Positions 1 through 64,000 of a DNA stretch of 64,000 nucleotides are shown in pieces. Position 1 is the first letter of the stretch; every line of letters starts with the position of its first letter. This DNA is from Siphonodentalium dalli (taxonomy: Eukaryota; Mollusca; Scaphopoda; Gadilida; Siphonodentaliidae). Under the pieces are notes generated by a model. That model searched no databases, had not been told where the DNA came from, and worked only from the letters and a program-made list of their open reading frames with translations. Location of the stretch: positions 79,696,705 through 79,760,704 of the forward strand of contig CP136067.1 in the NCBI GenBank assembly GCA_032622095.1, read 5' to 3'. The translations under genes were made by a program, and so were the position numbers.

Positions 1-270
1 AAATTTCAAATTTAAAAAAAAAGAAGAAGGGTCATAACTCCTTTAAAATAAATCGGATCAAACCCATATTCAAACTCGAACTGTATTTTGGGATGAGAAA
101 CCTATAAACAAAATTTGGTTCCGATCAAATAGAAAATGTTAGAGTTATCGCATTATACCTAAAGTGTCTGACAGACAGACAGATATAGATGGACGGACAG
201 ACGAGTGGTCAATCCGGACATTGACGCTATGTGTACCATACTATGGTATAGGTACACATAAAAAGTTTTA
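1..270 (-). repeat. Family 1 tandem-core repeat, partial copy
   Basis: The copy contains the phrases CATAACTCC, CAAACCCATATTC, CTGTATTTTGGG and AATTTGGTTCCGATCAAAT. It then has a GACAGACAGACAG microsatellite, the TGGTCAATCCGGAC segment and the terminal palindrome ACCATACTATGGT followed by ACACATAAAAAG. The same order recurs at 6025-6360, 6780-7306 and 7307-8480. Confidence 0.7.
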
Positions 271-410
271 TCTGGGTAAACATAAAAAACGAAACCGGAA
301 ATTTCCGGAAACGTCACGGAAATTGCAAACCATGTAACAGTTCGTTCGGGCCAGTCAACAGTTCGCTCGGAGCCAGTCAACAGTTCACTCGGGTCAGGCA
401 ACAGTTCACT

Positions 411-1880
411 CGTGACGTCACGAAAGCTGACCGTGATTGCAAACCGGGTAACAGTTAATTCAGGGCGGGCAACAGTTCGTTGTGGCATTACGAACGCGAA
501 TTTGGGGTTAACCAGTTAATTCTAAATCCCAATGATTTACGAAGTAAAACTCTACTATTTTCCACTTGTGACGTTGACGAAAGCTGACCGTGATTGCAAA
601 CCGGGTAACAGTCAGTGTTTGCGCTGTCGGTAGCCAAATTAGCCAATGGCTAATCTTTTTCGAATTTGGCTAATAAAAATTTCATTTGGCTAAACTTTTG
701 GCTAAACTTTCTTTGAACCCAAATGGAGACTGAAAGCATGGAGCCAGAAAGCTAATTAATAAAAGCGCTCAATAGATCGACATTCAAGACGAAGTTAGGT
801 GACGAAAGTATTTCATTATTTTCGTACTTATGAAATATCGTACAAAGGGAAACCCGATCGACAACTCTATCAACCATCTATCAATCATCTTTAGTTTTCA
901 CAAGACGGACATTCAAAGACGCATGGACATTAAACCGACCCTGGTTGAATTATGACAATGTGAAGAAAGCAATGTTTTGTAAAGTGCATTGACGCCGGTA
1001 TATAAGCAATTTGTTCGCAACAGGCTGTTTTAATCTGGAGAAAGATTACGTCACTCTGCACGAAGCAGCAAAAGGTCATTATTAATTTTTACATTTAATC
1101 TCATAATCACCCATTCAGCCCATTGTCTGTCTGGTCACTCACGGCGCGCCTGCACAATGCATGTTTATGATGACATTGCATTTAAGACGGTCGAGGTTTA
1201 TGAGTACCAAGTGTAAGACAAAAGCTTAATCAGCCAAATGTGAATCACGACAGATATTTTGTTGCTATTTGTCGTCAATACCGATACACTCAAAATAATA
1301 TGCATGCTTTTATGACAGATTGTAATTTGATAATGGCGTAACAATATTAAGTTATTAGTTTCCAGATGTCACTTAGATATTTTCGCAAGGATAAATATTT
1401 AATGATTTAAAAAAAGATATTGATATAAAACAAAAAAATAATGACATTAAGAAGGACAATCCGGGGTTACCCCCCCCCCCCCCCCCCCCCCCCCAAAATC
1501 ACTCTTTCACATAAAGATTAATTAATTTTTAATAAATGATATATATAAAAATACTTCTAGTTCATAAAAATTATTTTAATTATTGTGTATTTTTATACCT
1601 GTGTCTGTTAGATTTTACGTTTTAGTCATTAATTGTGAATCAACCAGAAAACGATGATTTAATTTGGCCAAAGTTTTTTTTAATTTGGCCAAAAAACATT
1701 TGGCTAAAGTTTTTTTCATTTGGCTAAACTTTTGGCTAAAGTTTTTTTCGGTCCAGCGCGAACACTGGTAACAGTTAATTCAGGGCGGGCAACAGTTCGT
1801 TGTGGCGTTACGAACGCGAATTTGGGGTTAACCAGTTAATTCTAAATCCCAATGATTTAAGAAGTAAAACTCTACTATTG
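411..1880 (+). repeat. Tandem duplication of about 150 bp, second unit split by the hAT element
   Basis: A segment starting GTGACGTCACGAAAGC and ending CTCTACTATT (411-560) is repeated from about 569, interrupted by the element at 613-1767 and resumed to 1880. The two units differ at only a few bases, so the duplication predates the insertion but is itself young. Just before it (about 330-412) a 22-bp minisatellite of the type CCAGTCAACAGTTCGCTCGG is repeated about four times. Confidence 0.75.
613..1767. mobile_element. hAT-like non-autonomous element, 8-bp TSD GTAACAGT
   Basis: The 1155-bp element begins CAGTGTTTGCGCTG and ends with CAGCGCGAACACTG, near-perfect inverted termini. The flanking 8 bp GTAACAGT is repeated exactly at 605-612 and 1768-1775, as hAT transposases make. 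There is no coding frame. Both ends carry clusters of TTTGGCTAAA-type motifs, and a run of about 24 C lies at 1471-1494. It sits inside the second unit of a small tandem duplication. Confidence 0.85.
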
Positions 1881-1881
1881 G

Positions 1882-2275
1882 GTAACAATGCCCTCTATTG
1901 GTGATGGGTGATTTTCGAGCAAGGCGAGTTCCAGATGTTAGCAAAATATTCCTGGATCATTTAACTTTGGAAATCATTTATATTTGATTCAAAATGTCTC
2001 AAACATCTTGTCATATAGCGAAATTACAGCCCCCAAACGCATAATTTTCCGAAAATCGATTGCCATGGCAACTGTTCATAACTTGGCGGTATCTACCAAA
2101 ATTTCTGGAAGATTTATAACGATGTTTATAACCCATATAGCATGAGTTGTCACGCAGAAAATTCTGCCATGACAAATGGTCCGACTCACCATTAAATAAA
2201 CGCATAAATTGCTACAAAATTATATAAAAGTAAGCATTTCTGCAACAATCTCATCTGTGAGTAATGTTTTCCCAA
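1882..2275 (-). repeat. About 380-bp dispersed repeat, inverted relative to the copies at 4525 and 4945
   Basis: Blocks such as CTCATCTGTGAGTAATG, GCCCCCAAACGCATAATTTT and ATTCCTGGATCATTTAACTT recur in reverse complement at 4525-4905, and again partly at 4945-5260. The ends carry a GGTGATGGGTGAT-like box. No long coding frame is conserved, so it is probably a non-autonomous element. Confidence 0.6.
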
Positions 2276-2838
2276 AACAATGAAGTCCCATACGAGTTAA
2301 GAATTACTTATGAAGGGAAAGAGTTATGGTCCTGGCTCTGCCCCTGGTGGCCCCATTTGAACAAATCTGAAGCCCACTCACCTGGGGAACATCCATACCA
2401 AATATTAACCCATTCAGTCTTTTGATTCTGAAGAAATGTTTAAAGAATTGTTGGCAGATGGATGGATGAATAGATGGAAGGACAGATAGATGGATGATCA
2501 GATGGGGATTGATGAGTCTGATGACTATAGCTCAACCGGACACTTCATCTCAGGGAGCTAAAAAGCATAGCCTTTGTTTTAACAGCATTTATCATTAGTT
2601 TCCAACTTTCCATCTGATAGTGTAATTATCAAGTTAATTAGTGAAGGAATTATTATCTAAATACATCAGTGGAACTCTATTTTGCTCAGTGGGGTTGTTT
2701 TTAGATAGCGTCAACCCCATAACAGTTATTTTCGTTTTGGAATTTCAAATGTTAATATTTATAATTTTATATAAACTGTCCTAATTCACCTCAAAAATCG
2801 TGAAACAGAGAGATTGAGAGATCGCTCTAGATTCTCTC
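2276..2838. other. Unassigned intergenic sequence
   Basis: I see only a GATGGATGGATGAATAGATGG-like microsatellite near 2455-2510. No coding frame or repeat family is recognised. Confidence 0.4.
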
Positions 2839-3099
2839 TTAACTGGAGTGTCCTGAAATTTTGCGAAAACCCTGTGCCATGGCATTCTCTTATATATGCG
2901 AGTCTCACATAGGGAGTCTCACATATATAAGAGAATATTTTGGCCTAACAATATTTACCTTGACTGTGTAAGGTCCTGTTCCAGTGCATTTCTCTTATAT
3001 ATGCAAGGCTCTCTACGGATGACTTGCATATATAAGAGAATGCACTGGCACAGGACCGTTAATGCTGTACCAGCGCAACTCCTGTGATGAAAGAGTTAA
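2839..3099. mobile_element. TTAA element with paired hairpins, degenerate ends
   Basis: It is bounded by TTAA at both ends; the left CCCTTTC box is lost and the right is GAAAGAGTTAA. Two long hairpins with CTCTTATATATGCGAG-type arms lie at about 2876-2944 and 2981-3051. The layout is the same as the copies at 39427, 43209, 44569 and 56370. Confidence 0.65.
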
Positions 3100-3630
3100 T
3101 GCATGGCATTTTTTTTTATTCTAGAGGGAGTAGGCCTACCCCCGGATGTCAATGGAAGAGGGATATTTAACGTGACACAAGAATTTAAAAACAGTTGCAA
3201 ATTTAAATTAACCTCTTCGTTGCTAAACGATGTTATGACGTCGTGTTGCTGGGCTGTTGACATTATTGCCATTTTCCAATGGGAAACTATAACGGGAATA
3301 CCACAAGAACCATAGAACTGACTCAGTTGAAAGGATATTATTGATCGCAATTGTGGAACATCATACATTGTATAAAACATCAAGATACAGTTATTCCGAT
3401 GAACCAATCTCTGAGTTCCAGTTATGAATAATGGCCTACTGCTATTGTGCTGAAGTAGGTCCATTGTACCTACGGACCATATAGCACACGGCGTGCACTT
3501 TTACGTCCGTAATAGTTACGGAAGTCATAACAGCGAAGAGGTTAAAAACTTAAAGCTTATTATAGTTAATTATTAAATCACTGTTTTGAACTTAAAGGTT
3601 TGAGACCATTCATATTTATGTCTTACATGT
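3100..3630. other. Unassigned sequence with overlapping unrecognised frames
   Basis: Two overlapping open frames (63-122 codons) run on opposite strands. Neither shows a known motif, biased codon use or splice context, so I treat the stretch as non-coding. Confidence 0.35.
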
Positions 3631-3631
3631 A

Positions 3632-4314
3632 GGCCTAAAAAACAGTGTTTCTGCTAACCGGACCCCTCCAGGGTAGGGTATGTAGGTAGGGAATTAAATT
3701 TTTTTTTTAATTTCCCCACCGCCTGGAACCGCGTAATCAGTCCAATTTCCACAAAGCAGTGATTCATTTGGGCAGATATAACATCCCGCATACATAGACA
3801 TCATGTCTGCCATATTAAAATATGATTTAGAGTAACAGCTCCTATTACTGATTGTATTCCTGATTTCCTTGATATTTTAATTCCCAGTACCGACATTTAA
3901 AATAATAATTTATTCAACATGTACCTGTAGTCTAAGGCTAATGATCTTTTTGGTGTGTATATTAATTAGATACATGTACACATTATTGAAACAACAGAAA
4001 TAGAAATAGCCAAGTGGATAATTTGGCTAGTTTTCAATAACTTCCTTGCCCTGAGAATGTGAGACCTGCTATTTCAACTGTTCACAACTTATTCTGGGTG
4101 AACATTTTAAAAATAGAAATCTAGTCCAAGACGTATTACAAATCATCGACACATCTTCATATAGGCTTTAAATATTATGTTTCTGTATAGACATTATATT
4201 TAATATATTTAAAAAAAAAAAAAAAAAAAATCAGCACAAAATTATGACAATCGGCGGTTTCGGACATGGGTCGGTCGGGTTAGCAGAAACACAGGTCATT
4301 TTGTTTAGGCCTTA
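3632..4314. mobile_element. AGGCCTAAAA / TTTCTGCTAACC terminal-inverted element
   Basis: The left end AGGCCTAAAAAACAGTGTTT with CTGCTAACCGGACC is mirrored by GGTCGGGTTAGCAGAAACACAG and TTTAGGCCT at the right. There is a poly-A tract near 4210. Related termini occur at 32810-34225 and 53984, and looser ones near 30985-31050. No coding capacity. Confidence 0.6.
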
Positions 4315-4524
4315 CCACTATTTAAAGTTTAAAGTTACTGTGTCAGGTGGTGTTTGGTAGAGACATCGAAGGCAAAGTATGCACAAAAAATTATTTAAAA
4401 CCCACTCGTCTGCATGAATTTTAGAAAATGATTGCCTGAGAACCAAAACATTGACTTTCCGTAGCTTATGTCTAATATCATTAAACATGATTTATCTCGT
4501 TTGGGACGTGATTCTTTTGAGAAA

Positions 4525-5260
4525 ACATTACTCACAGATGAGATTGTTTGCAGAAATGCTTACTTTAATATAACTTTATAGCAAATTATGCTTTTTATTC
4601 AATGTTGGGTCAGACAATTTGCCATGGCCAAATTCTCCGCGTGACAACTCATACTATATGGGTAATCATCCGTAGTCTATAAATCTTCTAGAAATATTGG
4701 GTGAATACCACCAAATTGCGACCGGTTGCACATAGCAACCTATTTTCGGAAATGTATGAGTTTGGGGCCTGTAATTTTGCTTTATGATGATATGTTTGCG
4801 ACATTTTGAATCAAATACAAATCATTTCAAAGTTAAATGACCCAGGAATATTTTGCCAACATCTGGAACTAGCCCTGCTCGAATATCACCCAACACCGAC
4901 AGAGGGCGCCATTCAAAATGGCCACCAAAGCCCTGTTTTCTAATGTTAAAATGCTTACTTTTATATCATTTTATAGCAATGTATGCGTTAATTTAATGCT
5001 AGGTCAGACCATTTGTCAAGACAAAATTCTCCATGCAACAACTAATAATATATATATATGGGTGATCATTCGTATTATATAAATCTTCCAAAATTTTTGG
5101 ATAGATACCACCAAATTGTGACCGTTTGACATGGCAACCAATTTTCCGAAAATTATGCGTTTGGGGGCTGCAATTTCTCCTATACGAGATGTCTGCATGC
5201 GACATTTTGAATCAAATGTAATTATTTTTCAAAGAAATAGGATCCATGAATATACTTAAA
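4525..5260 (+). repeat. Two direct copies of the dispersed repeat also seen inverted at 1882
   Basis: Copy one (4525-4905) and copy two (about 4945-5260) share TATCATTTTATAGCAA-like, GGGTGATCATTCG-like and GCGACATTTTGAATCAAAT blocks. Copy one ends in a CACCCAACACCGACAGAGGG box. This gives a direct pair with a distant inverted partner. Confidence 0.6.
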
Positions 5261-5538
5261 TTGCCCCCGTTTCTTGTTCCTTCCGCTGAAGGGGTCAATA
5301 TTAACCTGCCATGGTGATTGTCAACCGAAAACTTGTCTACGCGTCAATGGCTTAGGCTACTGAGCACCGCCATTTTGGAACAATGACATCACGAATCACG
5401 GCACGCGACTCACACGTGACGCCAAAAATATGTTACATCTTCCTGGACCCCTCCCTGAGTGATCGGCCAATATTGAATACATGTTACTATGCGCAAAACA
5501 TATAATTATAAATGAATCATTCGCTGATAGCAAGTGCA

Positions 5539-5627
5539 TTAAGTGGGAAACGGATATATCCGTTTCCCGTCCTGTAGGTAATGTTTTGGGAAACGGATAT
5601 ATCTGTTTCCCGTCCTAAATGAGTTAA
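5539..5627. mobile_element. Minimal TTAA element made of two hairpins
   Basis: Between TTAA at 5539 and TTAA at 5624 there are two near-identical palindromes GGGAAACGGATATATCCG + TTTCCC (the second has one change), each followed by GTCCT. The arms are unlike the TTATATATGCGAG family, but the paired-hairpin layout is the same. Confidence 0.6.
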
Positions 5628-5854
5628 TGCAAGCATTATTCTTGCATAATGCATGTGAGAAATCATTGGGCCATTGATTCATTTCTTACCTTTCACATAT
5701 GCATCAGAACTTGTGATAACCACAAAGCCTCCACTGCAAACTTATTTTTTTTTTTTAAATGTTTCCCCACAGGGTAATCCCTGGACCCCCATGAACAGGA
5801 GGGGTCACCCCTCCCAAACACTCCCCTGTGTAGGGTGCAAAAACTCCCAAATTT

Positions 5855-7411
5855 GGTTCAGATCAGAAAAAAAATATTGCAGCATGCGCGAATTCTAAGT
5901 CAAACGAGAGGCCGATCACGATCGGCAGATGTTTAACCCATACCTTGGCGAAAATGATTAGCCATTTTCAGCTTGGAATCTAAAATCCATAACATTAATT
6001 ATTAATCTTCAAAGATTAGAACAATTTTTTTATTTTTAAATAGGTCCATAACTCTGTTAAAAATATCGGATCAAACCCATATTCGAATACTATCTGTATT
6101 TTGGGCTGAGGAACTGACATACCAAATTTGATTTCAGATATATTTTTTTTAGTTATTGCAGCATGCGTGAATTGTAAGTCGAAGAACGGCCATAACTCCA
6201 TAAACAAAAACTTGGATCAAACCCATATTTTTAACTCGATCTGTATTTTGGGCTGAGAAACAGATATACATATTTTGGTTCCAATCAAATAAAAAAATGT
6301 TTGAGTTATCGCACCATGCGTAAAGTGTCTACCGACAGACGGACGGACGACAAGTGGTCAAAATAAATTAATCCATCAATAGGGGCAAAGAGTGTGTCAA
6401 AATAAACCAATATAAAATGAGACATATGGTATCAGATGAAAGTATCAGGAATGTTAACGACAGAAATCCATGCAAGTGAATGAGGAGAAACCTGGAGATA
6501 TAACAGAAGAATGATTAATTATAATGACAACATCACTACAAATGAATAATAGACTATTCCAATTAAAACTTTTAGAACTGAATGGGAGAGTCCATTGAAT
6601 CATGAATGGGTTACAGCTTCACTGCTATGTGGTATATATGGTAGCTAAAAATAACTAATTCAATAAGACATTACAGCTAGTCTCTCTATTGCAGTTAAGC
6701 TTGTATTACTGGTAGTTAATTAATTGTAAGCTACCTAGGTTATCAAAAACTCAAATCTGTTCAATTATTAGTTGAAAAATGGGCATAACTCTGGCATAAC
6801 AAATCAGATCTAACCCATATTCAAACTATATCTGTATTTTGAGTTGAGAAACTCACATACCAAATTTGGTTCCTATCAGATGAAAATTGGTTGATTTATA
6901 GAAGCATGTGTGAATTCTATGTCAAAGGGCCATAACTCCATTAAAAATAATCTGACCAAACCCATAATCGAACTTGATCTGTATTTTGGGTTGAGAAACT
7001 CACATACCAAATTTGGTTCTGATCAGATAAAAAATGTTTGAGTTATGGCAGAATGCGTGAATTCTAAGTCGAAAAAGGGCCATAACTTTGTAAAAAAAAA
7101 AGTCTGATCAAACCCATATTAGAACTTGATCTGTATTTTGGGGCTGAAAAACCCATATAAAAAATTTGGTTTTGATCGGAAAGAAAATGATTGAGTTATC
7201 GCATTACACATAAAGTATCTATGGACAGACAGACGCACGACGAGTGGTCAATCCGGACGTCAACACTATGTGTACCATACTATGGTATGGGTACACATAA
7301 AAAGGGCCAATTATAACTCTATAAAATAAACTCAGATCAAACCCATATTTGAACTCGATCTGTATTTTGGGCTGAGAAACACATATATACAAATTTTGCG
7401 TAAAGTGTCTA
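5855..7411 (-). repeat. Family 1 tandem-core repeats, several units
   Basis: Units of about 130-140 bp repeat the order CATAACTCCATTAAAA, GATCAAACCCATATT, CTGTATTTTGGGCTGAGAAA, ACATACCAAATTTGGTT, GAGTTATCGCA. Two runs end with an ACGGACGGAC or ACAGACAGAC microsatellite (near 6330 and 7222), and one also with the ACCATACTATGGT palindrome (7275). Unrelated AT-rich sequence lies at about 6360-6780. The last run is cut at 7411 by the element 7412-8392 and resumes at 8393. Confidence 0.7.
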
Positions 7412-8392
7412 GGGTCCGTGAAGATTCGGCGGAAGGAAGATTCGGCGGGTTTTATCGGCCGAATCTTCCTAGGTTTATACCAAATATTGGGACGGGAGAT
7501 TTTATGTTTTAAGTTCTATGAATTATGTGGACATATTTTTTAATAATATATTAGATGAATAAATTAAATTAAATGAAGCTATTACTTTTGGGAGCTCATA
7601 AAAGCCGAACACAACCGAACATAACCGAACACAAGTCCAAATAATAGGAAATTTCATGAATATGATGTTTTGTTTGAGATTATTTGTATGTTTTATGAGT
7701 GAATATTTTACAAGAATAAATTACTTTTGTTAATACTTTTATGATGTTTTGTCATTAGTTTGTTTGACATATTTTATGAGATTATTTTAGGTTTATGATA
7801 AGGTAAGTTTATTGTGAATATATTGAAGTTATTACTTACAAATTACGTGGTAAATCCAAATATCACGTTCGAACACTATAAGGAATTATGATTAATGAAG
7901 ATTCAATGAGAAAACGAATAAAATTTTTGACAGTTGTTCACACTCTGTTCACGTTGGCACCAAGTGTTTGTATAACAGTCGGTAGAATATACAGAGTCGT
8001 TTTTCTGATGCTGATATGATCTCAGTGAGAACTATTCGATGTTTGTTTAGATAAGTTTGCTGAGTGCATTTTAGTTAGAACTGATCAGTTGTTTGTTTTA
8101 CCGCATCAGATCTTGTGTAAATATGTTTCATCCATTCTAATAAGTCTAATAAAATATGTCATTACTAAAAATGAGTTAATCAAGACCCTATAATCCCTCT
8201 AATTAGTTGTTATTGTTACAACAAAGAATAAGTGTGCACACAAGCTTAGTCCCACATAAGCCGTAATCCCCAAGCCGTAATCCCTCCACTAATTAGTTAG
8301 ATCAAACGACTGGCCGAATCTTCCCTGCCGAATCTTCCCTCCGCCGAAAAATACATGGCCGAATCTTCCCTCCGCCGAATCTTCCCGTTTCC
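7412..8392. mobile_element. GAAGATTCGGCGG-terminated element, 8-bp TSD AGTGTCTA
   Basis: The 981-bp element has imperfect inverted ends of about 35 bp, built from GAAGATTCGGCGGAAGG and GAAGATTCGGC. The flanks AGTGTCTA (7404-7411 and 8393-8400) are exact and belong to the interrupted family 1 repeat. There is no coding frame. Its two end regions match those of the 5.2-kb element at 31952-37161, so it is probably an internal-deletion derivative. Confidence 0.85.
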
Positions 8393-8484
8393 AGTGTCTA
8401 CGGACAAACAAGCAGACAGGCGGCGAGGGTCAATCCAGAAGTCGACACTATTTGTACCATACTATGGTATGGGTATAATTAAAG

Positions 8485-8594
8485 CACAGGAGCCTGGAAT
8501 TTGGTCAAACTTTTTTGAAAAACCCTCTTTTATTGAGGAACCAGCACCCGGGACCAATAAAAGAAGGTTTTTGACCAAATTCCAGGCTCCTGTG
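8485..8594. mobile_element. 110-bp fold-back element CACAGGAGCCTGG, 7-bp TSD
   Basis: The arms CACAGGAGCCTGGAATTTGG and their complement enclose a short centre. ATTAAAG flanks both sides (8478-8484, 8595-8601). A half copy lies near 29663-29730. Confidence 0.75.
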
Positions 8595-8601
8595 ATTAAA
8601 G

Positions 8602-9870
8602 ATAGCACCCGGCATATGGTATCCAAAATTTACACCGTTTTTTTTATGGGCATTGTTGTGTTGCATAAAACCTACTGACTGGAGACTATAATCTATTGCC
8701 GAATTCAGCTTGGATGGCTGATTTGAGATAGTGTAGTTGAATTTTTACATTTCCCAGACCCGATGACCTACCTTATTGTTGAATTCTGAGAGCACTTGAC
8801 AAGCTTGGTCCTCTGGTCCTGTCTGTAATGTGAGTAGGGCAAGATCATCCATGACAATCAACTTATTTATCAACTAAAACAACAGTGAAAATAATGCATT
8901 AGTGTGAAAAACAAGATCCGATCACATATACGCTATTTTTGACCATCTTGTTGATCGAAATGCTTCCTTCCAGATCGATAAATAATCAATTCTGAAAATC
9001 TAATGGCCTACATATCTCGAGCACGACGTGAAACGTGCCGATAATCAAATTGTGATCGGTGGGATTCTTTCTCTTCAATGTATTTGCATTAATTAGTCCT
9101 CGCATTGAATTTGTGCTTCACAAGGGAAGGTTGGGTAAGTCACCATCCCCCAATTTATAACAATTGGAAATTTCATATCTGATACAACAGGATCCGGCAA
9201 GCCTAGTGGGAAATTGTACACCAACAATAATAGGTGGAATTTCGAAAGTATTCTCGTAGTTCGATTTTCCAACGAATTATTAGTGGTGAAGTTGTTGTTT
9301 TTATATACCAACTGTGATATATGATCCTGCCATCATTTGGAAATTGTCCAACCTCAAGGGGGTGTCAGGTATGAAATTCCAACAATTGGAGAGCTTGGTG
9401 CCAGCTAGGCTTTTGCAGTTTTCATGTTCAGATTTCAAAATGTTCTCCCATTAGGTTGTTCTAGGGGTCCTGGTCCATCCTCGGTGTCCAGTCAAGAACT
9501 GTTAATTGATTAAAACAAACCGAGGATTGAGTTTGCCTTGAGATACACCTCTAGATGCTAGGAGTTTTCAGTTTAATTTTCAGGTTCAGATTTTCAAATT
9601 TCCCCCCACCGGGCTGAGGTGTCCTGCAAGGTTCGCGCATCCGGTGGGCAGTCAAAAACGGCTAACAGTCAAATGATACCCATACACGTCCTAATTAGTC
9701 AAGATGGCCAAGTCATGTTCTACCGTTTTTGAGTCAAAATGTACTTTTGTCTAAAAACGTTAATTGATTCATATACAATTTATCAACAACAAAAAAACTA
9801 TATCAATTAACTGAATCATGTATTGGAATATCATCTAAAATACGATTTCTTTGGATTCGGGGGTAAAAAA
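8602..9870. other. Unassigned intergenic sequence
   Basis: No coding frame is supported. A segment near 9350-9420 (GGGGGTGTCAGGTATGAAAT) loosely resembles 55040-55130 in the FNBP4 intron, which suggests a worn repeat. Confidence 0.35.
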
Positions 9871-12800
9871 AATATGTTATAGTACATAATATGTAATCGA
9901 GTCGAGGAACCCACCCATCAAAGCTCAGAGTGAACAGATATCGATTTTTTAAGTTTGTTATTTCTCGAGATGTGTAATAATATGTAGCCCAGAAACACGT
10001 ACGTGGTTAAACGGGTGGTCTCGGACAAAATTGCGAAGATGGAAAACTCTAAAATCAAGTGGTAATAACCCAGTTTCGTTAAACAAACATCTCATAATCC
10101 CCTCACACCTCCTAATTACAATAATTTTAGGCGGGCGGGTTGTTCCGGAGTGAAACGGGCGGGTTGTCTCAGGGGCGGTTAGTCACGGACCCGGTAATGG
10201 GTCGGTAATACGGTCAAATTTCTTGATACTTTAGCGATAATACGGCCATATTTTGTTGAACAAAATGTTGATAAATAACAAGTTTTGGGAAATTTGATAC
10301 CATAGTTGACAGTGTAGTATGGTCGTGGTACGCAAAAAAGGGGGTTAGACCCAAAATAAATTGGTAAAGAAGCGATTTTGGTGTAATTCAACGCGGGAGA
10401 ATCTCTGGTACAACATATCCAAAATCCGCTGAAATCCGCTTTGGGGAAAATCCAGGATCCAATATGGCGTCCAACATGGCCGCCGTCAGTCAAAAGAGAC
10501 TCTGACTGAGATTAATTAGATTATAGTGAGAACAAATGTTGTCATATGTATACAAATGTATACATTTTTGCGAAGGTAAAATATTATGCCACCTGTTTAT
10601 GGCAAAAATGGAACCCCTCGTCCAAAATGGCGGCCTAAACTCGAAAATTTGAAGTTTTTGTCTAATATCTTAAAGCTCAGTTCCTGTTGTTTGATAATGG
10701 TTCAGACTGACAACTTTGCTTAGTCTTATTCGTGTTAATTCAGCATTGGAGCAATGGAAGATACCACAAATGGGGTCCCAGACTCATCCACACCCTCAAA
10801 AATTCGATTTTACAGAACGCGGTATAAAATTGCACAAAAATCGCCATAGGAATTCCAGTCATATATCAACAACAAATTGACAGAACTGCACAATTTAAGT
10901 TGGGCATACCATTATCTATGATACTCCAATTCAATGAAAGCCAAATTGGCGCTTTGTCTCAAAATGGCTGCCAAAATGGCGGTCAAAATATGGAAAATGG
11001 CGGATATTGTCCAGAGTGTCATTCAATCGATTATAAGTAGTGGTTGATTGACTAAATAAATACGAATGTATACCTCTTCATGATGTCATTATGCTAGCTC
11101 TATAGAAAAACTTAAAAATCCGTACCCAAAATGGCCAACCGATGTGAAAATTACTATTTTCTATCACTTCTTTTTATCACTTATTGCTCTCTGAACTGGG
11201 GTACAATGAATATACTCTTTCAATGGTCGTGTCAACTGATCATTCCAGCAATGACATGTGTAATCGTTTAGGTCATAGTTTACTCCGGTCCTTCACTCAT
11301 TAGTTCTAACGAATGCGGTATGAAATTTAACCAAAATCGGCTTTGGGGTTCTGGTCACATTCGATATTTAGGGATGAACAGATCTTGTCTACAAAATATT
11401 TGAGCGTTTCTTTTATTTGTGAACATTCCATCTCAAAATGACCAAAAGAAATAATAAATTTTATCTAATATGGCTTCCAAAACGAAAATGGTAGACTCTG
11501 CCCAGCTTGTCAAATAATGGAAGTTGTGACTGGTGGATGCAGTTGATAATTGGCTAATCTATGTGCCTTATATACATCAAAACTAATATTTATAATAATG
11601 GAGACTTGGTCTATTTTGGTGGCTTCCCGCAGGTTGGCAAATATCAACTATTCGGGCTCGGCCATCATTTCGAACACTTACGGTACACGGTCGCGATAGT
11701 CGCAAAATATTGATCCAGAATATAAACAGAGAGCGATATTGACTTCAGAATACCCTATCGGTATAAAATCAGTCGGGAAAACTTTAAGATCCGAGATGGC
11801 ATCCAATATGCCCCCCCCCCCCCCCCGACAGCGATAGAAGTCATAAATAGGATATTTTCTCTTTGATTCCTTTTCGAAAAAAAGAGTTTTACATGCATAT
11901 ATATCTCTTATTGAATACAGTATTGTTTTAATCTGGAATATGTATGAAAAATCATATTCCCCAAACCTCTTAAGATGGTTACCAAAACTGGAACGTGTCC
12001 GATTTATAGCAGGTTGAGATACACTGGGGAAAAAACCCTTTAGTTGGACGGTTTCGATAGATAGAAATTAAACACAATGACTATAAATTTCCGCTAAACG
12101 GATTGTGAACACACATTTTTCGACATCATTGTTAGTGCTAGCTGGAACTAAATGTAGCACATGGATTCCCCATTTCGACATGTACGAAAAGTGGTTTTAC
12201 TCTTAGCTCTTCTCATATATCAACACTCCGGTGAATGGTGATGTATTATGTCCTAGAAAATACTTGTGCCAAATACATATATGTATGAGGAAACTATCCC
12301 CATACATTGTTTACACATCGAATCAGTAAATATGTGGAGGTCTTCTTGGACAAGCGTAATTTTCAAAACTCGAAACCGTCTTTACAAACAGTAAAAGTTC
12401 ATAGGAAATGACGTTGGATGTAGGTCTAGAGTACGTCGTCTGCAGGAGATAGTTTTGGTGTCAATAATTTGCACATATTTCTGATCAGCATGGATGAAAG
12501 CCTTATATATATATGTGGCAGTTTGATTGTCTAGCATCCGGAAAATATTCTGAACATATGGAGGCAATACCCATAACATATAAATAATAGGCTAAAATCG
12601 ACCGGAATACTCAAAGCGTTCAGATCCAGCCGTGGCGTACATTGTGCATACAGATCATTGATGAAATTCACTCGATGTGTATAAGATATCGATGTGTATA
12701 TATATTTATTAAAATGTTTCTATCCACATGTATATACCCTCAGTCGCATGACACGGAATTGTCACATGGAGTGTGAAGGGTATACAATGTACGTGCGGAT

Positions 12801-14357
12801 TTTTCATTTTTCCTCTTGATTTTGAAGAAAATAACCAACTTGCCCACCCATTAAGTAAACCCCATATTATTCGCTCTTTCTTCGTGTCCTTTCCACATTC
12901 CAGCTTCGCTATCACTGGGTGACCCATTATAGCCTGATGCATCCGGACTAGACCACCGATGCCCATATATTTGTTGGAAACGTTCCGAATAGTCGTTATA
13001 AGTATAAATATTGACGCTGTGTTTGCAAGTAATCCAGATTCGTGTGCAATTTAATTTCGTTCTGATTAATTTCCAGATAGTCCCTCGTAATAAGTGGACA
13101 TGATGTTGGATCCTGCAGTAGATACTGCATCGTTGGAACATTACGCGCTGAAATGATTGTGGTAGTAGATATTATTGGCAACATGTTTAATGATTCTGGC
13201 ATTGTTAGCTCACAACCGACGTGTTGTTTCGGCTTTCCTCTGAGCAGAACTTAAATTTCGACAATTTTCGGTGGCCATTTTGGTAGCCATCTTAGAATTT
13301 TGAATCGTGCTTGGCTACTCATACCCACAAAAACATACTGATTTCAATCAATTATGTATATCGGTGCCGAATTTGCGTTTTATGGTGTGGGTTTTCGTGA
13401 ATAACTACCTATTTGCGATTTTCATTATTATTGGCGGCCATGTTGGACGCCATCTTGAATTCTGAAGTTTCCCCAAAGCGGATTTTTAGATATGTTATAC
13501 ACGAGATTCTCCCGCGTCGAATGAGACCAAAATGTTGTTGTATCTTGATGTATGGGGACCGTCTGATCGGATTGAGTACCTTTAATATCATTGATTGGTT
13601 AGTAACGTTGTAGTCATGTGACAGTTTCAATTCCAGAGCCCAATGTACCTCTATGCCATTTATTGCATGATTATATAGTTGCAGTCATAATAGTGCCAGT
13701 TTCAATGCATAGTACGTTGCAAACTGTAGCATTCAGTGAAGGTCCACACAAGATTTATCCCTGTTTTTTACAGATGATGCAAGAATAGTGTTGTTGTTGT
13801 TGTTGTTGTTGTTGTTATCAATAACATGGTACTACAGGTTGATCCAAAAATGAAAAACGGCTCTCTAATCCCTATCAATTGGATTTCAATCATATACATC
13901 AATTATCACACGCCTATTGATAACCCAAATGTGTCGATATTGGAATAACCCAGTGTTTTAACAATGGACAAAAAAAATAAATTGTTGCTCAGGTTTTAAA
14001 ACATTATTTTATTGCTTAATAGTTTCTACTATTATTGCATTATGTAAACTGTTATTTTGCCTAGACGCGATGTTCAAAATGTAATTTATATTTACATGTA
14101 AACAATGAAAAGTTAATATTTACGCTGAATTGGTCATTGTCTCATGATGTCGTGCAAAGGGTCGCCCAGAATCCCACAAACGTGCAAAAACACATCCAGG
14201 ATCTCCCAAATATACAAAAAGTCACTCACCATCTCAAAGTAGAATATCGTTCGTCTTCGACAGTCAAATTCAAATCGCGGGTGAGATACCCATTCAAATT
14301 CAGTCGAAATTTCACTCGAAAATCACAAACAAATACTAGTAATTACTATAATAATAA
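9871..14357. repeat. Degenerate repeat field, GGTACTCAATCCG family and AATGGCGG-rich pieces
   Basis: Fragments of the 488-bp family (AGTCGAGGAACCCACCCATC, ATAATACGGCCA, GATGGAAAACTCTAAAATC) recur at 9890-10340 and 13380-13620. Repeated CCAAAATGGC phrases and GCGGTATAAAATT / GGTTCTGGTCA phrases recur around 10630-11480. There is a C tract near 11812-11826 and a (GTT)n run at about 13793-13816. All short frames here look accidental. Confidence 0.45.
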
Positions 14358-14845
14358 TTAAAGGTACTCAATCCGATAAAACTCCTCTCAATTACTATTT
14401 CAATGGCTTTGGGGGTCAAAAATATTTGATTCGAGTCGAGGAAGTCACCCATCAAATCTCAGATTTGTTAGATATCGATTTTAGAAATCTATTATTTTTC
14501 ATTATCGGGAATACTTTCTGGCCCAGAACTCAGTCAAAATTGCGTTATTATTACCTCTTGATTTTAGAGTTATCCATCCTTGTCTGTTTGGATTGTGTTT
14601 TGGTGTACACATCTCGCGCAGGTTCCGAAACTGACGGCAATTATTAGTACTCATCTCGAGAAACTAACAAATTTCAAAAATCAATATCTAATAACTCTGA
14701 GCTTTGTTTGATGGGTTCCTCGACTCGAATCAAATATTTTTTACCCCCAAAGCCAAATAAATAGTAATATAAGACCCTCTGATCGGATTGTTGTTGTTGG
14801 AATCTGTTGAGATGGGGACCCCCTGTTCGGATTGAGTACCTTTAA
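14358..14845 (+). mobile_element. 488-bp TTAA fold-back element, copy 1
   Basis: The termini are TTAAAGGTACTCAATCCG and its complement. The two halves are themselves diverged inverted copies of one another (GATTCGAGTCGAGGAA blocks face each other). A copy of equal length in the opposite orientation lies at 18705-19192 with only a handful of differences. Confidence 0.8.
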
Positions 14846-16199
14846 CATGAGACTAATTTAAAAATCGATTTGTTAATGAGATTTTTATGTTGGAACTACA
14901 CCGGTGACTTTTTGAAACGCTTTCAAGTTTGTTAAAGATGAATAATCCGAATTAACGATCCTAAGTTACTATTTCTTTGACTTCGGGGGTAAAAAATATT
15001 TGATTCGAGTGCAGGAAATTGCGGATGAAGATGGATAACTCTAAAATCATGTGGTAATACGGCCAAATTTCGTGATACTCAAGTGATAATACGGTAATAT
15101 TAGTTGAATACAATGTTGATTTGGGAATTTTTATACCATACGGTTGAGAGTGGTTAGCAATTTATTGTTGCAATTAATCTATTTTGACAACTAAAGCGTA
15201 TTTTGAAGAAACGTTGTTGTTGTTGTTGTTGTTGTTGTTGTACCTTGGTGACATGGGGACCGTCTGATCTGATTGAGAAGGGGAGAGCGAGGCATGTTAG
15301 AACGTTTTTTATTCAATCACACATATATACAGGGAAATGTGAGCATATGCCCCTTCCTTTTTTCAACTGTTATTATATTACCCGGCGTTGCCCAGGTTAA
15401 AGTGATGTGAAACCCTCTGCATATTGTGGATATATGATGGGAATAGAGGATACTCTTGTTCAAAGCATTACACATATTCTCATAAATTATATATCCAAAT
15501 AGCATCTGATTCTTACACACACGGAATATAAGTAGTAGCTCACCTTATCGGATCGGAGCGATTGTCATTTTGTTTATCGCGATTAATCCGTCCCACTTCA
15601 TAGGTTATAACATGAACATCATAAACACATTAGTTCGCAAAAATAAAAGATGACAATTGGGTTTTACATGGAGATGTATCAATCAATCTAGTGGGTTTGA
15701 CTAAGATTTTGAGGACACCTGGTTATCCTATATGTATCTCCATGAAGATACAGATATTTTAAAGAAATGTCCAGATGCTCCTCTGTTCATTGTGCTATAT
15801 ACTGGCTAAGTGTTCAGTTTAAAAGAAATGTTGCTATGCAACTATATCAGCTACATGTGCCCGACACAGAGCGAGATTTTGAGTTGTTTATGTTGGGCGA
15901 TGAGTCTGTTCTAAAACACGAAAGATATCCTCTGTATAATGGGCAGATATAACCTTGTCAGATGTCAGTATTGGAGGATCCTGAAAAGTCATGTGCCACT
16001 GACTCCGTTTTCTTTTATCTTAGAAGAAATTATATTTGACGGCACACTGTGACCACTATTGTTGAACAGGCCTTCTATACATTTCCATATCTCTTGTAAC
16101 TTTTTGTAGAAACTATATTGAATGGGGCAGACTCAATTGTGTTATATCAATATTAACATGAGCTATTCTAATATTTATTTTAACATGCACCATTATCTT
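14846..16199. other. Degenerate 488-family fragment and unassigned sequence
   Basis: 14960-15280 carries worn pieces of the GGTACTC family and a (GTT)10 microsatellite near 15212-15241 that produces a false poly-Cys frame. 15372-15400 has CCCGGCGTTGCCCAGG, a motif also seen at 32997. The rest is unassigned. Confidence 0.4.
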
Positions 16200-18690
16200 C
16201 CTTGTAAAATGTTACCACTGTTAGAACGCCTTGGTGCCATCTCGATTGTACCCCGTGAAGTTATATATAGAACATACAGACAGACATATATTTACAAATA
16301 TATCTAGGCACCCAATGTGATGTTTTTTACTCGCACGATTTGATTCCTCGTATTATTTGAGAAGAACGTGTATGAATTTGATGCTAATTGGCACTAAACA
16401 TATTTCTATCAGTTGTGGTGACGCGCCATCCCTATTTCGGACTCAAGCGGCGCCACATTTGACATCATTACTCCATAATCTTAGACTCATTATGGAGATG
16501 AATATATATACAATTGTTGAAAATTGGCGAGTATACAAATTCGTATCAAATTGAGGGCCCTCAAATCTCTCACCCAAACGGCACCAATTTGTCGTATTTA
16601 AACCACACGGTTAGATTCCTCTTATCACGGAGAAGAATATGTATCAGTCTGGTGGAAATCGCCGCTAAATATATTGTTTATCCATTTTTGTGTGCGTCTC
16701 TCTCATCCTCTGTTGGTCCCTGTCTCGAATGGCATCTTTAAACCACACAATTAGACTCCTGATACCATGGAGATAAATATTTATAAGTTTGGTGCTAATC
16801 GGCGACTATTTTTTGTTTTTAATCAAATTTAGTGCCCACCCAACACTCCACACCATCTCTCACACAAACAGCACCAATATAGCGTCTTTAAATCACATGA
16901 TTTGATTCCTGGCATCATGGGTAAGAATGTATCAATTTGGTGGAAATTGGCGCTAAAATTATTGTGTATCAATTATGGTGCCCCTCTCCTGTTCAGTGCA
17001 CCCCAGGCTCGAATGACGCCACTTTTAAAAGTTTTTAGACTCCCAATATCATGTGGATGAATCTATAAGTTTGGTATCAATCGGTGACTAAACCAATTCT
17101 TATAAAATTTAGTGCCTACCCCCCCCCCCCATCTCACATCCAAACGACACAAATTTGGCGTCTTTAAATGACACAATTAGATTCCCTGTATCATGGAGAA
17201 GAATGTGTATTAATTTGGTGGAAATCGGCGCTAAAACTATTTTTATCAATATTTGTGCCCCTCTCCCTTTCAGTGCACCACTGACTGGAATGACGACAGC
17301 TTTAAGCCACCCCATTAGACTCCTCATACCGTGTGGATGATTTTGTATAAGTTTTTGTATAAAATTGGCGAGTATACAAATTCGTATGAAATTTAGGGCC
17401 CCCATATCTATCATCCAAACGGCACCAATTTGGCGTATCTAAACCACACGATTAGATTTCCTGTATCACTGAGAATATGTATCAATCTGGTGGAAATCAG
17501 CGCTAAACATATTGTTCATTTTTTGTGTGTGTTCCTCTCACCCTCTATGCACCCTGACTCGAACTCCCCCATGTGTGACAGCTTGTAACATCCTTAAACC
17601 ACACAATTTGACTCCTGATATCATGGAGATGATTATTGATAAGTTTGGTAAACCAATTTTGATCAAATTTAGTGCCCACTAACCCCAATCTCTCACCCAA
17701 ACAGCACCAACATGGCGTCTTTAAATTTTTCACACGATAAAACTCCTCGTATTATGCATGGATAAGAATGCGTATCACTTTGTTGGAAATTGGCGCTAAC
17801 ATTATTTCCTTTCTGTTCAATCTTGACTCGAATGACTCAACTTTTGACATATTTCAGCTACACCATTAGACTCCTCATACCATGGGGATGGTATTGTATA
17901 AGTGTGGTGGCAATCGGCGACTAAACACATTCTTATCAAATTGAGTGCCCATCCCACAATCTTTCATCCAAACAACAGCAATTTGGAGTCTTTAAATCGC
18001 ACAATTAGATTCCTTGTATCATAGAGAAGAATATATATCAATTTGGTGGAAATCGTCGCTAAAATTAGTTTTATCAATTTTGGTGCCCCTCTCCCATTCC
18101 GTGCATCCCTGACGCGAATGGCGCCAAGTTTGACATACTTTAAACAACAGCATTAGATTCCTCATATCATGGCAATGATTATATAAATTGTTTCGTGGAA
18201 ATCGGAGGCAAACATTTTTTCTACCCCTCCCCCTTTTTTGCCCCTGACAACGGCGTCACTTTAGAATATTCTAACCAGCACCATTTTCTTTTTCGTAAAA
18301 AGTTACCCATATCAGACCGTTTGGTGCCATCTAGATGGTCCCTCGACGCTAAACGTAGTTTATCAATTTTGGTGCCCCTCTCCCCTTCGGTGCATCCCTG
18401 ACTCGAACGGTGCCACTCTTGATATATTTAAACCACACCATCAGATTCCTTATATCATGGGGATGATTATATATAAGTTTCGTGGCAATCGGCGACAAAT
18501 TTTTTTCTTCCCCTCCCCCTTTTCTGCCCCTGACAACAACGGCGTCACTTTAGAAAATCCTATCCCTCACCATTATCTTTCTCGTAAAAAGTTACCCCTA
18601 GTAGACCCCTTTGGTGCCATCTAGATGGTCCCCTGTGAATTTATATAGAACACAGACAGATAGACAGACATTCGCAAATATAGATATAGA
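16200..18690 (+). repeat. Family 4 tandem-core array ending in an ACAGACAG microsatellite
   Basis: Alternating units of about 130-150 bp carry GGCACCAATTTGGCGTCTTT, ATCATGGAGAAGAAT, TTGGTGGAAATCGGCGCTAA and the paired GGGGATGATTATATAAG / GGCAATCGGCGAC version. The units repeat roughly eight times as dimers. Both margins carry a TTACCCCTAGTAGA-like box, then GGTGCCATCTAGATGG, GTGAATTTATATAGAACA and an ACAGACAGACA run. Confidence 0.7.
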
Positions 18691-18704
18691 AGATATCAAA
18701 GACG

Positions 18705-19192
18705 TTAAAGGTACTCAATCCGAACAGAGGGTCCCCATTTCAACAGATTCCAACAACAACAATCCGATCAGAGGGTCTTATATTACTATTTATTTGGCTT
18801 TTGGGGGTAAACAATATTTGATTCGAGTCGAGGAACCCATCAAACAAAGCTCAGAGTTATTAGATATTGATTTTTGAAATTTGTTAGTTTCTCGAGATGA
18901 GTACTAATAATTGCCGTCAGTTTCGGAACCTGCGCGAGATGTGTACACCAAAACACAATTCAAACAGACAAGGATGGATAACTCTAAAATCAAGAGGTAA
19001 TAAAACGCAATTTTGACTGAGTTCTGGGCCAGAAAGTATTCCCGATAATGAAAAATAATAGATTTCTAAAATCGATATCTAACAAATCTGAGCTTTGATG
19101 GGTGACTTCCTCGACTCGAATCAAATATTTTTGACCCCCAAAGCCATTGAAATAGTAATTGAGAGGAGTTTTATCGGATTGAGTACCTTTAA
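18705..19192 (-). mobile_element. 488-bp TTAA fold-back element, copy 2, inverted
   Basis: It is nearly identical to 14358-14845 in reverse complement, with TTAA at both ends. It is inserted right at the microsatellite margin of the family 4 array. Confidence 0.8.
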
Positions 19193-21075
19193 ATATGGCA
19201 TATCATTATATATATGATCTATTTTGCTTTCACATAGAAAAAGTAGAAAATAAATTCGTTCCAACATCCCCCGAGTTGTTTGAAACCAACGGCAAATTGG
19301 AACATCGACCGGGGTAAGTCAGAACACTGATCATGTAATTAAGGAACACATATGAAATCAATGTATAATAGAAGTAAAACCACTAATATATTCCATGAAC
19401 TATATTAAATGGCTAGTATAAAACATGATAGCTGAGTCCTGGAAATAAAGTATGTTCGAGAAATCGTCAACGTTGGAAAACGCAACACATCCAATGGAAA
19501 CGTAGTTACACATACAGGAGGGACGTACCAGGGCATTATGCGGAGGGTTTTTAGTGTTATCGATATAAACCTCCCCACTTGCTACACAAATAATTATTCA
19601 TCAAAGAAAACATAGTGAAATCATATTTAAGACATGGTTGCAAGCAACTGGGCTGCATTCATCCATATTCCAGCTAATGGTTAGTTATACTGGATGAATG
19701 CATAATTTTTATGGGGTTTTCCCGTAAGTCGCACTATGGGGACCCCATTGGGTGTTCCAACATGCCCAGAATGTGAAAATGGCTCTAATGGTACACGATA
19801 TTTGAAAGACACTAATTAATCAGGGGGTAGGGATTTTCCGGGCACGTATGCCGGGGTGGGTGGTCGATGGGATCAACAATGTTTTTTTTCCGCAACACAA
19901 ATCCCCCCCTGCAAGTCTTTTTGACTGTTTTGGCTTAAAACACCTTAGAATGTCAATATTAACATAAATTAAAATTTTCATGATGATCAGACAAACAGTA
20001 TAGCCTGTAGCCATGCTAATGGATTGAATTTGAAATCCAAGATGGCCGCTGGCAGCCATGTTTTTTGGCCGAATGACCCCAAAATGGGTCGGGAAAAAAC
20101 TGCCGCGGGGGTGGGTGGGTCCCAACAAGAGTCGAAAGGAAAAAATCAGCATAGGCCTACGTGCCTGAAAAAAATCCGACCCCCCCCCCCCCCCTGAATT
20201 AATCGGTATTTTTTTTTATTTATGACTGAAATTAAATGAAACTGGATCAACTGATATAATTTACACCCTTTAGGCCTACGTACGTCCCGAAAACTGATCT
20301 TGAACATTGATGATTGAAAATCGCAAAAATTACTTGATACCCCCATAAAAGATTTTTGTGCATATCTCTTATAAATGTACACCATTCCGAGAATAGTCAG
20401 ATCTGTTTGTGTTATTTGTGCATATTACTCACAAGAGTTTGGTCAATGTGGCCGGATATATTTATAAGATAAGATAATGCGTCTTGCTCGAGATATGTTC
20501 TATCTTAAAAAATACGAACAATAACATTTCAGGAGTTGGAACCGGAACATTTGATTTTAGCTATCATTTTTTTTGTCCTAATGCTGTTGATTTTTTTTCT
20601 AGCGACTATTGAGTTATCTTAATAATTTTAGTTTTGTAATATCCAATTGCAAGGTTAAAGTATTCAGTAAAATATTATACAAAATAGACACTTGGATATT
20701 TTTGTTTCCACTACATTAGTCGCACTCCCTTCCAAACGTTTTATTTATCCTGTTTCGCATAAAAAGAGATCTTATTCTTCAATGACTTCATAAGATATAC
20801 CGATTTTTACGATAACAAAGCTTTTGATTGCATTGCAACCAATATGAAGTATATATAGCTATACAAACATGTATTCTACAGGGTAATTATAATAAACTAA
20901 TTATCAATAATATGGGTTTTAAATGAAAGAAATTTCACAATAAACAGGTCTGGCAAATCCGCCGTTTCCGGTCCGAGACTCCAACTATTTGGGGGTTGGC
21001 GATTATCGCAATACGATAGGGGCTAATATGATTACGTCAGTAGGTATGTACAACTCAAAACACGTACTTCGATCA
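19193..21075. other. Intergenic sequence with a family 2 fragment
   Basis: 19970-20110 is an inverted fragment of the family 2 core (ATCCAAGATGGCCGCTGGCA, ATGACCCCAAAATGGG). A C tract lies near 20181-20194. The remainder shows nothing I recognise. Confidence 0.45.
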
Positions 21076-21083
21076 ATAAAATG

Positions 21084-23003
21084 TAGTGTTGAAACGATTA
21101 ATCGACTAATCGAAATCGACACGATTATTAAATTAGTCGATTCCGAAATCGGCTAGTCGACTAGTCGGAACACACCCACCACCATTATGCCATCGCGAAA
21201 GCAGTGCCGTTGCTGCCGTTACCGAATTACTGGACAATTTAAACAATCAGGCTATCGAAATACACAATCACAATTAGCTTGTTAAAGCCTTCCTTGTTGT
21301 CCCTTTGATGCGATAACTGCTTTCAGTAAATTGGTGGTCATGCACGAGCGCGAAACCCAATGACCTCAACTCAATGTATTTGTCGGCGCCGCAGCGGCTT
21401 ATTCTTTGAAGTTGAGACGGCCGGCTTTGATAATCAACTTCAAAGAATCAGCGCCTATCGCAACCGTGTCAATTTCGGCGTGACGGAATTGATCTGAGTG
21501 ATAACTGGTCAACGTGTTTGCAGGACTCAACTTCAATCAAGTTAGTTGCGAGGTGACATCATTAAGTTTTAAGTTTAATAACAAGTCCAATATATTATAG
21601 TTTATTGAAGCACTATGTCAGTATACCTTTAAAGTTTATTTGTAAAATGTGTGATATTTTTTACAACCACCACGTATGCATCAACTGACGCATGGGTGAG
21701 CGTATACGATCGCACGTTCTAGATATATTGTATTATAGATATAAATATAAAGCCAACCCGCGGTCAGCCATGCTATGCATCGAATAGCGTCGCGTATTTC
21801 AAACTAAACTGGCGAGTCACTTCGGAAATCCCACGTCGTTTATGGGCTGTGTTTGTGAAAAATTACAATGTATTTTAGAACCTCAAACTTAAATTCTTCG
21901 CGGAATTGGGCGGTGACAAAGCTGTTCCCAGAAACGTAATCTGGATGACACAAATTCCTGGAAGCGGGCTAAATATAGAACTTACGACATCGCATTGAAA
22001 TGTACTATTAACATCGCCGGTCTGCGCAGTTTTATTTCTGAAACTGACACGATCGATTGTGTATTCGGGGACTCGCGAGTAAAATTGTATATATTGTATA
22101 TATATTTACAATGTACCATGCACGAGAGACAATTATGTACGCGATCAAATCAAACAGTGAAAACACGTGCGTTTTGGCGGGAAAATGACTGTCCGTGATT
22201 AAGCTATGTCATATCGTGACCTTGCTATGAATACAAGGAACAACATTATGTACGCAATGCATGGCCCATTTTTAATATATGCGGACTCTATATATACAGG
22301 GAACTTTACCACATTCCGTGTCCGATATATGTACATGTCATCTGCGAGCATAAAAGGCTTGATCTTGTACGCACTACAGCTGTTATAAACATTTATTTTG
22401 TAACTTTTGTTTGACTCTGTCGGAGATGAAGTTCGTTTCTCAAAATATCTTGCATTTCTTCATGTATACGCCCGTTTGTGAAGTCAATCGGTGACAAGCA
22501 CACTGGGCAAGTTCGAAACAACGATGTTCGATTGTATGTAAGAACCGGTACGGCTCTGTAGACCATACCATATCAATTTTAAAGGAACATTTTTACACAA
22601 AACATATAGAATAATGCACCGGGCTCTGATTGTTGCACGCGCTTCCACTCCGTAATCCGTAGCGTTTCCGTGATCGATCAGGTGTTTGTCACCACCGTTT
22701 AGATACATACATCAACTGGATGGTATTTGATTGTCATAAAACATCATATACCTGGGACAAATTAATAACCTATTAACCTTCAGTGATATTAAGCCAAATT
22801 ATCACGGCAAATAGTGTTAAATCACGTCTTGCTTTGCGTTCGAAAATGCAAAGTTGGTTACTAGTACTCAAAACAAACGGCAAATTATATACGTATATGA
22901 GCACAAAACGGTAAGTTTCGGAAGGGGTCCGATTAGTCGACTAGTAGTCGATTCCCTCTGGCGACTAGTCGATTCCTCAAAACCACTAATCGTTTCAACA
23001 CTA
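21084..23003. mobile_element. hAT-like element, 8-bp TSD ATAAAATG
   Basis: The 1920-bp element starts TAGTGTTGAAACGATTAATC and ends with the matching ATCGTTTCAACACTA. The exact 8-bp duplication is at 21076-21083 and 23004-23011. The subterminal regions are full of GACTAGTCGA-type palindromes. Interior frames are all under 75 codons, so it is non-autonomous. Confidence 0.88.
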
Positions 23004-23089
23004 ATAAAATGGTAAATGTATGTTTCATGGGAGTGCCTGTATTTCCGGCCAAGTTGGGTCAATACGTCAGTACGTGTGGACAGAGACAT

Positions 23090-23370
23090 GTCTCTATTCC
23101 GAAGGTTCGCTATTCCGAATATTCACTATTCTATTCCGAATATGTGAATACTAGCGTAATAGCATTTTTCATTCCTCGTGTGGGTTTTATGGGGGGGTGC
23201 ACATGTGGCTGCAAATTTCAATTCATTTCTGTTTAAATACGCCCAGAATAGAAAACCTTCAGAATAACGAATCTTCGGAATAACGAATCTTCGGAATAAC
23301 GAACATTTGGAATAGCGAACCTTCGGAATAATGAATCTTCGGAATATGGAACCTTCGGAATAATGAACCA
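23090..23370. repeat. Inverted minisatellite, 16-17-bp CGGAATAACGAATCTT unit
   Basis: About seven units lie at 23255-23370. Complementary units (ATTCCGAAGGTTCGCTATTC) lie at 23094-23150, so the array folds back on itself. On the minus strand it gives long but meaningless repeated peptides. Confidence 0.7.
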
Positions 23371-24039
23371 GATCCTGTATGAACATACCACGACACGTTC
23401 ATCAATAAATGTATAAATGTTTCGTGGGACTGTTTATATATATACATATAGGACTGGAGTAAAGTTGACAGCAACGCGTCTTTGTTAATTTTGGTTCCCG
23501 GATTTCAACGTAATTTGGTGTGGTGACTCAGGGTGCCCTGGCAGAGTGTATAATGGCGTTAGATTTTCTAAATTTTGATTTAAACAAATTTAAATGAATA
23601 AAAAATATGAACCTATGTGAATATTTAGGTACAATATAAACCTATTTGCACGAGAATATGTTGCAGCACCAGATATAGTGGATTGTTGGCCACATGGGTC
23701 AGAGTGAGACATTGCCTCTAACATTTCTCTAATTTCCAGACCAATATCAATGGGGCCAGTCCAGAGATATTAGCCATATGACACATGTTATTATATTTGT
23801 TCAAAATGCTATCATCAGGTGAAGGTTGACTCTGGCCCAGCCACCAATTTTCAAGGCAAAATCAATTAATTAAATTTTTGCAATTTCAAGGGAAAAATAT
23901 GTTTATTGGATAAATTTACATATAATACTGAATACATTTTTGTGATGTGGAAAACGGGGATTTATTACATATTTCACATAGCCACATCTGATTTATTTAT
24001 AGACGTTTATGTATGCTTGACTTTCATCGAGTTACAAGG
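23371..24039. other. Unassigned intergenic sequence
   Basis: AT-rich. No coding frame or repeat boundary is recognised. Confidence 0.35.
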
Positions 24040-24166
24040 GTGGGGGCCAGGCCCCAAGCTAGGAGGCGACTCGGGCGAAATTCTCGCCCTTGGGCTGGCG
24101 AAGTCGCCCTCGGATGTCCGCAAGGCGAAAACGAAGTCGCCTTCAAAATTTGACAAAACTAGCTTA

Positions 24167-24663
24167 GGACTATAGAAATGACCCTCGTCCGTCCGTGCGT
24201 CCGTGTGTCCGTGCGTCTGTGCGTCCGAGATCAGGTACCTTCATGGTGTAATCAACTCCTCCTACAGTTTTAAACGTAGAGATTTGAAACTCTGGGATAT
24301 TGTTCCTAACATGTTGGTGATTTGCAACATCTATATAGCTAATAAAAAATATAATTTTTTCCATATTTTTGGGGGGGTTTTCGACTTAGAAAATTTGGAA
24401 CATTTTTGCCTTTTGGATGAGATTGGGTACCTTCATGGTGTAATCAACTCCTCCTACAGTTTTAAATGTAGAGATTTGAAACTTTGGGATATTGTTCCTA
24501 ACATGTTGTTGATTTGCAACATCTATATAGCTAATATTATTTTTATGGAGTTATTAACCCTTTTCGACTTCGAAAATTTCAACATTTTTTTAAAATTTCT
24601 TTAACAAAGCGGCATCGACTTGCCATGTTGTCGGGGGACACTGTGGTCTGCTGACCTTTTATT
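24167..24663 (+). repeat. Family 3 tandem-core repeat nested in the hAT-like element
   Basis: It begins GGACTATAGAAATGACC with a CGTCCGTGCGTCCG microsatellite. It contains two copies of TACCTTCATGGTGTAATC and GATATTGTTCCTAACATG, and ends GTCGGGGGACACTGTGGTC. The same head and tail occur at 45727-49540 and 52225-53055. Confidence 0.75.
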
Positions 24664-24800
24664 TTTTTTTAATTGGGTTGGGTTGGGGTAGCTAGCCCCG
24701 GGATTGTCGAAAGGGCCGAAGGGCCCTTTCCTTAATCCCTCATGTTTTTGCTTTTATTAGAAATACGAGGGGGGAAAAGGATAGCATTTTTCTGTTTGGA

Positions 24801-25622
24801 TTAGAGTTTCTTTTTTCTCTTCTTCTTAGAGTTAGGCTTTTCTGTCGAAGATTGTGGAGATTTCAGTTGTTGTTGTTGGTGTTGTGTGTGTTGTTGGATG
24901 ATATCTGCAATTCTTTGTTCTTGTTCTTTTTGAATTCGGTCTAGTTCTCTTTTTTGTTTTTGTTCTTCTCTCAGGCGTTCTTCATATTTTTCTCTCCATT
25001 TCTTTTCTTGTTCTTTTTTCCAATCTTCTAAAAGGTTGTTGTTGGTGCTGGTGGAGCTGGGGGACACCGGGATGTGCTGGTAATCCGGTGTCCGAGGTGT
25101 ATAACTATCCAGTTCCACGTCGAAGCTGGCGGCAGGAACATCTGGGGTGGTATCCACGTCCCTGTCTCCGCAAGCTTCGACGACGACAGCAGGGACCTCC
25201 GGCAGATCTACGGAATCCCTGCTAGCTGGTGTTATGTCATCAGTCTCCATGCAGGTCGAGTCGTCTGGGCGTCTCTCAGACAACTTCGACCCGCCGGCTT
25301 TGACTCTAGACGGCTGAACCACACGGGGAGGGGCGACTGGCCGATCTACAGTCACCCCCTTCTGCTTCTTCCATTTAGCCCGTCTGGCAGCGTCCCTTCT
25401 TTTCTGTGAGGGTGTCTTTCTCTTGGGAGGCCCCTTCTTCATTGTACAGCGGGTCTTGGCGTTCCTGTTCGCAGCAGAAGATTTCTGGGTGCCAGCATCT
25501 TCTGTCCGGAATTCTACACAGAGAACCAGAGAGCCCCTGTTAGCTTGGAGAGTCCAACTAACAGCGTCCACTAACCGGCTTTTCTGTATAGCGGCCAACG
25601 CGGCTTCATGGATTAGCTCCAT
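24801..25622 (-). CDS. Intact 273-aa transposon-type ORF nested in a hAT-like element
   Basis: This is the only long uninterrupted frame outside FNBP4. The N-terminal 50 residues look folded (AAIQKSRLVDAVSWTLQANR, then GSLVLCVEF). They are followed by KKGPPKRKTPSQKRRDAARR, an acidic Pro/Thr-rich middle, a Glu/Lys/Gln coiled-coil-like segment (EDWKKEQEKKWREKYEERLR), a Gln/His run, and a terminal SKKKRKKK basic cluster that could be a nuclear signal. The KTPSQKRRD...R pattern resembles small ORFs I associate with repetitive elements of marine invertebrates. I cannot name the family, and there is no reverse transcriptase or transposase domain beside it. A minus-strand AATAAA lies about 50 bp after the stop. 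The ATG at 25622 is the first in frame. Confidence 0.5.
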   Translation of the reverse strand: MELIHEAALAAIQKSRLVDAVSWTLQANRGSLVLCVEFRTEDAGTQKSSAANRNAKTRCTMKKGPPKRKTPSQKRRDAARRAKWKKQKGVTVDRPVAPPRVVQPSRVKAGGSKLSERRPDDSTCMETDDITPASRDSVDLPEVPAVVVEACGDRDVDTTPDVPAASFDVELDSYTPRTPDYQHIPVSPSSTSTNNNLLEDWKKEQEKKWREKYEERLREEQKQKRELDRIQKEQEQRIADIIQQHTQHQQQQLKSPQSSTEKPNSKKKRKKKL

Positions 25623-26308
25623 AATCCGTCCTGAGCCTAATCCAAAACCATCTCAGTCTGGCGTCTCCACGAGGACAGTTACAACCAGGGTCGCGACCGC
25701 ACAACTCACTCGTGTAGACGCTCTGTCAACAAGGAACTAATGGAGCCAAATAAAATTTGACTTGTTCGCTCCACTTGCTGCCAGAGAGGTATTTAATTAA
25801 CCTGCTGGTGTATATTATAAGCTCAACTGGTCTCTGTTAAGAACACATTACTAGTAATCAACACCTTTTTCTGACACAGCTATCAAACTTGTCAAGTTTA
25901 TTGCTTTAATCGGATTATCATCAGACATCACTGATGCTACTCAACAATAAACTCATTCGAAACAAAATTAAAAGCTTTTACACCTCCTTAATTAGTCCTT
26001 ATTGTTTATTTTAACAGACCCACATTACCGCAGTGGCCAAAAGCCATTTCCAAAAAATTAAAATTTATAATAACAATTCAGATATTAAAAGTTATGAAGT
26101 CAATAATTAATCATTTCTTCAGATAAAGTCAACACTGACAACAGTTTTATCTTGTTGTTTTATCTTATTTATTAATGTCATAAATAAAGCAAATTTTGAA
26201 AATATCTCCCTGAAGTCTCCCTAAATTTCCTGAAGTCTCCCTAAATTTCCTGGAGGGAGACTTCAAGTCTCCCTGTTCTGAACCCCTAGCCTGAGGCCTG
26301 GTGGGGGC

Positions 26309-27463
26309 ACAATGACTCAATGGGACACAATTTCTGGCCTGTGGTAGGATCCACCTTCAGTAGATGATAGGCACTTAAAAAGGAATGACATAATTTGCCA
26401 AATGACTATTGTTTTGGGGCTGGAGTGGATAAATAATTTTGATCAAACAAACTGATGTCATTGTGCAATAGTGGTATGTGCGGGGCGTTTCCTATACGGT
26501 TACTACTAATTAATCAAACGTGCATATATGCACGTTTACTGAGTTCACCTTAAAAGACCATCGAACCACAAAAAATACTAGATCATGTCATGAATCTCTA
26601 CACTAGATATGACCGTACTATAGACCATATTACACCAATTGCACTGTATACACAAACCTGGGAACTATTTTATGTTCTGACAGCGAAATTTATAACAATG
26701 AATGATCAAGAAGGGAATATATTTTCCTTTATTGTTAATATTTGTTCCTTGATAATCTACTTCACAGTAGGGGTTGTCCCAGCTCGAGATTGCTTGCTTG
26801 TTTGTGACTTTTGTGAGATTATATCGTACTCTCAGGTTTCCCATCAGTGTGATGGTCAATAACATTGATAGTGGAGACTGAAATTAATAATAGTGATGGA
26901 AATTTAATTTTATTTAATTCTATTTTAATTTAATTCTATATATGTTTCTATGCCAAATAATTTAATGATCGTTGAGAATTTTATAATTGCCCGGGAGGAA
27001 TTACATTGGTGTAAGAGACGCAAAGCAAAATCAACCACAAAGTCACTTAAATCTTGCAATTTCAAAGTTAGGAACAGGTATTTCATAATTTATTACCTGT
27101 ACTGTTTTTTCATTGTTACAAACTTCCCTATCTCAACAGCAAAAACTTTGTACTGGTGGAATATATCATTCTCGACGGGCATAGATACATAGAGATTCAT
27201 GGCATGGTCTAAGAAAATGCTATCAAATTAAACATTTATATGACCATCTGCGATTGCCCCATGAATCATGTAGAACTAAAAGGTCATGGCAGTTGGAACA
27301 TCTTGGCCTGGAATTATTATGTTTTAGCATACAGATTATTCCAATCCCAATGTGTCAGGTCGACAATAGCAAGTACGCAGGGCTATATTTAATAATTTTT
27401 CCACAAATAGCCACTAGTATATATGCTAGCCATGCTGGCCGAGCTCCCGGTTAATGCTTAAGG
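26309..27463. other. Unassigned intergenic sequence
   Basis: A perfect 22-bp palindrome around ACGTGCATATATGCACGT lies at about 26517-26538. No gene is supported. Confidence 0.35.
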
Positions 27464-27967
27464 TTTAAAGGTACGGTTGGCCTTGGCGGTGGGTATCCTG
27501 TGAAAATATTTCAACCCGTCAAAAACCGCCACAAACAGAAAGAACAACAAAATGTAGACAGACTTTGTCCGTATACAAATAAGAAATATCGCATAAACAG
27601 TATGTTATTGTCATATCTTTGACCATTGTTATGTAAACAAAAGCATAAAAAGTTACTTTTCTGGTGTTTGTTTATATTATGATGGTAAACATAAAGAGCG
27701 TTCTTTGTGGGTGAATTCCTGATATGGAACGAATAAAGAGCGTTTATGCCATATGTGTGTGATTAGCCAGCAGCATTGTGTTGTCTTCTGTAACTCAATC
27801 AGGCTCTTGCTTAGGTAAAATATAGTAAATCTTTATGATAACATGCTGTTTACGCGATGGTCATGGTATATATGAACGAAACTGTATGCGTTTTGATGTT
27901 TTTCTGTTTACGGTGATTGGAACAAATATGAATATTTTCGACAACTAAGGCCTCACGTGCCTTTAAA
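27464..27967. mobile_element. TTTAAAGG-terminated element, about 504 bp
   Basis: The left end TTTAAAGGTACGGTTGGCC is mirrored by GGCCTCACGTGCCTTTAAA. The central TTAA could be the target duplication. No coding frame. Confidence 0.5.
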
Positions 27968-29343
27968 CCGAGAACACAGTGTTAAAATCATGAAATATTT
28001 AATATATGAGAATGCTGAAACAAATCACCTTTAACTTAATGGCGTTATTAACGGTGCATTGTTATTATAATTATTATATTTAACTTGATCTGTCCATCAC
28101 AGGAAACATAATTCTTAGATGGAAAGTTGAAAGCATATCCTCTCACCAGTCACTGCACTCTGCAGTGTGCCGAGACCAAATGGGAGATGTTCTTCTTTTC
28201 CTTCACTCACCAAGTTAATTGACTCACTTTGTCAGTCACCAATTCACTGGGCTTCACGTGCTTGTCACATCTGTGTGTCGACTGCTCTGTAGTCTGTAAC
28301 TGGCTAGAATTGTATTTTGACCCGAGTCACACTCACAGTGAGTGGGTGAGACTGAGCCAGAAGTCGTTGAAAACTAAATTTATTAATCTGTAATCACTAA
28401 ATTAGTGACTAATACAATCCTAATAGTGTAGTACTAGTAGTAAATGAGTAATTTCAGTAAATCAGTCAGCTCTAAAATGTCCATTTTCTGATTTCCTTGA
28501 CCTGACACTGTCAGCTATTAACAATTAAATTTAGAGAAGTAGATGGAACAATTTACCGCTTCAACGTGCTTGCAACACTAACCAGTCCAGGTGAAAACAT
28601 ACTTAAAATTTAACAGAACAAGTCAAATCACCGTGTTGACCACAAACTAGTCCAACGTCCACAGTCAATCCACAGTCCAACGTCCACAGTCCACCCCACT
28701 GTCTCCACTGACCATCATTTTGCATTTCGTTGTTCTTGATTTTCATATTTTTTCAGTCACAGATTCATCATTCAGTTTCTTTCCGACTGACTGAGTTTCA
28801 CTTCCGCTGTTCAACCAAGTCCGGAGACTTCACACACAATGTATGCCCAATCGATTGGCTTATACCAATAACATTCAGCCCGAGAACAACAACGGAGAAT
28901 TTTGAATATGCACTCGCCGATAACTTCTTGCACCTAGGCGCACCCATTTTGTAACGAAAATTACGTCACCAATCGCAACGTTGCTATGGGCCAGGGGACG
29001 TAATCTCAAACTGCAACGGTTCGGAATCTGACGAAGTTTGCCAAATGCTATGTGCCTATGTCAACTAAATCCACTTCAATCATTTAATTTGAATAAGGTT
29101 GATTTTGTTTTTCAAATTTAACAGGGAGGCTGATCGAAGAAGATAAATAAATTCGTTTTGTTAATTTGTCAAGGTTATTCCAACATGGCGGCCACCATAA
29201 AGCCCCATAGGTCCGAATCGCCCGGATGTAAAAAAAACTAATTTTGAGGTTGATAGAGTATAGAAATTAGTGACGTCACAACTATACTTGCGTCGCTTAC
29301 GCAATACCGTAAAACAACCCTTTTGGGTTGTGATAAGTCGGTT
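27968..29343. other. Unassigned intergenic sequence
   Basis: CACAGTCCA-rich short repeats lie near 28640-28700, and a TAACGAAAATTACGTCACC segment near 28950. No conserved frame is seen. Confidence 0.35.
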
Positions 29344-30538
29344 CATGCAATACTACTGTGCCAACGACCTTGACCTTGATATAGGGTGCCACACTACTGT
29401 GCCAACTTTCAAACATGCAAGATAGAGTTTCCCCCTTTGGTACGGTATGATGATCGAAAGATCGAATGCCCATCTATTATACTAATCTATTGCTACTATT
29501 GGTTTGTTTTCAATGTTTGTCTGTGCGTTTGAAGCATGGTATATGAATGTATATTTGGTAATACTGTTTGCAAACATTAAATATAATATGCATTACGTGT
29601 ATGTTATGCTAATGCAATAGAATCAGAATATTTGAAAGAGCGTACGTGTATTAAAATTAGACCACAGGAGCCTGGAATTTGGTTAAAAACCCTCTTTCAT
29701 TGGCGGAACCAGCACCTGGGAAAAATGGTTTTGCGCCGTTTGTCATTTTTGATTCATCATCGGGTGATGGAGATGCGGCACATTTGTCTTCGTTGGTGAA
29801 TTTAAAATAAATTACCGAAATACAGTGAGATTTTTGAAGAACTGGAAAAATATACCTATGGAATGTTGTAGGTTGGCATCTAGGATGAAAGAGGTAGGCC
29901 TACCAAAGTTTTTAGTAAAAAATGCACTCTAGTTTATTAATTACTTTTAAATACATCATTAATTAAAGCTAAATATAGGCCCATCGGAATAAAATAACCG
30001 AAAAGGCGTATGATTCACAAAGAAATTATACAACAGTAAACGCTCTTTATTGCACACATCAGTGTTGATGATGGCATACACATAAATATATATGCTAGCT
30101 AGTACTGGGACGCTCTTTAAGTAAATATGACAATGAGATTTACTAAAATAAATAGCACGAAATAGGTGTATATTCCACAAAGAAAATTGATAGAAAGTTA
30201 TTTCGCTCTTTATCATGCAAAAAAAAAAAAACCCAAAAAAAAAATATATGCCAACTTCAATATTTATTTCAATAACTAATTAATATCAAGTTAACTCAAT
30301 ACTTAATTATGTAATCTAATTGCTCGATTTGGATTACAACTTATATTATATTCAAAATAAATTATATAAAACAAATACGAATGCTGACCATTTTTATTTC
30401 AACTGAAGCTGTTGCTATTGTCGTTTTAGTAACCGTTCGTACTGCTTTGGCGCATTCAGCAATGCTCAAGTGAGATCAGAAGGGGAATGTTGGCACCCTA
30501 CATAAAGGCCAAGGTCGTTGGCACAGTAGTATGGCATG
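29344..30538. mobile_element. Element with about 48-bp TIR (ATACTACTGTGCCAACGACC)
   Basis: The left terminus CATGCAATACTACTGTGCC, CAACGACCTTGACC and AGGGTGCC is mirrored at 30490-30538. The inside holds A-rich runs and CGCTCTTTA repeats but no coding frame. Confidence 0.65.
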
Positions 30539-31084
30539 ATCCAACTTATAGAGCGACAGGGGAACACCGTGTGCGTAACGTAACTATCACAAGTATAATG
30601 TACTCGGATAACAACTTATTATCAATTTTATTCTTAAGAAATAAGCACTGTGCATGGGGGAAATTTCCCAAGAAAATAATAAATGTGCATGCATGTTTAT
30701 TTGGTATGTTCCATAAGTCCCAAACAAGGCATACAGGTAAAGCAGGCATAAGATCCACTCTCATGAAATTAAAATTGCCAAATTCATGCCCATCAATCCA
30801 AAACCCATCACACACCTGGGGCTTTTGAGACAACAGTCACTTCATGGTCACTTTTCACAGGCATATGTTAGAAACCATGTGTTTTGCACACAAATGATCA
30901 TCAATATTTATGAGCATTTTTTAGTAAAAACAGTAAAAAAAAAAAAAAATGACTTTTTCTCAAAATATCAATAAAAAGATTAGGGTCGGCGGGTTATTTT
31001 TAGGGTCGGTCGATGTACGGAAACATAGCATCTTTTTTTTGTTGGCCTAATCGCCAACCCTATGTGGGAGCTACGATGATGATG
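30539..31084. other. Unassigned sequence with an AGGGTCGG..GGCCTAA fragment
   Basis: 30985-31050 resembles the inner end of the GCTAACC/AGGCCTAA family. Otherwise I see nothing recognisable. Confidence 0.35.
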
Positions 31085-31640
31085 GGGAGTTGGATGGCCA
31101 TTGGCCAAGTGGTTAGCATGCTCTACTACTGGCCAGAGGTTTCGCTTGGACCCCAGATCAATTCACCTTGATCCTTGACAAAACAAAAGTTGGGAGCTCC
31201 CGAGTGTGCCTATAAGGCTATATAAAGTACTGAGGTGTCGTTAAGCGGTAATCCTCTCCCGCCCGGAGTCATGATCAGGGATGACACTGGTTTGATCATA
31301 ATGCCATCCCATCGGGTGGGGACGTAAATGGCTGTCCCGTGTGCAACCATATGTGCATGATATAAAAGTACCCTACTGTGGGCAATGATCCACGGGTTAA
31401 TCAACTTAATGGCAAAAATTTCTTGTCAAAATTCCTCCCTTCTGGGCGTAAGTTGATAGACATTTCAGGTGCTGGTGTAATAGTGTTATCTCTCTTCAGT
31501 GGTGGTGGTGCAACGCACTCAGCTGTGGTATGTATATGGTGTATATATGCGGTGGTGAGGTTGAAAAGGACATTTCAGATATTGGCGTTATGCGGTGGTG
31601 GAATACATAAAATACACGGAATTACCTGGTTACTTCTAAA
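31085..31640 (+). repeat. tRNA-derived SINE, copy 1
   Basis: The head has an A box-like TGGCCAAGTGGTTAGCATG and a B box-like GGTTTCGCTTGGACCCC, as in Leu/Ser-type tRNA. A body follows, then the tail box GTCATGATCAGGGATGACAC, AATGGCTGTCCCGTGTGCAA and TGATCCACGGGTTAATCA. The tail recurs at 37840 and 38937. Confidence 0.7.
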
Positions 31641-31675
31641 GGAGGTTGCTCAAATGTGGGCGTAAAGATGAAGTA

Positions 31676-31951
31676 ATGATGGCCGAGTGGTTAGGGTGTT
31701 CGACAACTGACCAGAGGTTTCGCTTGGACCCCGGATCGATTCACTCAATTCTAAAAAAAAACAAAAGTTGGGAACTCCGAGCATGCCTATATAAACAATA
31801 GCCAATGCAGCAATGCTTGCTGAGGTGTCGTTAAGCGATAATCATTTCTCGCTCTCGCCCGGTGTCATGTACAGAGACTCTGCCTTGTACAGTCTGGTTT
31901 TATCACGCTGTCCCATCAGGTGCGGACGTAAATGGCTGTCCCATTTACAAC
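31676..31951 (+). repeat. tRNA-derived SINE, copy 2, left part
   Basis: GGCCGAGTGGTTAGGGTG and GGTTTCGCTTGGACCCC mark the head. The body and the GTAAATGGCTGTCCC tail match copy 1, then are cut by the 31952-37161 element. The missing tail resumes at 37162 (ATATGTGC) and about 37650-37800 (ACGATCCATGGGTTA). Confidence 0.7.
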
Positions 31952-32694
31952 AGGTCCGTGAAGTTTCGGCCAAGGGAAGATTCGGCTGGGATGATTCGGT
32001 TGAGAAGATTCGCCTGGTTTTATCAGCCGAATATCTTCCTAGGTTTAGACCTATTTTAGGGCGAAATTATAACAGTTTTATGATGTTTTGTTGTTGATTT
32101 TTTAGATGTTGTTATTTTATTAGATTATTTTATGTTTACATTGAACTTATTATAAAATAATAAAGAAAGTTTATTTGTATGTTTTTTATGAATTACTCTT
32201 GGGGTCCAAATAAGCATAGGGTGCGGAATAAGACTACAGGGTCGACAATTCTGCTAAATCCAGTAGAGTACAGTGCGGAATAAGAGTACATGGTGGCAAT
32301 ATACAACATGGAAGCAAGTCTATCTGAAATGCTATAAGGTTATTCATATATATTTCTCATATTGTACACTGTGTGTTGTCATAGGAGTTACCAAACAGAC
32401 TTCCAGCAACATGTTTTTTCTATATTTTCCTGGTCTGATTAAAGGCTCCTGCAATTCTGATAGGCCTATAGTATAAATTTCTTGATAATCCTGCTTTTAA
32501 AATAAACATACAGACCCAAATAAGAACCATGCAGGGTGGCAACTTTTCCAAAAATTAATAAGCATATGGGTATGCTTATTTGGATCCCAAGAGTATGTGG
32601 CCATATTTGTGAACAATATTTCACATGAATAAATCCAGGTTATTACTTTTTATGATGTTAATCATGTTTTGTCGGAATCCTTCAAGAGGTATTA

Positions 32695-34558
32695 AAGGTA
32701 CTCAATCCGATTAGACGGTCCCCATATAATCAAGATACAACAATGACAACATTACTTCAAAATACGCTTTAGTTATCAGAATCGATTAATTGCAACAAAA
32801 TGGTGCTAAGGCCAAAAAATAAAACATCTGTGTTTCCGGTTACCCGACCGACCTGCCGAAATTGGGCCAACCTGGACTTTTTTTTTTAATTTCAACCCAA
32901 ATTTTTTTTTTTTTTAAATGTGTGTTTTTTTTTTTAATGCATGTAATTGGCATGTAAACACATCTATATTGTTAAATATATAATACTAGCTGATGAGCCC
33001 GACGTTGTCCGGGCTATTCAAAAACCAAATTTCAAGTCGATAGCTCCACCCATTTCCGAGATCTGGTCTGCGCATGTGCGAAGCTGGCGTCACACGGGCT
33101 CGGCGACCCGATAAAATTCGTATCCGGGGCAAGATACATTCACATAGCAAATTTCAAGTCGATAGCTCCACCCGTTTCCGAGATCTCGTCTGCGCATGCG
33201 CGAAGCTGGCGTCGCATGGGCTCGACGACCCGATAAAATTCGTATTCGGGGCAAGATACATTCACATACCAAATTTCAAGTCGATAGCTCCACCCGTTTC
33301 CGAGATCTCGTCTGCGCATGCACTGCACGGGCGTCACACGGGCTCGCCAATACGACAACGACCACCGCCTGGTTAAACTACACACACGTACCAAGTTTCG
33401 TCCCGATCGGTCGAGAATCGTAGATTTGTATTAATGACAAACAGACAGACAGACAGAGGTCTTCAAAATATATGTGAGATACTATGTTTACATTAAGCAG
33501 CAATAATTTGAGATGGAATTTTCAAAAACAATTTACTTCTATTAAAATACATGTCCATTTGTGGTTGCAGATGAATCCCAATCTCACCAATAAATCTGCA
33601 GTCTTTAAAACCTGCCTGTGGTAATCTTGTTTGTTCAACTCCCATGTCTTGTGGGAAGAAGTCTTATCTATTAGAGAGCAATATACATGTAGAAGACATT
33701 CTATATCAGAATTTAAAGTTCCTCTCCCCAGTCAATCAAGGATTCATAGTGTTCATGCATAGTTACTAGTATGTATACAGACAGTATAAAGATGACTGCA
33801 TGTCTACCATATCAAACACCCTTCTGGGATGGGCACTAAAAGGGCACATGAAATTATCTACTGTAATAGAATAGCCCTATTATGGTGTATGTCTTGGGCC
33901 TGTTGATATGTCAATATTGTGCTCTGAGGAAGATGTGCCACCACAATCTAAACTGAGAGAATAATTACAAGAGAGCTGCATAACTGAGTGCCTGGGAGGC
34001 ATTTGTTTGTTCACATTGACAAAACTTATCATATTATTGTGTTACATTAACTGATTACTTGCAATATACATGGACATTCTTAACACAAGTATAAAGAGTA
34101 AGCATTAATGTACTTCTTAACTGTTCGGGGAAATAAGAAAATATTACCAAAAAAAAACAAATCCCTAGCTACCTACCTGGAATTTTTTGGCACCGTAATA
34201 GGAAACAAATAAGTTTTTTTTTTAGGCCTAACCACTGTCAACTATGGTATCTAATTTCCCAAAACTTGTTATTTATCAACATTTTGTTCAACGAAATATG
34301 GCCAAATTATCACTTCGTGTATATCGAAATTTGGTCGTATTATCACCTGATTGTAGGGTTATCCATCTTCATCCGTCGGGTTGACAACTGTTTTCTGCGC
34401 CACAAATAATTGTACATCTTGAGAAATAACAAACTTCACAAATCTGAGCTTTGATGGGTGGGTTCCTCGACTCGAATCAAAATTTGTTTAATTCCGCATC
34501 CAAAGCAATAGTAATTTGGGAGCGTTAATTCGGATATTGCATCTTTAACCAAGATATA
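32695..34558. mobile_element. TTAA GGTACTCAATCCG element, interrupted by an AGGCC element
   Basis: The left end TTAAAGGTACTCAATCCGAT and the right end TTCGGATATTGCATCTTTAA face each other. The middle is broken at about 32810-34225 by a segment with GTGTTTCCGGTTACCCGACC at one side and AGGCCTAA at the other. The outer halves join at TGGTGCTAA / CTAACCACTGTC, as in the related fragment near 15140. Confidence 0.6.
32990..33455 (+). repeat. Family 5 tandem-core repeat, 3 units of about 125 bp, plus ACAG microsatellite
   Basis: The head is TGATGAGCCCGACGTTGTCC. Three units then carry AATTTCAAGTCGATAGCTCC, CCGAGATCTCGTCTGCGCAT and CGATAAAATTCGTATCCGGG. It closes with CGTACCAAGTTTCGTCCCGA and ACAGACAGACAGACAG. 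Long frames across it are by-products of the repeat. Confidence 0.75.
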
Positions 34559-34859
34559 TGTATATAATACAGAATTGGCAAGCAAAGAAATAGTAATGCC
34601 ATGCAATAACACCAGGACAGCAAGAAGAAACTGCGATTTTTTTATAATAAAGTAATAATATGTTTATTTTCTATTTATTTTATGATTTGTGATCGTTTTC
34701 GTAAACACTAACTGCCATCATCCTTTATCTGGGCGTTGGACCAGCAGACTATAAGTCAGGCGGATTTAGAGTTATTTATTTTTGCCATTTAGTTGGCTAT
34801 CAAATAAAGACATATCATCAAATTATTTACCAGCGATTTAGACAGTAAATTTAAGGACA

Positions 34860-35283
34860 CTATGGGTCATAAGTATTTAACATTTCCTTGAGGGCTGATT
34901 GAAATACTATGCTGAGGAGTCATATAAGCATACCGATGCTGGTAAATAAATTAAGAAATTGCCATTAAATAAATAAACAAAGGTTAAACAAACATTTCTT
35001 TCAAAAAGGTGGTATGTGTACAGAAGTTACTCTCGATACTAGATCCATAACTCCATGCACAGTGCTTTGAAGCCACTGACAATCCGAGCCAAAACACCAC
35101 CAAACACAAACACCTTGTAAAAAGTTATACGTTATACTATGCGGATTCAAGTTGGTGAACATTAAATTTGAGTCACCCCTGCATGCTTGCCTTGAGGGCT
35201 GATTGAAATGCTAATCTTAGGAGTCATTTAAGCATACCAATGCTTGTAAATAAATTAAGAAATTGCCATTAAATAAATAAAGG
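34860..35283 (+). repeat. Direct pair of CTTGAGGGCTGATTG repeats
   Basis: Blocks CTTGAGGGCTGATTGAAAT, GAGTCATATAAGCATACC and GCCATTAAATAAATAAA occur at 34888-34985 and again at 35190-35283. A third copy lies at 57955-58135 in an FNBP4 intron. Confidence 0.65.
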
Positions 35284-35439
35284 TACACCCATGGCTACTG
35301 CACTTACATGTACGTCACTTTCTGACGTTTATTTGAAATCGTTCTTGTTTTTGAGATTTTTGAGGTTTTCTGGCCATAGTGGCTCTCTTAGGTATAGTCA
35401 ACCATCGTCAAAGTTTGTGTTGACATACTTTCAAACACG

Positions 35440-36385
35440 AAGTTTAGTTGTCGGCGCAAACTTTGGTCAGTTGAATTTTTTTTACCCATGTCTCACAAAG
35501 TGACTTTGCAGTGGTTGCAAGCATGAAGCTGCCAGTACAATCCAAAGCACTTCTAACTTGAATGGTCATCCTGTCACTGTAGCCATGCCGACGAATACAC
35601 ACTAGAACCTGTACCACCATCGGCACAGGCCAGGATGTCATCACCAAGAGGTGGACGGACATCAGAAATGTTCGAACATTTCTAAACAAGTTCTAACACG
35701 AAGTTCCATGGAATGTGTCTCTTCACCGAACAGACAAACTGAATCTGCATTGAATAAACAACTTCCGTTGTCTTTCACACTAATCGGGATTGAACCCAAC
35801 CACTGCGGTCCAAGAAGTTTGGAAGCCTGGGCATCCCGAACATACCTGCGATACTGGTGGACCTCTTTCACCCAAACTCGCTTTTCCAACCTCAAAATAT
35901 ATCTTTCCTCAAAGCATATTTAACTACACTACCAGTTGTCCTTCCAGCTATCAATCTCAGATGGGATTCATCCCAATCGATGGAACCAGACCTGGAAATG
36001 CACTTCACTCACAAATACAGTAATGCCCTAATTAATCGACTCCATAACCACAGCAGAATTATGGGTAACTTTTCAGGATTTAGTCGGAAATATGGCTTGC
36101 CATTCATCCGAAAGCTCTCAGCGAGAGCTTTCTGATGAATGGCAACAAGCCATATTTCCGACTAAATCCTGAAAAGTTACCCATAATTCTGCTGTGGTTA
36201 TGGAGTCGATTAATTAGGGCATTACTGTAGCCCAAGGAAGATTTTCCAAAGAAATTGAATTCCTTCCCTTTTAAGTTCTCACACGGAAGGTGGAACAACT
36301 TGTCGCAGAGATCGCAAGCGATGCTTTTGATCTCGTGACATTCATCACCACAAACTCCACATGGGTAGCACGGTTTTGAAGACAT
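35440..36385 (-). pseudogene. Broken transposon gene with PHD finger and OTU/vertnin-like segment
   Basis: Reading leftward from ATG at 36385, about 50 residues form a PHD-type zinc finger (CYPCGVCGDECHEIKSIACD, then LCDKLFHLPC; Cys/His spacing as expected). A 210-bp palindromic element (36018-36227) interrupts the frame. Beyond it, 35895-35662 reads RRYVRDAQASKLLGPQWLG, then SIPISVKDNGSCLFNADSV and a THSMELRVRTCLEMFEHF segment. The D-x-G-S-C-L-F plus ELR-R pattern is that of the OTU/vertnin-like domains found in invertebrate transposon proteins. A stop follows, and DDILACADGG-like sequence continues in another frame, showing at least one frameshift. It lies inside the 31952-37161 element and may be its own lost coding region. 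Confidence 0.55.
36018..36227. mobile_element. 210-bp palindromic MITE, TA TSD, CAGTAATGCCC ends
   Basis: It is an almost perfect fold-back: the left half to ATCCGAAAGCTCTC is mirrored to CAGTAATGCCC, with TA on both sides. Termini of this kind are common in pogo/mariner relatives. It breaks the PHD/OTU pseudogene. A second copy lies at 59212-59406. Confidence 0.85.
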
Positions 36386-37201
36386 ACTGAAAGTTTGAAT
36401 ATAATCGGATCGATGATCAGACTGAGGAAACTAGATCTCTTACAACATTTATACCTTTTTTGACACTCATTACTACTCTAATGTGTCGTTTCATTATACA
36501 ATGCTTACTGTAATACCACAGGGAAACCAACTAATATGTACCGTATTACCACAGCGAAAGCCAACGACAGGTGTCTTCTCATTATAAACTGCTTATTTTA
36601 ATAACATGGCGAAGCCATCAAACAGCACACAATGGAGTACAGCGACATTGTGATTAATTGGATTTTATCACTGGCGGTGTATATTCGCTATGTACCAAGC
36701 ACTAACTTACCAAGCAGTAATTTCTGGCGGCTAACGTTTTGGCATTTAGTAAGTCAAAACTACATATAATATGACCGTCAAGGACCTATTTTTATTATTT
36801 TTCTACTGCTTGGTATTGCTTGGTATATAGTGGGACTGTTTCTATGAATGTAATCCATGATTATAATGTTTAATTATGTGTTTTCAAATAAAGAATAAAT
36901 ATCAATTTCGTTCAGTTAAAAATGTCAATATTGCTATGTTTGTATTGTCTGTTACACATATCAGCTTGCGTAAATATGTTTCATTATTTTCATTATATTA
37001 TTCATCTAATAAAGTCGTTATTAATACAACTTAGTTTATCAAGACCCTTGTAAATAATCCCACAATCGCCGAATATTCCTAGCTGAATATTCCCAGGCGA
37101 ATCTACCCACGACCGAAAAATACTGAGCCAAATCTTCCCGCGACCGAATCTTCCCGCTCCCTTTACTACCATATGTGCCCGATAAATAGAGATTATCACT
37201 A

Positions 37202-37361
37202 CAGTGAAATGATCTGAGTCTCTATATCACACCGATTTGAGATGGTGAGATCCTGGATAAGACGAGCTGCCAAACTCAACGAGACGTGATGTAGAGACTC
37301 AGATCACTTCAGGCTGAGTTGAGAAGGTGAGATCCCGGATCAAGATGGCTTAATTTCACTG
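37202..37361. mobile_element. Fold-back MITE CAGTGAAAT, TA TSD
   Basis: CAGTGAAATGATCTGAGTCT on the left is mirrored by AGACTCAGATCACTTCA and ATTTCACTG on the right, with TA on each side. It lies inside the tail of SINE copy 2. Confidence 0.65.
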
Positions 37362-37649
37362 TAGTAATAATATGTTTATTATATGACCAATTTGAACTAA
37401 ATTATTACAAACAACCTATGAAATTTATTTTTAAAAAGGGGATCAGTTGAATTCAAATTGACGAACGAACAATTTTATCAATAACAATATTAATATTAAA
37501 TTTCTCAATTGAAAATAGTTCAGGAGCCTCGTTCTGATTCAGACACGCATGAACTGAAATTTGATCACATACTATCGTGATCCGATTTATCGGAAAACCA
37601 TCACCAAACGATAGTGGTATTTAGTGAAAATAGTGACAGTCATTTAATA

Positions 37650-38065
37650 AAGAACTCTACCTTGCGTAACGATCCATGGGTTAGTGGCAAAATTTCCTGT
37701 CAAAATTCCTCCCTTCCGGCTTTGGGGTGTACATGTAAATTGATCAAATAGACATTTCAGGTGATTGTTTGATAGAATTATCTCAGACAAAATTTGAAAA
37801 ACATGTACTGGACGAATTTCTTACCTCAATCTGTCTACGATGTCATGTCCAGGGATGACACAGTGATAGGCACACTGTCAGATCGGAAGCTGACATTAAT
37901 GGCTGTCCAGTGTGCAACAATTTGCACACGTTAAAGAACCCTACCATGGCGATGAAGTCATGGGTAAATGGCTAAATTACCTGATCAACAGTGGAAATAA
38001 GGCAATGCCTTCACTGTGCTATCCCGGGCATTGGGCCGAATATACTCACTCACTCACTCACATGC
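37650..38065 (+). repeat. SINE tail fragments
   Basis: 37650-37800 (ACGATCCATGGGTTAGTGGC, CAAAATTCCTCCCTTC) completes SINE copy 2. 37840-38062 is a further tail (GTCATGTCCAGGGATGACAC, GCACACGTTAAAGAACCCTA) ending in ACTCACTCACTCAC. Confidence 0.6.
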
Positions 38066-38566
38066 CATGGTTTTTTTTGTGGCGATATAACATAACATAA
38101 ACACGTGTCTCAATTTGACAATTATGATTGGTCTAAAAAAAATTACGAATGAGCGAATGTGTCGTCATGATAATACAAATTAAAAAGGCATATTTGTGCC
38201 AATAGGCCTAAATAAATTTAATGTGTAAATAAAAAAAACAGTTTTGTCGATCATCGCCAGATCTTTTTAAAGGTAAAGGTCACACAATTTACTTCACCTT
38301 GCTGTACAATAGTTTCTGTCTGTTTAGTTGGTAAGCGAACAGTCATGATTTTTGAATGTTCAAACTGAATGACTTCCTTAAATTCCATTTCATTGATGAT
38401 AAACAATTCTCAAGTTCTGACTGAACTCTCTTTGCCATGGATTTATTGACATAAATACATGCATCATGAAGGGATGGTGTTAGTTGCAACTAATATTAGT
38501 TATACTCTCCTGACATCACCATAAGGCCAAGAAAAATTAATGGTTTGGTTCTGGTTACTTAATGCA

Positions 38567-38690
38567 CCTGAAACTTTGTATCTGTCAGTGTACCTGAAAC
38601 TTTGTATCTGTCAGTGTATCTGAAACTTTGTATCAGTCAGTGTACCTGAAACTTTGTATCAGTCAGTGTACCTGAAACTTAGTATCGGTT
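38567..38690 (+). repeat. 26-bp minisatellite, about five units
   Basis: The unit CTGAAACTTTGTATCTGTCA + GTGTAC is repeated in tandem with few differences. Confidence 0.85.
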
Positions 38691-38713
38691 GGACTTTGTG
38701 TTGCCATCTACTT

Positions 38714-38803
38714 TTAACCCTTTCAGTGCCAAGTCCGAATTTTGTATCAACCTATATTTCCTTGTGATACATTGATGGAAAGAGCTCTTACTGAAAGGGT
38801 TAA
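38714..38803. mobile_element. 90-bp TTAA element
   Basis: TTAACCCTTTCAGT and ACTGAAAGGGTTAA are perfect 14-bp inverted ends around a short centre. It has the smallest interior of the TTAACCCTTT group, with no obvious paired hairpins. Confidence 0.75.
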
Positions 38804-38936
38804 ATATCAGTACCATGGGCAAAATTGGGCATCACAAATCAAATATCGATGCCACAATCAGTGCTCTGAGAACGATTCTAGAAGCAAAAGAATCTCAGAC
38901 AAAATTTTAAAGATAGGTAATGTCTTGTAATATCTC

Positions 38937-39150
38937 GTAATGTCATGATCAGGGATGACACTATACTTGGCACCCCGTTGGATCAGGAGCCGGTGCTAAT
39001 GGCTGTCCTGTGCGCAACAATGTGCACACATTAAAGATCCCTACCATGGCGAAGTCACAGGTTCGGCAAAATATTCCTGCCAAATTCAAAATATGGATCT
39101 AATCGATCTCTTTCTGTAATGCTCATAAGCCGGGCATGTGAGAGTATGTA
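38937..39150 (+). repeat. SINE tail, copy
   Basis: GTCATGATCAGGGATGACAC, TAATGGCTGTCCTGTGCGCA and TTAAAGATCCCTACCATGGC match the tails at 31270 and 37860. It lies just upstream of the first recognised FNBP4 exon. Confidence 0.65.
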
Positions 39151-39289
39151 CATACAGATATAGAGATAGATAGCCATTTTGAATGATAAGATGAGAGGAA
39201 CTGACCATTAGCTGTTATAAAGGAAAACTATGTTATCGTCCCTCACCAGGGGAGGCAAAACCAGTTTATTTAGTTTTCTTTCTTTTCAG

Positions 39290-39360
39290 TGGTTTTAGCT
39301 CAGGAAAGGGAAGGAATCGTCGTACTGTTCTTCAACTTGGAAGTGACACCAAGAAAAAAA
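39290..39360 (+). CDS. FNBP4: FNBP4 exon A (first exon recognised)
   Basis: A pyrimidine tract and TTTTCAG at 39283-39289 precede the exon. The first base completes a codon begun in a missing upstream exon (phase 2). The frame reads a basic segment GKGRNRRTVLQLGSDTKKK, which resembles the extreme N-terminus of vertebrate FNBP4. The exon ends AAAA before GTTACT, a donor with the obligatory GT but a poor +3 to +6 match. The next exon completes the split codon as Thr. The start codon must lie upstream; I saw no convincing candidate in the repeat-rich region before it. Confidence 0.75.
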
Positions 39361-42300
39361 GTTACTTGTGTATGTTGGATATAAAATTTATCAATCTAGA
39401 ACCTAGTGTATAAGATTGACTTTATATTAACCCTTTCATGACGGGAGCTGCGCTGGTGCAACACTAAAGACCCTACTGTGCCAGTGTATTATCTTATGCG
39501 TGTCTCCCATAGGGAGTCTCATATATTAGAGAATGCACTGGCTTACAAGGTCATGGTAAATATTTCTAGGCTAATGTATTTGATTATATATGCGAGGCTC
39601 CCTATGTGAGATTTGCATATATAAGAGAATGTATTGGCACAGGGTTTTTCGCAAAATGTCAGGAAGCTTTAGTTATGGAAGGGTTAAGGCTTTATTGTCA
39701 CCTGTTCATAATTTACTTATTGGAATTTTGAATACTCATTTAAAGGCATTAAACTATAGATATCAGATTTAAGGTGGCACGGACTCAGTATTTGTGTTTA
39801 TTACTTCAAACGTGCTTGCTTGTGTGTGAACAAATTCTCATTTCTGTATTCAAGACCAGCTACCTTCTCTGAGCCGTATATCATCGAGTCTGTCAAACCA
39901 TTCAAATATAATTTCTGCAACAATTTCAACCAGATCCACTCTATTTTTTTCAGAAATATGTTTAAACTAAAGTGCATTTTTAAATATTGTTCAGTTCATT
40001 CAGTCCTAACTTACTACTCAATATATTTTTGAGAAATAGTCCGCCAATAAAAGTTACTGTATATCATAATGTAGAAGCATTTGTTCTTCAATTTTGCATT
40101 CTGTCAGTTATAGATCTGTCGTGATGCTTCTGTTTGCTTGAGAAGTCAGGGTGCAATTCTTAACTTTCTCTTCACAACATGATTTATGAGTAATTTTATT
40201 TTATTTTTATTATTCTCATTGTCCATTTTCAGCAAAATATGGATATAACAGAAGTGAGGATGCAGAAAATGATGCTACTGTTCCTGCAGCTGCTCCAGGT
40301 AATTATTTTCTTTGAAAAAGATCCAGATTGTGACTAAATATTGATGTTAACATTATCACCATACATCCATTTTTAGCTCAACTTTACTTTGTAAAGTTTG
40401 AGCTATTGCCATGGCTTTGCCATCCGTCGTCCGTGTGTGCGTGATCCGTCAACAATTTCCTTTAGCACGGGCTACAGGTCGTACCTTTGGTCGGATCATT
40501 ATGAAATTTGTCACGGCTGTTGACATTGACATGTATATGGGAACGAGTCATTTTGGGGTCATTCAGCAAAAAAACATGGCCACCAGTGGCCATCTTGGAT
40601 TTCAAAATTCAAACCATTAGCACGGGCTACAGGTCGTACTGTTCATCTGATCATCATGAAATTTGTCATGGATATTAATATTGACATGTAGATGGGAACG
40701 AGTCATTTGGCCAAAAAACATGGCCGCCAGCAGTCATATTGGATTTTACTCTTTGCATGACTAAATCCTTTGGCATGAGCTACAGGTCGTAGCTTTTGTC
40801 GGATCATCATGAAATTTGGGATGGATGTTAACAATGACATGTAGATGGGAACGAGTCATTTTGGGGTCATTCGGCCAAAAAACGCCAGCAGCCATCTTGG
40901 ATTTTACTCTTTACATGACTAAATCCTTTGACACAGGCTACAGGTCGTATCATCATGAAATTTGGGATGTATGTTAACAATGACATGTAAATTGGAACGA
41001 ATCTTTTTGGGGTCATTCAGCAAAAAAACATGGCTGTAAGCGGCCATCTTGGATTTTACTCTTTGCATAACTAGGCCTTTCAACTTTCCACATTACTAAT
41101 CACTCTATTGACTGTAACACATGAAATTATTCCCTTTCCAAGTTGAGCTACAGTGTCATTGCCACTTTCATTTCTTCTTATAAGACATTTTTTAGTCTCC
41201 CGAATTTCAGCTCTATCTAGCCCCCTCCTGATCGGGAAACAGTTTCTATGGAATTCAGTAAGCCATTGAAGACCAAACTTCCTGTATGCATGCAGCTCAC
41301 TGTATACAATAAAAGTCACATAAATGTGACTGTCATAATATTCTCTCAATGAAAACGAGCTGCATAATTAGCCTAGCCATCCAACTATCCAAACATAGCA
41401 TATCTCAACACAGCTATTGTTGCCCACCTGACATTCCGTTGGAGGACTATAGTAATGACCCTCGTCCATGCGTCGGGAACTTTGTCCATGCCTGTATTTT
41501 GTCATTTTCTGTTAATTTTTTTTTAAACTTTGCAGATATATCAACCAGCATGGGAATCTGCACACCTGTGATTTTGCGTTCGGTCAGACTCATTTTGGCG
41601 GAGTTAATGCCCTTTTTCAACAGATTCGTACATCCAATATTTTGTCCGAGCCTGTATCATATTCACTCAGCGAGAAACATATAATTTTACCCAAAGTTAC
41701 AAAAACCTGCATAATAGCAGAGCAGAATAAACTGGAATATATGACATCATCACAGTTGGTTTAATTCCACATACTTTCGTGAAGAATGCTGTGGTGTCAA
41801 AGTTCATTTCTTCCTGGATGTATGGCAGTCCTACTGCTAAGATGTTGCAAGACAAGACAATGTGTTTGTGATTTGAAGTTAATGAATAAAAAAATTGTCT
41901 TTTATTAATATATGCCATATTCAAAATGAGCATGGACCAAAGTTAACAATCAGTTTGCCTGAGTAAACCCTAACAAACAAATGAACTAATTTTGCCTGGA
42001 ATTAAGCTTTATGTTATGTTTTAAAGTCATATATTACTTTAATGTTTATAATGCTGTTATTCATCTGGTATTATTTAGCTCTAAATTGAGTAAAAATAGA
42101 AAGTTTTTAGTTTTAAAAAGTCTTCGGAATTTGGGCAACATCTCCCAAATTCTGAAGATCGATTTTCTGAGATTAGCGTGCCAGATGTTAACATGTATGC
42201 TTCTAGTATGTTTCAAATAATTTTGACTTGTGGTTGTTTATGTTAGTTTTTTAATGGGACTGTATATTTACGGTTCTTTATTTAGCTCAATGCCTTACCC

Positions 42301-45300
42301 ATGGAGTTAATTACGGGCTGCTGTCAGATCTGAAGTTTATCGGTAGGCTTTACGATGGAAAATACAATTTTATCGTCCATAATGAGGAGCCGATCAAAAT
42401 CATAAAATGGATATTTTTATAGAAAAACAGAGTAATAAATGTCCCAAAATCGCACCAGACAGCATGTTATCCCCATTCTAATTCACATGGGCCGAATAAT
42501 GATACCTTAAGCACAAGAGTCTGCAAAATAGTTATCGAAACCCATAGCTAACTGTTTTCAAAATAGTCCATGTCAAATCCTCCTGGAAAATGTGTCCCGG
42601 TCCATGAAAATGTAGTCCCATATTTCAAAGAGAAATAAGCCAAGCTAATGAAAGGAATCTGTGATAGCCATCAAATTGAATTCCATATCAGGCCAAGGTA
42701 ATGGATATTCATAACTTGCAAGTTTTGTTTCCAAGTTTCACCAAGGTAGTGCAAGCCAACAGTATTGGGGCGAACAATGGTTCTGTTTTTGCTCTGTCAT
42801 TTTCACTGTCAATTATTTAATTTTCCCGATGTTATCTGACTCATCTTCGAAGACCTGTTTCAATTGAAATGTGGACACTGACAATGCAAAAATCACAGAA
42901 AATGTGAGACTTGAAAGCGATGCGTGCCGTCTAAATGAATGCCTGAAGTTCTTTGCACCTTACTGACTCAGCACATATGTCTGTATTCGTAAATACAAAT
43001 ATACACAAACATATATACATGTATCATATATGTGTATATACCCAGAACTTCACAACTGTGGTTAATCTGATTCACTAGATGGGGTGGATGGGTAAAGTAC
43101 ATCCAGCTCAGTGTTAGTGAGCTGTATAACCATACATATAAACAACACAGATCCTGATCTGGACAAATACAAAATATATATATTGTATGACTTTTATTAT
43201 TGATATCTTTAACCCTTCCATGCTGGAGCTTCCTGAAATTTTGCAAAAACACTGTGCCAATGCTTTTCCTTATATATGCAAGTCTGCCATAGGGAGCCTC
43301 ACATATATATATAAAAGAATACATGACCTAACAATATATAACTTGACCATGTAAGCCAGTGCATTCTCCTATATACGCGAGGCTCCCAAAGTCTCATATA
43401 TATATAAGGGAATGCACTAGAACAGGATATTTAAAGATGCATTAGCAGTTTGGTTTGAAGTGATGTTAGACATGCCTCTGGAAACATTACTCCCTTCATG
43501 AGACATAATGGGTAGTAGAAGGCTGAAAAAAGGTTTGTTAACTGAAGTTGTATATCACGTCATGAAAGGGTTATTTTACCATTTCACTGTATGAACTTTG
43601 TCAATAAACCAACTATCTACGATCTGATCTATGGAATGCCAATTATTTGTGTGCTCATTAGTATATATTAAATTTAATTTGTTGGTGCTGCTAACTAAAT
43701 GGTTCTGTTATGAGTTCTGTTTGGTATCCCAACCAATTCGGACAGGAGTGTATCTATTCTTTGACAAGGCATGGAAAATCTTAACCATTTTATAGTTTGG
43801 CTTAAACAAAAATGTATTATTGTTGAACAAAAAAATGTGGCCAAAAGAAGAACCATGTAATTGAATGATACCAATATATGAATTTCATACTTACTCTATC
43901 GAGAATGAAGACTGCATAATACTTGATTCTCTCCCCATCAGAATGTTCCCAATACATGTTCTACCTATTTCTCATGTCCACACTATATTTCTTATTTCTG
44001 GTCAGTAGGATAATCATATGAGAGAAACAGCCATGTGAACTGTAACCCTTTATTTTCTGAATTTCTCCCATTCAGTTATAAAAGAATACATGACCTAACA
44101 ATATATAACTTGACCATGTAAGCCAGTGCATTCTCCTATATACGCGAGGCTCCCAAAGTCTCATATATATATAAGGGAATGCACTAGAACAGGATATTTA
44201 AAGCTGCATCAGCAGTTTGGTTTGAAGTGATGTTAGACATGCCTCTGGAAACATTACTCCCTTCATGAGACATAATGGGTAGTAGAAGGCTGAAAAAAGG
44301 TTTGTTAACTGAAGTGGTATATCACGTCATGAAAGGGTTATTTTACCATTTCACTGTATGAACTTTGTCAATAAACCAACTATGTACGATCTGATCTATG
44401 GAATGCCAATTATTTGTGTGCTCATTAGTATATATTAAATTTAATTTGTTGGTGCTGCTAACTAAATGGTTCTGTTATGAGTTCTGTTTGGTATCCCAAC
44501 CAATTCGGACAGGAGTGTATCTATTCTTTGACAAGGCATGGAAAATCTTAACCATTTTATAGTTTGGCTTAACCCTTTACCCAACAGAAGGGCCCTGTGC
44601 CAATGCATTCTCTTATATATGCGAGTCGACCATAGGTCGCCTCGCATATATAAGAGAATGCATTGGCTTAACACATTAAAAATTATAAAATTGTTAAAGA
44701 ATGTAAGAAAAAATGGTAAAAAGTGTTAAAAAAAGATTTTTTTTAGGCCAATGCATTCTCTTATATATGCGAGGCGACCTATGGTCGACTCGCATATATA
44801 AGAGAATGCATTGGCACAGGGCTAACTGTAACTATCACAATGTAGTCAAGGAGCCGGTTCCAATGATATCCATATTTGTATGGTTCTATTGAGACAGACC
44901 GAAGATATTTTAGGCTGTTGAAGCTTTATTTGGCCGGTTTTGGCCGGTTTGTTGGGTAAAGGGTTAAACAAAAATGTATTATTGTTGAACAAAAAAATGT
45001 CGGCCAAAAGAAGAACCATGAACTAACTACATGTAATTGAATGATACCAATATATGAATTTCATACTTACTCTATCGAGAATGAAGACTGCATAATACTT
45101 GATTCTCTCCCCATCAGAATGTTCCCAATACATGTTCTACCTATTTCTCATGTCCACACTATATTTCTTATTTCTGGTCAGTAGGGTAATCATATGAGAG
45201 AAACAGCCATGTGAACTTTAACCCTTTATTTTTCTGAATTTCTCCCATTCAGTTATAAAAGAATACATTGGAACGGTAGTTCATCTGGAGGGATGATCAG

Positions 45301-48300
45301 GAAATATAAGCTAACGGATGATATAAAAACAGATAATAAAATTGCAGAAGGTTCCCATTGATTGGTATGAAATGTTCAGACAATAAGTTCAACAAATAAC
45401 ATTATTGCTGACACTGACTCACTGGTTTGCTTTAATAAAATCTTTGAAATATCTTTGTAGCAGAACCTGTAGAGGAAGACGACAAACTCACACAGAGGGG
45501 ACTGAGTTTACTGAATCAGTACAAAGATTCTGACGATGAATCGAGTGAAGACGATAATAGTAAGTTTTACATATTAAATGTTATAAAAGTATCTGATATA
45601 GGATATTGTTAACTTTTTTTGATGTCATGCAGCATCACAAATGGACTTCCCAGGGCTATCTTTCTGTACATATGTAATTATTTTGTGTATATATTGGTAG
45701 TATGTTGTATCTCAGGTATTTTTGTCACCCCGAAAAAAATATTTCGGGGGACTATTAAAATAGCCGGTGTCCGTCCGTCCGTGCGTCCATCCATGCGTCT
45801 GTGTGTCCGTGCGTCCGCGGTTTCCGGATGATAACTTTAGTTAGAGTGAACCAAATTAAATTAAATTTGGTATGTGGGTTTACTAGCAGAAAAGACAGGT
45901 CAAGTTCGAATTCTGGTTCTTCCGTCCGCCAATTTTCACCAGAGTTATGGCCTTTTTTACTTAGAAAACCCCTGAAAGTTGGTTTCCGGATGATAACTTT
46001 AGTAGAGTTAATCGGATTCAAACCAAAATTGGTATATTACTTTCTCCCAGCAAAACACAGGTCAAGTTCGAACTTGGGTTCTGCCCGACCATTTTTGGCA
46101 GAGTTATGCCCCTTTTTTAACATAGAAAATTCAGTTTTTCTTCTGTTTTTAGCTCAACTTACTTTTGTAAGTTTGAGCTATTGCCATGGCTTGGCGTCCG
46201 TCGTCCGTGTGTGCGTGTGTCCGTCAACAATTTCCTTTGGCGCGGGCTACAGGTCGTACCTTTGGTCTGATCTTTATGAAATTTTGCATGAATGTTGACA
46301 TGTAGATGGGAACGAGTCATTTTGGGGTCATTCGGCCAAAAAACATGGCCGCTGGTGGCCATCTTGGATTTCAAAATTCAATCCATTGGCGCGGGCTACA
46401 GGTTGTACTGTTCGTTTGATCATCATGAAATTTGTCATGGATGTTAATATTGACATGTAGATGGGAACGAGTCATTTTGGGGTTGTTCAGCCAAAAAACA
46501 TGGCCGCCAGCAGCCATCTTGGATTTTACTCTTTGCATGACTAAATCCTTTGGCGCGGGCTACAGGTCGTACCTGTGGTCTGATCTTTATGAAATTTGTC
46601 ATGAATGTTGACATTGACATGTAGATGGGAAACGAGTCATTTTGGGGTCATTCGGCCAAAAAACATGGCCGCTGGTGGCCATTTTGGATTTCAAAATTCA
46701 ATCCATTGGCGCGGGCTACATGTCGTGCTGTTCGTCTGATCATCATGAAATTTGTCATGGATGTTAATATTGACATGTAGATGGGAACGAGTGATTTTGG
46801 GGTCGTTCAGCCAAAAAACATGGCCGCCAGCAGCCATCTTGGATTTTACTCTTTGCATGACTAAATTCTTTGGCGCGGGCTACAGGTTGTAGCTTTGGTC
46901 AGAACTTCATGAAATTTGTCATGAATATTGATATTGACATGTATATGGGAACGAGTCATTTTGGGGTCATACGGCCAAAAAACATGGCCGCTGGCAGCCA
47001 TCTTGGATTTTACTCTTTGCATGACTAAATCCTTTGGCGCAGGCTACAGGTCGTAGTTTTAATCAGAACTTCATGAAAATTGTTATGGATGTTAACAATG
47101 ACATGTAGATGGGAATGAGTGATTTTGGGGTTGTTCGGCCAAAAAACATGGCCGCCAGCAGCCATCATGGATTTTACTCTTTGCATGACTAAATCCTTTG
47201 GTGCGGGCTACAGGTCGTACCTATGGTCTGATCTTTATGAATTTTGTCATGAATGTTGACATTGACATGTAGATGGGAACGAGTCATTTTGGGGTCATTC
47301 GGCCAAAAAACATGGCCGCTTGTGGCCATTTTGGATTTCAAAATTCAATCCATTGGCACGGGCTACAGGTCGTGCTGTTCGTCTGATCATCATGAAATTT
47401 GTCATGGATGTTAATATTGACATGTAGATGGGAACGAGTGATTTTGGGGTCGTTCAGCCAAAAAACATGGCCACCAGCAGCCATCTTGGATTTTACTCTT
47501 TGCATGACTAAATTCTTTGGCGAGGGCTACAGGTTGTAGCTTTGGTCAGAACTTCATGAAATTTGTCATGGATGTTAACAATGACATGTAGATGGGAACG
47601 AGTGATTTTGGTGTCGTTCGGCCAAAAAACATGGCCGCCAGCAGCCATCTTGGATTTTACTCTTTCAATGACTAAATCCTTTGGCGCGGGTTACAGGTCG
47701 TACCTTTGGTCTGACCTTTATGAAATTTGTCATGAATATTGATATTGACATGAAATTTGTCATGGATGTTAACAATGACATGTAGATGGGAACGAGTCAT
47801 TTTGGGGTCATACGGCCAAAAAACATGGCCGCTGGCAGCCATCTTAGATTTCAAAATTCAATTCATGGCACGGGCTACAGGTCGTACTGTTTGTCTGAAC
47901 ATCATGATATTTATCATGGATGTTAATATTAACATGTAGATGGGAACGAGTCATTTTGGGGTCGTTTGGCTAAAAAACATGTCCGCCAGCAGCCATATTG
48001 GATTTTACTCTTTGCATGAATAAATCCTTTGGTGCAGGCTACAGGTCGTAGCTTTGGTCGGAACTTCAAGAAATTTGTCATGTACACTGTATGTTAACAA
48101 TGACATGTAGATGGGAAACGAGTCATTTTGGGGTCTTTCGGCCGAAAAACATGGACGACAGCAGCCATCTTGGATTTTACTCTTTGCATGACTAAATCCA
48201 TTGGCACAGGCTACAGGTCATACCTTTGATCAGATCATTATGAGATTTGTAAAGGCTGTAGATGGGAACAAGTCATTTTGGGGTAATTCGGAAAAAAACA

Positions 48301-51300
48301 TGGCTGCCGGTGGCCATTTTAGAATTTACTCTTTGCATCAATAAATCCTTTGTCACACCATAATCACCACATCCCTGATCCGATCATTATGAAACCTTTA
48401 ATGAATGTTGATATTGACATGAACATCTAGTCTTACTTAGACATTTCAATTAGCACTTTTCCTATTCCTCCATTTACTGTCGACCATTAAATTATTCCCC
48501 TACCTAAGTTGAGCTACAGTGTCATTGACACTTTCATTTAGTTTCCGGATGATAACTTGATTTTGGATTGTTTATATGTTTTTTGTGGATTACTTATATC
48601 AAAATACAGCTCAAGTTCGAATTTCGGTTTAATCCGATAATTTTTGCGAGAGTTATGGCCCTTTTTTGTCCGCCGACCCGACATATAAAACCCCAAAAGT
48701 TGGTGTCCGGATGATAACCTTAGTAGAGTTAATCAGATTTCAACCAAATTTGGTATGTGTCTTTCTCCCAGCAAAACACAGGTCAAGTTCGAATTCGGGT
48801 TCTGCCCGCCAATTTTCACCGGAGTTATGTCCCTTTTTGACTTAGAATTTTTGCCAATTTGAGGTTTCCAGATGATAACTTTAGTAAATGTGTACTGAAT
48901 GAAATTAAATTTGGTATGTAGGTTTACTAGCACTAAAGACAGGTTTTTATGCGCAAACAACGGTCGTATCAAGCCGACACTTAGAGGCGGACATGAGGTC
49001 TACCGACCTTTTATTTTACTTAGAATCTTGTAATTTTCTGGTTTCTGGATGATAACTTCAGTTTGTGTGATCATATCTGAACCAAATTTGGTATGTGAGT
49101 TTATCAGCCCTATGTACAGGTCAAGTTCGAATATGGGTATGCTCCGCCCATTTTTGCGAGAGATGTGGCCCTTTTTCGACTTGTTTTACTTAGAAAATTT
49201 CTCAAGTTTAGATCCTTCAATTGCAAATACCGTTTTTATGTGGATCAGTCATATCACGATACAGGTCAAGTTTGAATTTGAGATTGAACCGATGATTTTC
49301 TCAGAGTTATTGGCTTTTCGACTTAGAAAATTCAATTTTTCTTGTAATTTTCTTCATTTTGTGCCAATTTGAGGTTATATTTTGACTTTAAGAGTTTTTT
49401 TAAGATTTGGTTATTTGTATGCATGTCAGTAATGAGACAATGCACAAGTGTTTTATCCATATAGTATACTTCTACAAAGCCTCCGCTGCAAATGAAGCCA
49501 CCGGTTAGGGGGACACTGTGGCCGAGCGGCCTTTTATCTTTGTTCAACTTGTCTGTAAGACAGGGTGTAGGTTTTGTTTTGTAGTGAGTGAGAATAACTA
49601 GGTAAAAATGTGGGCTGGAGACATTTTCTCTGGGTTTTCGCAAAGTGAAATTAGGACTTTTCATGAGGAAATTCGGATCACGTTTTTTTGGTTACAATCG
49701 AGTTTTGTACGGCTGACTATAATATGGTTAATGCAATATATGCCTTCATAATTTGGCAATTAAATGCATTAAAAGTTGGTATCCATATTATTCTGTTAAC
49801 ATGATTGTCACTAGTTTTATAGGAATGTTTGCTGGACTGTTAATATTTGGGACATTTAAGGACATCTACCGTTCCGGTCGGTGTATAAGTCGCATCTTTT
49901 TAACCCAATTTGCCCTATTAAAATCCTCCTGCGACTTATAGATCGGTAAGTCAATGAGGGGCATATTTTCAGCCGAATTTTGAGGAATCAACTGCGATCA
50001 CAGGTAAATAACGGGACAAAATGCCGACGCAAACTAACTGCAACGCGATAAAATAATACAATTCGGTATACAAAAAAATAAATAAATACCCCATCCTCAT
50101 ATGTACTTTGTCTTTATTTTATTCCCTGTCCGACATTTAAAACATATATCGTATTATATGTATTAATATCTAAGAATTCAACCGCAAACATCAGCAAATT
50201 CAAAACAGTGGGCGTCCTTGACCTGACTGTGTAACATGTGCATGAGTGACCCACATTCAATGACTGCGTTATGATCTCTTTGATGTCTGCAAACTTCTAG
50301 CAGATGACATCACATCGGAATGTTTATTTAAACCCCTGGAATGAGCATAATAAAAGCCCTAAAGACTCTAAATGCATGTCTGGTCAGCGTGTTCTCATAT
50401 TTTAATGAGGCTTATGTGCGAAGCCGCGAACGCCTGTTTATATTACATAAACATTATTTTATGCTGTACCGTGTACTCATAACATTTAATCCCCACGTTG
50501 AGTAGTTGACACTTAATACTGAAGAGTGCATTGCATCACTATTAGCCCAAAGTGTTTTCATTCATGCTTCACGACAATTAGGCGACAACTAAATTAACGA
50601 GGCCATTATCCTAAAACAACAGTAAGCCGAGTCTCAGTTTTATATTCCTATAAATGATTCAAAATTTTGTGTCTTTCCTCATACCTTAAAACTATTCAAA
50701 CGACATCGTGCTTCATTATACCTATCAGTTTTCTTCGAATTCAAAATGGATAAACGTGGCATCAAAAGGAAACGTCTAAGTTACGAAAGTTCATACAAGT
50801 TGAAAGTGATAAAATTCGCAAATGAACATGGTAATCGGCCCGCAGAACGAGAGTTTGGTGTTAGCGAGAAAATAATCAGGGACTGGCGCAAAAAGAAAGA
50901 TATGATTTTTGTCATGCGTAGAGGCAAACGAGCAAATCGTGGCAAAGCTGCACCCAGAGTTAGTCCAAACATCATTCAAGTCAAAATAATAAGGTTTATA
51001 ATCCATGTTCCCACACACTCCTAATAAAAATGAATCAATGTTATCTCCCCTGCTTGGGAATTCCCCCAAATCACATCGGGAATACCGGAAGCATTGGTGG
51101 AATGTTCGTTCATTTTTACGTCTGTGATAAATTCTATTTAAAAAAAATGCTTCCTCTGCTCTAAATAACTCTAAATCCAGGTCAATGTGTCATTTTGATG
51201 TTCCCTTACAAGCCACTGAAATAGGTGCGACGTATACAACAGAAAGAGCCAAAAGGCAACATTTTAAGCTTCAAAATTCAATGCGACTTATCCAACGATG

Positions 51301-54300
51301 CGATTTATCCTCCGGCCGGTACGGTATATATATATAAATGACACGTGATCTAATTATACCCCCACTCTCGATTAGAATGGGGAGTATAATGGATTGACTT
51401 GTCCATCTGTCAATCCACCCATCTGTCCATCTGATGAAATTTTCTATGGTGGTTTGTCATCATGACTGCTTTCAAAAGAGGGGCAAACATCTTTGTTTGC
51501 ATTTTCTGTTCTAGAGTTAACATTCTTTGTTTATCTGGAAATATGGGTTTTTTGTCCATCCATGCAGATATCTCAGATCTGAATGAAATTTAATATGTTT
51601 TTTTTTTTGGCTGCGTTACAGCCCTTTGTTTGTCAAATTTTCAAGATTTTTGTCCATCAGGCTCTTTTGCTGATGTACTTTAACAATTATTAGAATGACT
51701 GATCTTACGGAGGAGAGAATTGCAGAGGTCCCTCTCAGCTGATGGCATGGCAATTCCCACGTTTGAATGTGCATGCAAGATGACGCCACATCACAGGAGT
51801 AGCCCATGCTCCATAATAGAACAGATAACCTGTTTTATAATATTGTTATATCTTATTCATAAATATAATGTTTTGTGATAGGAATTTATTGCAACCTATG
51901 TAAAACTTTGCATCTGAAAAACTGCAAAGCATAATTCAGTCCCTATGCAACCCTGGTTGACCACTGCCACTATGTATACATAATGTAATTAAATCTAATA
52001 TTTTTCATTGATTGATCCAAAACTTCACATTGGGGTGGGGGGGGGGGGGGCAGTGGGCAGCCATTTGAGTGAGGTCCAGATGGGAGGTAAACAAAACTAG
52101 GCCATCAGCTGCCATTTTATTGAACTTTCCAAATTCTTAATCATCTCACTAACTGCAATGCACAACATTTCCCAAATTATCCCCTCTAAAAGTTGAGCTG
52201 CAGTGGTATTGACACTTTCATTTGTTGTCCCCCGAAAAATATATTTTTGGGGGACTATTGTAATCGGCTCCGTCCGTGCGTCTGTGCGTCCCGTCCATCC
52301 GTCCGGAGTTATAACTCCAGTAATGATCATCCGATTTGATTGAAACTTGGTATGTAGGTGTCTCAACCAAGAACACATGTGCTCTGCAATTCTGGGTTTG
52401 ATCCGATGTTCTTTTATGGAGTTATTTCCCTTTTTTTCAACTTTGTTTTTTACTTAGAACATTTCTCACTTTTTCGGTTTCCGGATGATATCTCAAGTTT
52501 GGATCCTTTAATTGCAAATACTGTTTTGATGTGGATCAGTCATATCAAGATACAGGTTGAGTTTGAATTTGAGTTTGATCCGATGATTTTTCCTAGAGTT
52601 ATGGTTTCAACTTAGAAAATTCAATTTCTTTTTTCTTTGGTTTCCAGATGATAACTCAAGTTTGGACTGTTCAATTGAAATTTCTGTTTTTTTGTGGGTC
52701 GTTCATATCAAAATACAGGTCAAGTTCGAATTTGAGTTTGATCCAATGATTTTTCCCAGAGTTATGGGCCTTTCGACTTTGAAAAACATTTTTTTTAATT
52801 TTCTGTATGAAGGTACCTTCATGGTGTAATCAACTCCTCCTACAGTTTTGATCATAGATATTTGAAACTTCAGAGTATTGTTACCCACATATAGGAGATG
52901 TGCAACATGTATATAGATGACGGAAAACTTATTTTTTACGGAATTAATAACCGTTTCGAATTAGAACATTTCCTTATATTTTTTTATTTCTTTAACAAAG
53001 CGGCATTGACTTGCCACGTTGTCGGGGGACACTGTGGTCGGCCGACCTTTTATTCAAACTTGACATGTGATTTGTCATAGGTATGAGCTATATGCAACCA
53101 GTGGCCAGCCCCATATAGGCCACATTGCCTTTGCTTCCATTTTATATTTACATATGTATTGCTAAGTTCCAAATATATTCTGACATAAACTGGTATCTAT
53201 TGATTTTATAACTATTTTGTGGGGTACTAGTAGTTTGTACATTTGTTTTATTTAGCATCATTAGTTGATATTTAATAGCCACACATCTAACCTTTATATA
53301 CCCACCTGTAAATTTGACTTACAGTAAAAGAAAGTGAAAAGGCAGAGAAAGCAGATGGTGAAGGAAATGAAGAGGAATCTATTGATGGAAAACCACTTCC
53401 AGAGACGGCACCTGAAACCAAAGATGTTCCTCAAACCAAAGAAGTTCCCACCCCACCAGAGGAAGTTAAAGAACCTGTCAGCAAACCACCAAGAGACAGT
53501 ATAGACACAGAAGTTGCCTCATTTTTAGCTGTGAGTTTCCTATTTTATCATGAAACATTTTAAGAAGACTGTTATAATCAGCATGTTCATGAGTCATATG
53601 CGTGTATCCGTCTGGGCTGTCTGGATCATAATTTCAAGAATATTACTCAGAATTCCATGGGATTTGGTATACTGTAGTTGACATCTGAGAACATCAGATA
53701 AAGTTGGTATTTTGTTATTGTATGATTTTGTAGTATAACAGGTTGAATAAATGAGTTTTCCAGAGGAATTAGCAGAAGCAATGCTTTATAATTAAAATCT
53801 AATTATGACGGCTCTTGTAATAACACACCTGATTGGAGGTGTAAAGGAATGGGGTGGGCTTATCTTTGAGGACCACCCTATGTTTGTTGTGAGAGCAAAA
53901 ACTAAGACTTGGCTTTGTGTGGGACTACTGATGGCTGTAAACAAAATATGACTTCTTTTTTGTTGCAATATATATAAAGTCTGAATATCAGGCCTAAAAA
54001 ATTATCCATTTTTTTTGCTAACCCGCCCGACTAATTGTCAGAATACCCGACCCTAATTTTTCCCTGACCGACAATATTTGTTTTCCAAACTTGACTGTTT
54101 CACGCTTTGTTTTGCATCTTCCTGTTACTTAAAAAACAATTTTAAACACAAGACCATTGTGAGAACTCTATTTTACATTAAACCAGTATTATTGTGTACA
54201 TACACACCAAGCCTCCCGAGCCGTAAATTAACTGTGCATATATTCGGATTACCCGAGGACAGAGTAGGCCTATCCCTCTCTGTGTGTACGCTGAGATGTA

Positions 54301-57300
54301 AATCGGAAGTTCATCGGATAAACTGAACAAGAAATTGCTACATGATTTGTTTAATTTAAGACCCAATTTGGCTGTCTTTCAATTCATTTATTGTTCAGTC
54401 AGCTGAACGTGAGTACACTCGAGTATGTTTGCTTTTAATTCCCGAGAGGAAGACTTTTCAGAAAGTATATTTATCTTCCAATGAGATAAGGCATAACAGA
54501 TCCAACATTTTTATTGCTGACTAATATGCACTGCTACCATGTTGTAATGGGGTGGGCTTATCTTTGAGGACCACCCTATGTTTGTTTTGAGAGCAAAAAC
54601 TAAGACTTGGCTTTGTGTGGGACTACTGATGGCTGTAAACAAAATATGACTTCTTTTTTTTGCAATATATATAAAGTCTGAATATCTCTGGTGACAAGGC
54701 ACTGGTGACTTTGCGAATAGGCCATTAATAGTTCTATATTATTCTATGTGTTCAGTGCACCCCATCCTCCCCCATGGAAACGTAAACCTTGACTATTTTT
54801 AGTTACCACTGTGAACTTTGCATGAACTGTTTAACTAATTAGTTCCTGTCATGTGACATGCAGTCGACACAGATAATCCACAAGCATAAGCAGTTATTTA
54901 TTAATGAGTTATTATAACTAACAGTGCAGCTGAGCATATTTTTACACAAGGTTCCAAGCTTTGTTTATTTTTATACCAATACTGGGAATAGTAGCATATT
55001 TTTATGCTTTTGGTTAAATTATCCAACCTATTAAAGGGGGATGTCAAGTTGGAAATTTCAAATAGTTGGGAAGCTTGAGGTACCAGTTGAAAAGTTGCAA
55101 CCCGAAGGGTATGTGTGCAAGTGGAGTTTCGTGAACCTGGTGTAATGTCTGGTTTGTGGGGCTGAAATGCCACTGTCACCCCTTTCATTCAGTTGGGTAT
55201 CCAGCTTTTTTTTTATTTTCTGTTGGGCACCCAGCTTTTATCAAATTTACATTTGGGTACCCAACTTTATGAAATCAGTCTGCATGGACCTATGTTCCAT
55301 GCCTACAATTCTTCTCTGCTATGATTTTCAAGCATTGTGATGAATATATATCATATATAAACAAGTATTCACAAATTTAACAGGTTCATTTCGAAAACAA
55401 CTGACAGCATTCACTAATTAGTTCACATTCTGTGTGAGATTTCATAAGCTGGGTACCCAAATGTAATTTTTGTAAAAGCTGGGTACCATGCAACTAAACA
55501 TTTTTTAAAAGCTGGGTACCCAACTGAACAAAAGGGGGTGACAGTGACCATTTCAGCATTAGTGGGGGGTTGGAAATTTCAAAGTGGACACCCTTCCAAC
55601 TGAGACCATCTAGTGGGCATGCTACATTTAATTAAAAGGGTAACACACAGCCTATAAAAAATGGAATATACAATTAGTTCAGTGGCATAATGTGTACATG
55701 TAGATTGTGCCCCATACCCCTTTCTTATCCTGAATACCAATTTATAATACAGAGGGGTGAATCGCGCATACCATTTAAGAAAAATGGAATAAAAACAGAT
55801 TTACTGGTAAACTATAGATGCTAGTTTTAACACCTTTTCTTTAGTATAGTGTCGACAACATTGAACAAATCAAGAAGATTCAGTTTGAATTTTATAAAAT
55901 TTTGACAACTGGCTGAGAAATTATAAAAACTGAACAATATGGTGCCATAAAGCTCATACTAACCAGTCTGTATATACATTTTATACACTCAACAGTCATA
56001 CTGACATATTATGTGCGTCTGAAGTTTTCTGAGACTGCATACTATTAAAGCTAACTTTTTGTAAAATCCTGAATAGCGGTTAATTTGGGTGTTTGAATTT
56101 TGAGTATCTGCTAGCAGGAGATATAGCCTGTGCACTGCTTACCATGGTACCGGTACCTGAATCCTGCAAGCCAGAAAGGAGTGGGGGAGTAAGGTAGGTA
56201 ACAAAAAAAACACATGATCAAAAAGTATTGCCAGGAAATATGTGAAATAAATTCATAATCAGCTCTAAATTGTGGGGGCACCAGACGAGGGGGTGTGAAT
56301 TTTTTTTTTACCTACCTACCTTACTCTGGAGGGGTCCTGTTAGCAGAAACATGGATAATTTTAATTGATTTAACCCTTTCATGATGGGAGCTGCACTTGT
56401 GCGTCATTACAGATCCTATGCCAGTGCATTCTCTTATACATGCAAGTCTTCCATAGAGAGCCTTTCATATATAAAAGAATGCACTGGCTTAGAAGGTCTA
56501 TGGTAAATATTGTTAGGCCAATGTATTCTCTTATATATGCCAGGCTCCCGATGGGAGACTTGCAGATATCAGAGAATGCATTGCCACAGTGTTTTAAAAA
56601 AAAATCCGTAAGCTCCAGTCATGGAAGGGTTAATATTTAATTATTTATTAGTGCAATATCTTAGGCCAAAAAAAAAAAGTGTTTTGGTTCTCGGGCAATT
56701 TTTTTCTTCAAATCAATGAGGGAGGGAGGGTTTTATTTTTATTTTTTATTTTTTTCTGCGCATAGTAAGCATGGACAAAGATACCTTCCTCTGTCTAGTA
56801 ATAACCAGAAAGGTAGAGGGAACTGTTATGCATATAAACTCATTTAGTCTTATATAAAAATGACATTGTACTACCAGTGTCTGACTGGGATTACCTAACA
56901 ATATATAATGCCCCTGACATTAACTACTGTTATTGTTGTCTAAAAACTGATACCTCCCCATTCTAATATGTGATCCTGAATTTAGTCCTGTGCCTTTCAA
57001 TTGTATAAAGTTACAATTAGTGTAAGTTGTTCACAATGAAGAGCATGAGGATCAGCTAATCATTTTCTTAATTGTAATGTAGTCATCTACTTCATGTTGT
57101 AAGCCTGCAAGTCACTTTTTAACACATTACATGTTAGAGCTAATATTCAACACATATCTGCTATGGACATGTTGACAAGTTTTTTTGTCATAACATCAGG
57201 CATTGCAATAAAAAGGCCTAATGCGGCCCTTTTTATTCAATGCGGCGGGGCCTGAGAACCAAAACTTTTTTTTTTTGGCCTTAATATTTATTTTTTTTCA

Positions 57301-60300
57301 ACAGGAAATACAAGCAATATCAGAGCCGACTGGTAGCGATGACAGAGTAACCCCACCCATTGGTGGTGATGTCACCCCTCCCATGGATACATCGGAAAAA
57401 ACAAAGGAGATATCGTCATACAAACAGTTTGTTAAAGGAACACCTCAGGTTACAGAGAAGACAAATAATCCTGAAACTGAAAAGAAGGCAGAAGAAGAGA
57501 AAGAAATGGTGTTAAAAGGTACAATTAGTTTAGGTCTGGTAGAAATGCTAGACAACAATTAGTCCAGTGATAGCATAGTAAATGACAAGTAATACATTAT
57601 TTTAATATTATTTTATTTCGAACATTTGGATCACCAGACATTCAGGGGAGTACACAAACATGAATCCAGTTAATTCTGGGTACGAAAACTCATCAGGAAG
57701 ATGTGATTACACAGAAAATTGGTTGAGATATGGCTAAACCTCTGGTCCACACTCACATTATGTGAGAGATAAAGAAATTTTACTACTGCAAATTTTTTGG
57801 AAATTAAATGCGAAAATCAGACTCAACCTTTTTGAAAACTGGGAAAGCTCCTCGCCAAGCAAACTGGACAAAACTGAATACCATTTAGCAGAAAGTATAA
57901 TATAGGAGATATATATATATATTTAAAGATATGTGGCACGGGCTCAGTAGAATAATTCACTTTCTTTCATTATCCTTCAAGTTGGTGGACATTCAATGTA
58001 TGTCATCACTGCATGCTTGCCTTGAAAGGCTATGCTGAGGAGTCCTTTAAGCATACTGATTCTGATATATATAATTTAAGAAATAGCTATTAAATAAATA
58101 AACAAAGGTTACACAAACATATTTCTTGTCAAAAAGGTTGTAAGTGTGATTTAAATAAGTGACCTACACTCAGAAAATTCAATTCACACACTTTCATGCC
58201 ACTTTCTTCATTACGAACCCGATTCGCTCACTTTGCTTAATGAATGCAGACAGTATTTGCTGCATTACTTGCAGTTATGGGTCCTGTTCTATCAAAATAA
58301 CCCGAATAGATGTCCTTGTTTCTCTTTGATTCTCTCAGAAATAGTGTAACTGTATGCAGCCAATCAGATTGCGAGAAAGTCTCGTGATATAATATATAAA
58401 CATAATACTTGCTTAAAATATTGAAATAACTGGCCTTTAATTAAGGTCATTGACAAGATGGAACCTCTCAACAAAAATCACATGGTAGCTCATTGAGCTC
58501 ATTTCATGCCTCGCATTGTGATATTAGCTAATTGGGTCTCAGATTTGCTCAAATGGGAGTGACCAGTCATAAAAGTTTGACCTATGCGACTTCACTCTTT
58601 CAGTAAAACTTTAATCTGAAATTTGAAAGTGTTCCATACATAAAAATGTCAGACCAACTTACATGGAACGGAACAAAATCCAATATACAATACTTGTTTT
58701 TACACACAACCGAGTCAACTGGCAGATAAATAGAGCATTTAGCACCCATTTCCAATGTGTTAATCTCGTTTCTCGTTGCATCTACACAATATGAAAGCAA
58801 GTAGGCTATGCGTGTGATGTCACATGACATGATTTGGACCAACCAAAATCCTGCATTCATGTTCCATAGCACCACGAATGCATATGTGAGTGTAAATATA
58901 TAAAATAAATAGTTTACACCTATATTTCTGTAAACATATAAATTAGTACACTTTTTACATTTGTTTTCAGAGCCTCAATCTGTTTGGGAGCGGTGTTTGG
59001 ATGAAGGCTCAACCTATCATTACTACTGGCACACATTGACAAATAAAGTTACATGGGAAATTCCAGCAGAATACACCCAATACCTGCTTCTTGTCAGAGA
59101 GTTCGAAGAAAAAGTGGAACGATACAAAAAGGAAGGAAAGAAGTACCATGTAATTAAAGAAGGCGAAGACAAATCTGAGGGGTGAGAAATTTAGACAACA
59201 GTCTCTAAATGCAGTAATGCTCTAAGTAATCGACTTCTTAACCACAGCAGAATTATGGGCAACTTTTCAGGATTTAGTCAGAAATATGGCTTGTTGCCAT
59301 TCATCGGAAAGCTCTCCCCAAGAGCTTTCCGATGAATGGCAACAAGCCATATTTCCAACTAAATCCTGAAAAGTTACCCATAATTCTGCTGTGGTTAAGA
59401 AGTCTACACAGTAATTTCGGTCCTCCGCTTTCTTCAGCATGTATCACACTGCCCAACCGATTCGATTATCAATGCAAACAGAGGCCTATCAGTGTCCTGT
59501 CAAAGTCTATTATCATGGGTTGGCATTAGTCCATGCATACACGTGTCTGTGCATACATCATCAACAATTTCCTCAGCACACCCTACAGTCCACATCTCTC
59601 ATCCGATCATCACCAATCTTCAAGGTGACCTCTAGATGGGACTAACAATTTATTCAGTAATTTGTTAAAAAAAACATGGCTGCCAGCAGCCATCTTGGAA
59701 TTCACATTTGATGAAAAACTTGCCTCCAGCAGCCATTTTCAACTGTTATATACCTGTATTTTTGATTTGCATATGTTGGCGTTATATTCTGCTGGCACGA
59801 TTTGTACAATTTATGCCCAAGAATTACTTAAAATGGACTAGAAATATAGAATGCCGATATCATAATGGCAAAATTTGACCTACCCCCTGGACTTGGTGCA
59901 ACCTATTTTTCTGCCTTAGACATGTGTCACATTGCCCCCAGTCGAACTGGACATCGCCAGGTTAAGACCTGGAAAATATCTCCTAGTAACTGGTTGTATA
60001 AACCTTGACATCATGATTTTATTTCAACAATATTTGGTCGATTCCTCACAGGCCTCAGCTCACAAGGCGACTCAGGCGAGATTTTCGCCTTACTGTCGCT
60101 GACTTCGCCCTATCGTCGCTCTAAGGCGAAATCGAAGTCGCCTTCAATTTTAATTTTTTTTTTTTTTTTTTTTTCTTTCTTTTTTTTTCTAGTTTTTTTC
60201 CCAGACATGTCCGTATATAGATGAATTGTGGCGGCCATCCCAAAAAGAAATGGACGATGCAGAGACAAAGTCCCAAGTGTTTAAAATAAAATATGACCTA

Positions 60301-63300
60301 TTATTTTGTGTTGTTATTCAGTCGCCGTTGTTCCCTTTGCGGCAATGAATGTTAATCACGAATGTTTTGACACGCTGAAAACACGATGAGATGTTAGCAA
60401 CTTAGCATCTGTGTTGTTATTGACCATCGTGAGTGTCACAAATAATGTTTTAATTAACTTAAAAGACCGCTGTCCCGCATTTCAGATATAAAACAAATAC
60501 GACATTATTAGAGTATGTACCAGGCGCTTCGGAAGTTCGTTTCGGTAACGCGTTGCACTTTTTGAAGAGACCGCGTCACACTTTTTGACGGAAGAGACCG
60601 CTTCCGTAAATAAATAAATGTCAAGTTTATTGCTTTAATCGGATTATACCAGTGATGTTGGCATTAATTAAGGGAGGCCATTAATTAATAAAAGCTTTAG
60701 CAATAAAACTAAAAGCTTTTGCAACTCCTTTGTTAGTTAATCCTTATTGTTTATTTTAGCGGACACCCACATTACAGCCGTGACCAAATTAAACTTTCAA
60801 AGTTACAACTTACAATTTACATGCATCATGATTCAGACTGTACAATCTGACAATAGTCAATACTACAAACGTATCTTCCAGGCTGCAGTCTAGGAAATAA
60901 TACTTCTTCCATTTAGTTAAAAAATTAACTACTACTGTAACTTGATAATTGTCTTGCTTAACTCTTTCGATGCCAAGCTCGCATAAATGCGAGTTACCCA
61001 GTCGCTGCCAAATACGCATTTATGCGAGTTCGGGGGTGCACCTGGTTTACGGTCGTAATTATATTGTTTTGTTGCATTACAACGGGGGTTCATTTATTTT
61101 ATGTAGAGTGCTGGTGTGCGCTGACAATTTAGAAGAAAGGTCAGTCAAGGTCATGCTACTCCTGAAGTTCTATGAGTACAGTCCGAGCCAGAATATACCA
61201 TTGACAAATTAACTTTTGGTGCATGGGATGCGATATATGAGTGGAAAATAAACATCATAATTGACTTGGCGGCCTCCTTTCTGCTGATCAGTCTAGCGTC
61301 CAAAAATTCTGTCGGAATGAGGTCGGTGAAAAATACGGAATAGTAGCCTGAATATGATTAACTGGTGAAGCATTAATTAATGGGATAGAACAATAGAACA
61401 AAAAACTAACATTTAATCATATATGAATTGAAAAAAATTACCGAAAAACATAAATTAAAGCAAATCCAAGATGGCTGCCAATGGCACGTGACCCAAAGGC
61501 TTTGACCTTGAATGGGTCTCCACGTCGGGGCAGGTGATAGGTCATTGTCATATATACCCACATGTGAAGTTTCAACTAAATACACCGATAATTACCCGAT
61601 AGTCATTGCATTACCCACATAGGCCTATACATAAAATACTTGTATTTACACCCAGAATGCTTGGCACTGGGGAGTATGTCCGTGTGGCGGGGGTGGCAGC
61701 GAAAGAGTTAAATGATAGCTACACAAAACATTTCCAAAAAATTTAAATGTAAAATAACAATTAATTAGGCTAATTTCAGATAAAGTCAAATTTTTTTAGT
61801 TTTATTTCTTATTTTATGTTTTTAAATTTTTTATTGATGTTATAAAATAAAGCGATAGTTGAAAATTGTCCGTAGTCTCCACTTCTCCCTGAAGTCTCCC
61901 TAAATTTCCTGAAGTCTCCCTAAATTTCCTGGAGGGAGACTTGAAGTCTCCCTGTTCTGAACCCCTAGGCTGAGGCCTGATTCCTCAAAATGGACACAAC
62001 ACTGATAGGCCTATGTTCGATACTGATAGGCATCTGTTCGCACTGATATGATTGGCCGCAAATTGTTTGGGCAGTGTGTATATTGCTTTATGTATGAGTC
62101 TTAAAACTGGTCCACAAGTTAAAACAATATAGGATACTTATTGATAAAGGCCAAAAGAAAAAAAACTACTGAAAATGAGCTTTGTTCTTTTTTATAATGT
62201 ATTAAAATTCTTAACTCCAAATGTAATGGATGTTTTTTTTAAATTACCCTGTTACATTTGTAACCTTCTTGTAATTTGAGAACCTTTAGAACTTGCAATT
62301 TAAGCTTGTCCTACTTTTTTTATCATTAAGAGGTTAGACAATGTATTTGTCTTTGCCAACCAGTTGAAGTAGATACTGGTACAGACAGAGTTACAAAGGC
62401 TGAAGTTCTAAAGCTGCAACTGCACCTCAACTGCAATGCTTATTTATTAGATATTAGATATACAGTGCCATGGATATGTGGGGCCAAATGTATTCCCAAC
62501 AAATTGATATTGGATAAACAATGTGTTAATAAGGAGCATAATTTTAGGGTTATTTGCCAGGGTGAACATCAGATATGTTAGTGGTGTTTAAATGGTCTGA
62601 TATCTTGACAAAATATTTTCAGCAATTTATGTGGTGTGATATTTTGTTAATAATTAATTTCCAGAAAAAAAGAAAAGAAAAAGAAAGATTCCAGTCAAAA
62701 GAAAGAAAAAGTGTCAAAACCACAGCCCCCATCTGGTCCACCAACACCAAAGATTGAAAAAGCTGAAAAGAAGGTGGAGACCCCCCCTGAAGTTAATGGC
62801 CACGAAGAATTAGAGAACCCCAAAGAAGATAGCCCTTCGGATAAACACAGATCTCATCGCGATAGAGATCGTCACAAGAAGAAAAAGAAAAAACATCGAC
62901 GTGATGAGAAATATGACTCGGAAGGCAGTTCACACAGTCATCGGCACTCGAGAAGACGAGAGAAACATCGCAGCAGGCACGACCGTAGTAAGGAACGGAG
63001 TGGAAGCCAAGAACACAAGAGCCCTGATAAGAAGTCTGAAGGTGAAGGCGAGGTCGATATTGATGTTGATGATATAGATATGGCATTAGAGATGGCCCTT
63101 GAAGAAAAACTTGATAAAAAAGTATGTATTTCACACTGAATTGTAAATCTTCAGATAGAAGATAATTTCTAGTCTCAAATTTGATTGCACAGCACTTCAG
63201 ACCTTGTTATTTTATATGAAATGCTAATTTCTATGTCCTCAATAACCATTCCGAGGCATAAAGTTTGCATAAAAGTACTTCACCTGTGTGCAGCCTCATT

Positions 63301-64000
63301 TTGATCCCTGTAACTGGCAGGAATATGACAAAAGTGGGAATCACTAGGTATAATTTTAGGCTCCAAACTGCCATGGGACATCAACATGAATAATGTTCAA
63401 ACTGAAATTTCTAACAATCCAATATTCAACCTCTAATTTATGATTTTTTCTCGATTTTCTTGTCTAGTTTATGATTGCCTGAATTTGCCTCATTGAGGAG
63501 AAACAGTGCCTTGTCACTTAACTTAAGTGAATCAATCTAAAGCTTTTTAGTCAAGTTTTTTTCTTCAAAACTCGACTTTTGATTTGACGAGGGACAGTTG
63601 GCCGATGGGTGTTTTATAATTTTTGGAATTTTAGTTTATTACCAGAATCGACACCTAAACACAGACAATCAGGCTAATCAATTTGTCTTACCTGAGTTAT
63701 GGCCCTTATTTTGTTCATTTTTAACAATTTTAAGACCATCAGCACGATAACTTGAATGATAATCAACCAATTTCTCTTCCACAACAATATCTCACCACAA
63801 ATATCAACCAATTTGGAATTCTTTTCTGATAGATGCACTCTTTTCGGCAAAAAAATTCAATGATAGTCATCTTTGATTCGCAACCCTTATTATTGGCTTG
63901 AATCTTTAGGATGACCAGGACAATGAAAAACAGAATGAAGAAATGTCGAGGAATGAACAGAAACCAAACAAAAGAAGCAAACATTGTCATCCCAAAGATA
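39290..64000 (+). CDS. FNBP4: FNBP4 (formin-binding protein 4) orthologue, 5' and 3' incomplete, spliced
   Basis: Seven exons plus a probable eighth give one open frame of 441 codons up to 63121, with every split codon matching across introns. The order of motifs fits animal FNBP4: a basic segment with RRTVLQL near residues 10-16 (human GRRPILQL), GLSLL-Y-DSDDE at about 59-72, an acidic Pro-rich linker, the short VASFLAEIQAI motif at about 143-152, then a WW domain with tryptophans at about 224 and 247. FNBP4 is a nuclear WW protein that binds Pro-rich formin segments and associates with spliceosomal proteins; this is family knowledge, not seen here. The exon holding the start codon was not found, and the second WW domain and Pro-rich C-terminus would lie beyond the window. 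Introns are long and filled with transposons. Orthology rests on remembered motif similarity and was not searched. Confidence 0.85.
39427..39687. mobile_element. TTAA paired-hairpin element in FNBP4 intron A
   Basis: The ends are TTAACCCTTTCATGACGG and ATGGAAGGGTTAA. Hairpin one spans about 39475-39542 and hairpin two about 39574-39643, both with TTATATATGCGAG-type arms and a CTCCCATAGGGAG-like centre. Confidence 0.8.
40233..40298 (+). CDS. FNBP4: FNBP4 exon B
   Basis: The exon is 66 nt between CATTTTCAG and the donor GTAATT. It begins with two bases completing the codon from exon A and ends one base into a codon. It encodes a short hydrophilic linker, KYGYNRSEDAENDATVPAAA followed by P, rich in acid and alanine. 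On its own it is too short to recognise. The support is the splice sites and the phase agreement on both sides. Confidence 0.7.
40374..41171 (+). repeat. Family 2 tandem-core element, about four units
   Basis: The head is the hairpin TAGCTCAACTTTACTTTGTA / AAGTTTGAGCT, then CCATCCGTCGTCCG. Four units of about 157 bp follow (GGGCTACAGGTCGTA, ATCATGAAATTTG, GACATGTAGATGGGAACGAG, GGTCATTCGGCCAAAAAAC, GCCATCTTGGATTTTACTC). The tail is AAGTTGAGCTACAGTGTCAT and CACTTTCATTT. Confidence 0.8.
41172..43208. other. FNBP4 intron B, mostly unassigned, with a family 3 fragment
   Basis: 41443-41690 begins GGAGGACTATAGTAATGACC and has weak family 3 similarity. A short hairpin with TTCGGAATTTGGG arms is at 42121-42160. 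Nothing else is recognised. Confidence 0.4.
43209..43574. mobile_element. TTAA paired-hairpin element, partly inside the tandem duplication
   Basis: The left end is TTAACCCTTCCATGCTGG. The right end is TCATGAAAGGGTTA, with the last A changed to T. Hairpins lie at about 43252-43325 and 43352-43420. The duplication breakpoint falls in the right arm of hairpin one. Confidence 0.7.
43309..45254 (+). repeat. 767-bp tandem duplication, second copy with a TTAA insertion
   Basis: Copy A 43309-44075 and copy B 44076-45254 are almost identical. B is longer by 410 bp: 395 bp from the TTAA element at 44569-44967, about 14 bp around ACTAACTACATG, and one base in a T run. TATAAAAGAATACAT occurs at the left edge, the A/B junction and the right edge. 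Confidence 0.88.
44569..44967. mobile_element. Youngest TTAA paired-hairpin element, empty site known
   Basis: The termini TTAACCCTTTACCCAACA are perfect 18-bp inverted repeats. Two 69-nt hairpins (44599-44667 and 44747-44815) each have perfect 27-bp stems. Copy A of the duplication reads GTTTGGCTTAAACAAAAATG across the same point (about 43797-43816), the exact empty target with one TTAA. There is no coding frame; a piggyBac-type transposase acting in trans is inferred from the TTAA. Confidence 0.9.
45461..45559 (+). CDS. FNBP4: FNBP4 exon C, GLSLL/DSDDE motif
   Basis: The acceptor is ATCTTTGTAG and the donor is GTAAGT. The exon encodes AEPVEEDD, then LTQRGLSLLNQYKDSDDESS and EDDN. The GL-LL--Y-DSDDE pattern matches the GLCLLGAYADSDDDD motif of vertebrate FNBP4, one of the two most diagnostic pieces of this gene. 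It starts phase 1 and ends phase 1. It lies just downstream of the tandem duplication at 43309-45254. Confidence 0.85.
45727..49540 (+). repeat. Family 3 tandem-core element, split by a family 2 element
   Basis: It starts with the hairpin CCCCGAAAAAAATATTTCGG + GGG and a GTCCGTCCGTCCGTGCG run. Units carry TTTCCGGATGATAACTTTAG, CCAAATTTGGTATGTG, CACAGGTCAAGTTCGAA and AGAGTTATGG. It ends GGGGGACACTGTGGCCGAGC. The family 2 array 46150-48540 is inserted within. Confidence 0.75.
46150..48540 (+). repeat. Family 2 tandem-core element, about 13 units
   Basis: The head AGCTCAACTTACTTTTGTAA and tail CTAAGTTGAGCTACAGTG match those of 40374-41171. About thirteen units of 145-170 bp alternate between AAAATTCAATCCATTGGCGC and TTTTACTCTTTGCATGACTA junctions, showing higher-order dimer structure. 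Confidence 0.85.
49869..51324. mobile_element. Pogo-like element, TA TSD, with truncated transposase ORF
   Basis: CCGTTCCGGTCGG..ATAAGTCGCATC on the left is mirrored by GATGCGATTTATCC..CCGGCCGGTACGG on the right, with TA on each side. It carries the 92-codon DNA-binding frame at 50746-51024 but no catalytic domain, so it is not self-mobile. Confidence 0.7.
50746..51024 (+). CDS. Pogo/CENP-B-type N-terminal DNA-binding ORF (transposase fragment)
   Basis: A 92-codon frame starts with MDKRGIKRKRLSYESSYKLK and continues VIKFANEHGNRPAEREFGVS then EKIIRDWRKKK. This is the Psq/Brinker-like helix-turn-helix typical of pogo/Tigger transposases: a basic arm, the FGVSEK turn and the RDWRK recognition helix, followed by GKRANRGK. 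There is no DDE catalytic domain afterwards. The frame runs into unrelated sequence and ends about 300 bp before the right terminus of the 49869-51324 element. It lies in the intron between FNBP4 exons C and D on the same strand. It could be a remnant or a stand-alone DNA-binding peptide. Confidence 0.6.
   Translation: MDKRGIKRKRLSYESSYKLKVIKFANEHGNRPAEREFGVSEKIIRDWRKKKDMIFVMRRGKRANRGKAAPRVSPNIIQVKIIRFIIHVPTHS
52060..52213 (+). repeat. Family 2 tail fragment
   Basis: CAGATGGGAGG, AGGCCATCAGCTGCCATTTT and AAAGTTGAGCTGCAGTGG form a worn last unit plus tail. A run of G precedes it at about 52036-52050. Confidence 0.6.
52225..53055 (+). repeat. Family 3 tandem-core element, complete short copy
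   Basis: The left hairpin CCCCCGAAAAATATATTTTT + GGGGG is followed by a CCGTCCGTGCGTCTGTGCG run. Several GATGATATCTCAAGTTTGGA-type units follow, and it ends GTCGGGGGACACTGTGGTCG + GCCGAC. TGTCCCCCGA and TCGGGGGACA are inverted ends. Confidence 0.75.
53325..53530 (+). CDS. FNBP4: FNBP4 exon D, acidic/Pro-rich linker ending in VASFLA
   Basis: The acceptor is TTGACTTACAG and the donor is a consensus GTGAGT at 53531. The frame is rich in Glu, Lys and Pro (KESEKAEKADGEGNEEES near the start, then repeated ETK-VP units). It ends SIDTEVASFLA in phase 0. Together with the first residues of exon E this gives VASFLAEIQAI, equivalent to LANFLAEIDAI in vertebrate FNBP4. Low-complexity sequence of this kind is expected in the N-terminal half of the family. 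Confidence 0.85.
53849..54683 (+). repeat. 140-bp direct repeats 560 bp apart in an FNBP4 intron
   Basis: TGGGGTGGGCTTATCTTTGA through TATAAAGTCTGAATATC occurs at 53849-53985 and 54546-54683, nearly identical. A GCTAACCCGCCCGAC end of the AGGCCTAAA family begins right after the first. Confidence 0.75.
55165..55556. mobile_element. Fold-back element, GCCACTGTCACCCC ends
   Basis: GAAATGCCACTGTCACCCCT, CAGTTGGGTATCCAGCTTTT on the left is mirrored by AAAAGCTGGGTACCCAACTG, GGGGGTGACAGTGACC on the right. Extra GCTGGGTACC boxes lie inside. No coding frame. Confidence 0.65.
56370..56633. mobile_element. TTAA paired-hairpin element in FNBP4 intron D
   Basis: The ends are TTAACCCTTTCATGATGG and CATGGAAGGGTTAA. 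Hairpins lie at about 56420-56488 and 56517-56583, with TTCTCTTATATATGCCAGG-type arms. It is closest to the copy at 39427. Confidence 0.8.
56662..57284. mobile_element. TTAGGCCAAAAA..TTTGGTTCTC element next to the exon E acceptor
   Basis: TTAGGCC, an A run and TTTTGGTTCTCGGGC on the left are mirrored by GCCTGAGAACCAAAAC, a T run and GGCCTTAA on the right. The right end stops about 20 bp before exon E at 57305. Confidence 0.6.
57305..57518 (+). CDS. FNBP4: FNBP4 exon E
   Basis: The acceptor is TTTTTTTTCAACAG and the donor is GTACAA at 57519. The exon starts in phase 0 with EIQAISEPTGSDD, completing the conserved motif begun in exon D. It continues through a Pro/Thr-rich stretch and a Glu/Lys-rich stretch to MVLK, ending one base into a codon that exon F completes as Glu. 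The frame reads on into the intron for several codons, so without the splice signal it would look like an unspliced ORF. A transposon ends only about 20 bp before the acceptor. Confidence 0.85.
57519..58970. other. FNBP4 intron E
   Basis: It contains the third CTTGAAAGGCTATGCTGAGG repeat (57955-58135). No other repeat or gene is recognised. Confidence 0.5.
58971..59181 (+). CDS. FNBP4: FNBP4 exon F, WW domain
   Basis: The acceptor is TTGTTTTCAG and the donor is GTGAGA at 59182. It encodes a complete WW domain. The first Trp (SVWERCLDEG) and second Trp (VTWEIP) are 23 residues apart, the aromatic strand HYYW sits between them, and a Pro follows the second Trp by three. After the domain, EYTQYLLLVREFEEKVERYK is probably helical and leads into a Lys/Glu-rich tail. 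WW domains bind Pro-rich ligands. The HYYWHTLTNKVTWEIP pattern is very close to the first WW of FNBP4. Confidence 0.92.
59212..59406. mobile_element. Second copy of the palindromic CAGTAATG MITE
   Basis: It matches 36018-36227 through GGCTTGTTGCCATTC and AAGCTCTC, with a decayed right end (GTCTACACAGTAAT). It lies 30 bp after the WW exon donor. Confidence 0.75.
59530..59710 (+). repeat. Worn family 2 unit
   Basis: ATCATCAACAATTTCCTC, CTCTAGATGGGAC, AAAAAACATGGCTGCCAGCA and GCCATCTTGGAATTCAC follow the family 2 order. Confidence 0.5.
60049..61979. mobile_element. hAT-like element copy 2, 8-bp TSD ATTCCTCA
   Basis: The exact duplication ATTCCTCA is at 60041-60048 and 61980-61987. The termini CAGGCCTCAGC and GCTGAGGCCTG are inverted repeats. 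The left arm has AAGGCGA/TCGCC repeats; the right arm has CTGAAGTCTCCCTAAATTTC repeats. It shares the GTCAAGTTTATTGCTTTAAT and CCTTATTGTTTATTTTA blocks with 24048-26300. There is no transposase. A TTAA element is nested at 60958-61711. Confidence 0.88.
60958..61711. mobile_element. TTAA element (TTAACTCTTTCG) with paired CGCATAAATGCG hairpins
   Basis: The ends are TTAACTCTTTCGATGCCAAG and GGCAGCGAAAGAGTTAA, with weaker CCAAGC / GCTTGG echoes. Two boxes lie near the left end: a palindrome CTCGCATAAATGCGAG (60977-60992) and TACGCATTTATGCGAG (61013-61028), the second being its diverged copy. There is no coding frame. It is inserted in hAT-like copy 2. Confidence 0.7.
62665..63121 (+). CDS. FNBP4: FNBP4 exon G, Lys/His/Arg-Ser-rich exon
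   Basis: The acceptor is TTAATTTCCAG and the donor is GTATGT at 63122. The first base completes the Gly codon left by exon F, and the exon ends in phase 0. About 150 residues: a KKEKKKK run, a Pro-rich stretch (KPQPPSGPPTP), then SDKHRSHRDRDRHKKKKKK and further SR/RH repeats, then an acidic helix-like end EVDIDVDDIDMALEMALEE. The last part may match the LELELVLERKKAEL helix of vertebrate FNBP4. The RS/HK-rich middle resembles splicing-factor tracts and I do not recall it from vertebrate FNBP4. Confidence 0.85.
63122..63909. other. FNBP4 intron G
   Basis: AT-rich. 63550-63720 has AAAACTCGACTTTTGATTTG and a weak GAGTTATGGCCCTT phrase like the family 1/3 cores. Otherwise I see nothing. Confidence 0.5.
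63910..64000 (+). CDS. FNBP4: Probable FNBP4 exon H, cut by window edge
   Basis: After AATCTTTAG at 63901-63909 a phase-0 frame runs open to the edge. It reads DDQDNEKQNEEMSRNEQKPN and continues with KRSKH, acidic then basic. Phase 0 is what exon G requires. The pyrimidine tract is only fair, and the composition alone cannot prove coding, so this is a likely but not certain exon. Confidence 0.5.

Follow-up and report, generated by a model that had tools for sequence, protein, structure and literature searches.

The window, a stretch of 64,000 nucleotides of the genome of Siphonodentalium dalli, contains a non-coding element, X, which is a MITE of the piggyBac/TTAA kind, as seen from its ends, its target and its empty site. 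The insertion of X is a recent event. The preferred explanation, in which moderate confidence is placed, is that X represents a young non-autonomous piggyBac/TTAA-type insertion, and that the pair of hairpins forms a subterminal palindromic core, common to families with different ends and probably needed for transposition. The symmetry of the stems appears to be kept in transposing lineages and lost in settled ones, since the stem-pair changes in 40 copies of X are one-sided in 18 of 18 cases and the pairs differing between X and its sister family F2 are two-sided in 5 of 7.

Structure of element X and its hairpins

The hairpins of X, H1 and H2, had been described in an earlier note; recomputation from the letters reproduced their coordinates, their 69-nt lengths, their perfect 27-bp stems and their exact reverse complementarity, as well as the flanking TTAA (44569-44572 and 44964-44967). 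The inverted repeat reported there is real but was understated, its full extent being 80 nt with a single mismatch (Table 1). Beyond the 27-bp stem, each hairpin continues through a T.C mismatch into an inner stem of 5 bp closed by the loop ATA; 32 of 32 stem pairs are Watson–Crick in H1 and likewise in H2. Folded as DNA, the hairpins reach -35.4 and -37.8 kcal/mol, and none of 200 shuffles did as well (z about -16). The two alternative folds suggested earlier were also recovered: the long-range pairing of the hairpins comprises 79 pairs and has an energy of -96.7 kcal/mol, compared with -75.0 kcal/mol for both local hairpins, and the fold of lowest energy for the complete X contains it. The palindromes of X begin at distances of 30 and 152 nt from its tips.

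The terminal repeat within the TTAA, CCCTTTACCCAACA, has 14 nt and is perfect; it agrees with the 12–19 bp and the CC[C/T]T terminal motif given in PMC2872659 for this superfamily. The whole end repeat, TTAACCCTTTACCCAACA, includes the TTAA. The tandem duplication around X preserves the empty site: its first unit reads GTTTGGCTTAAACAAAAATG without interruption at the place where the second unit holds X, although a precise excision from the first unit would give an identical picture. A TTAA duplication with an empty site, a length of 399 bp, the lack of coding capacity and many near-identical copies are all features of a MITE.

A search of 2.23 Gb of the genome (9 contigs) yielded 377 candidate copies of X, the best 40 of which, a subset selected by score, are 98–100% identical over the full length. 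Of these 40 copies, 39 have distinct left flanks, and 36 retain an intact TTAA at both ends (manual count). The copies met in survey stretches are 91, 95.8, 96.5, 97.9 and 99.3% identical, and one in the flank of locus L008 is 83% identical and has a longer spacer. Because the best 40 scored copies are 98–100% identical, the perfect stems of X can be taken to reflect youth; the recent origin proposed in the earlier note is thus supported by these copies, by the empty site and by the 18-nt perfect end repeats.

Table 1. Features of the window related to element X and to its hairpin core
Feature	Position	Strand	Remarks
Element X of family F1, TTAA type, non-autonomous, 399 bp	44569..44967	+	TTAA at both ends, 18-nt perfect end repeat, at least 40 genomic copies
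X left end, TTAACCCTTTACCCAACA	44569..44586	+	18-nt perfect end repeat
X right end, TTAACCCTTTACCCAACA inverted	44950..44967	-	18-nt perfect end repeat
Hairpin H1	44599..44667	+	69 nt, 27 + 5 bp
Hairpin H2	44747..44815	-	exact reverse complement of H1
Left arm of 80-nt inverted repeat	44592..44671	+	79/80 complementary
Right arm of 80-nt inverted repeat	44743..44822	-	pairs with 44592..44671
Empty TTAA target site, first unit of local tandem duplication	43802..43805	.	identity to the flanks of X 488/492 and 288/290
Tandem duplication, units 43310-44091 and 44077-45268	43310..45268	+	15-nt junction homology within hairpin arm of copy C
Sister family F2, copy A	2839..3099	-	8-nt insertion adjoining its H1 lengthens the palindrome
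Copy B of F2, 261 bp	39427..39687	+	
Copy C of F2, one end lost	43209..43441	-	half repeated at 44077-44213 through the tandem duplication
Copy D of F2, 264 bp	56370..56633	+	
90-bp TTAA element without hairpins, end related to F3	38714..38803	+	88.6% over 44 nt to L044:2646-2688

Families sharing the hairpin core

The exact 69-nt hairpin has 87,632 copies in the 2.23 Gb searched (43,883 + 43,749), about one per 25 kb, and the reversed control has none (0 + 0), which excludes a chance origin. Matches to the core were found in 6 of 20 fixed-place 10-kb stretches, one of them comprising only 47 nt at an edge. The same core is carried by at least two further TTAA families whose ends differ from those of X. 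The window holds four copies of the sister family F2 (A–D), which are older than X and have the same two hairpins with other ends; the consensus ends of F2 are CCCTTTCATGATGGGAGCTGC and CCCTTCCATGACTGGAGCTTCC, and 40 of its 6,611 first-look candidates genome-wide were scored. The alignment of X with copies B and D is confined to the hairpins and a few flanking nucleotides. Outside the hairpins, five of six such comparisons are at shuffle level and that of the right end with B is borderline (20/500), whereas all three parts match between B and D (0/500 shuffles as good). A covariance model built from the 10 hairpins of the window revealed no family member there beyond the listed copies; its weaker matches at 59276, 36082 and 8509 (E 0.0006–0.05) are other palindromes.

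A third TTAA family, F3 (L044:2446-2688), has different ends and a single hairpin, whose 69 nt (within L044:2566-2645) are identical to those of X. As this element has one hairpin and that at 38714-38803 has none, two hairpins are either not strictly needed or were lost later. In a fourth context, F4 (L042, L056), with the outer sequence GGTAAAAAAATCCCGACTTACGACTGGATTTGATATGGCGGGTCACA, no TTAA end is visible within the portion read; it is possibly another element class or an insertion of the core. The elements read are 243–400 bp in size, with one variant of 465 bp.

The core (ACCCTGTGCC-H1-spacer-H2-GGCACAGGGT) might be considered a separate foldback element, a passenger that entered several TTAA families as well as other DNA. 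It occurs in at least four outer contexts, including the one without visible TTAA; at L044:6945-7306, it is flanked by TTTTTTA and TAAAAAA, and the F3 hairpin keeps its identity to that of X despite the different ends. However, the loci read showed neither a target duplication nor an empty site left by insertion of the core, and whenever the two hairpins occur together, they keep one order across families, with constant flanks (TTAGGCC or variants on the inner side and CACAGGG on the outer), so this origin of the core is considered quite unlikely.

Decay of the stems in settled copies

Window copies A–D retain 19–28 of 32 Watson–Crick stem pairs; 32 of their 35 private stem changes break such a pair and none is compensated. 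The 40 scored X copies comprise 2,560 pair cells; 18 of these cells are altered, 11 being mismatches and 7 G.T, always on one side. In 23 F2 copies (24 minus L067, the flanks of which are common to L067 and L064), rare stem variants, that is, those in at most two copies, amount to 101 one-sided cells and 4 two-sided ones; the only two-sided variant that still pairs is that of L074 at pair 5/65. Variants common to at least three F2 copies were set aside from these counts. They are mostly one-sided (pairs 2, 8, 12, 20, 24, 25 and 30-33) and include a two-sided change at 25/45, a CpG, which pairs and is present in L064, L068 and L078. The existence of several common one-sided variants in F2 counts against the preferred explanation.

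The hairpins are no better preserved than their surroundings. Singletons in X copies number 16 in 138 hairpin sites and 39 in 242 sites outside (P=0.33), F2 substitutions amount to 6.7% in the hairpins and 7.3% in the rest (P=0.44), and conservation for B-D is 0.84–0.86 for hairpins and 0.77–0.88 for the remainder. Protection of the hairpins after insertion was considered and rejected: a first count gave a threefold lower rate (P=1.8e-6), which was caused by shared variants and an A/T run, and the singletons counted without the run gave the above P=0.33. The stems of resident copies decay like neighbouring sequence, neutrally. The active correction of resident copies supposed in the earlier note is not supported by the one-sided 18 of 18 changes in X copies and the 0 of 35 compensated in A–D; as for compensatory changes in the stems, settled copies decay freely, and compensation was found elsewhere, between the families X and F2.

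The same counts bear on a regulatory role. Near-perfect stems of 69 nt fold strongly as single strands, as might be imagined for precursors of small RNAs (miRNA or siRNA) regulating elements or host genes, but Rfam gave 0 matches at the gathering threshold within the window, and the substitution density of settled-copy hairpins equals that outside, which makes such a role very improbable.

Two-sided differences between families

Compared with the consensus of 23 F2 copies, X differs at four pairs in H1 and at three in H2, and five of these seven have new letters in both arms and remain paired: 5/65 (GC-AT), 30/40 (TA-GC) and 31/39 (CG-AT) in H1, and 30/40 (TA-GC) and 31/39 (CG-AT) in H2. At the remaining two pairs (25/45 in H1, 8/62 in H2), the difference from the consensus is one-sided, but F2 is polymorphic there, with the X state present in 5 and 6 F2 copies. 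Leaving these two out, the probability of such a placement by chance is 6.6e-5 for H1 and 7.8e-4 for H2; with the four window copies used instead and one-sided differences of this kind included, it is 4.5e-4 and 0.012. The differences in H1 and H2 are not independent of each other. The ratio of two-sided to one-sided changes is 5:0 between families and 4:119 within them (Fisher P=4.8e-7; one of the four still pairs), or 3:0 against 4:119 when distinct pairs are counted once (P=1.1e-4). Within the F2 consensus, H1 itself differs from H2 by the two-sided change at 5/65.

The new inner-stem sequence is identical in all four arms, a pattern for which a binding site with altered reader specificity is a natural explanation. 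Two-sided change of this kind is expected equally of a hairpin that has to fold and of a double-stranded palindrome read by a dimeric protein.

Copying between arms and rearrangement

An alternative is that the symmetry arises from copying and not from function, by template switching between arms and between hairpins during replication, so that families drift in concert. Such a mechanism has been published for RNA hairpins (PMC8794818), and it would also account for the identical inner-stem changes in all four arms. In copy A, the 8-nt insertion AACAGGAC beside H1 is the reverse complement of the opposite flank in 7 of 8 positions, lengthening the palindrome, and is a template-switch footprint. 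At pair 5/65 of X-type hairpins, the two-sided form (A-T to G-C) shows a weak excess across the genome, with 5 occurrences where 0.38 are expected (Poisson P=4.5e-5), an expectation derived for this single pair from the one-sided forms (162 and 203) beside 87,632 unchanged hairpins; the pairing two-sided change of L074 is at the same pair. Copying from arm to arm thus does occur, but since only 5 of 370 hairpins changed at 5/65 are two-sided, it is too rare to keep stems perfect. Template switching should act in settled copies too, where two-sided changes number, besides these 5 of 370, 0 of 18 in X copies and 0 of 35 in A–D. In A–D, moreover, the arms of one hairpin (0.226) are no more alike than the same arm across elements (0.203), and the T.C mismatch and the asymmetry of the loop persist both in X and in the F2 consensus. 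As the source of the symmetry, template switching is accordingly judged unlikely.

Two local tandem duplications break in a hairpin arm. One lies beside X and has 15-nt homology; the other, at L042 (8813-9420 / 9333-9940), has a step of 520 bp and breakpoints in hairpins, and its middle hairpin joins an F2-type arm to a non-F2 outer sequence. These duplications were sought at hairpins and therefore give no rate. Breakpoints in hairpin arms suggest how one core could gain different ends; they also lend circumstantial support, limited to these two duplications, to the fork stalling proposed in the earlier note.

Class of the element and possible transposase source

Transposases of the PF13843 family are plentiful in the genome (best 116 scored of 649 candidates, many of them open). 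The end of one such locus, L090, resembles the right end of X, with TTAACCCTTTA and two CCGGCC (80.6% over 36, E=1e-4). In 10 of the 116 scored loci, L090 among them, which were read over some 1.6 kb each way from the domain so that the ends may lie farther out, no hairpin-bearing autonomous partner was found, nor was an exact autonomous partner with X ends found in these partly read loci. Near the piggyBac-type transposase domain of locus L088, at a distance of about 1.1 kb, there is a different near-perfect hairpin with a 45-bp stem (3858-3954). Within the window, none of 108 open frames of at least 75 aa matched PF13843 (Pfam, E 0.001), the only matches being BrkDBD, WW and PHD. Patterns of the X end, the hairpin arm and the F2 end had 0 matches in viral contigs, and the hairpin-arm pattern had 0 in genome contigs of a viral and prokaryotic collection; both collections say little about eukaryotic elements.

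PiggyBac of Trichoplusia ni and piggyBat have the TTAA target in common with X (PMC7351741, PMC11707139). According to the same sources, the piggyBac transposase binds 19-bp palindromic internal repeats, present in both ends, by means of a dimer of C-terminal domains. PiggyBac also resembles X in that palindromic repeats lie internally at both ends, unequally far from the tips; unlike X, where the palindrome has 69 nt and 32/32 pairs and there is no transposase gene, the piggyBac repeat is 19 bp long and is described as 'palindromic-like'. Kolobok and the T2-MITE of Xenopus also use TTAA, but their ends are given as AG/RR (PMC6004289) and those of X begin with CCC, and a Kolobok identity of X was rejected on this ground.

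The nearest precedent, as it is described in the main text of PMC2872659, is CMITE of corals (Acropora). CMITEs are short TTAA elements with piggyBac-type CC[C/T]T ends, for which alleles with and without the element are reported. Compared by description, their internal region is more conserved between families than their terminal repeats, and the core of X is likewise more conserved between families than the ends. CMITEs differ from X in being about 100 bp long with a 75-nt core, and that main text refers to no palindrome, hairpin or stem-loop; the role of the CMITE core was left open by its authors. No paper on element X was found in the open-access literature searched, and element-specific strings had 0 occurrences in the papers listed. 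The palindromic core, its copy number and the two-sided differences between families were likewise not met in this literature.

Possible role of the palindromic core

The palindromes are, in our opinion, putative subterminal transposase-binding sites of a piggyBac-type MITE. Among the roles named in the earlier note, a paired transposase-binding site fits the between-family compensation best, with the binding itself remaining putative. Transposition would require the core in cis, most likely because the palindrome close to either end is bound by a piggyBac-type transposase dimer or by a partner protein. Copies would keep jumping only if their half-sites were symmetrical, and a shift in transposase specificity would cause all four half-sites to change together. 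The perfect stems of X would have been inherited from a functional source and would simply be young. Against binding stands the length of the palindrome, 69 nt being far more than the 19 bp bound by the piggyBac transposase; the preferred explanation as a whole has to accommodate F2 hairpins that are not more conserved than the remainder and the F4 context without visible TTAA.

As a more tentative possibility, the twin-palindrome core itself may be the unit of selection, namely a cis-acting cassette that has passed between families whose ends are unrelated, through recombination or template switching at hairpins, and makes its carriers jump well. In that case, one 69-nt palindrome would have reached 87,632 copies because the cassette boosts the jumping of its carrier.

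A single palindrome present in so many copies, in families with different ends, bears on the question of why some MITEs multiply massively, and makes it testable whether an internal palindrome, rather than a terminal repeat, drives amplification. Symmetry kept by a jumping lineage can be separated by a simple count from what settled copies lose, and so large a natural collection of hairpins would allow the copying from arm to arm to be measured.

Other palindromes and repeats

The window also holds two copies (36016-36229 and 59207-59404, about 91% identical) of a different near-perfect palindromic element, which is about 200 bp long and apparently TA-flanked. The flanks of the X copies in L004 and L012 match a TTAA site of this element. 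A diverged tandem array with a unit of about 164 bp occupies 46233-48423, with a related block at 40370-41073, and TAGGCCTA occurs 11 times in the window, where less than one occurrence is expected from base composition (an estimate). On contig C1, exact hairpins follow each other nine in a row at steps of about 11.2 kb (826186-915885), and a further series recurs every 14,558 bp (742213, 756771, 771329); judging by their spacing, these regular series are probably tandem arrays carrying the hairpin.
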